Below are positions 1-48,254 of a stretch of 48,254 nucleotides of DNA, piece after piece (position 1 is the first letter of the stretch; the number at the start of each line of letters is the position of its first letter). The stretch covers positions 1-48,254 of the forward strand of contig JAGWBV010000010.1 in NCBI GenBank assembly GCA_021295715.1. Direction: 5' to 3'. Below the pieces are notes generated by a model. It did no database searches. It was not told where the DNA came from and worked only from the letters and a program-made list of their open reading frames with translations. This DNA comes from Candidatus Poribacteria bacterium. GTDB lineage: Bacteria; Poribacteria; WGA-4E; WGA-3G. Both the position numbers and the translations under genes were made by a program.

Positions 1-78
1 TCTGTTGAATATGCCATAATAGACACATTCTATTACAAAATACAAAAAATGTCTTTTTAATTCTAATGGACACTATAA

Positions 79-771
79 ATGAGTTTAGGCAAAGATTTTA
101 CCAAAGCAGTTCGGAAAATATTCCGTGAGACTTGGAATACCCGAAAGGGCAGAAAAGTCCCTGAGCCAAAAGAGTTAGGGTTAGGCAATAACGCCGTAGA
201 GTTAGACGGAACCATTCTTTATGCGGACCTTGACGATTCTACAAACCTCGTGGATTCCTACAAATCGAAATTCGCAGCTAAGATATATAAGGCATATCTC
301 AGTTGTGCTGCTAAAATCATACGGTCTGAGGATGGTATCATCACTTCTTACGACGGCGATCGTATCATGGCAGTGTATATCGGAGACGAAAAAGACACGC
401 GTGCCGCCCGTTCAGCACTAAAAATAAATTACACAGTTACCGAAATTATCAATCCTATTCTAAAGAAACGCCATCCCAAAACGAAGTACCGTGTTAAACA
501 GGTTGTGGGTATTGATACCAGCAAACTATTCGTAGCGCGCACTGGAATACGAAAATCAAATGACCTTGTTTGGGTTGGACGTGCAGCTAATTACGCAGCG
601 AAATTGTGTTTGGGCTCATCACGGCACCCTTCACGCCTGACTAAAGCGGTATACGATAAATTGAGTGATTCAGTTAAGTATGTGGATGATGATAAAAGAA
701 CACCCATGTGGAAAAAGGCTACATGGAATAATATGATAATTTATCGTTCGACTTGTATTTGGCCAATATAA
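79..771 (+). CDS. Pycsar-type class III nucleotide cyclase
   Basis: A 230-residue stand-alone class III adenylate/guanylate cyclase domain. The first metal site is in YADLDDST (residues 48-55, D50/D53) and the second in YDGDRIMAV (91-99, D94). The distal active-site stretch VWVGRAANYAAKL (164-176) keeps the Asn, with Lys where ordinary class III cyclases have Arg. The short single-domain form, the ADLDDST block and the GRAANYAAKL block resemble the pyrimidine cyclases (PycC) of Pycsar anti-phage systems, which make cCMP or cUMP. Upstream DNA is AT-rich and no strong ribosome site is visible; the ATG is the first good start. The genes behind it are a HEPN-like protein and a TIR protein, candidate effectors. 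The family is seen directly; nucleotide choice and the defence role are inference. Confidence 0.8.
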   Translation: MSLGKDFTKAVRKIFRETWNTRKGRKVPEPKELGLGNNAVELDGTILYADLDDSTNLVDSYKSKFAAKIYKAYLSCAAKIIRSEDGIITSYDGDRIMAVYIGDEKDTRAARSALKINYTVTEIINPILKKRHPKTKYRVKQVVGIDTSKLFVARTGIRKSNDLVWVGRAANYAAKLCLGSSRHPSRLTKAVYDKLSDSVKYVDDDKRTPMWKKATWNNMIIYRSTCIWPI

Positions 772-1145
772 GTAAGCTACGTCATCACCCGACTGAAGCG
801 ATTAGAAAACTGTCTGACTCACCATCACATTGGAGGATACGTCCCCTTCAATCCGCGTAACCCACACCATCCGTATAATCAGCGATTCTGACAAGCACTC
901 ATCTATGGTGTTCACACCTCAGACAGGATCCATAATTTTGCCTCGCTCGAAGAAATATTGTTTGGCTCAAGGGGGCCTTCGCTAGCACAATCTACGGAGA
1001 AACAAGTTTGGCTCTTTTCCCTGGAACATAGTAAATCTTAAATGAACCTGCGGCAAGGAGGTGCGTTTAAGAATATTTTCTGTCTTGCCCTATAAGATCG
1101 TTTTTTAGACAAAACCCCTGAAAGCGAATCAAGGAGATTTGTTTG
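772..1145. other. Intergenic stretch with a decayed repeat copy
   Basis: No convincing gene on either strand. It holds a degenerate copy of the AATCCG repeat (801-897). The ribosome site for the next gene, AAGGAG, lies just before 1146. The long minus-strand reading frame that crosses into the next gene shows no recognisable protein features and is taken as a shadow. Confidence 0.5.
801..897 (+). repeat. AATCCG intergenic repeat, copy C (degenerate, no promoter)
   Basis: Contains the run of near-identical units CAATCCGCGTAACCC, ATCCGTATAATC and AGCGATTCTGAC also seen at 1805-1914 and 5990-6101. This copy lacks the downstream TTGACA/TATGAT promoter found in the other two. Confidence 0.6.
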
Positions 1146-1721
1146 ATGACTACGAAAAATAAACAAGATCACCCACTTATTAATGAGGAATCCATCGCCG
1201 TTTTGGTGCCTGGTATGTTGATGTCTGCCAAAGCCCTTATTGAATTCGGTAGTTCCGAATGGAAAAAGGAGGATCCAGAGGCACTTGTTCCTGGTACTAT
1301 AACTTCTTCCATTATTATTAGTGGTCATTGTGCCGAATTGTTGCTGAAATACAAAATAAAACGAGAAGGTCGTACATTTAAGAATACCCACGACCTTTAC
1401 AATTTGTACAGAAAATTGAAGATGGAGTCTAAAGAAAAAATACAAAAGGAATTTGACAAACTGAAGTCAGCATCTGAAATAGCACTGGGTGAGGGTTGGG
1501 ATAGTACTGAAGCCATATTTCAGAAAGCGCGCAACGCTTCAGTGAACTGGCGTTTTGTGAACAAGAAGTCACTCACCTGCGACCACCGTGCGCTTTATAT
1601 CGCAGCTGTGAGTGTATATAAAACTACTCCCTTCGCAAGTAAGACATATTCACGACAAGAGGTAAAGGATCCAGCACTTAAAGCCAGCGTTTTCGGCGGA
1701 TTGGGCAGAACTACTCGGTAG
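1146..1721 (+). CDS. HEPN-like domain protein
   Basis: A 191-residue all-helical protein. The start is the ATG at 1146, nine bases after a clear AAGGAGA; the TTG just before it is less likely. Residues 60-90 (GHCAELLLKYKIKREGR, then FKNTHDLYNLYRKL) match the HEPN pattern in which a helix ending in Lys/Arg is followed by His-Asp-Leu. R76 and H82 are five residues apart, fitting the Rx4-6H signature of HEPN ribonucleases, although many HEPN proteins with the HDL motif only bind nucleotides or a partner. It sits between a Pycsar-like cyclase and a TIR gene, so a toxin or accessory role in defence is plausible but inferred. There is no signal peptide or membrane segment. Confidence 0.6.
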   Translation: MTTKNKQDHPLINEESIAVLVPGMLMSAKALIEFGSSEWKKEDPEALVPGTITSSIIISGHCAELLLKYKIKREGRTFKNTHDLYNLYRKLKMESKEKIQKEFDKLKSASEIALGEGWDSTEAIFQKARNASVNWRFVNKKSLTCDHRALYIAAVSVYKTTPFASKTYSRQEVKDPALKASVFGGLGRTTR

Positions 1722-1804
1722 ATGATATGGTGTTTTCCAAAGATGGACTTAAGGTGAGAACTACACCGTGTAAGCGGGTATGTGAACTACTACCCCGCTG
1801 GAGT

Positions 1805-1914
1805 GTAAGAAGGTTTTGAATCTCTCAGCGTCATCCACGTAATCCGTGATAATCTGCGATTCAGACTCCTTCACAAAATCGAGATTGACAAACGGGGTAC
1901 GTACATGGTATGAT
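1805..1914 (+). repeat. AATCCG intergenic repeat, copy A, carrying a promoter
   Basis: Shares with copy B (5990-6101) the blocks CCACGTAATCCGTG, GCGATTCAGACT, TTCACAAAATCGAGATTGACA and TACATGGTATGATTTA. The similarity runs straight through both promoter boxes, so the promoter is part of the repeat. Confidence 0.7.
1885..1914 (+). promoter_or_regulatory. Sigma-70 promoter upstream of the TIR gene
   Basis: -35 box TTGACA at 1885-1890 (perfect), 18-base spacer, -10 box TATGAT at 1909-1914. It points toward the TIR gene at 2170, giving a leader of about 250 bases. Confidence 0.65.
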
Positions 1915-2169
1915 TTAATAACAGAACGTGAGTTTGAAAAAAGTTTTCACCCGAAGCGTCCTCTGTCAGTCTTGGCAAAAAACGGCACAAACTAACAGTT
2001 TATGCTACAATAATCCACCTTTTTTACAGATGAAAAGTGATTAAAGCGAACTCACATTTTATTATCAAACTCACGTTAACAGAGGAAATTCACATTGTGG
2101 GGAAAGAAACGAAGCGAAGTGTCTGAATCGGGGACTGCCCAGAAGATACAGCCTGCAAGGATTTAAAGG

Positions 2170-3387
2170 GTGCCAAAAATGCAAAAATACGATGTCGCAT
2201 TGTCATTTGCCGGAGAAGATCGACAATATGCCAAGGCATTATCAGCTCTTCTTGAAGCGGGTGGATATAAACCCTTTTACGACGAAAATGAGTTATCTGA
2301 TCTTTGGGGAAAGAACCTCTATGATTACCTATCATCGGTTTACAAAGACCGAGCGCGTTATTGTGTGATGTTTCTGTCTAAGCACTACGAGCGAAAGTTA
2401 TGGACCAACCATGAACGCCAGCTTGCACAAGCCAAGGCATTTCAAGAAAACCGTGAGTACATTTTGCCAGTTCGCCTCGACGATACAGAGATTCCGGGCA
2501 TTCCTCCCACAGTCGGGTATCTGGATTTACGTTCAATGACTATTGAAGAAGTGTATGAGGCTTTAGATAAGAAGTTATCGGGTACAATACCAAAAACCGC
2601 TGCAACGGATCGAATTACTTCCAGTGTCGCTGAGAAAGACACAACTGAATATGTCTTGTTAATTTCTGAAGATCGAAAGTCGTATTTCATTCCAGTTCAA
2701 AATGCACGTTGGGATTCAACAGAAATTTCGCTTGAACTGCTTCCAGAATCCCCTGAAGAAACTGCTTTTCTCCGCACATTAAGAAGGCATATCAATGATA
2801 CATTTGCAAGGGATGTTCACATTGCACTTGCGCTCAGAGAAGATGCCGCGTGGGTAAAACCCCAGGAAATTGTAGAAACTGCATCCGGTTCTCAAATCGT
2901 TTGGAAAGTTGTTTTCAAAGAAGAAAGACACAGACAAAATGCGAATCCCCTTGGTGAAATGACATTTGGCAGTCTTTCACCAGACACGATGGCTGAAATG
3001 CGTGCAAGGCGCATCCTGCTTGACGAGAAATTAGGCGACCTCCCACCAGATTTCCAGAACCGAACAGGCCCCACGGGTTTATTCAATGAAGTTACATTGG
3101 AAATGTTTATTCGTGGAGGGAACGGATTTCAAATTTCTGCCTCACCCATCCCATCCTTATATCGCTTTATCGGGAAAAGCCAAAGTCAATTTGAGAAGTT
3201 TGCCCGTTTAACATCTATTCTTTACCTGAAACTTTCAAATACAGTTGAGGAGATACTTCAATTTGATTTGAAACTTTTGAATTCTGAACAAGTAGAAGTC
3301 AAATTTAAAGGACGGCGACACAAACGGTTTATGAACGTTGAACCCCATACCTTTGAAGTTAATGGCACTTGCCAACTCTCTGAATAA
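2170..3387 (+). CDS. TIR-domain protein with unrecognised C-terminal domain
   Basis: 405 residues. Residues 5-140 are a TIR domain: YDVALSFAGEDR opens strand A, FYDENELSDLWGKNL is the BB region, and SKHYERKLWTNHE (70-82) has Glu82 where NAD-cleaving TIR domains carry their catalytic Glu. After a linker, residues about 155-405 form a separate domain I do not recognise, with several predicted beta strands (EYVLLISEDRKSYFIPV, EISLELLPES, then VHIALALRED, QIVWKVVFKEE). The GTG start at 2170 has AAGGA eight bases upstream; an ATG at 2179 is possible. With a Pycsar-like cyclase and a HEPN-like gene just upstream, NADase-mediated abortive infection is the obvious hypothesis. Whether the C-terminal half senses a nucleotide is unknown. 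Confidence 0.8.
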   Translation: MPKMQKYDVALSFAGEDRQYAKALSALLEAGGYKPFYDENELSDLWGKNLYDYLSSVYKDRARYCVMFLSKHYERKLWTNHERQLAQAKAFQENREYILPVRLDDTEIPGIPPTVGYLDLRSMTIEEVYEALDKKLSGTIPKTAATDRITSSVAEKDTTEYVLLISEDRKSYFIPVQNARWDSTEISLELLPESPEETAFLRTLRRHINDTFARDVHIALALREDAAWVKPQEIVETASGSQIVWKVVFKEERHRQNANPLGEMTFGSLSPDTMAEMRARRILLDEKLGDLPPDFQNRTGPTGLFNEVTLEMFIRGGNGFQISASPIPSLYRFIGKSQSQFEKFARLTSILYLKLSNTVEEILQFDLKLLNSEQVEVKFKGRRHKRFMNVEPHTFEVNGTCQLSE

Positions 3388-3506
3388 CCCGCCTTTTGAA
3401 AACTCAAGATGTCCCGCTGTTATAGTGGGATATTGATCCGAACCCACTGATCCGTTTCATCTAAATTCAAACAAAAGCAAAACCTGAACGGGAACAAATA
3501 ATCATT

Positions 3507-4725
3507 TTGGAAGATAAAAATAACATCACTGCTAAAACCATAAACGAGTTTATAGAATGGGCGGCACAATTTAGCGATGGACAAAATAGAGGCATCCGCT
3601 TATCGTCGCCTCCGAGAAATCGACAGAAACGATCCAAAAAAGTTGATAAAAATCAACAAGGATTTGATAGAAAAAGCACGAAGTCTGGGACACGACCAGA
3701 GAGATGGCAGACAACTTCCTGATCTTGAACTACTGGCAGAACTTCAGCATTTCGGCGCAGCCACCTGTCTAATAGACTTCACGCGTAGTGCATTGGTCGC
3801 GCTCTGGTTCGCCTGTCAGCAAGGATCCCAAAGAGAAGCAAATGGTAAAGTATTCGCTGTCCGACACGATGATATGGTCCGTTTGAAAACGGTGAATCCC
3901 GAATTGATAAAAGAAGATATTGACTATTTTCTCGAACCGGACAAAAACGGTAGATATCCCCTCTATCAATGGCAACCCAAACTCCAGAACAATCGCATTA
4001 TCGCCCAACAGTCTGTCTTTGTATTTAGTGGGGCCCAAATTGAAGCAGGGGCTGAATGTGTCATTGATAAAAATAGCAAGCAAAACATCCTAATCGCTCT
4101 GGATAAAATATCAGGTATCACCGAAGCTAATATTTATCCAGATTTCGATGGATTCGCTCGCTTACATGCCCACAACAAATCTTACATTGAACCCGATGCC
4201 CAAGACTATCTGCAACGCGGTATTGAAACTCACCAAAATGATAATTTAGATGATGCCATTGAGTACTACACTGAAGTTATACGATTAGATCCAGCGGATA
4301 CCTCTGTTGTTTCCATGGCTTACTACAATCGTGGTGTTGCGTATGACGGAAAAAATGAGGTTGACCTTGCCATCCGAGACTATAACCAAACTATACAACT
4401 CAATCCAAATTCCGCCGATGCCTATAACAATCGTGGTTACGCTTACCGTCAAAAAGGCGAAATTGAACGCGCTATTGAAGATTATGACCGAGCTATACAG
4501 ATCAAAGCAGATAACGTTCTGTTTTACAACAATCGCGCTATCGCACTATTACACCTCAAAGAGTGGGAAAAAGCCAAATCGGACTTGACGATTGCCCGAA
4601 ACATGGGAGTAGATATCATTACTTTATTTCGTAACACTTACGCGAGCGTTACAGATTTTGAGCAGAGATATGATATTCAAATGCCAGCGGACCTCGTTGC
4701 ACTCCTAACTCCCGCGCAGGTATAG
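3507..4725 (+). pseudogene. FRG-domain / TPR fusion gene with broken N-terminus
   Basis: The main reading frame (from 3577, 382 codons) has an FRG domain core (SAYRRLREIDRND; LLAELQHFGAATCLIDFT; ALWFACQ; RIIAQQSVFVFSG) followed from about residue 215 by TPR units (YYNRGVAYDGKNEVDLAIRD, YNNRGYAYRQKGEIERAIED) and a conserved tail (EQRYDIQMPADLVALLTP). The proper FRG start (NITAKTINEFIEWAAQFSDG, then RGI in place of the usual YRG) lies in a different frame from 3507, so the two halves are joined by a frame break and apparently a small deletion between RGI and ASAYRRL. The same family appears intact but split into two genes at 6140-7657. FRG domains are of unknown activity and often sit near defence genes. 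A sequencing error at 3577-3610 is not excluded. Confidence 0.7.
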
Positions 4726-4740
4726 CAGTAAAACAAAACG

Positions 4741-5281
4741 CAATAAGTAGTTTTGGACTTATGGGTGTGCAATAGACACGAGAAGCTGGCTACACTAAAA
4801 AGTGGCATCGCTTGTTCGCGGGGGCAGCACACCTTACATAATTAAGGTTTTGAATCCTATATCAAATTAGAAGGAGACGATAATAATGACATTCTTTATA
4901 CCAACAAAGTCATTAGGAGATCAGGAAATCACTCATCATTTTGTAGACCTTGAAAAGGCTCAACGAATTTACGCGTCAACAACAGCCACACTTGAGGAAT
5001 CATACCGACAAAAAGGAAGTCACTGCATAGTGACAGAAATGTCTCCTAATAACAAAGATTCATCCATATATTCATACGGATCACAACGAGAATGTGAAAA
5101 TGAAATAAAAAACTTAACCAAAAAACTAAAAAGACGTAATAAGATGCGGCACATTATTGCCCCAGGCGTGTTTATATTCTTAGGCTTAGTTTTAGGTGTT
5201 GCCATAAGTTTAATACCAACCATTATACAATAAGTAATTTGGCGCTTAACATAGATTTTTCGAGTCCAAAACTACTTATTG
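4741..5281. mobile_element. 541-bp cassette bounded by perfect 19-bp inverted repeats
   Basis: CAATAAGTAGTTTTGGACT at 4741-4759 is the exact reverse complement of 5263-5281. The repeats enclose one small gene (4886-5233) with its own ribosome site. No target-site duplication and no transposase are visible, so this would be a non-autonomous element mobilised in trans, or a relic. Confidence 0.5.
4886..5233 (+). CDS. Small C-tail-anchored membrane protein, unknown
   Basis: 115 residues, with a strong AAGGAGA ribosome site seven to eight bases before the ATG. The N-terminal 65 residues are soluble and hydrophilic. A basic, Lys/Arg-rich helix (KNLTKKLKRRNKMRH, about 76-90) is followed by one transmembrane helix at the very C-terminus (APGVFIFLGLVLGVAISLI), predicting a cytosolic N-terminus. 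I do not recognise the family. It is the only gene inside the inverted-repeat-bounded cassette. A role in the surrounding defence-like island is possible but unsupported by any motif. Confidence 0.6.
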   Translation: MTFFIPTKSLGDQEITHHFVDLEKAQRIYASTTATLEESYRQKGSHCIVTEMSPNNKDSSIYSYGSQRECENEIKNLTKKLKRRNKMRHIIAPGVFIFLGLVLGVAISLIPTIIQ

Positions 5282-5390
5282 TGAAAAACAAAAATCCCTC
5301 CTCTTAGCAGATAACTTGATCAGGACTTACGACTGGACAAGTTAGCAAACTGCTTACACCGACAGTCCCAAATCCTGAATGGGAAAGAAG

Positions 5391-5660
5391 ATGAACAAAT
5401 CAAGAGTTTTCGCAGACTTCCACAACGCAGACGTAAAAGGTCGGGTGCGGTTGAACTGCGCTGGGACAGCAGCAGATCTCGAACGTCAGGGCATTGTGCT
5501 GCAAGAGGGACAATCCCTTATCATCTATAGCGAAGAGTTGGAGGTTGAGGGTGTTGCTCACTACTCAGAAGCAGAAAAATTGTGGACCGCGGTGATTGAT
5601 TGGAATGCCATTCGAGAAGTAGAACCTGAAGTGGCAACGTTAATTCAGACCAAAAATTAG
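5391..5660 (+). CDS. Conserved hypothetical small protein
   Basis: An 89-residue soluble protein starting MNKSRVFADFHNADVKGRVR and ending in EVEPEVATLIQTKN. The ATG at 5391 follows the purine-rich GGGAAAGAAG; an in-frame ATG at 5379 is an alternative. The central part (GIVLQEGQSLIIYSEELEVE, then GVAHYSEAEKLWTAVIDW) looks like a small beta-rich fold. I believe similar short proteins are common in Poribacteria-like and planctomycete genomes, but I cannot assign a function. It stands alone between the cassette and the IS3 remnant. Confidence 0.6.
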   Translation: MNKSRVFADFHNADVKGRVRLNCAGTAADLERQGIVLQEGQSLIIYSEELEVEGVAHYSEAEKLWTAVIDWNAIREVEPEVATLIQTKN

Positions 5661-5665
5661 CAAAG

Positions 5666-5817
5666 TTAAGACAAGGTTTGTTGCTCAAATTCGGCAGGTG
5701 TTAAATACCGTAACGCCGAATGTGGCGTTTCTGGTGATACACCTATGTCATAAAAGGACCGATGCGTTCTCTCGCCTCGGTTATATCTTCATACACATTG
5801 AGGTGGACTTCCTCCTC
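5666..5817 (-). pseudogene. IS3-family transposase, C-terminal remnant
   Basis: Read on the minus strand this encodes EEEVHLNVYEDITEARERIG, then PFMT, a TAG, and VYHQKRH. A one-base frame change then gives HSALRYLTPAEFEQQTLS and a stop. The pattern (two hydrophobic turns, EAR..IG, Y..KR.HSAL.Y..P.EFE) is the end of IS3-group integrase domains. Only the last 50 or so codons remain, with an internal stop and a frameshift, so it is dead. It abuts the fragment of an FRG-TPR family gene at 5858, suggesting that insertion and later deletion removed the rest of both genes. Confidence 0.75.
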
Positions 5818-5820
5818 CTT

Positions 5821-5864
5821 CGCAACATTTCGCTATATTTCGCAGCATTTCGCTATATTTCGCA
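5821..5864. repeat. Short tandem repeat
   Basis: Two copies of a 20-base unit, ATTTCGCTATATTTCGCAGC-like, plus a partial first copy, at the junction between the IS3 remnant and the TPR-tail remnant. Probably expansion of TTTCGC from the conserved TTTCGCAAAGAATACG codons of the TPR tail. Confidence 0.5.
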
Positions 5865-5959
5865 AGAAGGAATACGAAAACGTTGCCGACTTTGAGCAGA
5901 AACATAACGTTAAACTACCAAACGAGATTGCCGCACTGCTAATTTCCCTGCGGTCATAG
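5858..5959 (+). pseudogene. 3' remnant of a third FRG-TPR family gene
   Basis: Encodes FRKKEYENVADFEQKHNVKL then PNEIAALLISLRS, nearly identical to the C-terminal tail of the TPR gene at 6860-7657 (FRKEYENVAALEQKHEIKL) and related to the tail of the gene at 3507-4725. No TPR units or start remain upstream; the IS3 remnant is there instead. Confidence 0.75.
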
Positions 5960-5989
5960 TAGAAAAACAAAAAACTGTCCTCTTAGTGG

Positions 5990-6101
5990 CTCACCTGATG
6001 TTACAGAGGGTCAATCCGCGAAATCCGTGTAATCCGCATAATCCACGATTCCGACTGCTTCATAAATTGAAATTGACAAACGGCCACATACATGCTATGA
6101 T
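5990..6101 (+). repeat. AATCCG intergenic repeat, copy B, carrying a promoter
   Basis: Carries the units CAATCCGCGAAATCCGTG, TAATCCGCATAATCC and ACGATTCCGACTGCTTCA, then AAATTGACAAACGG and CATACATGCTATGATTTAA, matching copy A at 1805-1914 across the promoter boxes. Confidence 0.7.
6073..6101 (+). promoter_or_regulatory. Sigma-70 promoter for the FRG/TPR pair
   Basis: TTGACA at 6073-6078, 17-base spacer, TATGAT at 6096-6101. Expected transcription start is about 6107-6109, which makes the ATG at 6107 an unlikely translation start and favours the TTG at 6140. Confidence 0.7.
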
Positions 6102-6139
6102 TTAACATGAAAGAGAATTCATATCGTGGAGAACAGCGT

Positions 6140-6856
6140 TTGAACACACAAGAAACCGAACTGAACGGGATTTTAGAGATAATCGGTAGGATAGCAGAAA
6201 CAACCGCCGATGGTGATTTCATCTATCGCGGCGAACCGCAACACTATGAAGAAGTTTCCTCAAGTCTGTGGCGTGAATGTCGGGAAGAGATTGGGACAGA
6301 GGAATTTGATATAGAAGCCATCCAAGAGCGAATGCTCGAAGCAGCGAAAGACTATACCCACGAAACAGATCCTTTTGAAATCCTGACCGAACTTCAACAT
6401 CACGGTGGTCATACCAATCTTATAGACTTTACAACCGACAACCATATAGCCCTTTTCTTCGCATGTGACGGCTTCCTTGACCAACCCGGCAGGATAATTT
6501 TATTTCAAAGAACGGAAGAGATAAATGAAGAGTACAAAATTAGGGAACCACAGAATCCAAGAAACCGCGTCATAGCCCAGAAAAGCATATTCGTGCGACC
6601 TCCCAAAGGTTTCCTTGAGTCAGAGCCGTACGATGTAATTCACATTCCTCAATTGCTTAAAGAGCCGATATTAGATCATTTGCAAAAACAGCACGGTATC
6701 TCAACACAGACCGTCTACAACGATCTTCACGGGTTTATCAGAGACCAGAACACCCACCTGAAAGAATGCATAGAAGTTTACGATGCCGAAACGCAGCAGA
6801 GGGAAGATGACTTTCAGCTTGAATCGTCTCAAATCAATAAGGAGAGGGAGACATAA
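6140..6856 (+). CDS. FRG-domain protein
   Basis: About 238 residues. The FRG domain spans nearly the whole protein: GDFIYRGEPQHYEEVSSSLW holds the YRG motif, then ILTELQHHGGHTNLIDFTTD and HIALFFAC, then RNRVIAQKSIFVRPPKGF. The TTG at 6140 has GGAGA seven bases upstream. The ATG at 6107 would place the start at or before the predicted transcript end, so TTG is preferred. The stop is followed by AAAC and the ATG of the TPR gene, so the two are translationally coupled. The homologous protein at 3507-4725 has FRG and TPR in one chain, so these two products probably act together. FRG activity is not established. Confidence 0.75.
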   Translation: MNTQETELNGILEIIGRIAETTADGDFIYRGEPQHYEEVSSSLWRECREEIGTEEFDIEAIQERMLEAAKDYTHETDPFEILTELQHHGGHTNLIDFTTDNHIALFFACDGFLDQPGRIILFQRTEEINEEYKIREPQNPRNRVIAQKSIFVRPPKGFLESEPYDVIHIPQLLKEPILDHLQKQHGISTQTVYNDLHGFIRDQNTHLKECIEVYDAETQQREDDFQLESSQINKERET

Positions 6857-6859
6857 AAC

Positions 6860-7657
6860 ATGCAGACTCAAGCAGAACAGACCCCTTACGATATCACCAT
6901 TGAGCGCTTTAACAAAGCGATTGAACGAAGACCTACTTTTGCCCAAGGCTATAACTATCGAGGTATTGCCTATGGTAATATAGGCGAAATTGACCGCGCC
7001 ATTGAAGACTTTAACACGGCTATTAGACGCAAAGAAAACTACGCCGAGGCATACAGCAATCGAGGGGCAGCTTACCGCATCAAAGGTGACTATGATCGCG
7101 CATTTGAAGATTGCAATATAGCGATAAGACTTGACCCAAATTTACCAGAAGCATACAACAATCGCGGAATAGCGTATAAACTCACAGGTGAAATAGATCG
7201 GGCTATTGAAGACTATAACACAGCAATAGAACTTGACCCCAGTTTTGCTTATGCCTACTACAACCGTGGTATTGTTTACTATGAAAAACAAGAATTTGAT
7301 CTCGCCATCAAAGATTATACCAAAGCCATAGAACTGAGACCAAACCTCGTCCATCCCTATAACAATCGTGGTAATGTTTACAGGAAAAAAGGCGAGTATG
7401 AACGTGCCATCAAAGATTATGACGCGGCGATAGAGCGTAACACTGATTTGGCAGAGCCATACTACAATCGGGGTATGGTATTCTTACGCTTGAAAAAATG
7501 GGAAAAAGCCAAAGAAGATTTGACAACTGCCAGAGACAAGCAGGAAAATATCATCATTGAACAGTTTCGCAAAGAATACGAAAACGTTGCCGCCCTTGAG
7601 CAGAAACATGAGATTAAACTACCGGAAGACATCGCCGCACTGCTAACTTCCCCGTAA
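6860..7657 (+). CDS. TPR protein with conserved FRG-family tail
   Basis: 265 residues made of about six to seven consecutive 34-residue tetratricopeptide repeats (for example YNNRGIAYKLTGEIDRAIED and YYNRGIVYYEKQEFDLAIKD), then a tail, FRKEYENVAALEQKHEIKLP, EDIAALLTSP. No signal peptide. AAGGAG lies in the end of the FRG gene and the gap is 3 nt, so the pair is one operon from the repeat-borne promoter. The repeats are highly alike at DNA level, so copy number may vary by recombination. TPRs mediate protein binding; the partner is presumably the FRG protein. Confidence 0.85.
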   Translation: MQTQAEQTPYDITIERFNKAIERRPTFAQGYNYRGIAYGNIGEIDRAIEDFNTAIRRKENYAEAYSNRGAAYRIKGDYDRAFEDCNIAIRLDPNLPEAYNNRGIAYKLTGEIDRAIEDYNTAIELDPSFAYAYYNRGIVYYEKQEFDLAIKDYTKAIELRPNLVHPYNNRGNVYRKKGEYERAIKDYDAAIERNTDLAEPYYNRGMVFLRLKKWEKAKEDLTTARDKQENIIIEQFRKEYENVAALEQKHEIKLPEDIAALLTSP

Positions 7658-8227
7658 GAATAACAGTAAAGCGATTTATCGCTGATTCGCAAAATGTTAC
7701 ACTTTCTGCCAAATTATTTTTTGTTCGTACAGAAGAATCGAATAAAAAAATGCGTCTAAACCCACGCACACATTGGATTCTCAGACAAGTTTAGCAAGTT
7801 CCCCAAAACACAAAAAAGTTACCAAATCGTAACTTTTTAGCAAATTAGTTTAAAATAAATTAACATTTGTTATCCATAAAAACTGATTGAAAACCGAGTC
7901 TGAAGTTTCAGTGTAAGCATTTCAAATACCTCCTATCAAAACCATTCAAAAATCCAGCCATTTCTATATTCACGAACTTTTGAAAACCTACCCTTTTTCA
8001 GATTTTACTCTGAATACTCTGAAACTCGCCACATTTTCTTATCCTTATGTTTGAGTCGTGTCACCGAGATCGCGACCTGATTGACTGCTAACGACTGAAT
8101 CCTTCTGAACAAAAATCTTGAAAAAAGTATCCAAATATGAGATAATGTATTTTGGAATTAAAATACCTTTACAGGGCGAAACTTACAGGTTTCCCATTTT
8201 ACACAAGCAAAGGAGAAAACACGCAAG
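7658..8227. other. AT-rich intergenic boundary region
   Basis: 570 bases without a supported gene on either strand. This is the border between the accessory island and the catabolic region. It is low in GC with A/T runs, and the only recognisable signals are the promoter at 8118-8146 and the ribosome site of the next gene. Confidence 0.6.
8118..8146 (+). promoter_or_regulatory. Sigma-70 promoter for the gene at 8228
   Basis: TTGAAA at 8118-8123, 17-base spacer, GATAAT at 8141-8146, leaving a leader of about 75 bases before the start at 8228. Confidence 0.5.
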
Positions 8228-9400
8228 ATGCCACTGAACAGGAAAATACGTTACGGCATGGTAGGAGGTGGACCGGATGCCTTCATCGGTGCTGTCCATC
8301 GTAAAGCCGCTGCACTTGATGGAGAAATCGATCTCGTTGCTGGGGCGTTCTCATCATCACCCGAAAAATCCCGACAGCAAGGTGCTGAACTCTTCCTCGA
8401 TCCGAGTCGGGTCTATGGATCTTACAAAGAGATGGCAGAGAAAGAGAGCCAACTTCCCGATGGCGAACGCATTGATTTCGTCTCAATCGTAACACCGAAT
8501 CACGTCCATTTTGATGTCGCCAAAACCTTTATTGAATCCGGGTTTCACGTCGTCTGTGATAAGCCGATGACTACAACGGTTGCCGATGCTGAAACGTTAT
8601 GCAGCCTCGTCAAAGAACACGATGTCGTTTTCGCACTCACGCACAACTACACAGGCTATCCGATGGTGAAGCAGGCACGTGAACTCGTGAAAGCGGGGAA
8701 ACTCGGAACGCTCCGTAAGATCGTCGTTGAATACCCGCAAGGTTGGCTCGCTACATTCTTAGAGGACGAAGGCGCGAAACAAGCCGTCTGGCGCACGGAT
8801 CCGAACCAAGCGGGTGCATCCTCATGTATCGGAGACATCGGTTCCCACGCTGAGAACTTGGCACACTATATCACCGGACTCGACATCGAAGAAATTTGTG
8901 CCGACATGACCACTTTCGTAGAGGGACGCTTATTAGAAGACGATGGAAACCTGCTCGTGCATTATGAAAACGGTGTCCGTGGTGTGCTTTATGCATCGCA
9001 AATTTCGGTAGGTGAAGAGAACAATCTGCGTATCCGTGTCTACGGCACCGACGCGTCGCTGGAATGGCAACAAGAAAATCCGAACTATCTCTACGTCCGC
9101 TTCCCCGACGGTCCCGAACAGGTTTATAAACGCGGCAACGATTATCTGTCAGAAGTCGTGCAACACAATTCGCGGATACCGTTCGGACACCCAGAAGCTT
9201 TTATTGAAGCATTCGCAAATATCTATGTAAACGCAGCGCGGACAATCGCAGCGAAAATCGCAGGGGAAACCCCAACTGAGTTTGATACAGATTTTCCAAC
9301 CGTCCAAGATGGCGCACGCGGCGTGCACTTCATTAATGCAGCTGTAGATAGTGGTAAACAACGCGCGTGGATCGATGCAAGGTATACGCCACCGGCATAA
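8228..9400 (+). CDS. Gfo/Idh/MocA family oxidoreductase
   Basis: 390 residues. N-terminal Rossmann fold with a nucleotide-binding loop (YGMVGGGPDAFIG, about 9-21); the family motif is CDKPMTTT (about 112-119, Lys-Pro), followed by the C-terminal alpha/beta domain with the sheet that binds the sugar or cyclitol. GDIGSHAENLAHY holds the conserved Asp/His region of the active site. The family oxidises or interconverts sugars with NAD(P). AAAGGAG lies upstream of the ATG, and a promoter is at 8118-8146. The TIM-barrel isomerase-like gene at 9661 follows in the same direction, a pairing common in inositol and rare-sugar catabolism. Exact substrate unknown. Confidence 0.9.
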   Translation: MPLNRKIRYGMVGGGPDAFIGAVHRKAAALDGEIDLVAGAFSSSPEKSRQQGAELFLDPSRVYGSYKEMAEKESQLPDGERIDFVSIVTPNHVHFDVAKTFIESGFHVVCDKPMTTTVADAETLCSLVKEHDVVFALTHNYTGYPMVKQARELVKAGKLGTLRKIVVEYPQGWLATFLEDEGAKQAVWRTDPNQAGASSCIGDIGSHAENLAHYITGLDIEEICADMTTFVEGRLLEDDGNLLVHYENGVRGVLYASQISVGEENNLRIRVYGTDASLEWQQENPNYLYVRFPDGPEQVYKRGNDYLSEVVQHNSRIPFGHPEAFIEAFANIYVNAARTIAAKIAGETPTEFDTDFPTVQDGARGVHFINAAVDSGKQRAWIDARYTPPA

Positions 9401-9470
9401 TCCTTTCGTAAGATGACATAGGACAAAATGCTCGTGTATTCAGGCATCACAAGAAATGGGAGGGATACTG

Positions 9471-9572
9471 ATGAACACCTATAAAGAAGGGACGCATATC
9501 CCTTATGCCCCTACAGAGGCGGATGAACTTTATCCTGACTCAGATGGAAAACCTATAGCGGTTTCGGAAACT
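9471..9572 (+). pseudogene. N-terminal remnant of a Uma2-like protein
   Basis: Good ribosome site (GGGAGGG) and ATG, then MNTYKEGTHIPYAPTEADEL followed by YPDSDGKPIAVSET. The LYP.SDGKP.A stretch is typical of the start of Uma2/DUF820 restriction-endonuclease-like proteins abundant in such genomes. After about 34 codons the similarity ends; the frame runs on only to 9749 across the start of the next real gene. Likely a truncated relic. Recognition rests on a short motif. Confidence 0.45.
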
Positions 9573-9660
9573 GTCAGAGGACGAAGTTGCTATCCTCTGA
9601 AACATCCTTCTATTTTTAGAATTTACGACAATCAATGGACTACTATCAAGGAGACACACT

Positions 9661-10659
9661 ATGGCAAGACCTGTAACACTCTTTACAGGCCAATGGGCAG
9701 ACTTAACATTAGAGGAATTAGCAGAAAAAGCAAGTGGTTGGGGCTATGATGGCTTAGAACTCGCCTGCTGGGGCGACCATTTTGAGGTTGACAAGGCACT
9801 CGCAGACGATAGCTACTGCCAAGGCAGGCACGATCTACTCGCAAGATACGGACTCAAAGTTTGGTCAATCAGCAATCACCTTGTCGGACAGGCAGTCTGT
9901 GATAATATTGACAGCCGACATCAAGGTATCTTGTCGGAGGCTATCTGGGGCGATGGAGACCCCGCAGGTGTTCAGGAACGTGCCGCCGAAGAGATGAAAA
10001 ACACCGCGCGTGCAGCCGCGAAACTCGGTGTAAGTGTCGTCAATGGGTTCACCGGTAGCTCGATATGGCATCTACTTTACTCTTTTCCTCCGAACGACCC
10101 AGCACAAATTGATGCCGGTTTTGAAGATTTTGCCAACCGCTGGAACCCGATCTTTGATGTCTTTGATGAGGTCGGTGTCAAATTTGGGCTCGAAGTTCAT
10201 CCCACCGAAATTGCTTTTGACATCGTCACTGCGGAACGTGCGATAGAAGCGGTCAACGGCAGAGAAGCGTTCGGATTTAACTACGACCCAAGCCATCTCG
10301 GCTATCAAGGCGTCGACTATGTAGCATTCCTTGAACGACTGAGTCATCGGATTTATCACGTCCACATGAAAGATGTCTGGTGGGCAGACACACCCCGCTT
10401 GTCGGGGGTATTTGGTGGACATCTGAACTTCGGGGATGCCCGGAGAAATTGGGACTTCCGTTCCATCGGTCGCGGTAACGTTAACTTTGAAGAAATTATC
10501 CGTGCCCTCAACCACATGGAGTATGACGGTCCACTCTCTATTGAGTGGGAAGACAGTGGCATGGACAGAGAACACGGCGCACGCGAATCGTGTGCGGCTG
10601 TCAAGGGTTATGACTTTGAACCCTCTGCTGTCGCCTTTGATGCCGCGTTTGAGGAATAA
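9661..10659 (+). CDS. Sugar phosphate isomerase/epimerase (xylose-isomerase-like TIM barrel)
   Basis: 332 residues with an AAGGAG site before the ATG. The TIM barrel is recognisable from [13 protein letters not shown], the metal-ligand Glu in [25 protein letters not shown] (Asp/His ligands), [11 protein letters not shown] and the terminal Glu in [13 protein letters not shown]. This order of E-D-H-E ligands is that of the AP endonuclease family 2 / sugar isomerase group, which isomerises or epimerises sugars and inositol derivatives using a divalent metal. It follows a Gfo/Idh/MocA gene and is probably in the same pathway. Substrate not assignable. Confidence 0.9.
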
Positions 10660-10673
10660 GAAGTTCAATGATG

Positions 10674-10703
10674 GGTCTGGCGGGGCACCATCCCCGCCAG
10701 ACC
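10674..10703 (+). terminator. Strong 12-bp hairpin after the isomerase gene
   Basis: GGTCTGGCGGGG, loop CACCAT, CCCCGCCAGACC: a perfect 12-bp stem. It is not followed by a T run on the plus strand, so if it ends transcription it does so without a classical U tract. Confidence 0.5.
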
Positions 10704-10954
10704 TAATAAAAACTGCAGTGCTCCTTAGGTCGGGTAGAGCGGTTAATGACCAAGCCCCGTTAGTCTATCAGTGATCCCTGCTGTTCAGTGACACATTCAT
10801 GGAAAATAGACGTAGCAAAACCCAACAAACTAACGCTGCGCGTGCGAGAATACGCAGCATTTCCAATCTAAATGCTTATGTCGAATCTACGTTAAATTAG
10901 CACCAAAAACTTAGTCTGAAACGAAGTCGAAGGGTTTTTGCTTGGACATTTCCC

Positions 10955-11020
10955 CTAGATCTACGATAAGGAACGTGATCCCCGAAAGCACGCTAACCGA
11001 ACCGCAAGGAAAATTTAAAA
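10955..11020 (-). repeat. Dispersed CTTGCGG repeat, copy 1 (head at a start codon)
   Basis: In reverse complement it reads TTTTAAATTTTCCTTGCGG, then TTCGGTTAG, then ACGTTCCTTATCGTA, matching copies 3, 6 and 8. On the plus strand its head gives ACCGCAAGGAAAATTTAAAA ending one base before the ATG at 11022, so the repeat supplies the AAGGA ribosome site. Confidence 0.7.
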
Positions 11021-11021
11021 A

Positions 11022-12125
11022 ATGGCGAAAGGGACAATTCACCCACCTGAATCTCGATCCTTTATCGATCAACGCACGGGAACACAGATCCGGCAGGTGA
11101 CGACTGCGTCCGCGCTGCACCACCATCCATTCTTCATTATACCTGCGTATGACGACGCAATGCAGCGGCTGATATTTGTCTCACATCGAACCGGAACACC
11201 ACAAATATTCGCAGAAGAAAGAAGCACGGGTGAACTTCGCCAATTAACAGACAGACCTGACATCTCGGAATGGTCGGTGCATCCCTCGCATGATGGAAAA
11301 GCCGTCTACTTCACAGCAGGGACAAGCGGATGGAAAGTAGATTTAGAGACGCTTGAGGCACACGAACTCGTCAATCTCGCCGCAACCGCGATGCAAGATG
11401 AAGGTATGGTCGCCGCCGCTATGGGCACGACCACTTTGAGTCACGATAACCGATGGTGGGCTGTGAGATTCCAGATCGGTAAAGAATCCGCACTTGCTAT
11501 TATCGATACAGACACCGGCGAACACGACATCATCTTACGGAGAGATAGTATCGGGCACCTTCAATTCTGTCCGGACGACTCCAACCTACTTTACTATGCG
11601 GGTCCCTTGACGGATCGGGTATGGGTAATCCATCGCGACGGAAGCGGTAATCGTCGTCTCTATGCTCAGAACCTTGAGAAAAATGAATGGATCACACATG
11701 AAACATGGATTCCCGGGACGCGTGAACTTGCTTTCGTCGACTGGCCCCGCGGTGTGAGATGTGTCAACGCCGATACCGGAATAGTCCGACAAGTGGCAAC
11801 GTTCAACGCGTGGCATGCTATAAGCAACCCTACAGGAACATTTATGGTAGCAGATACGAACTTCCCCGATATCGGTATCCAAATTTTTAATTCACGGGAC
11901 GGTATCGGTGAACCACAGACGTTATGCTATCCTAACGCCTCATCTCTTGGCGAACATTGGAGTCGTCCCTTTCCGTATGCCGCCGGTCCTATTCAGGTTT
12001 ACGCCCCACAGCATACACACCCACATCCATCTTTCAGTCCGGACGGCAAGCACGTTGTATTCACATCAGATCGCAGTGGATATGCCCAAATCTACGAGGC
12101 AACTCTTGAAGACACACAAAAATAA
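11022..12125 (+). CDS. Oligogalacturonate-lyase-like beta-propeller protein
   Basis: 367 residues of WD40/TolB-like blades (for example DAMQRLIFVSHRTGTPQIF and SPDGKHVVFTSDRSGYAQIY). HPPESRSFIDQRTGTQIRQV and ALHHHPFFIIPAYDD near the start, WITHETWIPGTRELAFVDWP in the middle and the HTHPHPSFSPDG cluster near the end resemble polysaccharide lyase family 22, where metal-binding His residues act in cleaving unsaturated oligogalacturonates. No signal peptide, as expected for a cytoplasmic PL22 enzyme. The ATG is set by the repeat-derived AAGGA. Enzyme activity is inferred; other propeller proteins of this type are uncharacterised. Confidence 0.7.
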   Translation: MAKGTIHPPESRSFIDQRTGTQIRQVTTASALHHHPFFIIPAYDDAMQRLIFVSHRTGTPQIFAEERSTGELRQLTDRPDISEWSVHPSHDGKAVYFTAGTSGWKVDLETLEAHELVNLAATAMQDEGMVAAAMGTTTLSHDNRWWAVRFQIGKESALAIIDTDTGEHDIILRRDSIGHLQFCPDDSNLLYYAGPLTDRVWVIHRDGSGNRRLYAQNLEKNEWITHETWIPGTRELAFVDWPRGVRCVNADTGIVRQVATFNAWHAISNPTGTFMVADTNFPDIGIQIFNSRDGIGEPQTLCYPNASSLGEHWSRPFPYAAGPIQVYAPQHTHPHPSFSPDGKHVVFTSDRSGYAQIYEATLEDTQK

Positions 12126-12134
12126 ATAAACATA

Positions 12135-12155
12135 GGAAACTGCTTTTCAGTTTCC
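12135..12155 (+). terminator. Perfect 8-bp hairpin after the propeller gene
   Basis: GGAAACTG, loop CTTTT, CAGTTTCC, ten bases after the stop. There is no T run, so termination strength is uncertain. Confidence 0.45.
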
Positions 12156-12205
12156 CACATTGCAACGGAAAACACACACGGAATTTGTAGCAACACTTAC
12201 AAGAA

Positions 12206-12234
12206 TGTAAAGCAAAAACAAATTATGCTATAAT
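12206..12234 (+). promoter_or_regulatory. Promoter of the crystallin-like gene
   Basis: TGTAAA at 12206-12211, 17-base spacer, TATAAT at 12229-12234, with a 29-base gap to the ATG. The segment AATGTAAAGCAAAAACAAAT recurs with one change at 32613-32632, where the -10 box is lost. Confidence 0.55.
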
Positions 12235-12263
12235 TGGTATAATTTCCATAAAAGGAGAAAGAA

Positions 12264-13658
12264 ATGCCAGTCATCATACCGCGCCTCGTTGTTGAGGTGT
12301 TCCAACATACAAACTTCCGGGGCAGAATGGGATATGTTGTAGAGCCCGTTTCTTTTACGCGAGACATCGGATTTCAAGACAATATTTCTTCTGTTCGCGT
12401 CTACAAGGGTCCGAACTTCTCGTCGAATCCGAATTACAAAGTTATCCTTTACCAGCATCGTAACTTCCGCGGTAAAAAGTTGGCTCTCGGACCAGGGTTT
12501 TACCCGAACTTGCATGACACTGCTTACAACTTCGCCGACAGAATCTCATCAATCAATTTCGGTTCCACACTGGAAGTGGTTGGACCGGAGTGGGGCACTA
12601 TCCCGCTGATTGTAGACTGTTACGAGCACGTCGAATTCCGAGGTAGAAAAATTACTATCCTGCGCGACATCGCCAACCTACGGGACGCGCAAGGCGGAAC
12701 TTGGTTTGAAGACCGAATTTCGTCTATCCGTATCTTCAAAGGACCAGACTTCCCACCACATGGTGCGGAGGTTGTCTTTTACGAACACCCTGACTTTGAG
12801 GGCATGCCCCTACCCATACGCATGGAACCTTCGGAGTATAAGAAGGAGTTGCCGAACCTCCATTTATTACCTCAAAACTTCGGGGATTCTATCTCCGCTG
12901 TGAAGATTGAGGGATGGGCATCTTCCGGTGAGTTCACAGAGATGGTATTTGAAGATGAGTTCATCGGAAACCGTATGCGTCCAGAATGGCGATGGGACGA
13001 CCCGAAAGGCGGCGGCTCCTGGGCAGAACGTCAAGGCTATCTGGAAATGCGGACTGAACCCGGGCAAGACCTCTGGCACGGTCCTGACGGTAGAAGCGGC
13101 GATATGAGTGCACCACGGCTCCTTATGGAAGTCCCTGGAGATTTCGCTATTGAAACCCGCATGCGTATCTCTCCACAACTCAAGGAACACGGCGGCTTAT
13201 TAGTATGGAAAAATCCCAACAGATTCCTTCGACTTGAGAAAACCTCGGGACCGCATGCCTTTAGAGGTGATGTCCGATTTGAACGGCATGTCGGACGCTC
13301 ATTTAACTTACGCGGACGCAGCAGTGGGGTCAGAAATGTCCGAGAACTCTTTTTACGTATAGAACGTAGAGGAAACCAATTCTCTTCTTTTGCCAGTAGT
13401 GACGGCATCCAATGGAAAAGCTGCGGACAAACGAACGTTGGCATGGGAAATTCGGTCCATGTCGGGGTACACGCCTTGTGCCCAGGGAATATACCGCCAA
13501 CCTTAACCCGTTTCGATTTCTTCCGAGTGTTCAAACGGAGAAGCGAGGTTGCCGAATATCGTCCTATTGTTGCTGAACAACACGGTCAGATGTCTGACGA
13601 GGAACGTGAACGTCAAATCGCGGATCGGCGCGAACGTGCCATGCGCGATCTGTCCTAA
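12264..13658 (+). CDS. Beta/gamma-crystallin repeat protein with C-terminal DUF1349-like domain
   Basis: 464 residues. About four crystallin Greek-key units fill residues 1-215: VVEVFQHTNFRGRMGYV, KVILYQHRNFRGKKLALG, LIVDCYEHVEFRGRKITI and EVVFYEHPDFEGMPLPI, each followed by a DxISSVRV/DRISSIRI-type strand that usually forms a calcium site. Residues about 225-420 are a concanavalin-like DUF1349-type domain (WRWDDPKGGGSWAERQGYLE; GLLVWKNPNRFLRLE; SSDGIQWKSCGQTN). The end is charged and helical. No signal peptide is visible, so the protein may be cytoplasmic or exported by another route. AAAGGAG precedes the ATG. Function unknown; calcium binding plus a glycan-binding-like fold is the inference. 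Confidence 0.75.
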   Translation: MPVIIPRLVVEVFQHTNFRGRMGYVVEPVSFTRDIGFQDNISSVRVYKGPNFSSNPNYKVILYQHRNFRGKKLALGPGFYPNLHDTAYNFADRISSINFGSTLEVVGPEWGTIPLIVDCYEHVEFRGRKITILRDIANLRDAQGGTWFEDRISSIRIFKGPDFPPHGAEVVFYEHPDFEGMPLPIRMEPSEYKKELPNLHLLPQNFGDSISAVKIEGWASSGEFTEMVFEDEFIGNRMRPEWRWDDPKGGGSWAERQGYLEMRTEPGQDLWHGPDGRSGDMSAPRLLMEVPGDFAIETRMRISPQLKEHGGLLVWKNPNRFLRLEKTSGPHAFRGDVRFERHVGRSFNLRGRSSGVRNVRELFLRIERRGNQFSSFASSDGIQWKSCGQTNVGMGNSVHVGVHALCPGNIPPTLTRFDFFRVFKRRSEVAEYRPIVAEQHGQMSDEERERQIADRRERAMRDLS

Positions 13659-13780
13659 ATAGCCATCACCATGCTTCGCAGTGAAAACAATCAGCAATCA
13701 GTTTATAGCAAGTGAAAACATCAGCGATGACGACAACGATCTATCAATTACCGATAACCAATATAAGGAGGGAACGGATC

Positions 13781-14680
13781 ATGCGTCTACAGAACAGCAC
13801 CCGTTTTCAGAGCAAATATTTTGTGGAAAATTCGCGGTTCTTTACAGTCTTTGCGAATGCCAAAAGCGCGTTCGCCCTTCTCCTTCTCGTGTTCCTTGTA
13901 TGGAACGGACAGCCCGCCGACGCAATCGTCGGTGCGGTTGAAGACGGTTTAATCGCTTACTGGTCCTTCGACAAAGACACAGTAAAAATTAAAACCGAGG
14001 CGGTAGATCTCTTGTCAGGACTCGCTGCCGCTGTCCATGGGGATCCCGAACTCGCACCTGCTGGCGACTGTAAAGTCGGGGAGTGCGTCCTTTTTGATGG
14101 CAGTGTTGACCGCCTCCTCGTTGAAGATTCAAATCCAGCGACAATCGACCGTGATTGGGAAGAAATCACTCTGGAATGTTGGGTCTATATCAACGCATTA
14201 GATGACAGTTGGAACCGGATCATCTCGCTTGACGATATGCCAACGAACAGTGCAGTCGCGAGCCTTTATTATGACGATGACGATAACCAACACGGTTTCT
14301 TCATCAGAGCCGGAGGTCAATCAACGGTGGCAGCACAGGATAATGTCCTGGAAGACATCCCACTTGAAGAGTGGTTGCACCTTGTAGGCACCTATGATGG
14401 CGCAACGGTTCACTATTATGTGAACGGAAAACAGGAGAAAAAATACGCCATGAAGGGTGGGACAATTGAAAAAGGAGGACTTCTTCTCGGCATTGGGGAT
14501 CGGTCAGATGGATGCGATTGCGACACAATCCAAGGGTACATTGACGAATTCCGAATTTACGATCGCGTCCTGAGTGCAGCAGAGGTACAGAACAACATGA
14601 AAGCCACAGGACTCGATGTCAGTCCTTCCACGAGCCATCTGAGCGTTACGTGGGGACATATCAAAGCAAGACGGAGATAA
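13781..14680 (+). CDS. Secreted LamG/concanavalin-like protein
   Basis: 299 residues from the ATG at 13781, which follows AAGGAGGGAACGGATC; an upstream in-frame ATG at 13712 lacks this site. A signal-type segment (SAFALLLLVFLVWNGQPADA) ends near residue 46. The mature part is one LamG domain: DGLIAYWSFDKDTVKI, CVLFDGSVDRLLVED, ITLECWVYINALDD, EWLHLVGTYDGATVHYYVNG and GYIDEFRIYDRVLSAAEVQ. Such proteins are very numerous in Poribacteria-like genomes and are thought to bind glycans or matrix. The stop is followed three bases later by a dispersed repeat copy. Confidence 0.85.
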   Translation: MRLQNSTRFQSKYFVENSRFFTVFANAKSAFALLLLVFLVWNGQPADAIVGAVEDGLIAYWSFDKDTVKIKTEAVDLLSGLAAAVHGDPELAPAGDCKVGECVLFDGSVDRLLVEDSNPATIDRDWEEITLECWVYINALDDSWNRIISLDDMPTNSAVASLYYDDDDNQHGFFIRAGGQSTVAAQDNVLEDIPLEEWLHLVGTYDGATVHYYVNGKQEKKYAMKGGTIEKGGLLLGIGDRSDGCDCDTIQGYIDEFRIYDRVLSAAEVQNNMKATGLDVSPSTSHLSVTWGHIKARRR

Positions 14681-14683
14681 TCC

Positions 14684-14774
14684 TTTTAATTTCCCTTGCG
14701 GTTAAACAACGTGGGATTGACAATTGACGTTCCTTTCTCAAACCCGTCTTCCACTACGTTACGGACTACGTGCT
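14684..14774 (+). repeat. Dispersed CTTGCGG repeat, copy 2
   Basis: TTTTAATTTCCCTTGCGG at the head, ATTGACGTTCCTTTC in the middle and ACGTTACGGACTACGTGCT at the end. Its head starts three bases after the stop of the LamG gene. Confidence 0.7.
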
Positions 14775-14845
14775 CTGTTTTTTATGGCAATTGGAAGCCT
14801 GCGCGTAACGATGTGGAGCGCAGCCCAGGAGGCGATAAATTAAAA

Positions 14846-15853
14846 ATGGAAACGATTGGAGTTGGCGTTATCGGATGCGGCGGCATGGGCAGAAGTCTTG
14901 CCACCAGTGCACACGCTGTTGAAGGAATAGAGGTTATCTCTGTCAGTGATGTTCAGGAAGCACTGGCTGAAAAACTTGCCACAGACCTTGGGACGTCCTA
15001 CACACTCAATTACCACGACTTACTCGCCGATGATCGGATTCGTGCGGTCCTCATCGCGTCTCCACCGTTTATGCACTCACAAATGGCTGTCGATGCGGCA
15101 AACGCAGGCAAACACGTATTTTCGGAAAAACCGATGGCTCCCACGTTAGAGGCGTGCGACGCGATGATTACCGCTGCTGAGGAAAACGGGGTCAAACTTA
15201 CCATCGGTTTGGTGTGTCGTTACCACGCGACGCATGCCACCGTTCGAGAAATTGTGCAGAGCGGAGAACTCGGTGCCCCTGCTTGTATGAAGGTGCATCG
15301 CATCGGCGGACCGTGGCGTAGTGGATACAGTCACACGCCATGGCGATTGGAACGTGCGAAGTCCGGTGGGAGTCTCATGGAAATCAACGCCCATGAAGTC
15401 GATTTTATGCGTTGGACCTGCGGCGATGTCTCAACTGTCTACGCCACCGGTGGACAATACGGACCCGATAAAAGCGACTATCCAGATGTCGTGCTTGCTT
15501 CCTTGCAGTTTGCGAACGGAGCGGTCGGTTTGCTTCACTCCAGTCATGTCTCCGCTGTCGGTGGGTATGGCGGACGCGTCGATTGTGAAGGCGGTTCTAT
15601 CTATTTTCCACAGATCTGGGGTGGCGATGCCGCTATCGAGATTAAACCTTTTGAGGGTAAAGGACGACAGATTAAAATAGCAGACATTGAAGTGCCACCG
15701 CCGGTTCAAGAAGAGATTCGCGTCTTTATAGACGCAATTCGCAACGATACACAACCACCTATCACAGGTTTAGACGGTCGTGCCGCCGCTGAAATCGCAT
15801 TAGCTGCATACCAATCTGTTGAAAGCGGGCAACCGGTTCCGTTACCCCTTTAA
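14846..15853 (+). CDS. Gfo/Idh/MocA family oxidoreductase
   Basis: 335 residues. The start is the ATG at 14846, with CAGGAGGCG upstream; the longer frame to 14696 runs through the dispersed repeat and is not used. VGVIGCGGMGRSLATSAHAV is the Rossmann nucleotide loop, SEKPMAPTLEACDAM has the conserved Lys-Pro, and GGSLMEINAHEVDFMRW has the conserved His (and Asp) of the active site. Most like the myo-inositol or scyllo-inositol dehydrogenase and sugar dehydrogenase subgroup. It lies upstream of a mannonate-dehydratase-like gene; a shared sugar-acid or polyol pathway is plausible. Confidence 0.9.
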   Translation: METIGVGVIGCGGMGRSLATSAHAVEGIEVISVSDVQEALAEKLATDLGTSYTLNYHDLLADDRIRAVLIASPPFMHSQMAVDAANAGKHVFSEKPMAPTLEACDAMITAAEENGVKLTIGLVCRYHATHATVREIVQSGELGAPACMKVHRIGGPWRSGYSHTPWRLERAKSGGSLMEINAHEVDFMRWTCGDVSTVYATGGQYGPDKSDYPDVVLASLQFANGAVGLLHSSHVSAVGGYGGRVDCEGGSIYFPQIWGGDAAIEIKPFEGKGRQIKIADIEVPPPVQEEIRVFIDAIRNDTQPPITGLDGRAAAEIALAAYQSVESGQPVPLPL

Positions 15854-15950
15854 TGGCAGATGGAGATAAATGTCGATGCTCTGGGCGGAATCCGCAGAAA
15901 TACCCAAGCGACACCTACTTCACCAAACCGCAGCTTTTTTACCTATTAAG

Positions 15951-15980
15951 TTTTCGCGCACGCTCCATTACATTACGCGC
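15951..15980 (+). repeat. Tail fragment of the dispersed CTTGCGG repeat
   Basis: CACGCTCCATTACATTACGC matches the 3' end of the full copy at 39934-40018 (CACTCCATTACATTACGTGC). No head is present. Confidence 0.5.
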
Positions 15981-16080
15981 GGGTTTCCGGTGATGTAGGT
16001 ACCGGGTTTGAAAATCTGTACAATTTGGAAGATGACATAGCCTGCAACAACGGCGCAGGCGGATTTAAGAAATGCACACA

Positions 16081-16124
16081 GTAATCTAAACAACCGTTAT
16101 TTAACCGCAAGGAAAAATTAAAAG
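16081..16124 (-). repeat. Dispersed CTTGCGG repeat, copy 3 (head at a start codon)
   Basis: The plus strand reads TTAACCGCAAGGAAAAATTA then AAAG and the ATG at 16125, the same arrangement as at 11022. The AAGGA is 11 bases before the start codon. Confidence 0.7.
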
Positions 16125-17063
16125 ATGAAAATTTCAGTCTGGGATGGCGGACTTTCTGATAGCTATCTCAAACAGGTTACACAACTCGGTGCAGACTGTA
16201 TCGACTTTGGAGGTGGTAACGCCTTTCCGGGAGTTGAAGAGCAGGGTTACCCCGACTTGGACGAAGTCCTGAAAATTAAGAAGCAGATCCGTTCTTGGGG
16301 ACTCGACATCAACCGTGTGACACTTCCGAACATCACAGAAAAGTTTATGCAAGGTCAACCTGATGGTGAAAAGGAATTAGAGAACACGTGTAACGCCCTC
16401 CGAGTCTTTGCGGAAGCAGGGGTGCCTATTGCGCGCCAAAGATTTTGGGGCGATACGTTCGACTATCTAATGACGCGCTATTCATCCGTCCATCGGGGTG
16501 GCTACACCTCCCGCGGTGAAAGCCGTGCCGCAACCGAAAATCCACCACCTACACCGACGATGGAAGCTCTCGACGAATGGTGGAAACGCTTTACCGAAGT
16601 CTACGGAGCACTCGTCCCTATCGCCGATGAATGCGATATTAAACTCGCCATCCATCCTTCAGATGTGCCAAACCCGGATACACCGCTCGGTAGTCTCGGT
16701 TTCCACCGTGTCACGGATACCTTTCCGAGCAGAAACGTTGGGTATCTCTATTGTTGCGGCACTCGGGCGGAAGCCGGTGGTAGTGCGATTGTTCTTGACG
16801 AAATCAACAATTACGGGCGTAAAGGGCGTATCTTCATGGTTCACCTACGGAACGTCCGCGGTAGCCTCGCAACAGCCGGAGCGTTTGAGGAAGTCTTGCT
16901 TGACGATGGCGATATGAACGCTTTCAAAATCGTCCGTGAACTCCAAAAGGTCGGATTCGACGGATGCATCAATGCTGACCATATTCCGAAATTAGAAGGC
17001 GATGTTGGATTAGCGTATTCCGTCGGTTACATTAAGGCACTCTTCGCGGCATTGGCAGCATAA
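16125..17063 (+). CDS. Mannonate-dehydratase-like TIM-barrel protein
   Basis: 312 residues. Xylose-isomerase-like barrel with features of the UxuA family: LAIHPSDVPNPD (His ligand), GYLYCCGTRAEAGGS, FMVHLRNVRGS (His), LDDGDMNAFKIVRELQKVGF and CINADHIPKLEGD (Asp/His). UxuA removes water from D-mannonate to give 2-keto-3-deoxygluconate in hexuronate breakdown. That would fit the oligogalacturonate-lyase-like gene at 11022, although the protein is shorter than E. coli UxuA (about 390). The start is set by the repeat-derived ribosome site. The next gene starts 13 bases after the stop. Confidence 0.75.
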   Translation: MKISVWDGGLSDSYLKQVTQLGADCIDFGGGNAFPGVEEQGYPDLDEVLKIKKQIRSWGLDINRVTLPNITEKFMQGQPDGEKELENTCNALRVFAEAGVPIARQRFWGDTFDYLMTRYSSVHRGGYTSRGESRAATENPPPTPTMEALDEWWKRFTEVYGALVPIADECDIKLAIHPSDVPNPDTPLGSLGFHRVTDTFPSRNVGYLYCCGTRAEAGGSAIVLDEINNYGRKGRIFMVHLRNVRGSLATAGAFEEVLLDDGDMNAFKIVRELQKVGFDGCINADHIPKLEGDVGLAYSVGYIKALFAALAA

Positions 17064-17076
17064 CTCTAATGGGCAT

Positions 17077-18093
17077 GTGTACACTTTAGACCCCTTGACC
17101 CCTCAAAATCAGGATAAGTGGGATGCCACCCTTCGGCAATGTCCGGATACGACTGCCTTTCAAAGTCTCGCGTGGCGGGATGCATTAGCAAGCGCATTCA
17201 GCCAGCTCACTCCAACTTACCTACTCATCAATCAAGATGACTCAGTAATAGGTGGGCTGCCTGCCTTCGTTTTTCAACCGATACCGGGCATCCGTCTGTG
17301 GCACTCAATGCCGTGGAATCTATTTGGGGGTGTACACCTTATCGAATCAGGGCAAATTAACGCTGAAACCCTGATAAGCTCCATCGAAGATGCAGCAACG
17401 GCAAAGGGATGGTGTGAAATTCGTTGGACACTCACACCTAATCAGGCCATGACCGATGCTGAGCTTTTCGCTGAAATGGGTTATGAACGAACAGACTACT
17501 TCACACACCTATTGAACACAAACGCGGGTGTTGAATCCCTCTGGCACGCCTATAATAAACGCGTAAGGGGAGCGGTCCGAAAGGCAGAGAAATCGGGTGT
17601 GACAGTCACGGACACAGATAGTGAAGTGGCTTTATCCACCTTTTACGACATGTATCTTATGACAGTCAAACGGTTAGGTGGCACCCCAAAACCGCGTGCG
17701 TTTATGGAGACGCTTCTGGAGCGGAAAATCGCCAAACTTGCCATCGCTACATATAACGGTACGATTATCGCAGGACTGCTCTATCTACTTTTCAATAAGA
17801 CAGTAACGCTGTGGTGTGAAGCATCTGTGCCAGCATTCTTGAAATACCGCCCTAATAACGCGATTTTTCACCACATTATCACACAAGCATGTCGTGAACA
17901 ATGCGAATGGGTTGATTTCGGGGCATCGCCACCAGAGAACACAGGGTTAATTGCACATAAGGAACAGTATCGCGCCGTCCGAACAGACTTTGCCAGTTAC
18001 ACAAAGGTCGTTTCGCCGCTGAAAAGGGCGTTGTGGACAAAGAGTGAGGACACACTTCGTCAAATTTATACCTGGATGCAGAGGAGTGGTTAA
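17077..18093 (+). CDS. FemAB/GNAT-like acyltransferase
   Basis: 338 residues from a GTG 13 bases after the preceding stop. Two GNAT-like halves of the FemAB type: CPDTTAFQSLAWRDALASAF near the start, WHAYNKRVRGAVRKAEKSGV (the conserved R..I.KA.K.G motif) in the middle, and VTLWCEASVPAFLKYRPNNA with IITQACREQCEWVDFGASPP toward the end. Members transfer amino acids from tRNA to peptidoglycan precursors or acylate surface sugars. Which substrate is used cannot be seen. Its close spacing suggests translation coupling with the sugar gene, though a functional link is not obvious. Confidence 0.75.
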   Translation: MYTLDPLTPQNQDKWDATLRQCPDTTAFQSLAWRDALASAFSQLTPTYLLINQDDSVIGGLPAFVFQPIPGIRLWHSMPWNLFGGVHLIESGQINAETLISSIEDAATAKGWCEIRWTLTPNQAMTDAELFAEMGYERTDYFTHLLNTNAGVESLWHAYNKRVRGAVRKAEKSGVTVTDTDSEVALSTFYDMYLMTVKRLGGTPKPRAFMETLLERKIAKLAIATYNGTIIAGLLYLLFNKTVTLWCEASVPAFLKYRPNNAIFHHIITQACREQCEWVDFGASPPENTGLIAHKEQYRAVRTDFASYTKVVSPLKRALWTKSEDTLRQIYTWMQRSG

Positions 18094-18233
18094 CGGTTAT
18101 CAGTTGTTAATTGTCGGTAACAAGAGGTTTCTGGCAACAATTCACCCTTTCTGGAATATTCCAAGTTTATGAAGATTGTTACAAAGTGCCTCTTTAACCG
18201 AAAACTGATGACCGAAAACTTTAACCATAAAAA

Positions 18234-19592
18234 ATGGAAACTAATCGTAAACCCAATTTAATCTTCGTTTTCGGCGACCAGCATCGCCAATGTGATGTCG
18301 GATGCGCAGGCAACCCACAAGTCCAAACGCCTGCGATGGATCAACTCGCACAGGAAGGGATGTTTTTTCCCAATACCTACACGAACGTCCCGATATGTGT
18401 ACCAGCGCGTGGCTGCCTGATGACAGGTAAATACCCGTTGAACCACAAAGCCGTTTCCAACGATCTACCGCTCCCTTTAACGGAAACCGGCATCGCGAAA
18501 GTCTTTAAAGAAGCGGACTATGCCACAGGTTATATCGGAAAATGGCACCTCGGCGGCATGCCGCGGGACAAGTTCATCACACCTGAGATGCGGTTCGGTT
18601 TTGACCATTGGATCGGGTGGAATTGTCATCACGATTACTTCAATGCGCCGTATCACGACTCCGATGGAAATCGATTCCAGATTGACGGATATGAACCAGA
18701 GTTCCAGACCGATAAAGCGATTGAATACTGCCGAGAGCATGCCGATGAGCCTTTTTGCCTCTATATGAGCTGGGGACCGCCACATAATCCGTATGAACAC
18801 GTCCCAGAACGCTACAAAGCGATGTATCCACCAGATCAGATTCAGCTACGTCCGAACGCGGTGGATACCCCCGCAACACGAGAGGATCTCTCCGGCTACT
18901 ACGCGCACATCACAGCTCTGGATGAGAATCTCGGACGTTTGATGACTGCGCTCGACGACATCGGTATCGCTGATGATACTATCCTTGTCTACACATCCGA
19001 CCACGGCGATATGCTCGGTAGTCACGGACACACCAGAAAAGAACGTCCATGGGACGAATCCAGTCGTATTCCCTTTATGATGCGTTGGCCCCGCAGAATT
19101 CCGGCAGGTGTTACCCGCGACACCTTACTAAGCCTTGTCGATTTCATGCCGTCCATGCTGTCGCTGTGCGATTTGCCGATTCCAGAGGGTGTGGAGGGTA
19201 TCGACCTTTCAGAAGCGATGCTCGGTAACACAATCGACGAACCACAATCCGTGCTGCTTGAAGTCCCCTTGCACGGCAGTGAAGGTTTCAACTTCGGTAT
19301 CCGCGAATGGCGTGGTGTCCGCACGCATCGCTACACTTATGCCCGTCATTACGATGGAACAGGATGGCTCCTTTACGATAACGATAACGATCCGTATCAG
19401 TTGAACAATCTCATTGACGACGAGGACTCGCAAAACCTACGCGCAGAACTCGAAGCGGAACTCCAACAATGGCTAACCCATATAAACGATCCGTGTCTGT
19501 CCGGACTGGAACACATCCGGCAACTCGGCTTATCAGAATTGTGGAACATCAGCGAACAGCGGTTCGGCGGCAGAAATCCTCGTTGGGCATAA
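18234..19592 (+). CDS. Type I sulfatase
   Basis: 452 residues. The formylglycine motif CVPAR (C55-R59) is followed by GCLMTGKYPLNHK; metal ligands are in FVFGDQHRQCD near the start and in YTSDHGDMLGSHGHTRK. GYIGKWHLGGM is the second sulfatase signature. No signal peptide, so it appears cytoplasmic and depends on a maturation enzyme to convert Cys55. No Shine-Dalgarno is visible before the ATG, only A/T-rich repeats of AACCGAAAACT. It is followed by PhyH and phosphodiesterase genes. The likely role is desulfating sulfated sugars or lipids, consistent with sponge or algal glycan use. Confidence 0.9.
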   Translation: METNRKPNLIFVFGDQHRQCDVGCAGNPQVQTPAMDQLAQEGMFFPNTYTNVPICVPARGCLMTGKYPLNHKAVSNDLPLPLTETGIAKVFKEADYATGYIGKWHLGGMPRDKFITPEMRFGFDHWIGWNCHHDYFNAPYHDSDGNRFQIDGYEPEFQTDKAIEYCREHADEPFCLYMSWGPPHNPYEHVPERYKAMYPPDQIQLRPNAVDTPATREDLSGYYAHITALDENLGRLMTALDDIGIADDTILVYTSDHGDMLGSHGHTRKERPWDESSRIPFMMRWPRRIPAGVTRDTLLSLVDFMPSMLSLCDLPIPEGVEGIDLSEAMLGNTIDEPQSVLLEVPLHGSEGFNFGIREWRGVRTHRYTYARHYDGTGWLLYDNDNDPYQLNNLIDDEDSQNLRAELEAELQQWLTHINDPCLSGLEHIRQLGLSELWNISEQRFGGRNPRWA

Positions 19593-19861
19593 TTTTAAAC
19601 TAACGCAAGCGTTCGATCTGAGGGGTTTCAACTGTGACATTCCTCTTCGAATATCCGCAGTGCGCCGTTGTTGCACTGCCGCGTTTTTGATTCAAACTTA
19701 TATAGTAAAGTCTGTAATTACTTTTACACCATCGTCCAGATACGTCGGGAATCGGAGTTCCCTCCTACAGTATTCGTGAAATACGGAGTGTTGTTTTCCA
19801 AAATGTAAACTGATTTTCAGGAACTACTATACCACAAAGATAACATAGGAGATAGCACCCT

Positions 19862-20662
19862 ATGACTGATGAAGAAAAATTTCGATTCGACTTAACCGGA
19901 TTCCTTGTTCGTCCTGCGATCCTTGAACGCGATGAAGTGGATGCAATCGTTGATCAGATCGACCGGATACATCACAACAAAGAATCCTTACCGCCGGAAC
20001 ACCGTGCCGTCCCGGGCGGTCCCGCGAGCGTCCTGATTGATCATCCCAAAGTTCTGGATGTCCTACATGAAATTATCGGACCCGAGATACGGTTAGAGCA
20101 CAGCTACTCTGCTTGGCGCGAAAAAGGGCAGAGGCACGGTGAACTCCACGGTGGCGGACCACGACAGGCAGATCCGATCTTCGGGTATCGCGTCAACAAT
20201 GGGCAGATTCACGCTGGAATGGTGCGAGTCGTCTTTGAACTCACAGATGTTTCTAAAAAAGATGGTGCGACGCACTTTATAGTTGGGAGTCACAAATCCA
20301 ACTTCCCGATGCATCCTGACCACATGTCGTTAGAAGAAGGGAAGCGGAGTCCGTTTCTGATGACCTACGAATGCCCCGCTGGCAGTGCGATCTTCTTCAC
20401 AGAGAACCTGTGTCACGCCGGTCCGGTGTGGCAACGGGAGACCCCGCGTGTAACAGTGCTAAACGCGTACGCGCATCTCGCAACACATTGGCACCGTCTA
20501 CCGATTCCGCCTGAAGTTCTGTCCGCTTTACCGCGTGAAAAGCAAGCGTACTTCCGTGAACCGTGGGTTGCGGATTTCCGCACGCGCCCGGCAACGAGAA
20601 ATACGATTGAGCGGTTCCTTAACAACGACGAAGCACCTGTGAATACCGATACCAAGCCGTGA
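19862..20662 (+). CDS. Phytanoyl-CoA dioxygenase (PhyH) family protein
   Basis: 266 residues; AGGAGA precedes the ATG. Fe(II)/2-oxoglutarate cupin: FDLTGFLVRPAILERDEVDA at the start, LTDVSKKDGATHFIVGSHKS before the distal region, and NLCHAGPVW with PRVTVLNAY (distal His, then the Arg for 2-oxoglutarate). The proximal His region reads RHGELHGGGP (91-100). If H96 is the ligand, the usual HxD/E is HxG (H96-G97-G98); if H92 is, it is HxE (H92-G93-E94). PhyH proteins hydroxylate many small molecules; the substrate here is unknown. The next gene starts 14 bases after the stop. Confidence 0.85.
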   Translation: MTDEEKFRFDLTGFLVRPAILERDEVDAIVDQIDRIHHNKESLPPEHRAVPGGPASVLIDHPKVLDVLHEIIGPEIRLEHSYSAWREKGQRHGELHGGGPRQADPIFGYRVNNGQIHAGMVRVVFELTDVSKKDGATHFIVGSHKSNFPMHPDHMSLEEGKRSPFLMTYECPAGSAIFFTENLCHAGPVWQRETPRVTVLNAYAHLATHWHRLPIPPEVLSALPREKQAYFREPWVADFRTRPATRNTIERFLNNDEAPVNTDTKP

Positions 20663-20676
20663 TTTAAAATGAAGAT

Positions 20677-22050
20677 ATGAAAAAGCGAGTACTCATTATC
20701 GGTTGGGATTGTGCCGCGCCTGAGCTTGTCTTTGACGCTTTTAAAGACGACATGCCCAATACACGCCGTTTGATGGAAGAAGGTATCTACGGCGAATTGA
20801 AAAGCACGATTCCCCCGATCACCGTCCCAGCGTGGATGTGCATGATGACCAGCCGTGATCCCGGTGAACTCGGTATCTACGGTTTCCGCAACCGTAAGGA
20901 CTATTCTTACGATGCGATGACAATCGCCAACTCACACGCCATCAAAGTGCCAACGCTCTGGGATCTCTTAGGGCAAGTGCAGAAGAAATCGGTCGTTTTG
21001 GGAGTGCCACTCACCTATCCAGCAAAACCCTTTCCGGGATGGATGATTACCAGTTTCCTCACACCTACTCTCAACTCACAATGGACCTTCCCACGACGAC
21101 TGACACGGGAAATCACACAAGTCGCCAGCGATTACATGATCGATATACCGAATTTTCGGACTGACCGACGCGCTGAACTGGAACAACAACTCCTCAAAAT
21201 GACGGCTGAACGTTTCAAACTCGCGCGCTATCTGCTTGAGACAAAGGACTGGGACCTCTTTACAATGGTCGAAATGGGGTCAGATCGACTCCATCACGCA
21301 TTTTGGCGATTTTGGGATACAACGCATCCGAAGTATGAACCGAACTCGCCGTTCTCAGAGACAATGCGGAACTACTATCGCGCCCTCGACACCGAACTCG
21401 GAGAAACATTAGCGTGTGTAGACGAGGACACCACGATCATGGTCGTCTCTGACCATGGTGCCAAACGGATGGACGGGGGTATCTGCGTCAATGAATGGCT
21501 TCGACAGCACGGTTATCTGACACTCAAAACCGAACCGAGTGAAATTACGCGATGGACACCGGATATGGTAGATTGGGACCAAACAAAGGCGTGGGGAGAG
21601 GGCGGTTACTATGCACGAATCTTCATAAATGTTGAAGGTAGAGAACCGCACGGAACTGTCAGTGCGCGAGATTACGAGGATATCCGTGGTGATTTGAAGG
21701 AACAACTCGAAGCAATCGTTGATGAGGAGGGACTTAACATCGGTACGCGCGTTTTTAAGCCCGAAGAGGTATACCGAGAATGCCGAAACATTGCTCCTGA
21801 TCTCATCGTCTATTTCGGCGATCTCTTTTGGCGTTCAGTCGGAAGCGTCGGATACAACAGCATCTATACCTACGAGAACGATACCGGTCCCGATGACTGC
21901 AATCACGCAGAGATGGGAATTTACATCATAAAACGGAATGGACAGACAGATGGACACGCTTCCACGAAAAGTCTATACGATATTGCCCCGACAGTCCTAA
22001 ATGAGTTCGGCATCAACATTCCAGAAGCAATGCAAGGGAAACCGATGTAG
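20677..22050 (+). CDS. Type I phosphodiesterase / nucleotide pyrophosphatase family hydrolase
   Basis: 457 residues of the alkaline phosphatase superfamily. GWDCAAPELV has the first metal Asp, STIPPITVPAWMCMMTSRDP carries the nucleophile Thr region, MVEMGSDRLHHAFW has Asp/His ligands and VVSDHGAKRMDGG the Asp-His pair, with the last His in GQTDGHAST. No signal peptide. Such enzymes split phosphodiesters or phosphonates, or act as phosphoglycerate-mutase-like hydrolases; they are common beside sulfatases. Coupled to the PhyH gene by a 14-base gap. Exact substrate unknown. Confidence 0.85.
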   Translation: MKKRVLIIGWDCAAPELVFDAFKDDMPNTRRLMEEGIYGELKSTIPPITVPAWMCMMTSRDPGELGIYGFRNRKDYSYDAMTIANSHAIKVPTLWDLLGQVQKKSVVLGVPLTYPAKPFPGWMITSFLTPTLNSQWTFPRRLTREITQVASDYMIDIPNFRTDRRAELEQQLLKMTAERFKLARYLLETKDWDLFTMVEMGSDRLHHAFWRFWDTTHPKYEPNSPFSETMRNYYRALDTELGETLACVDEDTTIMVVSDHGAKRMDGGICVNEWLRQHGYLTLKTEPSEITRWTPDMVDWDQTKAWGEGGYYARIFINVEGREPHGTVSARDYEDIRGDLKEQLEAIVDEEGLNIGTRVFKPEEVYRECRNIAPDLIVYFGDLFWRSVGSVGYNSIYTYENDTGPDDCNHAEMGIYIIKRNGQTDGHASTKSLYDIAPTVLNEFGINIPEAMQGKPM

Positions 22051-22058
22051 GAGCGAGG

Positions 22059-22973
22059 TTACCCTGTCGTCACGGCGTTAACAATCGCCTCTGCGACAAC
22101 TTCCGCAGCGAGAATACCGACAGTATTTACACTACTTTTAGTGTGCAAGCCGGTTGCGAGAGCAAATAGCGTATCTCCATCGAACATCGTATGCGCCGGA
22201 CGAATGGCGCGTGCCATCCCATCGTGTGCCATCTCCGCGACTCGGTGTACCTCAGCGGAAGAAAGTGTCGCATTTGTAGCCACAACACCGATAGTTGTGT
22301 TGGTTCCCTGCACTAAATTTGCTTCCAAGAGTCGTTCCGTGATGTCCACGAAATCACCGTTTTCCTTCCCACCGGCGAGAATCTCACCCGTCCTCGGATG
22401 CACAACATTTCCAAGTGCATTCACAACCACAATTGCCGCAACAATCAAGCCAGAATCGAGACACATACACGCCGAACCTAACCCACCCGGAGAAGACGCG
22501 AGCCCGGGGGCTTTACCAACAGTGGCACCAGTGCCTGCTCCGATAGTACCCATCGCAACGGGGGTACTTGTGGCGTTAAGGCACACCTGATACCCCATTT
22601 CTTTGTCAGGACGGACTTTGGCATCGCCAACCCCGAGATCAAAGATAACAGCCGCGGGAACAATCGGCACCCGAACAGGACCTGCGGGAAAACCGACGTT
22701 CTGTTCCTCAAGATATTGGACGACACCACCCGCAGCATCTAATCCAAAGGCACTTCCCCCTGTCAGGAGGACAGCGTGTACTTTTTGGACTAAACGTCCC
22801 GGACGGAGAGCTTCTGTCTCCCGCGTGCCGGGTGCAGCACCACGCACATCAACGCCCGCGGTTGCCCCTGCTGGACAGAGGACAACTGAACATCCCGTTC
22901 GAGCGGTTGAATTGGTAGCGTGCCCTACCGTAATTCCGTTTATTGCAGTAAGTGTCTGATTGTTTGTTTCCAT
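22059..22973 (-). CDS. P1 family peptidase (DmpA-like aminopeptidase/esterase)
   Basis: 304 residues. The ATG at 22973 is preferred over a TTG at 23000; neither has a strong ribosome site. ITVGHATNSTARTGCSVVLC, GAAPGTRETEALRPG, VHAVLLTGGSAFGLDAAGGV and IGAGTGATVGK are hallmark blocks of the DmpA / L-aminopeptidase-D-esterase group. These Ntn-type enzymes cut themselves before the nucleophile, here probably in GVVATNATLSS. DGMARAIRPAHTMFDGDTLF completes the C-terminal signature. Full length; convergent with the phosphodiesterase gene, with an 8-base gap between stops. Confidence 0.9.
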   Translation of the reverse strand: METNNQTLTAINGITVGHATNSTARTGCSVVLCPAGATAGVDVRGAAPGTRETEALRPGRLVQKVHAVLLTGGSAFGLDAAGGVVQYLEEQNVGFPAGPVRVPIVPAAVIFDLGVGDAKVRPDKEMGYQVCLNATSTPVAMGTIGAGTGATVGKAPGLASSPGGLGSACMCLDSGLIVAAIVVVNALGNVVHPRTGEILAGGKENGDFVDITERLLEANLVQGTNTTIGVVATNATLSSAEVHRVAEMAHDGMARAIRPAHTMFDGDTLFALATGLHTKSSVNTVGILAAEVVAEAIVNAVTTG

Positions 22974-23053
22974 AGTTTTCACAATGTTCCAAGTTTCCAA
23001 GATTACTATAGCGAATTCTGATGAAATCTACAAGAAGAATGCTATCAAAGAGG

Positions 23054-23082
23054 TTGACTAAAAAAGAGAACACTGCTAAAAT
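23054..23082 (+). promoter_or_regulatory. Promoter of the DegT-family gene
   Basis: TTGACT at 23054-23059, 17-base spacer, TAAAAT at 23077-23082, about 97 bases before the start at 23180. Confidence 0.5.
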
Positions 23083-23179
23083 CAAGCCTACCTGTATCAG
23101 GAAAATCGGGGTTACTTAGGGGAAACACCCAAGCAAAACACCCCTTTTACAGCATGCACATAGCAAGGGGGACAGAGAC

Positions 23180-24370
23180 ATGGCAAAGTTAGCACTAAAT
23201 GGCGGCGACCCCATTGTCAAAGGGAGCTTAGGGAAAAGTTGGCCCATTTTTGATGAAACCGAAGAAAACGCACTTTTAGAGACCTTGTGGAGTGGTGCGT
23301 GGAACCGACGCGAGAAAGTCGATGAAGTCGGTGAGAAGTTCGCAGCGTTTCAGGATGCCAAATACGGTATTCCACTCGCAAACGGCACGGTAGCACTACA
23401 ATGCGCCTTAAAGGCGGCTGGTATCACCGCGGGTGATGAAGTCATCGTTCCTGCCCTAACATTCGTGGCGACAGGCACCTCGGTTGTGTGCGTCAATGCA
23501 GTGCCAGTCATCGTTGACATTGATCCGCTCACCTATAATATCGCACCCGATGCGATTGAAAAAGCCATTACACCCCGAACGCGGGCGATTATTCCAGTGC
23601 ATAACGGTGGTTACCCCGCTGACATGGACGCGATTATGGAAATCGCTGACAGACACAATCTGAAAGTGATTGAGGACTGCGCACATGCCCACGGCTCACA
23701 GTGGCGTGGAAAAGGACTTGGCTCAATCGGAGACCTCGGTGCATTCAGCTTCCAGATGGGAAAGACCCTCACTTGTGGCGAAGGCGGAATGGTGCTGACA
23801 AATGATGAAACATTGGCAGAAAAGGCAGGTCAATTCGCACAATTGAATATGCGGATGACCAACTTCCAAGCGACGCTCTTATTGAATCAACTGGAACGGT
23901 TTGAAGAGCAGGTAGAGACGCGTGAACGAAATATCGCATACCTTTCTAAGGGGATGGAAGCGATAGACGGACTCCACCCAATTCCGCGCGATGCGCGCGT
24001 CACACGATGGTGTTTCTACTATTGGGATTTCCGATTCGTCTCTGAGGAGTTCGGCGGGGTTTCACGCGATCGCTTTTTAGAAGCACTCCGCGCAGAAGGT
24101 GTGCCGTGTGGTGTCGGAGCACATGGTGAACCCATCTACAACGAAGGTCCGTTTGGTAACCCTGAATTGTTTGATAGGCTCGGATTACCACGCAAATACC
24201 TCGGCGATCAAGCGATTGACTACAGCACCCTCAACTGCCCACACGCAGAACGGGTCTATCGCGAAGAGGTGTGCAGTTTCACACATTCCATGTTTTTAGG
24301 GGATACAGACGATATGCAACAGATTTTAGACGCGTTCCAGAAGATTCGGGCACATGTCAGAAATTTGTAG
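23180..24370 (+). CDS. DegT/DnrJ/EryC1/StrS family aminotransferase
   Basis: 396 residues; AAGGGGG precedes the ATG. PLP enzyme: ANGTVALQCALKAAGITAGD, DEVIVPALTFVATGT, VIEDCAHAHGSQWRG and FSFQMGKTLTCGEGG, where the Lys forms the Schiff base. Family members aminate keto-sugars (or the AHBA precursor) using glutamate. Between LAEKAGQF and NMRMTNFQA there are only a few residues, whereas homologues have roughly 20-25 there (the NHG...LGYNYRM loop), so this copy seems to carry an in-frame deletion near the active site. It lacks obvious sugar-nucleotide partners nearby. Confidence 0.85.
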   Translation: MAKLALNGGDPIVKGSLGKSWPIFDETEENALLETLWSGAWNRREKVDEVGEKFAAFQDAKYGIPLANGTVALQCALKAAGITAGDEVIVPALTFVATGTSVVCVNAVPVIVDIDPLTYNIAPDAIEKAITPRTRAIIPVHNGGYPADMDAIMEIADRHNLKVIEDCAHAHGSQWRGKGLGSIGDLGAFSFQMGKTLTCGEGGMVLTNDETLAEKAGQFAQLNMRMTNFQATLLLNQLERFEEQVETRERNIAYLSKGMEAIDGLHPIPRDARVTRWCFYYWDFRFVSEEFGGVSRDRFLEALRAEGVPCGVGAHGEPIYNEGPFGNPELFDRLGLPRKYLGDQAIDYSTLNCPHAERVYREEVCSFTHSMFLGDTDDMQQILDAFQKIRAHVRNL

Positions 24371-24399
24371 AGGTGGCATGCAACATCAATGGACAGAAA

Positions 24400-25800
24400 T
24401 TACCGACTCTCTGTCCCGATCTGGAAAGCATAGAGTTTTGCGTTATGCAGTTGGAATCTTAACCGAATTTCCTTGCCTATCACATTCGCTAAATCCTGAC
24501 TTGTTTCCCATTTTACGCGGGAATTTGTAACAGTCGAATGAATCGGTTCGCTACTGGCAAGTTGGTTCCCTGTCTTATCCAAAACCGCTACACGCACAGA
24601 ACCACCATCCGACACATCTGCCGTCATGCCGACTGATGGACCATCAAAGGTTAAGGGTTGTGTTGTTATAATCGCTGGCATGTCGGGGGCGATAGGTTCG
24701 TAGCCTGCCCAACCGTCCTGTCGAAGCATTGCGAGTGCGAGGTAGCCGTTACGCCAGTTGAAAAAATAGCCGTCTCCAGCACCGTAGTAAATGCAAATTT
24801 CATCGTCAAAGAAAATCGGGGCAGAGGGAAAGATCGTTCCCCAGTCGTAAGGGGTCTCCCCATAACGCTCCTTTTCCGATGGAGTATGCCCCATAAATGG
24901 TGTGCCTTCCTGTATGCGGTGCCAGTGAATTGTGTCCGGACTCCAAGCCAATTCAACATGTTGTTTGACATCAATTTGGGAGTCCTCTGGATACACCATT
25001 ATGCCGATGAGTCCGATATAAATTCCACAGGTCGGAAACACGATCATATCATGCGTTTGTAAAAATGGACTGGAACCTTTGAGGATAGATTCGTCTGGTG
25101 TCCACTGCACAAAATCAGGAGACTCCGCTCGTGTTACGAGGCGAATATTACGAGCATGCTGACGAGTGACACCGACATATTTGCCCAAACTCTCTGCCCA
25201 AAAAGCATTAGGATGCGTGCCGTGTGCCTCAATCTGTGGGATTGGAAGGGGTTCGCGCCAGTGCAATCCGTCTGCCGAGAACGCGACCGTCATTTGTGGC
25301 TCTCCACAGAAAAACATCTTATAACGTCTTGCCGGATCGGTTTCACGTTCATCCTTGAAAACGCCTGCTCCATTTACGTGGCGCATCAAAATGTTGTTCT
25401 GTTTGTTGCCATCGAACTCAATAAGCCCAAGCTCAGGTTTCTTCCAGTAAACGCCGTCAGTTGAGTAAGCATAGCAGAGCCCCATCTCCCGCTCATTTGG
25501 TTTTACATCCATGTAATTGCACCAATCAGGATGTCGTTTTTCCGGCGGCGTGTGCGTTACCCGTTCATCAATGATAAACGGATTGTACCAACATTTGTAG
25601 AGTTTCTCCTCAACATCATAGATGACGTTGGCGTAAACGTTGTCGAAACGCGGTTCCCACGGTTTATCCTCACCAAAAAGCGGGTTCTGCGGATGCTTGG
25701 TAATCTCGCCAAGGGTAAGTTTAGCCGAGATCGCCTCGTCAATGATACGATTATCCAAGACAAGATATTGGGACGGACGAATAGGGGAAGATCCAGACAT
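24400..25800 (-). CDS. GH43/GH32-like five-bladed propeller protein
   Basis: 466 residues from the ATG at 25800 (GGAAAC a few bases upstream); a longer frame to 25863 lacks a better site. Features of glycosidase-type propellers: YANVIYDVEEKLYKCWYNPF, GLCYAYSTDGVYWKKPELGL, YKMFFCGEPQMTVAFSADGL with HWREPLP, ICIYYGAGDG and a C-terminal beta-sandwich (SVRVAVLDKTGNQLAS; IRLRFQLHNAKLYAFQI). Similar proteins are annotated as glycosyl hydrolases or left unnamed. No signal peptide. Enzymatic status is uncertain; carbohydrate processing is the likely setting, as with its neighbours. Confidence 0.7.
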   Translation of the reverse strand: MSGSSPIRPSQYLVLDNRIIDEAISAKLTLGEITKHPQNPLFGEDKPWEPRFDNVYANVIYDVEEKLYKCWYNPFIIDERVTHTPPEKRHPDWCNYMDVKPNEREMGLCYAYSTDGVYWKKPELGLIEFDGNKQNNILMRHVNGAGVFKDERETDPARRYKMFFCGEPQMTVAFSADGLHWREPLPIPQIEAHGTHPNAFWAESLGKYVGVTRQHARNIRLVTRAESPDFVQWTPDESILKGSSPFLQTHDMIVFPTCGIYIGLIGIMVYPEDSQIDVKQHVELAWSPDTIHWHRIQEGTPFMGHTPSEKERYGETPYDWGTIFPSAPIFFDDEICIYYGAGDGYFFNWRNGYLALAMLRQDGWAGYEPIAPDMPAIITTQPLTFDGPSVGMTADVSDGGSVRVAVLDKTGNQLASSEPIHSTVTNSRVKWETSQDLANVIGKEIRLRFQLHNAKLYAFQIGTESR

Positions 25801-25917
25801 TTCTGTTTCCGTAAGCGTTAATACTGAAAGGAGAAAGGGTCGCGCCCCAGAGGTAACTTCCACAAAAACTTTGTGGAGAGAAATGAGCCGCGACCCAAAG
25901 GTATATGCGCGCTATTG

Positions 25918-26748
25918 TTATTCATAGCCGCGCTTGACATCTGCCCAAACCGTTGGAAGTTTGTCCACCGGATCAACAGCGAACGTGCCAGAGATGTTTT
26001 GGTTAATCTCCGCTTCGGATAGTGCTTTGTCATAAGCGCGGACAATCGCAAACGAACCATTAAATGTTCGACGGCGTTCATCGAAGGAATTCGCACCGAT
26101 TGAGATGTCGTCTATTGGTAAGCTCTTATCGAATTCAAAACCGGCTTGTTTGCTGACCTGTTTACCATCTTGATACGCTACAATTGAATCATCATTCGTG
26201 CCGACAACGGCTATCCAGGTCCAAACACCTTCCTCAAGTACGAGGTTAAGCGGTTGAACACCTTGCTTAGAACCGCCAGCATGGATGGACATGTCCAAAT
26301 TCTGACCGCCGACTATCCAAAGCCGAACTCCCTGCTTGCCTTCTCTTGGGCTATTCTGAAAACCGGCGAAGTGATGCTCCTCAAGAAAAAAATCGCCGTT
26401 GCGCCTACAGAGGAATTCCAATGTCCAGTCCTCGAAAAACAGTGGCGTATTTTTTGCCGGTGGACCGCCAAAGGTTGAAAGGGACTCCGTGGTTGTATAA
26501 TACTTCAAATTCGGTTCACTGACACCGAGGGCAGGAATTTTAATTTCACCCTCTTCCAGTTCCATTGGTTTTTCTGTGGCAAGCAATTCACCGCCTTCGG
26601 TGCCGAGGTTCTCCCACGCCTTCGGATGCGCAGGGTTGTCAGCGGCATCGAGATAGAGCACAGGATCCTCAACAACATTAGCAAATATAGCGTGACACGC
26701 CATTAATAGGAAAATTAGCGTGGTGCAAATTGAAATACAGGTTCTCAT
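25918..26748 (-). CDS. Secreted LamG-domain protein
   Basis: 276 residues. A clear signal peptide (ISICTTLIFLLMACHAIFA) is followed by VVEDPVLYLDAADNPAHPKA, then a concanavalin/LamG fold: FFEDWTLEFLCRRNGDFFLE, GVRLWIVGGQNLDMSIHAGG, GVWTWIAVVGTNDDSIVAYQ and GSFAIVRAYDKALSEAEINQ, then VWADVKRGYE. Driven by a near-consensus promoter at 26822-26850. Probably an exported glycan- or matrix-binding protein, like the LamG gene at 13781. Confidence 0.85.
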   Translation of the reverse strand: MRTCISICTTLIFLLMACHAIFANVVEDPVLYLDAADNPAHPKAWENLGTEGGELLATEKPMELEEGEIKIPALGVSEPNLKYYTTTESLSTFGGPPAKNTPLFFEDWTLEFLCRRNGDFFLEEHHFAGFQNSPREGKQGVRLWIVGGQNLDMSIHAGGSKQGVQPLNLVLEEGVWTWIAVVGTNDDSIVAYQDGKQVSKQAGFEFDKSLPIDDISIGANSFDERRRTFNGSFAIVRAYDKALSEAEINQNISGTFAVDPVDKLPTVWADVKRGYE

Positions 26749-26821
26749 GTAAGGTTTCTCCTAAAGTTGGAAATGTATATTCATAAAATTGGGTAGGGTT
26801 CTCAAACCGATCACCATAACT

Positions 26822-26850
26822 ATTATATCAAACGAGAATCTGATTATCAA
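26822..26850 (-). promoter_or_regulatory. Promoter of the minus-strand LamG gene
   Basis: On the minus strand: TTGATA (26850-26845), 17-base spacer, TATAAT (26827-26822, perfect). The leader to the ATG at 26748 is about 70 bases. Confidence 0.65.
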
Positions 26851-26920
26851 GAAAATCGTGAGGCGTGTACGCTGTAATCACACCCATTGCAGTATGAGTT
26901 TCACCGTTCATAGGCAAAAA

Positions 26921-29236
26921 CTACGGCACTTCCAACGGAATATCCAATGTCTGTGGCAATAGACATTCGGTCTCATTACAAAGTTGGTAGGTGAGCTGTA
27001 GCATAATTGGAACATTTTTGTCGCGCTTCACATTCGGCTTCTGTTTTAACTGCAACGGAATCGTGAGGTTTCCTTCATAAACATTCAAAGGCTCGCTACT
27101 AAATTCAAAGTGTGTCGATCTCCCTTTCGGATACACGACATTGGCAAGTTCAAACGGAATATCAGCGTCCACGGTAATCGTTGTCGGGATCAAATTGTCT
27201 TGACCCGCTGGGTTCGCGTTAATATGCCACCCCTTAGCAATATTGAGTTGAAGCACCACATCGTATATCTTTTTGTTTTGGGCATTAACTTCAGCGGTCG
27301 CACTGATGAGTGATGGCGTTGTTCTAACGAGTTCTTCCTCTGCGGTTAAATAACGGTTGAGGGCAAAATGCATATACATGAAGGACGAAGGGCTTTGTGC
27401 CATAGAGTGAGCGAAACTCTGCAGCGTTTCTTCAGCGTAATGCCGATAATCCGCACCAAATGCCAATAGATTGGCAACAGCAACTGCATTACCAGACGGA
27501 ATTGCGGAGTCATAAGGTTTCTTGGTACGTACAATAAGATGCTTTGCATCCGCCTTCGTGTAATAGAACCCCCCGTTTTTGTCGTCCCAAAAAAGTTGAA
27601 TCATCGCATCAGTGAGTTCTTTCGCTGAATTCAACCACTCTTCATCACCGGTAGCCTTATACAACCCAAGCAAACCCCGGACAAAAAAGGCATAGTCATC
27701 AAGATACACATCCTGTTTCACCACACCCGCAGTATAGGTATGACACAATTCACCGTCGGGTTTTTTCAGGGTGTCAAGAATAAACTGCGCAGCTTTTGAT
27801 GCCGCGAGAAGATACTGCTCCTCGCCAAGTACCTGATAGCCGTAAGCAAGAGCGTCTATCATCAGACCGTTCCAATTGACAATGATTTTTGTGTCCAGCA
27901 ACGGGTATTCGCGATCAAAACGTGCCGTCAAGAGTTTCTCACGTGCAGATTCTACGTCCTTGAGAGCACCCTCCGCTGCTGTGCCGTTAGGGACATAGAG
28001 AACATATTTACCCTCAAAATTAGGTCCCTTGTCGACCCCGTACACATCAGCGAAACGTGCTGCTGCCTTTTGGTCTCCGAGAATTTGCTGAATCTCATCG
28101 GCAGTCCAGACGTAATATTTTCCTTCTTCGGCATCCGTCTCAGCGTCCAAAGCTGAATAGAATCCGCCCTCTGGTGCTGTCATCTCTCGGAAAATGAAAC
28201 TGAAGGTCTCTTCAGCAATCCGTCGATAGCGAGGTTCCTGTGTCAGTTGATGTGCATGGAGGTATAGTTTCGCCAATTGTGCGTTGTCGTAAAGCATCTT
28301 CTCAAAATGCGGAACGAGCCACTTTTCGTCAACAGAGTACCGGTGAAATCCACCACCTATCTGGTCATACATCCCACCGTAAGCCATCATATCCAGCGTA
28401 TGCGTCACCATCTTCAACAGTGATTCATTTTCTGTGGGAGGCGTTTGTAACTCCGATCTTCGTTCGTATTCACTTAGCAAAAATTCGAGATTCGCTGGGC
28501 TTGGAAATTTCGGCGCGCCACCAAACCCACCGTAGGCATGACTATAGGCGGGACGGAGATAGTCCACTGCAGCAGTCGTAAGCGATCTATCTAATGGTTT
28601 AGTAGTGAGTGCCGTAAACCCTCTGCTTGTCGCCAATTCAATAGTATCTGAAATCTGCTCTGCCGCTTCAATGACTTCCGCTTCTCGCGTTACCCACGCT
28701 TCATGCACCGCATCAAGAATAGTCGGAAACCCCGGTCTGCCCGGCACATCTGTCGGTGGAAAATAGGTACCAGCATAAAACGGTTTTAAATCAGGGGTGA
28801 GAAAAACAGAGTTGGGCCATCCGCCTCGTTGAATCAGAAGTTGCGTTGCTGTCATATAGATTTCATCGAGATCTGGACGCTCTTCTCTATCAATCTTAAT
28901 ATTGATAAAATCTCTGTTCATCATTGCGGCAATTTCTGGGCTTGAGAACACCTCCCGCTCCATGACGTGGCACCAATAACAAGTGGAATACCCGACAGAG
29001 AGAAAAATCAATTTGTTTTCTTTCTTCGCACGTTCTAATGCTTCATCACCCCACGGATACCACTCCACAGGGTTATGCGCGTGGAGCAACAGGTAAGGGC
29101 TGGTCTCATGAATAAGTCGATTCGTCCATTTCCAAGAGCCATCTGGATTCTTGAGTGCTGCCTCATCGGCTCCTACTATCCATACAAGATTGAGAAAAAG
29201 CAGACAGGTGAGAAACTTCTGTATTGTATTTTTCAT
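26921..29236 (-). CDS. DUF255 thioredoxin-domain protein (YyaL/SSP411-like) fused to DsbD-like domain
   Basis: 771 residues from the ATG at 29236 (AAGG upstream). A signal peptide, [20 protein letters not shown], is unusual for this family. Residues about 25-190 are the DUF255 thioredoxin domain with [20 protein letters not shown] and the redox motif CYWCHVM. A long (alpha/alpha) barrel follows ([57 protein letters not shown]). The last 130 residues resemble the DsbD N-terminal immunoglobulin-like domain, ending in [20 protein letters not shown] with a Cys pair. Export plus the DsbD-type tail suggest periplasmic thiol chemistry. Confidence 0.85.
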
Positions 29237-29331
29237 ACTGGAAACCTTTATTGTAAAAAGCAATATGCGATGAATCGCACTCCTCCAAACCTATGATACG
29301 ATTTTTGAAAAGTCCAATTCGCATAGCATGG

Positions 29332-30441
29332 TTATTGCACAAGTGCCTGCTGTGCTACCGAGCGGCCACGTTCTGTCAGCATCAACTGTGTTTCCTCCTG
29401 AGAGACGCAACGATTGTGCAGGGCGTATTTCACGACTTGGGTAGCGAAAGAAGGGTCCCAACGGAGATGCTCATGAAGATGTGCTATCTCCGACTCTGCT
29501 TCAGCTTCCGGAAGTCCTTCGTGATTAAAGAGGTGAATCACTAACATCGTTTGGGCAAATTCCCTTTTTTGGCGTGTTCGTCTCCGTGCGATAGCGATAA
29601 GTCCACGGTTCGGAACAACCAGAAAAATCAGCCCGAACACAAGGAGCGTCATTGTTGCAATCATCCCTGCAATAGAAACATCGAAGACGGACGCGAGCCA
29701 ATAACCACCTACAGCATTCATACTCCCAATAATCGCGCTCAGGGTAAGCATCAGTGAGAGCCTGTTTGTGATGAGATACGCCGTAGCAGGCGGTCCAGCG
29801 ATAAGAGCAACAACCAATATCGAACCAACGGCATCAAATGCTCCGACTGTTGTTACGGATACAAGGGTCATCAGCCCATAGTGAATTAGGGTAGGCGCGA
29901 ACCCCAACGTAGCTGCTAAACTTGCGTCAAAGGTTGCTAACTTCAACTCTTTGTAAAATAGCAGAATAAAGGCGAGGTTCAGCAGCAGAATCGTCCCCAT
30001 CACATATACAGATATGGGACCTAAATCGTATCCGAAAACATCTAACCGGTTAAGCGGCGCATAAGCGAGTTCACCGAGGAGGACAACATCCATATCCAAA
30101 TGAACGTTGCCTGCAAATCGAGAAATCAGGATCACCCCGATGCTGAAAAGGGCAGGGAACGTTAAGCCAATCGCGGCATCCTCTTTCACCAGTTTCGTCC
30201 GTTGCAGCAACTCAACGAAAACAACGGTGAGTACACCGGTTCCGGCAGCGGCAAGAATGAGAAGCGGCGACGACAGGCTTTTCGTAAGAAAAAAGGCGAG
30301 GACGATACCGGGGAGAATTGCGTGGCTAATGGCATCACTCATCAAAGTCATTCGCCTTAGCACTAAGAACACACCGGGCAAAGCGCACGCCACCGCTGTC
30401 ACAATCGCAATGAGTTGAATATCAAGATGCTCTTGTATCAC
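29332..30441 (-). CDS. Metal ABC transporter permease with C-terminal winged-helix-like domain
   Basis: 369 residues from a GTG at 30441. An ABC-3 family membrane protein with about eight helices; the family stretch LVLRRMTLMSDAISHAILPG is near the start, and LATFDASLAATLGFAPTLIH follows the coupling loop. After helix eight (LIFLVVPNRGLIAIARRR) an 80-residue soluble tail (EAESEIAHLHEHLRWDPSFA; TQLMLTERGRSVAQQAL) resembles a DtxR/MntR-type winged helix, as known for some Mn/Zn permeases. It works with the second permease, ATPase and binding protein upstream. No Shine-Dalgarno is visible at the start. Confidence 0.85.
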   Translation of the reverse strand: MIQEHLDIQLIAIVTAVACALPGVFLVLRRMTLMSDAISHAILPGIVLAFFLTKSLSSPLLILAAAGTGVLTVVFVELLQRTKLVKEDAAIGLTFPALFSIGVILISRFAGNVHLDMDVVLLGELAYAPLNRLDVFGYDLGPISVYVMGTILLLNLAFILLFYKELKLATFDASLAATLGFAPTLIHYGLMTLVSVTTVGAFDAVGSILVVALIAGPPATAYLITNRLSLMLTLSAIIGSMNAVGGYWLASVFDVSIAGMIATMTLLVFGLIFLVVPNRGLIAIARRRTRQKREFAQTMLVIHLFNHEGLPEAEAESEIAHLHEHLRWDPSFATQVVKYALHNRCVSQEETQLMLTERGRSVAQQALVQ

Positions 30442-30462
30442 TTTTTTAATTATGGAGTTTCT

Positions 30463-30493
30463 AACCTGTGCTCCGCTCCGCTTCGCACAGGTT
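30463..30493. terminator. 9-bp hairpin between the two permease genes
   Basis: AACCTGTGC ... GCACAGGTT with a 13-base GC-rich loop, 20 bases before the downstream permease start. It could be an attenuator, processing site or weak terminator between the genes. Confidence 0.4.
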
Positions 30494-30632
30494 TTCGCTT
30501 ATGCTATAGGTTCTTCTTAAAATCGGGCTCGTAGTTCGTAACGAAATGGAGAACGGATACTCAGAAAGGGCACGTCAAAGTCGTAACCGATGTAGTTCTC
30601 CTGCAAGGTATAATTAAAAAACCGTCACGTTT

Positions 30633-31571
30633 TTAGTCGTCCTGTGGCTCAGCATACGATCTACCACCATACCCCTCAACGGCTATACGCCGTTTGTTTC
30701 GCTGGTGCCGAAACCAGTCCCACAAAAGTCCACGATTCGGGGCAAAAATGATCGAGAATCCCACAACAACTGTTGCACACAACACAATCGTTGGGCCAGT
30801 CGGGATACGTGAAGCACTACTACTGATAATCGTTCCACTCACGCCTGCGAGTGCTCCAAAACCAGCAGCGAGAAACATCATCACGCTAAGCTTATTGGTC
30901 CACTGTCGTGCAGCGACCGCTGGCGCGACCAACATCGCACTCATCAAAACAGCACCGACAGCTTGCAAACCGAGAACGATCGCTATAACGAGGAGACTCG
31001 TCAACAGAATGTCAAGTGCACGGATCGGGAACCCAAGCGATGCAGCAAAACCATCATCAAAAACCAATAACTTCAACTCTTTCCAAAAAACAAGCATGAT
31101 GACGATTGCAGTGCCCCCGAGTATACCAATTGTCAACACATCGCTCTCCAGAATAGTGGCGGCTTGTCCGAAGAGAAACGTATCCAATCCGGCTTGATTC
31201 GCATTACCGGTCCGCTGAATCAGCGTATGTAGCACTAACCCGAACCCAAAAAAAGTGGACAGTATGATCCCAAGTGCGCTATCGTATTTGATACGCGTCA
31301 GCCTTACGATACCCAAAATGAGCAGTGTACCGAGCCATCCCGCAATTGCCGCACCGAGGACCAAAACCAGAGGGGTTTTACTTCCTGTCAGCAGAAATGC
31401 GATTGCAATACCGGGCAACGCGGCATGGGAAATGGCATCGCCGAGGAGACTCTGGCGACGCAAAACAGCATAAGTGCCGAGGGACCCGCTTACAGCACCA
31501 AGCAAGGCAGCACCCATGGCGACAATCAGAAGCGTATAATCAAGATGAGTAAGAATACTCAGATATTCCAT
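30633..31571 (-). CDS. Metal ABC transporter permease
   Basis: 312 residues from the ATG at 31571 (a TTG four codons upstream is possible). ABC-3 family: LRRQSLLGDAISHAALPGIA is the family motif, LLVFDDGFAASLGFPIRALD is the cytoplasmic coupling region, and LQAVGAVLMSAMLVAPAVAA lines the channel. About eight to nine membrane helices; a short charged C-terminus and no winged helix, in contrast to its partner at 29332. Together they would form a TroC/TroD-like heterodimeric channel for Mn, Zn or Fe. Confidence 0.9.
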   Translation of the reverse strand: MEYLSILTHLDYTLLIVAMGAALLGAVSGSLGTYAVLRRQSLLGDAISHAALPGIAIAFLLTGSKTPLVLVLGAAIAGWLGTLLILGIVRLTRIKYDSALGIILSTFFGFGLVLHTLIQRTGNANQAGLDTFLFGQAATILESDVLTIGILGGTAIVIMLVFWKELKLLVFDDGFAASLGFPIRALDILLTSLLVIAIVLGLQAVGAVLMSAMLVAPAVAARQWTNKLSVMMFLAAGFGALAGVSGTIISSSASRIPTGPTIVLCATVVVGFSIIFAPNRGLLWDWFRHQRNKRRIAVEGYGGRSYAEPQDD

Positions 31572-31646
31572 TTTTTCTGGCAATCAGCAGTCAGCAATCC
31601 GTCATCAGTAAAGATGTAAGCGTTTCAGTAACGTTTCTTTTTTTAT

Positions 31647-31698
31647 TGACGGCTGAAAGGTTTTTCATAGAAAGACTGCGCTGACGGCTGAAAGGTTT
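31647..31698. repeat. Short direct repeat TGACGGCTGAAAGGTTT
   Basis: Two copies 34 bases apart (31648-31664 and 31682-31698) between the ATPase and permease genes, within a stretch of CTGATTGCTGATAGCTGA-like simple repeats typical of these intergenic regions. Confidence 0.5.
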
Positions 31699-31734
31699 GC
31701 TACGCAACCCGATCTGATTGCTGATAGCTGATGG

Positions 31735-32475
31735 CTATTTCGTCATGAACGCGACACGCCCCCCGTAAGTTATTCGCAAATTTTCAGGTGTAAAGGTTTC
31801 ATCAACGGGTCCGCTTGCGATCCGACGAATGTTCAAAAGCATTACCCAATCGAAATACTCGGTTACCGTTTGTAAATCGTGATGCACCACGACAACGGTT
31901 TTTCCCTTTTCTCTGAACTCCTTAAGTAGCGTGACAATGGCGCGTTCTGTGGTAGCATCAACGCCCTGAAAAGGTTCATCCATCAAGTATACTGTAGCGT
32001 CTTGAACAAGAGCACGGGCAAGGAAAACCCGCTGTTGCTGTCCGCCAGAGAGTTGACTAATTTGCCGAGTGCTATATGCCTCCATACCCACCTTTTCCAA
32101 GGCATGCATGGCAAGCTCCCGCTCCTGCTTCCCGGGTCGTCGCACCCATCCGAGTGCGCCGTAACGTCCCATCATAACGACATCCAGCACGTTTGTTGGA
32201 AAATCCCAGTCAACCGTCCCCCGTTGCGGGACATACCCAACAATTCGGCGTTGCGCTTCATAAGGTTTGTCGTAAATCAAGATATTGCCTGCCGCAGGGC
32301 GCACCAGTCCCAAAATCGCCTTGATCAACGTCGTTTTACCCGCGCCATTGGGACCGACAATCGACAAGAGCACCCCAGGTGGTACATCCAAATCGACATC
32401 CCACAAGACAGGCTGATCTTGATAGGCAACTGTTAAATCTGTTACTTCAATGGCTTTCATTTCGGACGCTTGCAT
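31735..32475 (-). CDS. Metal ABC transporter ATP-binding protein
   Basis: 246 residues. Walker [13 protein letters not shown] (about 39-50), signature [15 protein letters not shown], Walker [13 protein letters not shown] and the switch [10 protein letters not shown] are all intact. It belongs to the Mn/Zn (TroB/ZnuC) class that powers the two ABC-3 permeases downstream. The first ATG at 32475 follows a dispersed repeat that supplies CGCAAGGTAAAATTAAAAAC; an ATG five codons later (32460) is an alternative. It is separated from the binding-protein gene by about 210 bases with an 11-bp hairpin. Confidence 0.9.
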
Positions 32476-32476
32476 G

Positions 32477-32545
32477 TTTTTAATTTTACCTTGCGGTTTG
32501 ATACGTTAGGTTTGGATATTGAAGTTCCTTTCCGTATATCTGAAG
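32477..32545 (+). repeat. Dispersed CTTGCGG repeat, copy 4 (head at a start codon)
   Basis: TTTTAATTTTACCTTGCGG at the head, TTAGGTTTGGATATTGAAG and TTCCTTTCCGTATATC after it. The head touches the minus-strand ATG at 32475, so read on that strand it supplies AAGGT before the start. Confidence 0.75.
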
Positions 32546-32552
32546 AAACACC

Positions 32553-32580
32553 GGATTTAGTCTGGGGATAGACTAAATCC
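32553..32580. terminator. Perfect 11-bp hairpin between binding-protein and ATPase genes
   Basis: GGATTTAGTCT, loop GGGGAT, AGACTAAATCC. Such hairpins after substrate-binding-protein genes often stabilise the upstream message or reduce read-through, so that the binding protein is made in excess. Confidence 0.5.
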
Positions 32581-32611
32581 ATTCCTTGTATTACATTGCA
32601 AAAACCCCTCC

Positions 32612-32638
32612 AAATGTAAAGCAAAGACAAATTATGCC
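32612..32638 (+). repeat. Second copy of the promoter-containing motif at 12203
   Basis: AAATGTAAAGCAAAGACAAA then TTATGCCA, against AATGTAAAGCAAAAACAAAT and TATGCTATAAT at 12204-12234. Here the -10 region is changed to GCCATTTA, so promoter activity is doubtful. Confidence 0.5.
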
Positions 32639-32688
32639 ATTTAAGGAAACCTAATTTCATCAGGGTCCACGGATTATGTTCTACCAAC

Positions 32689-33651
32689 TTAATCCTCCAT
32701 CATCGAACTGGTGGATGTACTCCGAGTGAGTGCAGTTACAATCGTATCAATGTTATGACGAACCATTCCGATGTAGGTGCCTTTAGGTGTTCCTTCGTTT
32801 CCCATAGCATCTGAGAAAAGCTCGCCACCGATTATTACATCAAAACCTTTTGAGTTCACAGCTGCCCGGACCGCTTCAAGACTCCTCGACGAAACAGAGG
32901 ATTCCACAAAAATTGCGGGAATGCGTCGCTCTGCAATAAACTTTGCCAACTCCTGGACATCAGCGATACCTGCCTCTGTTGCGGTGCTAATGCCTTGTAA
33001 TCCGCGCACCTCAAATCCATAAGCCTTCCCGAAGTAGTTAAAAGCGTCGTGTGCCGTTACGAGCACCCGTTGTTCAGGTGGCACACGTTCCGCCTGTGCT
33101 TTCACATATTCGTGCAGTTCTGCGAGTTTCGCGAGGTAGCGTTCAGCATTAGTGTAGTACATTAGTGTATTGTCCGAATCGAATTCACTGAGAGCATCGC
33201 GAATCTTTCCCACGGCTTCCATCCAAAGTGTTACGTCAAACCACAGATGCGGATCGTATTGCCCTTCAAATTCCGGTGGCGTCAGCAGCAGGCTCCGGTC
33301 AACTGCATCTGTTACGGCAACAGTTTTTGTATCTCCCGACATTTTGGCAAGAATGTCGCCCATTTTCGATTCAAGGTGCAGCCCGTTATAGAAGATGAGT
33401 TGCGCCGAAGTTAACCGCTGCACATCCCCCGCACTCGCCTTATAAAGGTGTGGATCTACCCCCGGTCCCATCAACCCTGTGACATCAACCCGTTCACCAC
33501 CAACATTTTTAACAACATCAGTAATCATACCGATCGTCGTGACAACGCGAAGTTTATCTCCAACGGAAGCATCAGGTGATTTCCCTTTTGGATCGCATCC
33601 AATGTACACAAATATGCATATTAAAAACAGTGATATGTATCTTCTCTGCAT
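32689..33651 (-). CDS. TroA/ZnuA-like metal-binding lipoprotein
   Basis: 320 residues from the ATG at 33651, four bases after the stop of the VIT gene. The signal ends in a lipobox (LICIFVYIGC), so it is a lipoprotein. The cluster A-I binding protein has metal ligands His in GPGVDPHLYK, His in YDPHLWFDV, His in LVTAHDAFNYFGKAYG and Asp in GGELFSDAMG. The His-His-His-Asp set and the lack of a His-rich loop resemble TroA (Zn/Mn) more than ZnuA or the Mn-specific PsaA type. It delivers metal to the two ABC-3 permeases. Confidence 0.9.
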   Translation of the reverse strand: MQRRYISLFLICIFVYIGCDPKGKSPDASVGDKLRVVTTIGMITDVVKNVGGERVDVTGLMGPGVDPHLYKASAGDVQRLTSAQLIFYNGLHLESKMGDILAKMSGDTKTVAVTDAVDRSLLLTPPEFEGQYDPHLWFDVTLWMEAVGKIRDALSEFDSDNTLMYYTNAERYLAKLAELHEYVKAQAERVPPEQRVLVTAHDAFNYFGKAYGFEVRGLQGISTATEAGIADVQELAKFIAERRIPAIFVESSVSSRSLEAVRAAVNSKGFDVIIGGELFSDAMGNEGTPKGTYIGMVRHNIDTIVTALTRSTSTSSMMED

Positions 33652-33655
33652 AATC

Positions 33656-34795
33656 TTAATTCCCAAAAAAGAAGTGTTCTAAAAGTTCACCAACGAGGTA
33701 GCCAACGCCTGCGACACCAAGCCCTACAACAAACATGTCAATACCACTACGAAACAAACCCCGCCCAGTGAAGATACTTCGGGCACCACCAACAGCAAAG
33801 TGGGACAACATCGCGAGCGTAAACGAGATCCAGATGGCAGCTGCTCCCCTTGTAAAAAGGAACGGTGCAACCGGAATGAAGGCACCGATAGCAGTCGCGA
33901 GTCCTGTAATCCACCCCTCTTTGAGCGGAGCTGTATGTAACTCACCTATTTTAAGTTCAGCTTGGACCTTTTCTGCCAGTGCTCTTTCTGGATCACTCAT
34001 CACTTCTTGTGCGAGTTCGCGAGCCTGCTCTTCGGGCATGCCCCGTGCGGCATAAATAAGTGAAAGTTCCTCTTCCTCAAGATCAGGCATGAGGCGAATT
34101 TCCTCTCTTTCGACTTCTATTTCGTGCTCATAAACCTCCTGCTCACTTTTTGCAGCGAGGTAGCCTGAAGCCCCCATAGACAGCGAGTCGGCGACCGTCC
34201 CAACGATGCCTGTCACGAGAATCGTAGAGACATCGGAGGTTGCCGCGATAACGCCGGCGACTAAACCGAAGTTCGCCGTTAATCCGTCGTTGAACCCATA
34301 AACGATGTTGCCTACCATACCTCCAGACTCGGTTTTGTGCCACGGTTCATCACTTGAGCCGGTAAGCTCCTGTAAACTTTTCGTATGCTGGGCAGACTCT
34401 TTGGCTAAAGCAAGTGCAGCCTCTTTGATATCCGTCCTCATGCTGTTCCTGTGAAGCATTAAATAGTCTTTGACTTCACTTGCCTCCTCATTCAACATCT
34501 GAGAAAGCGGGAACTCACCTCCAAATCGGCGAGCATACCACGCCATCAACCTTGCTTTCAATGTCGGACGATGCTTTTTAGCCTTTATATTGTATGTATC
34601 GAGCATTCGTTCCCACCGGTCCACATGTCGAGTTTCCACCACAGCAAGTTCGCTTAATATTTCTCTCCGCTTGGCGTCCGACTCAAGTTCAGCAAAAACG
34701 CCATATAGAAAACTGGCATCCACTTCGTCTTGCAAATAACCTCTCCACACCTTGATCGTTTTACTGTCCGGTCGAACCTGTTTTTGTTGTTCCAT
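33656..34795 (-). CDS. mbfA: Ferritin-like/VIT fusion, MbfA-type iron/manganese transporter
   Basis: 379 residues. Residues 1-150 are a ferritin-like (erythrin) helical bundle with ligand-type Glu/His (LQDEVDASFLYGVF, VVETRHVDRWERM, NEEASEVKDYLML, AKESAQHTKSL). Residues about 160-379 are a VIT1/CCC1 domain (GNIVYGFNDGLTANFGLVAG, TVADSLSMGASGYLAAKSEQ, then four to five membrane helices). MbfA proteins export Fe or Mn from the cytoplasm. It lies between the MntR-like regulator and the uptake system, so export and import share one locus. The last codons hold the ribosome site of the binding-protein gene. Confidence 0.85.
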   Translation of the reverse strand: MEQQKQVRPDSKTIKVWRGYLQDEVDASFLYGVFAELESDAKRREILSELAVVETRHVDRWERMLDTYNIKAKKHRPTLKARLMAWYARRFGGEFPLSQMLNEEASEVKDYLMLHRNSMRTDIKEAALALAKESAQHTKSLQELTGSSDEPWHKTESGGMVGNIVYGFNDGLTANFGLVAGVIAATSDVSTILVTGIVGTVADSLSMGASGYLAAKSEQEVYEHEIEVEREEIRLMPDLEEEELSLIYAARGMPEEQARELAQEVMSDPERALAEKVQAELKIGELHTAPLKEGWITGLATAIGAFIPVAPFLFTRGAAAIWISFTLAMLSHFAVGGARSIFTGRGLFRSGIDMFVVGLGVAGVGYLVGELLEHFFFGN

Positions 34796-34910
34796 TTTAG
34801 ACTCCCTTCAAATATACCTATCGCTCTTTGTTAGACCGTTGTGAAAGTTGCAACACGCTCACCTACTACAAAATGACCTTTACTGCCCGCTGATCGCCGA
34901 CTACCGACCG

Positions 34911-35576
34911 CTATTCCGGATCTTTCACTTTATCCACAAAAACCTGTTTCGCGACCTCACGCCCAATAACGACCTGCTGTCCAGCAACGTCGATAGTAAA
35001 GGGACCTGCAAACGGAGCAACTTCAATCACTCGGAATGCTGTGCCCGGGTAGAGATTGAAACTTCCTAAATGCCGAAGCATCGCCGAATCGGTGTCACTC
35101 ACTTCAGCAACAATGCAGGATTGTCCACTACACAAGTCTGTCATTGGAATGGATTCAGTTTTCGTTACAACGCCGTTTTTATCGGGTATCGGTGAACCGT
35201 GGGGATCGGCAGTTGGGTAGCCGAGAAACTCGTCCATTCGTGCCTCCACGTCTTCCGAAATGACATGCTCCAATTTTTCTGCTTCCTCGTGAACACCATC
35301 CCACGGAACACCGAGTGCCTTGAATAGATAAAGTTCCAATAAGCGATGGTGCCGGATAATTTCGAGTGCGATTGCTTTCCCAGTATCTGTCAGCGTAACA
35401 CCGCGATAGCGCTCGTGTCTTACCAGTTTCATCGTCTTCAGTTTTTTAATCATCCCAGTGGCAGACGCGGGCTTCACATTGAGGTATTCTGCTAAAATGC
35501 CGGTCGAAACTTTACCGACTTTCTCTTGCAATTTATAGATCGACTTGAGGTAATCCTCAGCTGCATGTGTAAGCAT
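34911..35576 (-). CDS. mntR: DtxR/MntR family metalloregulator
   Basis: 221 residues from the ATG at 35576 (GGAAAG upstream), a better choice than extending to 35657. MLTHAAEDYLKSIYKLQEKV and KPASATGMIKKLKTMKLV are the winged-helix DNA-binding part; HRLLELYLFKALGVPWDGVH and EEAEKLEHVISEDVEARMDE form the dimer/metal domain; DPHGSPIPDKNG leads into a C-terminal SH3-like (FeoA) domain ending in VIGREVAKQVFVDKVKD. Three-domain members repress metal uptake when Mn or Fe is bound. It is first in the locus and its own promoter carries the predicted operator, so it is autoregulated. Confidence 0.9.
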   Translation of the reverse strand: MLTHAAEDYLKSIYKLQEKVGKVSTGILAEYLNVKPASATGMIKKLKTMKLVRHERYRGVTLTDTGKAIALEIIRHHRLLELYLFKALGVPWDGVHEEAEKLEHVISEDVEARMDEFLGYPTADPHGSPIPDKNGVVTKTESIPMTDLCSGQSCIVAEVSDTDSAMLRHLGSFNLYPGTAFRVIEVAPFAGPFTIDVAGQQVVIGREVAKQVFVDKVKDPE

Positions 35577-35661
35577 CGTTCTTTCCAATCCGCAAAGGGA
35601 ACAGACAATGCCTTTAGTTTCCCACTGCGGTAAGTAAATATATGAGCATTTACCCATTCAG

Positions 35662-35683
35662 TTTTAGGCACTATGTGCCAAAA
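35662..35683. promoter_or_regulatory. Imperfect second metalloregulator operator
   Basis: TTTTAGGCAC, TAT, GTGCCAAAA: the same TTTAGGC/GCCTAAA half-site motif as the primary operator with one base missing in the right arm. It lies about 40 bases downstream in the mntR leader. Confidence 0.5.
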
Positions 35684-35705
35684 TTGTTAGAAACGTTGAG
35701 AAATT

Positions 35706-35725
35706 AATTTAGGCGTGCCTAAATT
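35706..35725. promoter_or_regulatory. Primary MntR/DtxR-type operator
   Basis: AATTTAGGC GT GCCTAAATT is a perfect 9-2-9 palindrome of the TTAGGnnnnCCTAA type used by DtxR/SirR/MntR-like regulators. It overlaps the end of the -10 box and spans the expected transcription start, so a bound repressor would block the promoter. Confidence 0.8.
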
Positions 35726-35751
35726 ATATATTATGCAAAACAAAATGTCAA
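35723..35751 (-). promoter_or_regulatory. Consensus promoter of the metal-homeostasis locus
   Basis: On the minus strand: TTGACA (35751-35746), 17-base spacer, TATAAT (35728-35723), both boxes perfect. The expected start is near 35716, inside the operator palindrome, leaving a leader of about 140 bases to mntR. A dispersed repeat copy begins one base beyond the -35 box. Confidence 0.85.
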
Positions 35752-35752
35752 A

Positions 35753-35839
35753 TTTTAATTATTCCTTGCGGATCGGTCAGGTGGGTTTAGATATTGACGT
35801 GCCTCTCCGTATAACCGCACTTCATTTCATTACGTGCTA
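35753..35839 (+). repeat. Dispersed CTTGCGG repeat, copy 5 (full length)
   Basis: TTTTAATTATTCCTTGCGG, ATCGGTCAGGTGGGTTTAG, ATATTGACGTGCCTCTCCGT, ATAACCGCACTTCATTTCAT and TACGTGCTA; close to copy 7. Its head abuts the -35 box of the mntR promoter. Confidence 0.75.
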
Positions 35840-35865
35840 CGGTTTCATTAAAACCCGAGCACGCG

Positions 35866-35897
35866 TTTTCATTGTTCCTTGCGGGTCGGTGAAGTGG
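35866..35897 (+). repeat. Dispersed CTTGCGG repeat, copy 6 (head only)
   Basis: TTTTCATTGTTCCTTGCGGG then TCGGTGAAGTGG; the head and first third of the repeat, in tandem with copy 5 just before the 3' end of the next minus-strand gene. Confidence 0.6.
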
Positions 35898-35916
35898 ACG
35901 AGAAGGACAGGTGTCG

Positions 35917-36969
35917 CTAAAAGTCGTTGAATACTTTCACGGGTTGTCCTGTCTCAATAGACTCCCACGCCGCCACGCCGACAGCAATAGATTTTGCACC
36001 GTCAATGACATTCGGCGACGGTTCTAAATCTTCTTCAAGACACTGCTGAAAATGGCGCATATATCGGATAACCGTTTGTCCGTGTCCGTAAACGCTTGTA
36101 TCTATTTCAGGAGGGCAGATCACTTCAAAGGGTTCTCTGGTGGCCATTTTATCGAGCATCAACTTGACGTGTCCCTCTTTGTTGTCCGTAAAGTCCCCAA
36201 TTACTGTCCCTTTACTTCCGAAAACGGATATCTGCTGCATCGGCATCGGGGGATGGACGACATCGTAAAGCCCCATCGCTCTCGCAATCTGTCCGCTCTT
36301 AAACTTCAGGTTGAGAAAAAAATTGTTCTTTATAGGGTATTCCGGTGTGAGTAAACCTTTAGTTCCGTAGGCGTGCACCTCATCTACATCACCGAGGAGA
36401 CAGCGCAATAGGTCAACAGGATGCACAATACCGCCGAACATCAAATCTTGTGGTTCATGGAGTCGCCACGGCGTGAAATCATAGACCTCGCGCATGTCGT
36501 GGACATAATAGGCATCCGCCAGCATAATGTCGCCTAAATCACCGTCGTCGAGGAACCCTTTCATCGTCAAAAACTGTAGGTCAAACCGCATCGACTGCCC
36601 CACAAGGAATTTGACCTTATGCTCGCGCACGAGATCCACCAATTGTTGGGCATCGGCTAACTTGGTCACCATCGGCTTTGTGCAAATGACATGTTTACCT
36701 GCTTCAATCGCCGCAACGCAATGTTCGGCATGTAGGTGGTCCGGGGAATAGATAGCAATGACAGAAATATCGTCGCGCTGCACGAGTTCACGATAGTCTG
36801 TTGTCCAAAAGTCCACGCCAATTTGGTTGGCATAATTCTCAAGCACATCTGCCTGCTTCGCGCAGATACCTCGGAGTTCATATTTCAGGTCCGGTACATC
36901 TTTTAACAGGGTCGCAGTTGACCCCATATTCGTGGGGTTCATCCCAATAACGCCCAATCCTATTGCCAT
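35917..36969 (-). CDS. Gfo/Idh/MocA family oxidoreductase
   Basis: 350 residues; AAGGAG lies before the ATG. Rossmann loop IGLGVIGMNPTNMGSTA is an unusual variant in which the second and third Gly of GxGxxG are replaced by Met-Asn-Pro; VICTKPMVTKLADAQQLVDL has the Lys-Pro motif and FGGIVHPVDLLRCLLGD the conserved His/Asp. The remainder is the sugar-binding sheet. A promoter lies at 37005-37033. Its placement upstream of the metal locus looks incidental. Substrate unknown. Confidence 0.9.
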   Translation of the reverse strand: MAIGLGVIGMNPTNMGSTATLLKDVPDLKYELRGICAKQADVLENYANQIGVDFWTTDYRELVQRDDISVIAIYSPDHLHAEHCVAAIEAGKHVICTKPMVTKLADAQQLVDLVREHKVKFLVGQSMRFDLQFLTMKGFLDDGDLGDIMLADAYYVHDMREVYDFTPWRLHEPQDLMFGGIVHPVDLLRCLLGDVDEVHAYGTKGLLTPEYPIKNNFFLNLKFKSGQIARAMGLYDVVHPPMPMQQISVFGSKGTVIGDFTDNKEGHVKLMLDKMATREPFEVICPPEIDTSVYGHGQTVIRYMRHFQQCLEEDLEPSPNVIDGAKSIAVGVAAWESIETGQPVKVFNDF

Positions 36970-37004
36970 TTCGTATCTCCTTCCTGAGTCAATTACGTAT
37001 CGCT

Positions 37005-37033
37005 ATTCTATCATAATTCACTTTTGCTGGCAA
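37005..37033 (-). promoter_or_regulatory. Promoter of the Gfo/Idh/MocA gene
   Basis: On the minus strand: TTGCCA (37033-37028), 17-base spacer, TAGAAT (37010-37005), about 35 bases before the ATG. Confidence 0.55.
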
Positions 37034-37041
37034 ATAGGAGT

Positions 37042-37799
37042 TTATTTTCCTATATCTGAGTCAAGTTCCTTCGCCTTTTTGAAATCTGCCTTCGCTTCCT
37101 TTTTTTGCCCAAGCAGCACTTTCACAAGCGCGCGATTATAGTAGGGTCTGGCAAAATCGGGCTTGAGATTGATAGTTTTATCGAAATCCTCAACCGCCCC
37201 ATTGTAATCATCAAGTTTTGCCTTGGCAACACCGCGCGTGTGATAACCGTAAGGGTTTTTTCGCGTCTAACTCGATAGCCGAATCACAATCAATTATCGC
37301 TGCTTTGTATAGGCTTTCGGCTTCCGCGATATTCCCTTTATCAGATTCAAAATCACCCAAGCAAATTTTTGTATATCCGCGAATGATGTAGGCGTATGTA
37401 TCATGTCGGTCATAACTGGTAGCCTGATCAACGTCTTCAATTGCGGCGTAATAGTACCGCTGTGCTTCCGTGATATGCCCTTGAGTAGTTTCAGAGATGC
37501 CCAAGGAGACCTTCACCGCCCCGCGCTCGGCGTATGAGGGAAACTTTGGGTAGATACTGTTGGCTTTATCAAAGTCTTCAATGTTGAATCCCCTCTCCGT
37601 AAACCACAGCGACCGTAGATGCTTTTACTTTTTCTGTATCTAAACCTTCAGCCACACCAAGGGGGAGGCCGGGACCTTCTGGAGTGCCGCGCGGTATAAC
37701 ATATACTGAATGCAATTCAATATGCTGGGGTGTTTGCGCGCATGAAAGCATAAGTCCTAAAGCGAGAAAACTGAGTAAAAATTTACTGAAGCCTTTCAT
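37042..37799 (-). pseudogene. Decayed lipoprotein/TPR gene with internal deletion and frameshift
   Basis: The start is intact: a lipoprotein signal (FLLSFLALGLMLSCAQTPQ), then HIELHSVYVIPRGTPEGPGL and EKVKASTVAVVYG. From near 37587 the sequence continues in another frame as NIEDFDKANSIYPKFPSYAE and TPR-like units (AAIEDVDQATSYDRHDTYAY). After a second break at a run of six A (37256-37261 on the plus strand) it goes on as NPYGYHTRGVAKAKLDDYNG and PYYNRALVKVLLGQKKEAKA to the stop at 37042. ASTVAVVY is how trypsin-like protease domains start in similar proteins, so the protease part seems deleted. The second break could be a homopolymer sequencing error; the first is a real loss. Confidence 0.7.
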
Positions 37800-37987
37800 A
37801 AATATGTTTCCTTCGCAATTAAGGTTTCAATTGTCTATTCAAATGATACTGGCTGTTTACTATATTAGTTTATCATTTGCCCAGTCTCCTTCAAAAAGAT
37901 GTGAAGAATGCTAAAATATACAATTTATGGGGCTAAAGAAAAAACGAGAATCCAAGGCATAAAGAGATCACACTGATTGAAAATTGT

Positions 37988-38016
37988 TTGCCTTCTGCGC
38001 CAATATGATGTAGAAT
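37988..38016 (+). promoter_or_regulatory. Candidate promoter of the TRAP permease gene
   Basis: TTGCCT at 37988-37993, 17-base spacer, TAGAAT at 38011-38016, about 31 bases before the ATG. Confidence 0.45.
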
Positions 38017-38047
38017 TATTAAAGGGATTACCCACAGCGGAGGAAAA

Positions 38048-39964
38048 ATGACACAAACTGAAACTAAAGAAATCTCTGGTCTTGACGCCCAACGAACCGA
38101 GTTAGAAAAAATATACAAATGGATTTTTGAACTCGGTGCGGCTGCTCTCGTTCTCTTTTATATCTACAGTGCAGGGTTTGGGAGTGCAAATGAGCAATTT
38201 CATCTCGGTTTCTATCTCTTGTTGACCTTCGCGCTGATTGGTATCTTTTACCGATGTCGAAAGAACTCACCAACATCCCGCCCATCACTCATAGATCTGG
38301 GCATGATTGTCCTCAGTATCTTTACCATCGGCTACTGGATTGTAGAGTACCCGAATCTGGTCAACCGAGCGGGCAATTACAGTCAACTCGATATTTTCGT
38401 AGGTGCGGTCGCGATTCTGATTAGCTTTGAAGTAAGCCGTCGGACGGTCGGTTGGGCACTTCCGATCATCGCTGTGGTGGGTATCCTCTATGCTCTTTTC
38501 GGTCGTTCTTTACCGGATGCCATCTCGCACCACGGTTTTACACCCCGTAGGATTATCGAATACTGCTTTTTCAGTCAAGCCGGTGTCTTTGGCATCATGG
38601 CGAACGTTATGGCGACCTACGTGATCCTCTTCATCTTCTTCGGAGCTTTTCTGGAGAAATCGGGAGTCGGTCAATTCTTTATTAATTTACCGATGTCGAT
38701 AGCAGGACGTTCAATAGGGGGAGCGGCGAAAGTTTCGGTCATGACGTCCGGTTTTTTCGGGTCTGTCGCAGGAAGTGCGATTGCAAACACAGTCGCGACT
38801 GGGACATTCACCATACCATTGATGAAACGAACAGGCTTTCGTCCCCACATCGCTGGGGCAGTCGAGGCTTCCGCGTCCGTAGGTGGGCAATTTCTACCAC
38901 CGGTGATGGGGGCAGGTGCGTTTCTCATGGCAGAACGGACAGGACTCCCTTATAGTAAGATTGCGCTCTTATCCATCATGCCAGCGGTGCTCTACTTCAT
39001 CTCCGTCTGGGTAATGGTACATTTTGAAGCGAAAAAGCAAGGAATAGAACGGATACCAGACGCAGAAATTCCTAAGTTTCTGCCCCTCCTTAAAAGTGGT
39101 TGGTATTACCTACTGCCGTTGCTCACCCTCGTCGGAATCCTAATCGCTGGATATACGGCTTACAAGGCGGCATTCTTCGCAATTCTCGTTACAATCGCGG
39201 TAAGCTACTTCCGACCCGAGACGCGCCTTACACCGAAACGCATCTGGGAAGCGATGGTGACGGGGGCAAAGAATTCGCTCGCCATTGGCGGTGCTGTTGG
39301 CACCATTGGTATCATCGTCGCCGTCATAGATTTGACGGGTTTAGGAAGGATTTTCCCAGATTTAGTGCTGTCGGTTGCAGGGGACAACAAGGCTATCGCA
39401 ATTATGCTTCTCGCTGCGGCATCTTTAGTGTTGGGTATGGGAATCCCTGTGACAGCCGCCTATCTGATTACCTCTGAACTCGCTGTGCCGATCCTGACGA
39501 CTCCTGAGATGGGCATACCGATTATAGCTGCGCATCTGATTATCTTCTGGCTGAGCCAAGACTCCAACATCACTCCACCGGTCGCCTTGGGAGCCTACGC
39601 AGCTGCCGCTATCGCCCGTGCTGATCCATGGAAAACAGGATGGGCATGCTTCAAGTTTTCCAAACTTCTCTATATCATGCCGCTGCTGTTTGCATATACC
39701 CACATCCTGTTCACAGGAGGCACACCGGTTGAATATACACTCTCTGTGGTATCTGCTGTTGTCGGTACTGTTATCTTCTCCATCGTAACGATGGGCTTTT
39801 TCGTCCGTAAGACGCATTGGTATGAGTGGGTCTTGCTTGCACTTGCGGCGTTTCTGGCATACGTCTATAACATCTGGACGTTCATCATCGCCATAGTCCT
39901 CGTCGCGATTGTGTACATCCTTCAGAAACGTACTTTTAATTTTCCTTGCGGTTCGGTCAGGTAG
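38048..39964 (+). CDS. TRAP transporter permease, fused 4TM/12TM subunits
   Basis: 638 residues; GGAGG before the ATG. The N-terminal four helices (about 20-165) replace a separate small DctQ subunit; from about 170 the DctM-type large subunit follows, with GGAAKVSVMTSGFFGSVAGS, AVEASASVGGQFLPPVMGAG and WLSQDSNITPPVALGAYAAA as family signatures. It drives Na+-coupled uptake of organic acids delivered by a periplasmic TRAP (TAXI-type) binding protein, which is not present here, so this permease is an orphan in the window. The last 11 residues (RTFNFPCGSVR) and the stop codon come from a dispersed repeat copy, so the natural C-terminus was probably altered. Confidence 0.9.
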   Translation: MTQTETKEISGLDAQRTELEKIYKWIFELGAAALVLFYIYSAGFGSANEQFHLGFYLLLTFALIGIFYRCRKNSPTSRPSLIDLGMIVLSIFTIGYWIVEYPNLVNRAGNYSQLDIFVGAVAILISFEVSRRTVGWALPIIAVVGILYALFGRSLPDAISHHGFTPRRIIEYCFFSQAGVFGIMANVMATYVILFIFFGAFLEKSGVGQFFINLPMSIAGRSIGGAAKVSVMTSGFFGSVAGSAIANTVATGTFTIPLMKRTGFRPHIAGAVEASASVGGQFLPPVMGAGAFLMAERTGLPYSKIALLSIMPAVLYFISVWVMVHFEAKKQGIERIPDAEIPKFLPLLKSGWYYLLPLLTLVGILIAGYTAYKAAFFAILVTIAVSYFRPETRLTPKRIWEAMVTGAKNSLAIGGAVGTIGIIVAVIDLTGLGRIFPDLVLSVAGDNKAIAIMLLAAASLVLGMGIPVTAAYLITSELAVPILTTPEMGIPIIAAHLIIFWLSQDSNITPPVALGAYAAAAIARADPWKTGWACFKFSKLLYIMPLLFAYTHILFTGGTPVEYTLSVVSAVVGTVIFSIVTMGFFVRKTHWYEWVLLALAAFLAYVYNIWTFIIAIVLVAIVYILQKRTFNFPCGSVR

Positions 39965-40018
39965 GTTGAAACATCCACGTCCTTTCCGTATATCCGCACT
40001 CCATTACATTACGTGCTA
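39934..40018 (+). repeat. Dispersed CTTGCGG repeat, copy 7 (full length, overlaps a gene end)
   Basis: TTTTAATTTTCCTTGCGG, TTCGGTCAGGTAGGTTGAAA, CATCCACGTCCTTTCCGTAT and CCGCACTCCATTACATTACG with TGCTA. The first 31 bases are the end of the TRAP permease coding region including its TAG. Confidence 0.8.
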
Positions 40019-40093
40019 AATGCTTCGCTTATTTTACTCAGACAGGTTTCTTGACCGAGAGGGAGCATAATCTTAGGAAATCTACAGAACACG

Positions 40094-40165
40094 TTTTTAA
40101 TTTTTCTTGCGGTTCGGATTCGGTCAAGTAAGTTTGGAATTTGAAATAACTTTCAATGCTGCACT
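40094..40165 (+). repeat. Dispersed CTTGCGG repeat, copy 8
   Basis: TTTTTAATTTTTCTTGCGG, TTCGGATTCGGTCAAG, TAAGTTTGGAATTTGAAA and CTTTCAATGCTGCACTC. It lies between the TRAP gene and the end of the next minus-strand gene. Confidence 0.7.
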
Positions 40166-40176
40166 CTGATAGCTGA

Positions 40177-41070
40177 TTAAGGTGTACCAACAATTTCTTG
40201 GAGTCGCTGCAAGATTGCATCAGCGGCTCTGCGAGATTCCTGTTGGTTGAATCGCTCAACCGCTTGCCCTGCACGAAAGGTGTTCCCTCGGTAGTAACGC
40301 CAGAAAATGAATACTCCAAACAAAGCCGCGTCTACATAATGTCCATCTAATACCGCATCAACAGCGACAAAACCGAGCGCGCCGTTCAGCAGAAGTGCAT
40401 TTAACCCATCTGTCCAATCTCCTACATAGACCTGCCCTGCACCGGGAAAAATTGTCGACAACACCTCTGCAAACTTCACAGATTTCAGTGGCATATCAGC
40501 CGCTGCATCAAGTAATACCTCAAGTCTTTCATCGGTCGTATAGTTTCGCAGTGATTCGCGGGCATCCTCCCACCGAAACTGATAGATATATGCAACGGCT
40601 TGCAAGAAGAGCGCGCGCCGATACAGATGAGCGGAGGGGGTTCGCATGGTCACCTTAATCAATTCCAATCGAGCGAGATCGTAGTCCTGCGCGGCAATCA
40701 GCGTTACGGCGAGTTCGAGTTGGTATGCCGATTTTGTTTCGGCATCTATCGTGAGATGTGTAGCTGCTCGCAAGGAAGTGACTGCTTCTGCCCACACCCC
40801 TTGCGCTCTATAGGCGAGTCCGATGTTGTAATATACTTTACCAACACGCGCATCATCTGGATGAAAGAAGAGGAAACGCTTATATTCGGTGATAGCAGCA
40901 TCGTAGTTGCCTTGCGCGGCGAGATGTTCGCCGAGGGATAACGGAAGTTCCTCTGCGATTGCCGTGAAACCGCTGAAAAGTAAAGAGGCACTGATTAAGA
41001 AAAGAGATATAGACTTGTTTAAAACTTTCACTTTTCGGACGTAAACATCATTAGGCATCATAACGTTCAT
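40177..41070 (-). CDS. TPR protein with C-terminal membrane-associated domain
   Basis: 297 residues. A signal peptide (ISLFLISASLLFSGFTAIAE, about 21-40), then tetratricopeptide-like helices: LSLGEHLAAQGNYDAAITEY, VYYNIGLAYRAQGVWAEAVT and LAVTLIAAQDYDLARLELIK. The end has KFAEVLSTIFPGAGQVYVGD, a motif seen in small membrane proteins that follow TPR regions, and two hydrophobic segments (ALLLNGALGFVAVDAV; DAALFGVFIFWRYYRG). The start is uncertain: ATGs at 41070, 41061 and 41058 all lack a strong ribosome site. Probably periplasmic, inner-membrane attached; specific role unknown. Confidence 0.75.
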   Translation of the reverse strand: MNVMMPNDVYVRKVKVLNKSISLFLISASLLFSGFTAIAEELPLSLGEHLAAQGNYDAAITEYKRFLFFHPDDARVGKVYYNIGLAYRAQGVWAEAVTSLRAATHLTIDAETKSAYQLELAVTLIAAQDYDLARLELIKVTMRTPSAHLYRRALFLQAVAYIYQFRWEDARESLRNYTTDERLEVLLDAAADMPLKSVKFAEVLSTIFPGAGQVYVGDWTDGLNALLLNGALGFVAVDAVLDGHYVDAALFGVFIFWRYYRGNTFRAGQAVERFNQQESRRAADAILQRLQEIVGTP

Positions 41071-41239
41071 CTTGCTGAGATGTGGTTTTATCCATAGTAT
41101 ACGCCATTACGATCGGTATGTCAAACGCATATTCACGAACTTTTTTCAGGTTTACATGTCTAAATCGAACAACAAACCTAAACATCCACGGCGCCTTTGC
41201 GTGAACGTGGTTCCTCCGCAAAGAAAGAGAATTTCGACC

Positions 41240-41842
41240 ATGAAAACAGACACAACGACACGACTGGGCACCTTCGTTAATACCCGCATGAAAGCACTTT
41301 TTGTCGCGCAAGACGATAAACCTGCAACGTTAAAAAGAATCAACCTTGCACGACTGACACCCTTCCAGCGCGGGTTGCTCGTCGCCGATGGAACGGTTAC
41401 GCAATTAATTGAAGCGTATACGCTCATGCAAGTAGAGGTAGCCTTACTCCAGCAAACAAAACAGACCCTATCTGCTGAAAACACATGGCTCCAGCTGCCT
41501 GCCGGAGCAGAGATCATCTCACGGCAAGTAGTTCTCCAAACCCACTCACAGGAAGAATCATTACCAATAATACATACGTATGCGGACTCCCTCATTGTGT
41601 CGCGACGTTTGCCTGAGTCAATTTTGGATGGATTAGAATCCGACAAACAGGGGCTCGGTGGACTTTTGCGGCGTAGTGGTTTAGAGACTCGGCGTGAGCT
41701 GCTCTGGTGCGGTATTGAGGTACTAACCGATCCACCGTCGGCGGTGGCACATCTTGAAGGTGAAAAGTTTATCAGTCGCACCTATCGAGTGTTCACAAAT
41801 CATAAGCCGCTTATGCTGATTAATGAGAAGTTCCCACTTTAA
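41240..41842 (+). CDS. Chorismate lyase (UbiC)-like / DUF98 protein
   Basis: 200 residues from the ATG at 41240 (AAAGAAAGAG upstream); an ATG at 41156 would add 28 residues without a better site. The fold pattern follows UbiC: LTPFQRGLLVADGTVTQLIE, then WLQLPAGAEIISRQVVLQTH with the product-binding Arg position, an LGGLLRRSGLETRRELLW segment, then TYRVFTNHKPLMLINEKFPL with the catalytic Glu position. UbiC turns chorismate into 4-hydroxybenzoate and pyruvate, the first step to ubiquinone or other benzoate-derived compounds. No quinone genes are nearby. Similarity is from motif order only, so the activity is tentative. Confidence 0.65.
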   Translation: MKTDTTTRLGTFVNTRMKALFVAQDDKPATLKRINLARLTPFQRGLLVADGTVTQLIEAYTLMQVEVALLQQTKQTLSAENTWLQLPAGAEIISRQVVLQTHSQEESLPIIHTYADSLIVSRRLPESILDGLESDKQGLGGLLRRSGLETRRELLWCGIEVLTDPPSAVAHLEGEKFISRTYRVFTNHKPLMLINEKFPL

Positions 41843-41932
41843 TCATCGGGAACACTAACTTTCAAGGATAGAGATACACTTTGACCTTGGAAATGTTAAT
41901 TTTTAGAAATAATTGAAAGGAGAATACTTCTG

Positions 41933-43264
41933 ATGAAATTTCGGGTTCTGGGAATAATCCTCGGAATACTACTATTAGCCGCATCGCTCTGCTTCGGCCA
42001 CGGTGACGAAGAGGTTGCCGAAGATCAGGTAGCGGTGAAGTCAACCGGCTACTGGATCTACAATGACATTGACAAAGGATTTGCTGAAGCAGAAAAGACA
42101 GGACAACCGCTGCTCATCGTCTTCCGCTGAGTGCCGTGAGAGTCCTGCCAAGGCTTCGACGAACAGGTTGTTCGTCACGATAAAGAGATTAAAGATTTAA
42201 TGGAACAATTCGTGCGTGTCCGTATTGTCCAAGGTAATGGTATGGACTTATCGCTGTTCCAATTTGATTATGATCTCACCTTCGCGGTATTTTTCATGAA
42301 TGCCGATAAAACCATCTACGGACGTTTCGGCACACGTGCTGAATACGAAAATGCGGCGAAAGACATTTCAATTGAAGGCTTCAAATAAGCACTTGAAGCC
42401 GCTTTGGCATTACACGAGGGATACCCGACTAATAAGGCAGTTTTAGCTGCCAAGACCGGACCTGCGTCAATAAAGAAAACACCAGAGGGATTCCCTGCGC
42501 TGTTACGTTATTCGGCAACCTTGGATTTTGATAGTCGGATTAACCAGCAATGCATCCACTGTCACCAGATTGGTGAGGCGCAGCGGGAGATCCACTGGTA
42601 TGACCGGAAGCCAATTCCAGACGAAATCCTGTATCCGTTTCCAATGCCAGATGTTTTGGGATTGCATTTTTCACCGAAGCATCGCGCAAAGATTAGTAAG
42701 GTGGTGTCGGGTTCCTCTGCTGAGAAAGACGGTTTCCGACGCGCAGACGAAATCTTGACCCTCGATGGACAGCCGATTATCTCAATTGCTGACGTGCAGT
42801 GGGTGTTACACCGCACACCGGAAAACACAACATTGCCAGCAACAGTCGATCGGCATGGTAAAGAGATTAACCTTATGCTCACGCTCAACCCGGGTTGGCG
42901 GAAAGGAAGCGACATCTCATGGCGCACGACAACAGGCGAACTACGGCTCGTTGCACTCGGTGGGATGGTGCTTAAAGACCTATCGGATACTCAGCGCCAA
43001 CGTAACAGTATTGGCGAAACGGAAATGGCACTGAACGTCGAGACTGTGAGTCGCGGTGGACGCAGGTCAAGCGAGCAGACTAATGCGCAAAAGGCAGGCA
43101 TCCGACGCGGCGACATTGTCATCGCTTACGGAGAGCGGACCGAGCGGTTGACAGAAAGTGGTATTATCGGATACGTGCTGCAGGACAAACCACAAGCGAA
43201 GACTTTACCCATAAAATTACTGCGAAATGGTGAGCAGATCGAAGTGAAATTGTCGCTTGAATAA
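41933..43264 (+). CDS. Thioredoxin / CxxCH / PDZ protein with two in-frame TGA codons (candidate UxxU selenoprotein), interrupted by one TAA
   Basis: One continuous 444-codon frame. AAAGGAG and ATG at 41933; signal peptide VLGIILGILLLAASLCFGHG. A thioredoxin-like domain follows, with the redox site reading LLIVFR-TGA-VP-TGA-ESC (codons 66 and 69), exactly where CxxC is expected. A perfect 7-bp hairpin with AGGTT loop follows (42158-42176). Further on are CIHCHQIG (207-214, a c-type haem motif), PDZ 1 (ISKVVSGSSAEKDGFRRADE) and PDZ 2 (AQKAGIRRGDIVIAYGERTE). A TAA at codon 152 (42386-42388), in a non-Cys position between GFK and ALEAALALHEGYP, breaks the frame and is not explained by selenocysteine. 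Absence of frameshifts argues for recent function. Alternatives: a pseudogene with three stops, or a sequencing error at the TAA. Confidence 0.65.
42158..42176 (+). promoter_or_regulatory. SECIS-like hairpin for TGA recoding
   Basis: GACGAAC, loop AGGTT, GTTCGTC: a perfect 7-bp stem with G in the first two loop positions, as in bacterial SECIS elements bound by SelB. The loop GG starts 26 bases after the second TGA and 35 after the first, both within the spacing usual for bacterial SECIS (about 16-37). Confidence 0.6.
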
Positions 43265-43278
43265 TTGAGAAACGAAAC

Positions 43279-43314
43279 GGGGAATACACGGGATTCCCAA
43301 CCCACGAATTCCCC
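43279..43314 (+). terminator. Stem-loop after the PDZ gene
   Basis: GGGGAAT ... ATTCCCC with an inner GGGATTCCC, 15 bases after the stop and followed by TTTGT. A second hairpin (GGGACGC ... GCGTCCC) lies just beyond. Confidence 0.55.
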
Positions 43315-43427
43315 TTTGTATCAAATTGAGGGACGCGACTGATGCAATTCGGTGCGTCCCTTCAATCCAATACTGCTACTATACCACAAAAACCAAAGCA
43401 GTATAATAAAAACATGAAAGGATTTAC

Positions 43428-44693
43428 ATGCTACGTAAAATTATAATTACATTCATTATAGTATTCACATCTTGCATGGTGGCTTTTACACTCAACATTT
43501 TAGATGCCGCAAACGTTGAAGCAGAAAAAACAGAAGGGATCGCTGAAATTTCCACTAAACCCTCAATCGTAGCTTTAACGACCGTTATGAACAGTTTCCG
43601 CGCAGCACTAAGTAGTGAACTCCTTGCTGCAGCCTCCTTCCCACTTGGACACAAAGAATCCTACTCATGGACGAATACCCCGCCAAGTATGGGCGGCAAT
43701 CGCGGTGGTATCCCTTTTGGGAGCCTGTCCGCTGAACAACTGACCCTCTTCTATAAAGTCCTGGACGCATTTTTGAGTGACGACGGTTATACCAAAGTCT
43801 CTCTCATCACAAAAGATGTTGAGACGCATCTCAGTAAAATCAGACCGGGTTTCTGGGATCCGAATGATTACCATATTGCCTTATTTGGAAATCCAGAAAC
43901 AGACGGATCGTGGGGCTTCCAGTTGGACGGACATCACTTGGCACTCAACTTCTTAGTTCATGGCGATGAAGTCTCTATTGTCCCCGCCTTCATCGGATCC
44001 GAACCTGCGACCATCAACGGCATTGAAGTGCTTGCGGACGAAAGAGGCAACGCTTTTGCCTTAATGAACAGTCTTGATGCCAACCAAAGAGAGAAAGCGA
44101 TTCAAACGGGTCGTCGTAGACTCCAAGTCGGACCCGGTAGATCAACAGACCCTTTCTTGAATTACGATTATTCCGATTTCGTTGGTGTCGGTCTGAAAGC
44201 ATCGGAGATGAACGCTACTCAAAAAGAGAACCTACGGAACCTGATTAAGACGTACGTCTACAATCTGGAAACCGAATTTGCGGATGTCTGGATGGCGGAT
44301 ATTGATGCCGGACTCGCCGATACTTATTTCGTCTGGATCGGTGGCACGACTATCAACGATCAGATTTACTGTCGTGTTTTTAACCCGGCTGTCTGGATTG
44401 AATTCAATAACGAAGGTGGAGTCGGCACAGGACGCGGACGCGGCGGTAGAGGCGGACGCGATCAAGGAGACCGTCGCAGTCGAGATGACGGTGGATCCCG
44501 CGCTGGCTTGGACCACATCCACTCTATTACCCGATCCCCCAACGGAAAGGACTACGGTATTTTCGCCTTGAATCAGGGTCCCAAGACGCTCTTGGCACAC
44601 TACGCTTCCGCCGATCATCACAAAACAATGCTTCAGTTGTTCGATTATCACATGGTTAATCTACAAGACGGAAAAAATAAGGAGACTCCATAA
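43428..44693 (+). CDS. Exported DUF3500 protein
   Basis: 421 residues; AAAGGA before the ATG and a likely signal peptide (IIITFIIVFTSCMVAFTLNI). DUF3500 features: ELLAAASFPLGHKESYSWTN, GGIPFGSLSAEQLTLFYKVL, GFQLDGHHLALNFLVHGDEV, PAFIGSEPATINGIEVLADE and a C-terminal HKTMLQLFDYHMVN. Around residue 325 it has a low-complexity insert rich in Arg/Gly (GTGRGRGGRGGRDQGDRRSR) not typical of the family. Function not established; His-rich motifs suggest metal binding. The stop shares one base with the ATG of the following methyltransferase (TAATG), so the two are translationally coupled. Confidence 0.8.
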   Translation: MLRKIIITFIIVFTSCMVAFTLNILDAANVEAEKTEGIAEISTKPSIVALTTVMNSFRAALSSELLAAASFPLGHKESYSWTNTPPSMGGNRGGIPFGSLSAEQLTLFYKVLDAFLSDDGYTKVSLITKDVETHLSKIRPGFWDPNDYHIALFGNPETDGSWGFQLDGHHLALNFLVHGDEVSIVPAFIGSEPATINGIEVLADERGNAFALMNSLDANQREKAIQTGRRRLQVGPGRSTDPFLNYDYSDFVGVGLKASEMNATQKENLRNLIKTYVYNLETEFADVWMADIDAGLADTYFVWIGGTTINDQIYCRVFNPAVWIEFNNEGGVGTGRGRGGRGGRDQGDRRSRDDGGSRAGLDHIHSITRSPNGKDYGIFALNQGPKTLLAHYASADHHKTMLQLFDYHMVNLQDGKNKETP

Positions 44694-45259
44694 TGTTTGA
44701 CGAAGTTTTAGCGGAAGTCGAAGAACAGTGTCGAGAAGAACGGGTCCCAATGTTGGGACCCGACAAGGCAAAATTGCTTGCAAGTTGCGTTGAAAAGGCA
44801 AAACCGTCTCTGATTGTAGAATGCGGCACTGCCATCGGTTATTCCGGGTTATGGATTCTACGTGTGCTAAAAACCTTAGGCACAGGACGCTTGATAACAG
44901 TGGAAATAGAGGATGCCAATGCGCAACGGGCGCGCGCAAATTTTGAAAGAGCAGGTGTTTCTGACCTTGTTGATTCACGTATCGGAGATGCCGCAGAAGT
45001 CCTCAAAACCCTCCAAGAACCTGTTGATTTTCTGTTTCTTGATAACAATAAAGACGGCTATTTCGCCTGCTTCCAAGCGATTCAGTCTCGGCTCACCACT
45101 CCAGCAACGCTCGTCGCTGATAACGTCGGTAGAGCGGAGCAAATGGCTGATTATTTAGAACATGTCCGTTCACACTACGACTCCGAAACATACTGGTTTG
45201 AGAGTCGGCACCGACCTGGAAGACGTGATGGGATGGAGGTTAGTATTTATCGCTGCTGA
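44693..45259 (+). CDS. O-methyltransferase (class I, SAM-dependent)
   Basis: 188 residues; AAGGAG before the ATG, which overlaps the preceding stop. SAM-binding motif I is IVECGTAIGYSGLWILRVLK, with GRLITVEIEDANAQRARANF (acidic ribose-binding residue) and DFLFLDNNKDGYFACF as the metal/catalytic stretch; ATLVADNVGRAEQMADYLEH follows. It resembles the catechol O-methyltransferase / methyltransferase-24 type. Slightly shorter than typical. Coupled with the DUF3500 gene; the substrate is unknown. Confidence 0.85.
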   Translation: MFDEVLAEVEEQCREERVPMLGPDKAKLLASCVEKAKPSLIVECGTAIGYSGLWILRVLKTLGTGRLITVEIEDANAQRARANFERAGVSDLVDSRIGDAAEVLKTLQEPVDFLFLDNNKDGYFACFQAIQSRLTTPATLVADNVGRAEQMADYLEHVRSHYDSETYWFESRHRPGRRDGMEVSIYRC

Positions 45260-45274
45260 TGTCCGAGGACAGTA

Positions 45275-45303
45275 TTGACAATACGGCTTACATATAGTAA
45301 GAT
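45275..45303 (+). promoter_or_regulatory. Promoter of the CBM9/DUF5916 gene
   Basis: TTGACA at 45275-45280, 17-base spacer, TAAGAT at 45298-45303, giving a leader of about 180 bases. Confidence 0.55.
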
Positions 45304-45489
45304 ACATAGTCATTGAAACACACGAGACTGCGGCAACTTCTGTTCCATGCCCTGATAAGTCGAGAGGGTTCCCACCTGTTCCCGGAAAGGGCATAGTGAA
45401 TTATCTTCTTAAGGTGTTCACGTATTTCGGATTTCACTCTATAACCCCACCTTTTATATAGCAGCTCAACAAGGAGGCACCAACCTGTA

Positions 45490-47736
45490 ATGAAACATAT
45501 CACTATTGACTTTCAGTTGCGCCGATATATGCAGAACATCAAACTATCTCTCTTACTGTGGATGTGTGTGCTATGTATTTCTATCAGTGTCAACGCGCAA
45601 ACTGAACGGGAGTTACCACGTATGTCAGCACACCGGACTTCTGAGGAAATCAATGTCGATGGGGTGCTGGACGAACCCGTTTGGCAAAGCGTAGAGCCGA
45701 TCCGTCAACTCTACCAAATCCAACCTGACCAAGGCGAACCGGCAACAGAACAGTCCGAAGTCCGCATTCTTTACGATGACAAAAAGTTGTACTTCGGCTT
45801 TATTTTTTACGATGAGATGGACAAGATTGTCGCTAACGACATGCGTCGGGACTCTCCAGGCTTGCGCTCCAACGATTACGGCTTTTTGCTATTAGATACC
45901 TACAACGACCGACGGAATGCCGTTTTCTTTCGCTTCACTCCGGTAGGTGGAATGGAAGATACTGCGGTCTCCAACAGCGGTGGGAGTCTCAACACAAGCT
46001 GGGATATTGTTTGGGAGTGCCGCTGCAGGATCAACGAAGACAATTGGACAGTAGAAATCGCAATTCCGTTCAGCCAACTCCGCTTCGAGCAAAGCGACGT
46101 GATGAACTGGGGCGTAAATTTCGGTCGCGAAATCGCGCGAAAGCAGGAGATTGACGCATGGAATGAAGCACCGAAGACCTACGGAGGATTAGCGAAGTAC
46201 CGAACAGCGTATTTCGGTACACTCGAAGGCTTAGAGGGGATTACGCCATCAAGGCATCTGGAATTGCTGCCGTATGTATTACCCGGTGCGAGTTATGGAT
46301 CATCAACAGAGGAAACTGAAGGCGTATTTGAAGCCGGTGTGGATCTCAAATACGGCGTAACCCCGAACCTAACTGCTGATTTGACCTTTAACACTGACTT
46401 CGCCCAAGTAGAGGCAGATCAGGAACAGGTGAACCTGACGCGTTTTAGTCTCTTTTTCCCTGAACAGCGTCCGTTTTTCTTAGAAGGTGCCAGCATCTTC
46501 GATGTGGGGATCCCACGTCCGAGTTTCCGAAGACCACCCCCTTTACTGCTTTTTTATAGCCGTCGTATCGGGCTTGCGGGAGGACGTGCGATTCCGATTC
46601 TGGGCGGTGGCAAAATGACCGGAAAAATTGGACCTTACGGCATAGGGGTTCTGAACGTATTCACGGACAAATATGAAAAGGATGTGCCCGGAGTCTCTCC
46701 TGAGAACATATTCAGTGAGCCGCGCACAAATTATTCAGTCGCGCGGGTGAATCGAGACATTTTAAAGGGGTCAACTGTAGGCGGAATCCTTATTAATAAG
46801 CAAGATGCTGATACATCCAACAGCACAGCAGGTTTTGATTTTTCCTATCGTCCGACGCGAGAAATCAATATCCAAGGGTTGTTTTCACGGACCCTTGAAG
46901 ATTTTGAAGTAGATTTTGCTCGAAATAGCAATGCATTCTTTATTGGTGGTGATTGGCGGACGAATCTTTTTCGACTCGACGCTTCATATACAGACATTGG
47001 CGAGGACTTTAATCCCGAAGTCGGGTACATTCAACGCACAGATGTCCGGCGTTTTCGTGGGGCAGGCAGTTATACCCCGTGGCCCGACGCGTTTGGCATT
47101 CGCGAGATACAAATTGGACCGGAGATCGATCTCGTTCTGACGCAAGAGAACGAATTGGAAACCCAAGAAATAACCTTCGATACGGAATTTGATTTTGAAA
47201 CAGGGGATGACATCGGATTCCAAGTCAAGAATACAATTGAAAATTTAGATGTAGGGTTTAACCTTCAAGGACAAGAAATTCCAGAAGGTGATTACAATTT
47301 TACATCATTTCAGGTATCGGGTCGGACCAGCAGCAGTCGTATGATTGCCGCCCAGTTGCAAGTGGAATTCGGTGAGTTTTATAGTGGAACGCGGCGCGGT
47401 TTCTTAATAGATGCAATCGCACGACCGACGGCTCGGCTGAGTATAGAACCGTTTATCGAATTTAACCGTATTACACTACTGGGTGAAGAATTCGATGCCA
47501 ACGCTTTCGGCGGACGTGTCGGCTATTCCTTTTCGACAATACTCTTCGCGAAGTTGTTCTCACAATGGAGTACCGATAGGGACATCCTCTCCGCTAACTT
47601 TTTGGTGAACTACATCTACCGCCCCGGCAGCGATATTTACCTCGTTTTCGACCAGAGTTACGACACTCGTGATGGCGGTGTGAAACTTCTCGGTTGGGCA
47701 GTTTTGGGGAAAATGACGTATTGGTGGAACCGGTAA
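45490..47736 (+). CDS. Outer-membrane CBM9 / DUF5916 protein
   Basis: 748 residues. AAGGAGG lies 13 bases before the ATG at 45490; the signal peptide core is LSLLLWMCVLCISISVNAQ, and an ATG at 45529 would give a shorter N-terminus. Residues about 55-240 form a family-9-like carbohydrate-binding domain (VDGVLDEPVWQSVEPIRQLY; YDDKKLYFGFIFYDEMD). From about 255 comes the DUF5916 beta-barrel: LTADLTFNTDFAQVEADQEQ, LTRFSLFFPEQRPFFLEGAS, YSRRIGLAGGRAIPILGGGK and GFDFSYRPTREINIQGLFSR, closing with LGWAVLGKMTYWWNR. Such proteins sit in the outer membrane and are thought to bind or pass carbohydrate. Confidence 0.85.
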   Translation: MKHITIDFQLRRYMQNIKLSLLLWMCVLCISISVNAQTERELPRMSAHRTSEEINVDGVLDEPVWQSVEPIRQLYQIQPDQGEPATEQSEVRILYDDKKLYFGFIFYDEMDKIVANDMRRDSPGLRSNDYGFLLLDTYNDRRNAVFFRFTPVGGMEDTAVSNSGGSLNTSWDIVWECRCRINEDNWTVEIAIPFSQLRFEQSDVMNWGVNFGREIARKQEIDAWNEAPKTYGGLAKYRTAYFGTLEGLEGITPSRHLELLPYVLPGASYGSSTEETEGVFEAGVDLKYGVTPNLTADLTFNTDFAQVEADQEQVNLTRFSLFFPEQRPFFLEGASIFDVGIPRPSFRRPPPLLLFYSRRIGLAGGRAIPILGGGKMTGKIGPYGIGVLNVFTDKYEKDVPGVSPENIFSEPRTNYSVARVNRDILKGSTVGGILINKQDADTSNSTAGFDFSYRPTREINIQGLFSRTLEDFEVDFARNSNAFFIGGDWRTNLFRLDASYTDIGEDFNPEVGYIQRTDVRRFRGAGSYTPWPDAFGIREIQIGPEIDLVLTQENELETQEITFDTEFDFETGDDIGFQVKNTIENLDVGFNLQGQEIPEGDYNFTSFQVSGRTSSSRMIAAQLQVEFGEFYSGTRRGFLIDAIARPTARLSIEPFIEFNRITLLGEEFDANAFGGRVGYSFSTILFAKLFSQWSTDRDILSANFLVNYIYRPGSDIYLVFDQSYDTRDGGVKLLGWAVLGKMTYWWNR

Positions 47737-47836
47737 AGGAGTCTCTTAGGAGTGCCCGTTTCCAACAATTACGGTATCCATTATGCACACACAAAATGCA
47801 CTCAGCGGACATTACACCGACCGAACTTTAACAAAG

Positions 47837-47855
47837 GAGTTCCGCTCAGGAACTC
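47837..47855 (+). terminator. Hairpin before the kelch gene
   Basis: GAGTTCC, loop GCTCA, GGAACTC, a perfect 7-bp stem followed by GTCACTTTTG. It lies 100 bases after the CBM9 gene stop and 18 bases before the next start; a possible weak terminator. Confidence 0.4.
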
Positions 47856-47873
47856 GTCACTTTTGAGGTTTTA

Positions 47874-48254
47874 ATGAGAAAAAAGTTTACAATCAAATCA
47901 AACAGATTTTCATTTTCTAAATGTTGTGGGCTGTTCACTATTCTATTCACCTTCACCTTGATATACAATGCCACTGCCGAAAACTGGGCACAAAAATCGG
48001 ACATGCCGATTCCAAGGCTCTTTTTCTCCGTAACTACCGTTGGTGGTCAGCTTTACACTATCGGCGGAATGCTTGCTGAACCCGTTGACTTTGTTAATGC
48101 TTATGACCCGGGTGTGGATAAATGGGATCAGAAAGCGAGTCTACCAGCAGCACGCGCCGGTGTTGTAACCTGCGTCGTCGCCGGTAAAATTTACGCGATT
48201 GGCGGATGGAACGGGCAATCACCGGCACTCGGAACGGTTGAAGAATATGACCCA
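47874..48254 (+). CDS. Kelch-repeat protein, 5' part only
   Basis: 127 codons to the window edge. A signal peptide (CGLFTILFTFTLIYNATAE) is followed by kelch units: WAQKSDMPIPRLFFSVTTVG, GQLYTIGGML, NAYDPGVDKWDQKASLPAAR and GKIYAIGGWNGQSPALGTVE then EYDP. Kelch motifs (GG, then Y..., W) form beta-propellers; the full gene would contain several more. Exported, role unknown. The ribosome site before the ATG is weak (GAGG). Confidence 0.8.
   Translation, partial: MRKKFTIKSNRFSFSKCCGLFTILFTFTLIYNATAENWAQKSDMPIPRLFFSVTTVGGQLYTIGGMLAEPVDFVNAYDPGVDKWDQKASLPAARAGVVTCVVAGKIYAIGGWNGQSPALGTVEEYDP

Follow-up and report, generated by a model that had tools for sequence, protein, structure and literature searches.

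The FRG domain (PF08867) has been assigned to the ADP-ribosyltransferase (ART) superfamily as the Frg clade, described as a potential antiviral effector and possible NADase (Burroughs and Aravind 2020, as cited in PMC9503650). That clade shares the domain, the ART-type fold and the association with immune genes with the FRG genes described here; the excerpt of PMC9503650 available to us makes no mention of TPR coupling of Frg, whereas in the present lineage FRG almost always comes with a TPR arm that has a conserved tail. No worked-out FRG mechanism was found in the searched literature. A second described counterpart is the PADLOC family PDC-S15, a candidate single-gene phage defence, the S of which presumably stands for a stand-alone single gene. 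Both FRG genes of our locus match the PDC-S15 profile (E 1.9e-25 and E 2.2e-20 for the fused and split genes, respectively), but FRG is not stand-alone here, being fused to TPRs or located directly before a TPR gene in 123 of 136 cases. FRG genes on named plasmids of Cetobacterium, Lactiplantibacillus and Thiolapillus have the FRG domain in common with ours at 25-40% identity, and that of Cetobacterium is annotated directly behind the type I restriction genes hsdR-M-S. Unlike our FRG genes, those in the three plasmid records inspected, out of nine, have no annotated TPR neighbour. In TIR-TPR proteins TIR, another NAD+-type effector domain, stands where FRG-TPR proteins have FRG. Pycsar (PycC plus PycTIR) is a neighbour of FRG-TPR in the same island. 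As Pfam searches found no cyclic-nucleotide-binding domain in our FRG and TPR proteins (one is present in L040:4281-5198), FRG-TPR is not a Pycsar effector. A STAND/NLR-type (Avs-like) NACHT or NB-ARC NTPase was also sought, and no NTPase family was detected in the window proteins at E 0.1. FRG as a candidate immune effector is already published; the TPR coupling and the sharing of modules appear to be new in light of the literature consulted.

The window, a 48,254-nucleotide stretch of the Candidatus Poribacteria-type genome of a sponge symbiont, contains three states of the FRG-TPR family noticed in a preliminary description (a fused but broken gene, a split pair and a bare tail), and reading frames, Pfam matches and a tail profile bear out all three. 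The explanation we favor, and consider somewhat better than an even bet, is that FRG-TPR genes combine an effector with a sensor and belong to a defence hotspot, FRG being the NAD+-using effector. The TPR arm, which ends in the conserved tail, would recognize a sign of infection or a common upstream partner, and the FRG effector would then most likely use NAD+, whether by consuming the pool or by placing ADP-ribose on a target, with an antiphage outcome following FRG activation. Of this explanation, the pairing, the fold, the selection, the break and the hotspot are observed here, while the NAD+ chemistry, the infection sensing and the antiphage outcome are inferred. In the window this system would be represented by a broken fused unit, native behind a TIR gene, and by a two-gene unit that is intact and under selection. 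Many bacteria have annotated FRG domains, and a lineage in which FRG is nearly always TPR-coupled offers a direct test of both function and trigger.

Both window FRG genes are PF08867 members, scoring 47.8 bits (fused) and 50.8 bits (split) against the Pfam cut-off of 25. The structure model of the split FRG protein (pLDDT 94.4) gave 50 listed structural matches, nearly all of ART fold, the best having Z 8.0 and rmsd 2.7 over 114 residues, although Z values of 8 or below can mean a common arrangement only. Foldseek alone gave no significant match to the model (best E 0.021), and comparison of the FRG profile with the sequences of solved structures returned only two protein-kinase rows (E 0.05 and 0.1), which we took as chance. 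Judged from the modeled fold, FRG is an ART superfamily member. Across 72 diverse FRG domains R41, G42, R56, T103, F108, Q158 and D206 are invariant, R41 and G42 belonging to the [FY]-R-G motif. Classical ARTs have a catalytic arginine on the first strand and a catalytic glutamate at the third motif, and from the offsets of the aligned ranges R41 would sit where the arginine is expected. The 72 domains have no invariant glutamate at the third position, the nearest candidate being the invariant Gln158. As the catalytic glutamate is not conserved, NADase activity of FRG is not assured. This gives some weight to the closest rival, that FRG has the same defence role but, rather than depleting NAD+, puts ADP-ribose on a specific phage or host molecule. 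The target-modifying ARTs and Tpt1/KptA among the listed structural matches also speak for this rival, which we regard as possible but the less probable course given that Frg is named a possible NADase in the excerpt of PMC9503650.

The preliminary description proposed that FRG and TPR parts work together, and gene counts show that they belong together: the 123 coupled FRG genes comprise 85 fused to TPRs and 38 having a TPR ORF no more than 60 nt downstream, against a background of 8 in 966 other ORFs. FRG genes were counted with a profile built in this analysis; Pfam FRG matches numbered 140, made up of 4 own matches and 136 in 40 relatives. Outside the count lie three Pfam matches in G015 as well as the locus L168 (which overlaps L127), and the 136 do not include L134, a masked stretch that reads by hand as a fused FRG-TPR gene, or L132, a fragment lacking an ORF. 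On a quick FRG tree the fused and split labels change six times, at least three of the changes being forced by well supported branches (the label of L080 was changed from fused to split since its FRG ORF overlaps the following 12-repeat TPR ORF). The gene fission or fusion claimed earlier is thereby upheld, and it was repeated. As part of the favored explanation, we lean towards the fused and two-gene forms being equivalent states of one unit, interconverted several times.

Tight coupling could also indicate a toxin-antitoxin pair in which TPR keeps an FRG toxin inactive and the genes serve plasmid or island maintenance rather than sensing. Some split FRG and TPR genes overlap, the plasmid pTBH13 has an FRG gene inside a toxin-antitoxin cluster, the TPR tail also occurs beside PIN-type genes (PIN in L163, DUF3368 in L288 and DUF5615 in L301), and the window pair taken by itself would fit the two small separate genes of a type II system. 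However, the 85 fused genes encode single chains of up to 1658 aa having no separable antitoxin, and the TPR arms contain 1 to 32 scored repeats, as expected for recognition and not for simple neutralization. Hence, we consider a toxin-antitoxin function unlikely.

The setting of these genes is one of defence, a role that the preliminary description had named as worth testing. The window neighbors are PycC, HEPN and TIR genes, and downstream lies a Gfo/Idh/MocA-type gene (8228..9400, + strand, Pfam) that forms the conserved edge of a variable site. Of 24 genomes from the genus, 23 have a single copy of this gene, and FRG lies within 10 kb upstream of it in 10 of the 23 (0.2 expected), although these genomes are related to each other and the 10 are not independent. 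In other genomes the same site upstream of the Gfo/Idh gene contains type IIG restriction enzyme, TIR-TPR or Pycsar genes. A mapped hotspot having natural fused, split and broken versions should help show what switches FRG on. Away from the hotspot, among 22 FRG loci from five genomes whose main chromosome is complete, 2 have a TIR gene no more than 10 kb away (0.34 expected, p 0.04), a weak enrichment. Enrichment near DNA methylases was considered and rejected (1 of the 22 loci versus 1.65 expected). Both results count against the favored explanation, as does a subgroup of split FRG-TPR genes that adjoins sulfatase-like genes. A PADLOC scan gave 232 matching families in 125 immediate neighbor genes (sampled from 228), led by type IIG enzymes, type II methylases and a TIR-type family, versus 49 in 148 distant genes (sampled from 185). 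This excess is only suggestive because the families overlap, there are no union counts, and the sets differ in sampling and in mean length (392 versus 271 aa before sampling). The variable site itself, with its Pycsar, TIR and restriction genes, argues against a role of TPR-rich, eukaryote-like proteins of a sponge symbiont directed against its host. That idea draws on the relatives named by the search, which are MAGs of Poribacteria, Entotheonella, Caldilineaceae, Dehalococcoidia and Nitrospirales, lineages for which sponges are a known source; we consider it improbable.

At the start of the window is the PycC pyrimidine cyclase gene of a Pycsar system (79..771, + strand, PADLOC PycC E 4.9e-96), the effector of which would be upstream, past the contig end; L040 and L314 have the same PycC gene with a PycTIR effector immediately upstream. 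Next are genes for a HEPN-domain protein (1143..1721, + strand, Pfam HEPN E 2.8e-5, 24.7 bits, cut-off 22) and a TIR-domain protein (2170..3387, + strand, Pfam TIR_2 E 2.1e-18), the structure model of which, built from six sequences, was unusable (pLDDT 38.8). The fused FRG-TPR gene (3507..4725, + strand) consists of two overlapping frames, 3507-3722 and 3577-4725, with a frame change near 3585 and a loss of about 35 nt that removed the [FY]-R-G motif present in split FRG. Its Pfam FRG match starts only at profile position 18 and is accompanied by TPR matches, and its conserved tail is at 4618..4716 (+ strand). The broken gene shares 95.5% identity with L039:9995-11242, an intact gene of 415 aa. 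An intact fused gene is kept in four related species, about 120 nt downstream of a TIR gene; all 6 loci with the fused gene have TIR upstream of it, and in five other species the TIR orthologue (85-88% identical) lies 118-121 nt upstream. Following the fused gene is a small mobile-element-like insert (4738..5286, + strand) with a single 115-aa ORF (4886-5233) and a perfect 19-nt inverted repeat (4741-4759 / 5263-5281; 0.01 expected by chance). The insert is missing 3' of the fused gene in relatives. A 93-aa ORF (5379..5660, + strand) recurs near FRG-TPR genes, having matches in nine other FRG loci and no family by Pfam search.

The split FRG gene (6140..6856, + strand) is open from 6107, but the relatives start at window residue 12, which favors a start at 6140. 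Three bases separate it from its TPR partner (6860..7657, + strand, Pfam TPR_1 E 3.8e-59), which has the conserved tail at 7556-7654. The pair is intact and both genes are under purifying selection (dN/dS 0.12-0.17 for FRG and 0.12-0.21 for TPR). By sequence comparison the pair is a distant paralogue of the fused gene and not a local duplicate: the two FRG genes are 28% identical to each other, each is 75-95% identical to its orthologues in other species (with lower values of 65% for L097 and 59% for L142), and the deepest fork of the FRG tree, which has full support, separates the two. Upstream of the pair is the 3' relic of a TPR gene of the split type (5867..5959, + strand), within which an 82-nt block (5867-5948) matches the split tail at 85% identity and the fused tail at 63%. 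Given that the tail profile picks the relic out of the whole genome at E 3.7e-16, the match is not chance. The relic lies behind the 3' end remnant of an IS3-type transposase gene (5626..5858, - strand) that matches, at 83% identity, regions overlapping ORFs of L138 and L095; these ORFs match rve and rve_3, and that of L095 also HTH_21. It probably derives from another TPR gene that the IS3 element cut short. The IS-plus-tail block is common to two other species (L039 and L124) at 90-95% identity and hence is not a fresh local event. Decay is real, in the broken fused gene and in the relic, but recent local duplication, fission and decay inside 4 kb, a picture for which the closeness of the three family members and their repeated tails and spacers speak, is scarcely credible given the divergence and orthologues of the two FRG genes and the shared relic.

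The tail pattern stood as a common motif with one correction, two and not three residues following K/R: E-x-[KR]-x2-[IV]-x-[LM]-P-x-[DE]-x2-ALL. The preliminary description held that finding the tail mostly without FRG would count against the pairing; the split was about even, FRG lying within 3 kb of 26 of 59 tails and within 6 kb of 28. A role of the tail as an FRG-specific mark is ruled out by these counts. Other tails are on TIR-TPR proteins or near PIN-type genes. The TIR-TPR proteins encoded in these same genomes (L165:5146-7587, for instance) have the TPR arm and tail of FRG-TPR, and many also have a TaqI_C specificity domain followed downstream by a RecF/SMC-like ATPase. We tentatively suggest, as a possibility rather than an expectation, a family of modular receptors in Poribacteria and neighbors in which a common TPR sensor or docking arm would be joined to swappable NAD+-acting effectors, either FRG/ART or TIR. 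Where the arm is at its largest, with TaqI_C and followed by the RecF/SMC-like ATPase in overlapping frames, recognition of a DNA site or state would activate an NAD+-consuming effector. If FRG and TIR effectors do share one arm, this would show that bacterial immunity exchanges sensing and killing parts as units. The effector TaqI_C parts are 51-85% alike in full-length comparison (43-48% for the truncated L073). A DNA specificity common to the effector-TPR TaqI_C and the adjoining type IIG enzyme was considered but is not supported, the one testable locus (L128) giving 25% identity.

All three states of the FRG-TPR family claimed in the preliminary description were found in the window: a one-chain fused gene that is broken (3507-4725), a split pair (6140-7657) and a relic consisting of a bare TPR tail (5867-5959). 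The host genome is 5.14 Mb; it is called Poribacteria-type here because the nearest named relatives of the window FRG protein come from Candidatus Poribacteria MAGs. In the split pair the FRG gene (6140-6856) and the TPR gene (6860-7657) are separated by three bases, a spacing mostly conserved among the orthologues of other species (59-78% identity). The dN/dS ratios of 0.12-0.17 for split FRG (five comparisons) and 0.12-0.21 for split TPR (four comparisons) point to purifying selection on both genes. Between the fused and the split FRG domain of the window, identity is 28%, and the deepest fork of a 113-row tree, which has full support, separates them; the local duplication proposed earlier was thus not borne out. 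Judged from these comparisons, the two genes are old paralogues in a common neighbourhood; the fused-then-split order was also present at two other loci (L038 and L048).

The relic, closest to the tails of split-type TPR genes (82-89% identity), lies directly behind an IS3-type remnant (5626-5858, minus strand). Regions homologous to this remnant overlap ORFs at L138 and L095 that carry rve and rve_3 domains (plus HTH_21 in L095). As the IS-plus-tail block recurs at L124 (IS part 95%, tail 91%), where it again sits just upstream of a split FRG gene, and at L039 (93% and 91%), the relic is an older, shared scar.

At the protein level the fused gene shares 95.5% identity with the intact 415-aa version of a congeneric species (L039) and 79-82% with the intact genes of L078, L040 and L038; the L048 copy ends at 305 aa. 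Alignment of the window DNA (1352 nt) with L039 spanned 1387 columns, about 35 nt being missing from the window at the point where the reading frame changes, and the [FY]-R-G motif was lost with them. This frame change and deletion may be an assembly error. A TIR gene (2170-3387 in the window) precedes the original start of the fused gene by 118-121 nt at all six loci compared. In a seventh species (L314) the TIR gene is retained (87% identical) with just a 144-aa TPR remnant behind it. Hence, all seven loci have a full-length TIR ORF, but the FRG-TPR gene behind it has stayed intact at four of them and is broken at the other three.

The pairing of FRG with TPR, also claimed previously, stood up to counting. 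Among 136 FRG genes (L034-L153, L169-L172 and the window), 85 were fused to TPR and 38 had a TPR ORF within 60 nt downstream, versus a TPR ORF within 60 nt behind 8 of 966 other ORFs (at least 200 aa, neither FRG nor TPR). The rest comprised four genes with TPR within 1.5 kb, three at contig edges and six lacking TPR (two of them broken); broken or partial genes totaled 16 of the 136, contig-edge cuts included. Outside Poribacteria, 11 of 14 FRG ORFs were fused to TPR (80 loci of named genomes, by design close relatives of the query), the hosts being Entotheonella, Caldilineaceae, Dehalococcoidia, Chloroflexota and Nitrospira(les) MAGs. On named plasmids none of the three FRG genes inspected (from nine records with a match) had an annotated TPR neighbour. 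With 34 split and 76 fused labels, the FRG tree calls for six changes of state, of which well supported branches make at least three unavoidable. At L047, L068, L074 and L077 the gene directly behind FRG-TPR belongs to a small family (about 140-150 aa), and the one member tested had no Pfam match. One subgroup, in which a split FRG gene is paired with a long TPR gene (L055, L079, L144, L146 and L147), is followed by genes that by eye are sulfatase-like rather than defence genes.

The pairing is not exclusive in the other direction. A 33-column profile of the tail built from 46 sequences matched 59 places in seven genomes, with an FRG match within 3 kb of 26 and within 6 kb of 28, so the tail is not specific to FRG. 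We sorted by hand 24 tail loci away from FRG, four of them from the window's own genome. Six encoded TIR-TPR proteins (L165, L283, L285, L297, L299 and L300), five had a PIN-type neighbour or antitoxin-like front (L163, L287, L288, L294 and L301, with Pfam support for the neighbour limited to L163, L288 and L301), one was a TPR-TaqI_C gene with an ATPase behind (L290), five were TPR proteins lacking another known domain (L164, L284, L289, L291 and L295, the L284 gene adjoining a methylase match) and seven were fragments or had no ORF (L166, L286, L292, L293, L296, L298 and L302, the L298 fragment retaining the end of an FRG domain). Arm and tail of the same kind stand behind FRG and behind TIR. 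Tail genes also adjoin PIN-type genes at L163:6499-7834 (PIN), L288:3912-5332 (DUF3368) and L301:3771-5147 (DUF5615), which suggests that the TPR arm also serves toxin-antitoxin-like pairs.

Some FRG-TPR chains (L089, L128, L103 and L073) and the TIR-TPR chain of L165 extend further and include a TaqI_C domain, which PADLOC aligned with type IIG enzymes over their specificity region. At L165, L290, L299, L300, L089, L103 and L128 the next gene, in an overlapping frame, encodes a RecF/SMC-like ATPase. The window FRG and TPR genes have neither the TaqI_C part nor the trailing ATPase, and the large forms are the basis of a TaqI_C/ATPase receptor reading, not of our main claim. TIR-TPR or FRG-TPR with TaqI_C and the ATPase (L165:3764-7587, L299, L300, L089, L103 and L128) is possibly a new defence system.

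The FRG structure model (249 aa, 72 sequences) had a mean pLDDT of 94.4. A Foldseek search of the PDB gave no significant best match (E 0.021); after re-alignment of 411 chains, nearly all of the rows listed were ADP-ribosyltransferases (ARTs) or relatives (best Z 8.0). In the model, invariant R41 presumably occupies the place of the ART catalytic arginine, as judged from aligned-range offsets. The FRG domains have no invariant counterpart of the classical ART glutamate, Q158 being the nearest invariant residue. FRG was already known as a candidate: an earlier study places the Frg clade in the ART superfamily and names it a possible NADase (PMC9503650). No paper on the FRG plus TPR combination was found in the titles, abstracts and passages searched. 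Most likely, FRG would act as effector, with recognition or docking falling to the TPR arm and its tail, and NAD+ loss or ADP-ribosylation would then halt phage growth. The comparisons show the gene anatomy, the FRG-TPR pairing, the selection, the similarity of fold and the hotspot described below; the chemistry, the trigger and the effect on phages are inferred.

The split pair is followed by a Gfo/Idh gene (8228-9400). Among 24 genomes of the genus, 23 carry a gene of this kind, each in a single copy. In 10 of the 23, an FRG gene stands no more than 10 kb upstream of that copy, versus 0.2 genomes expected if scattered, although the Poisson figure of 2e-14 is an overstatement because the genomes are related. 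We inspected the site in 13 further genomes; a fourteenth locus (L323) is a re-reading of an FRG-bearing one. The L314 site holds a type IIG enzyme, PycTIR (71% to L040), PycC (73% to the window), TIR and the TPR remnant, L312 holds type IIG and TIR-TPR, L315 and L321 hold type IIG, and L310 and L317 hold other genes. Scans for FRG, TPR, TIR, PycC and type IIG found none at L311, L313, L316, L318, L319, L320 and L322, the L318 and L319 sites being shortened by a contig end. The site shows the pattern of a defence hotspot. Away from it the link is weaker: of 22 FRG loci, two had TIR within 10 kb (p 0.04) and one had a methylase nearby, which is no enrichment. Eight FRG-TPR genes have a gene of one methylase-type cluster within 150 nt behind (three members Pfam-checked). 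The variable site for defence genes upstream of the Gfo/Idh orthologues was seen at L039, L124, L312, L314, L321 and L323.

The window island also contains a PycC cyclase (79-771), right at the contig start, and a HEPN protein (1143-1721). Pycsar counterparts occur at L040:4281-5918 and L314:7713-9347 and, as PycTIR lies directly upstream of the cyclase in these relatives, the window system probably extends beyond the contig end. The small insert behind the fused gene (4738-5286) resembles a mobile element: it encodes one ORF of 115 aa and contains a perfect 19-nt inverted repeat. It occurs once in the genome, but its ends match short stretches in four other genomes (G001, G010, G014 and G020). 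The 93-aa ORF (5379-5660) recurs at nine other FRG loci, and at L040:2593-4245 it is built in as the N-terminal region of an FRG-TPR protein. A 45-nt intergenic repeat (848-892 and 6011-6055, 76% alike) precedes island genes and is a possible recombination point.

Follow-up and report, generated by a model that had tools for sequence, protein, structure and literature searches.

The Trx7/PDZ family NF041199 is listed as a CxxU protein with one selenocysteine (Sec) in a 2026 review (PMC13188914). A review from 2022 has an entry for a 'PDZ domain-containing protein' with a Thioredoxin_7 domain and a CxxU motif, and it assigns proteins with one and the same domain to separate subfamilies when their Sec sites differ (PMC9312934). 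Among the new selenoproteins of the 2008 GOS study (PMC2398784) is a 'putative secreted serine protease MucD'; in a later paper this protein is given as a fusion of CxxC/U with PDZ (PMC9402790). We linked the NF041199, review and GOS names by domain and citation, not by sequence comparison. The UxxU motif, with two Sec residues, is known in other families (PMC2398784, PMC9312934); SelL (Shchedrina 2007, as cited in PMC2398784) and the GOS Prx-like 2 protein are UxxU selenoproteins. In the literature searched for Poribacteria selenoproteins, the two words co-occur in passing only.

We analyzed a window of 48,254 nucleotides (the whole stretch of DNA under study). It is contig C10 of a 5.14 Mb Candidatus Poribacteria MAG assembly (G000), which is 96% complete and whose named relatives are Candidatus Poribacteria MAGs. 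A preliminary description had proposed one unbroken 444-codon frame with TGA at codons 66 and 69. Both TGAs are at these codons, and the sequence around them reads FRUVPUESC, as it had said, but a TAA at codon 152 interrupts the frame (Table 1). In a scan of the whole 48 kb, in both directions, a TGA qualified if the frame was open for 40 or more codons ahead of it and for 50 or more past it, and if a GG-loop hairpin followed. Codons 66 and 69 were the sole TGAs returned. In a Pfam search, the gene product matched PF13899 with 58.4 bits and PF13180 with 52.8 bits, in two PDZ stretches, and gave no match to a cytochrome domain. A CxHCH motif, which might bind haem, is invariant across 24 aligned sequences; the CxxCH-type motif and the two PDZ domains of the preliminary description are both found in the product. 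The same description did not know this architecture as a selenoprotein family. It is in fact already named 'Trx7/PDZ domain-containing (seleno)protein': with the stops read through, the product scores 394.3 bits against the NF041199 profile (curated cut-off 300), and the intact gene of a sister genome (L021) scores 397.5 bits. A PADLOC search gave no match. Elsewhere in the window, positions 26921-29263 encode a 780-amino-acid protein with a thioredoxin-like N-terminus, and positions 29332-35657 hold a metal-type ABC transporter gene cluster with a DtxR/MntR-like regulator, both named from sequence features only.

Table 1. Features of the Trx7/PDZ locus, in window positions
Feature	Position	Strand	Remarks
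Trx7/PDZ (seleno)protein gene	41933..43264	+	443 codons plus stop; frame start 41933, terminal stop 43262-43264; in-frame TGA, TGA, TAA
N-terminal signal-peptide-like segment, codons 1-23	41933..42001	+	
Thioredoxin_7 domain, residues 41-124	42053..42304	+	
TGA codon 66, predicted Sec	42128..42130	+	extra chalcogen residue, 3 before the canonical active-site position
TGA codon 69, predicted Sec	42137..42139	+	in alignment, on the canonical N-terminal Cys of the thioredoxin-fold active site
TGC codon 72, invariant Cys	42146..42148	+	in alignment, on the second CxxC cysteine
SECIS hairpin, 7 bp, loop AGGTT	42158..42176	+	
In-frame TAA, codon 152	42386..42388	+	Gln in the closest sister; this genome only
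CxHCH, residues 207-211, putative haem-c-type motif	42551..42565	+	invariant
PDZ domain 1, residues 242-317	42656..42883	+	second PDZ match further C-terminal

With its stops read through, the frame has full-length homologues in 12 congeners (80-94% identity) and, at a greater distance, in 4 other genomes (69-76% identity); all of these have two TGAs and no TAA. Further two-TGA homologues share 34-55% identity, and a few distant ones have one TGA or none. The double-Sec form was found in Poribacteria, some Planctomycetota and some Verrucomicrobiota. Aligning the TGA positions with homologues had been proposed as a check on the reading of these codons as Sec, and the outcome supports it: related MAGs keep both TGAs, and Cys stands at both positions in 39 of the 88 homologues in our tree. 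The remaining rows are UxxU (33) and CxxU (16) at positions 66 and 69, and UxxC (UxxCxxC) was found in none of the 88. The 80 named homologues divide into 28 UxxU, 15 CxxU and 37 CxxC, the last made up of 34 sorted by script and 3 placed by eye and in the tree set. Cys at position 72 is invariant in the aligned set, and the general motif across homologues is [C/U]xx[C/U]xxC. By the most economical count, the form changed 10 times on the 88-row tree, which is a quick tree with many weak forks. The lack of UxxCxxC suggests a testable order of Sec acquisition. Against its congeners, the window gene has a dN/dS of 0.06-0.10, which gives no indication of long decay or relaxed selection. The two in-frame TGAs are beyond chance, being kept in congeners and in distant relatives, and the hairpin behind them is the most conserved synonymous stretch. 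These data suggest that the locus encodes an exported redox protein with two Sec residues where related bacteria have Cys.

In bacteria, the loop of a SECIS is at most a few dozen nucleotides away from the UGA. The perfect 7-bp hairpin reported in the preliminary description is exactly GACGAAC-AGGTT-GTTCGTC; it starts 18 nt after the second UGA and 27 nt after the first, and its loop carries G, as expected of a bacterial SECIS. All 7 pairs form in 47 of the 49 distinct Sec-form sequences (99.4% of cells) and in 0 of the 39 Cys-form sequences (29.3% of cells). When the 49 Sec forms were recoded synonymously in 2000 draws, the full hairpin formed in a mean of 2.2 and a maximum of 9. Pair 5 occurs as AU, GC, GU, UA and CG, and pair 6 as AU, GU and GC. 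In a 19-row subset, the pair counter gave 99.2% of cells paired and every slid version was worse; 5 cells had changed on both sides, versus 1.2 in shuffles. Across 17 Poribacteria genes, the synonymous difference over the ten hairpin codons was 0.174, the minimum of the gene, where the mean is 0.70 (SD 0.12). Folding the 60 or so nucleotides after the TGAs, a further check proposed at the outset, turned out to be uninformative: the 63-nt SECIS region of the window folds no more stably than shuffled sequences do (z -0.69). Since the fold energy is unremarkable, the case for a SECIS rests on conservation and covariation; by these measures the hairpin is a conserved SECIS with compensatory changes. 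The hairpin sits at the same position in the CxxU and UxxU forms, so one element would serve one or two UGAs. A single hairpin behind either one UGA or two UGAs 9 nt apart offers a natural test of SECIS double use.

The preliminary description took both redox cysteines to be Sec, with UxxU equal to the thioredoxin CxxC. Positions 66 and 69 are indeed both Sec/Cys positions, but alignment to solved thioredoxin folds leads us to reject that equation. When the domain is aligned with the solved structure 3fk8 (E 4e-6), residues 69 and 72 take the places of the two CxxC cysteines, in this order. With the CxxS of AGR2, residue 69 falls on the C and residue 72 on the S. Residue 66 aligns with a non-Cys in solved thioredoxin folds. 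A helix is predicted at 70-79, directly after residue 69 (model mean pLDDT 81.3, lower around the motif). Since residues 69 and 72 lie on CxxC and the helix runs from 70, we infer that the canonical pair is U69-x-x-C72 and that U66 is an additional upstream residue. This moves the active site: Sec69-x-x-Cys72 would be canonical, and Sec66 extra. Whole-model TM-scores to PDB entries were low, and among the matches listed nearly all were HtrA/DegP/RseP-type PDZ proteins.

We consider it very probable that the window holds a Poribacteria member of the Trx7/PDZ family with Sec at 66 and 69, specified via one hairpin in an exported U66-x-x-U69-x-x-C72 protein, and that this copy is interrupted by TAA152. 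SelB and Sec-tRNA, recruited by the single hairpin, would decode both UGAs in turn. The product would be an exported thioredoxin-fold protein that combines this three-residue centre with CxHCH and two PDZ domains. U69, the canonical nucleophile, and C72 would probably form the thioredoxin couple. U66 may act as a third partner, either in a diselenide with U69 or as a relay, and the PDZ domains would probably hold protein partners or substrates.

The TAA at codon 152 lies between IEGFK and ALEAAL and, among the homologues compared, occurs in G000 only. Codon 152 is Gln in the closest relative (G013) and in several others, so the TAA is most simply one C-to-T change. The gene belongs to a conserved order of TPR gene, chorismate-lyase-like gene, selenoprotein gene, DUF3500 and methyltransferase. 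At this same locus it has been deleted in G010 (on one contig), G007 and G031/G037, with 23-39 codons left, and these genomes retain SelA and tRNA-Sec despite the deletion. In G016, G036 and G026, what remains of the gene stops where the contig stops, and these cases were left out of the deletion count. In G031 (L262) and G037 (L263), the first 31 selenoprotein codons run straight into DUF3500 from residue 32; DUF3500 apparently reuses the selenoprotein signal peptide there, as a fusion. Given the deletions in several congeners, the gene is dispensable and has been repeatedly lost. TAA152 may be a recent nonsense mutation in a repeatedly deleted gene, or an assembly error.

Machinery for Sec is widespread among the genomes searched. 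SelA scores above the cut-off in 87 of 118, nearly all congeners included, tRNA-Sec was found in 96 of 118, and SelD in 54 of 60, with one in-frame UGA. The preliminary description had named selB and selD among the genes to look for in the source genome, and both are present and intact in G000 (349.6 bits for selB; 359.5 bits for selD, with one UGA). Poribacteria SelD is itself encoded with an in-frame UGA (VKCAGUASK; in G000 at C29:59245-60168, L245). The tRNA-Sec of G000, with anticodon UCA, lies behind selB at C54:31679-31784 (L002; L019 9680-9785), and the order selB, selC, lipA is kept in close relatives. The selC of G000 is identical to its relatives over 76 nt, followed by a deletion up to lipA, inside the contig, so that the 3' side of the T-arm, the acceptor strand and the spacer to lipA are missing. 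For selA, the G000 assembly gave no match; two weak SelA profile matches (47.8 and 25.3 bits, cut-off 267.9) lie far too low for us to count them as SelA. The conserved selA neighbourhood breaks off at the end of the short contig C150, which makes the absence uninformative and rules it out as a sign of gene loss.

We searched G000 for EF-Tu as a yardstick for assembly errors. The only true tuf is split at residues 103/109 by a small deletion (C60:27780-28939; L255, L253, L011), and this frameshift is likely an assembly error. Since tuf is broken, small errors exist in the MAG, and the selC truncation and TAA152 could be assembly errors as well; we therefore did not accept these two defects as proof that the Sec trait was lost. 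A divergent EF-Tu-like protein of 386 amino acids (211 bits) is encoded next to a hisA-like gene at C23:60970-62106 (L015, L254) and has NTDG in place of NKxD as an altered G4 motif.

With three in-frame stops, the window copy could be read as a pseudogene or a chance frame, the TGAs being ordinary stops and no selenoprotein being made. However, two TGAs stand at fixed positions across phyla, the SECIS covaries, and the Cys homologues are without the hairpin. For the family, conserved TGAs, Sec/Cys exchange and SECIS covariation refute such an origin, and we regard it as extremely improbable here. What G000 does with the gene is a separate matter, since TAA152, the truncated selC and the absence of selA from the assembly mean that this genome may not make the protein. 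One could propose that G000 has just lost Sec decoding whole, with the 3' end of selC deleted, selA gone and the first stop already in this gene. The loss of the 3' part of selC inside a contig, the unmatched selA that nearly all congeners possess, and a TAA152 seen in G000 alone fit this proposal. Still, we think it unlikely: because the region around selA is cut off where C150 ends, the missing gene carries no information; a break in the only true tuf would be intolerable for a living cell and points to small deletion errors in the MAG; selB is intact, as is selD with its UGA, and the dN/dS of the selenoprotein gene is still low.

Alternatively, this gene alone may be dying in G000, with Sec decoding still in place and the defects of selC and selA being assembly artefacts. 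The genomes that deleted the gene at the same locus yet keep SelA and tRNA-Sec provide a precedent, but a lone C-to-T difference could be a consensus error and dN/dS gives no sign of relaxed selection, and we hold this reading only tentatively. TAA152 might instead be a sequencing or assembly error in a strain whose gene is intact. The broken tuf indicates that the MAG contains errors, and the remainder of the frame is under constraint. TAA152, though, differs in kind from the error in tuf: there a short stretch was deleted, while the stop arose by clean substitution within a frame that is otherwise well conserved. We take an error to be a real possibility, short of an even chance. Either way, the window warns that an extra stop may stand in a MAG copy and come to light only by comparison.

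The double-Sec protein can be compared with several known systems. The nearest solved thioredoxin folds by sequence are the AGR2/TXNDC12/3fk8-type disulfide isomerase-like proteins, whose catalytic Cys aligns with residue 69; unlike the window protein, they are without Sec, CxHCH and PDZ. The VPGUxxT thioredoxin-like (seleno)proteins (NF041383 and NF041382) have a related Sec thioredoxin-like domain and match weakly over about 60-80 residues, with 27.8 and 23.2 bits, far under the cut-offs of 275 and 350. SelL and the UxxU Prx-like proteins share with the window protein a UxxU in a thioredoxin-like fold, and a diselenide is conceivable. SelL is nevertheless a different family: its related profile NF040769 does not match the window protein and reaches only 19.7 bits (cut-off 120) on one Cys homologue, and the canonical pair of the window protein would be UxxC (69-72), with U66 extra. 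The closest system is the NF041199 Trx7/PDZ family itself (PMC13188914, PMC9312934, PMC2398784), which shares the domains, Sec69 before the invariant Cys72, and a SECIS behind. The reviews give this family as CxxU with one Sec, whereas the window protein has Sec also at 66, in UxxUxxC. One could speculate that UxxUxxC Trx7/PDZ proteins form a double-Sec subfamily of their own, gained or lost on several occasions in three phyla through the addition of Sec66 to Sec69 proteins, in which a single SECIS decodes two UGAs spaced by 9 nt, and that the strain of the window is at the start of losing it, perhaps along with Sec decoding; we would not expect this whole scenario to hold. Since the CxxU and UxxU forms pass one profile and interleave in the tree, we take UxxU as a variant of NF041199 that goes beyond the single-Sec form in the reviews; it may have been reported earlier elsewhere. 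A well-supported double-Sec form is thereby added to a selenoprotein family that the reviews give with one Sec.
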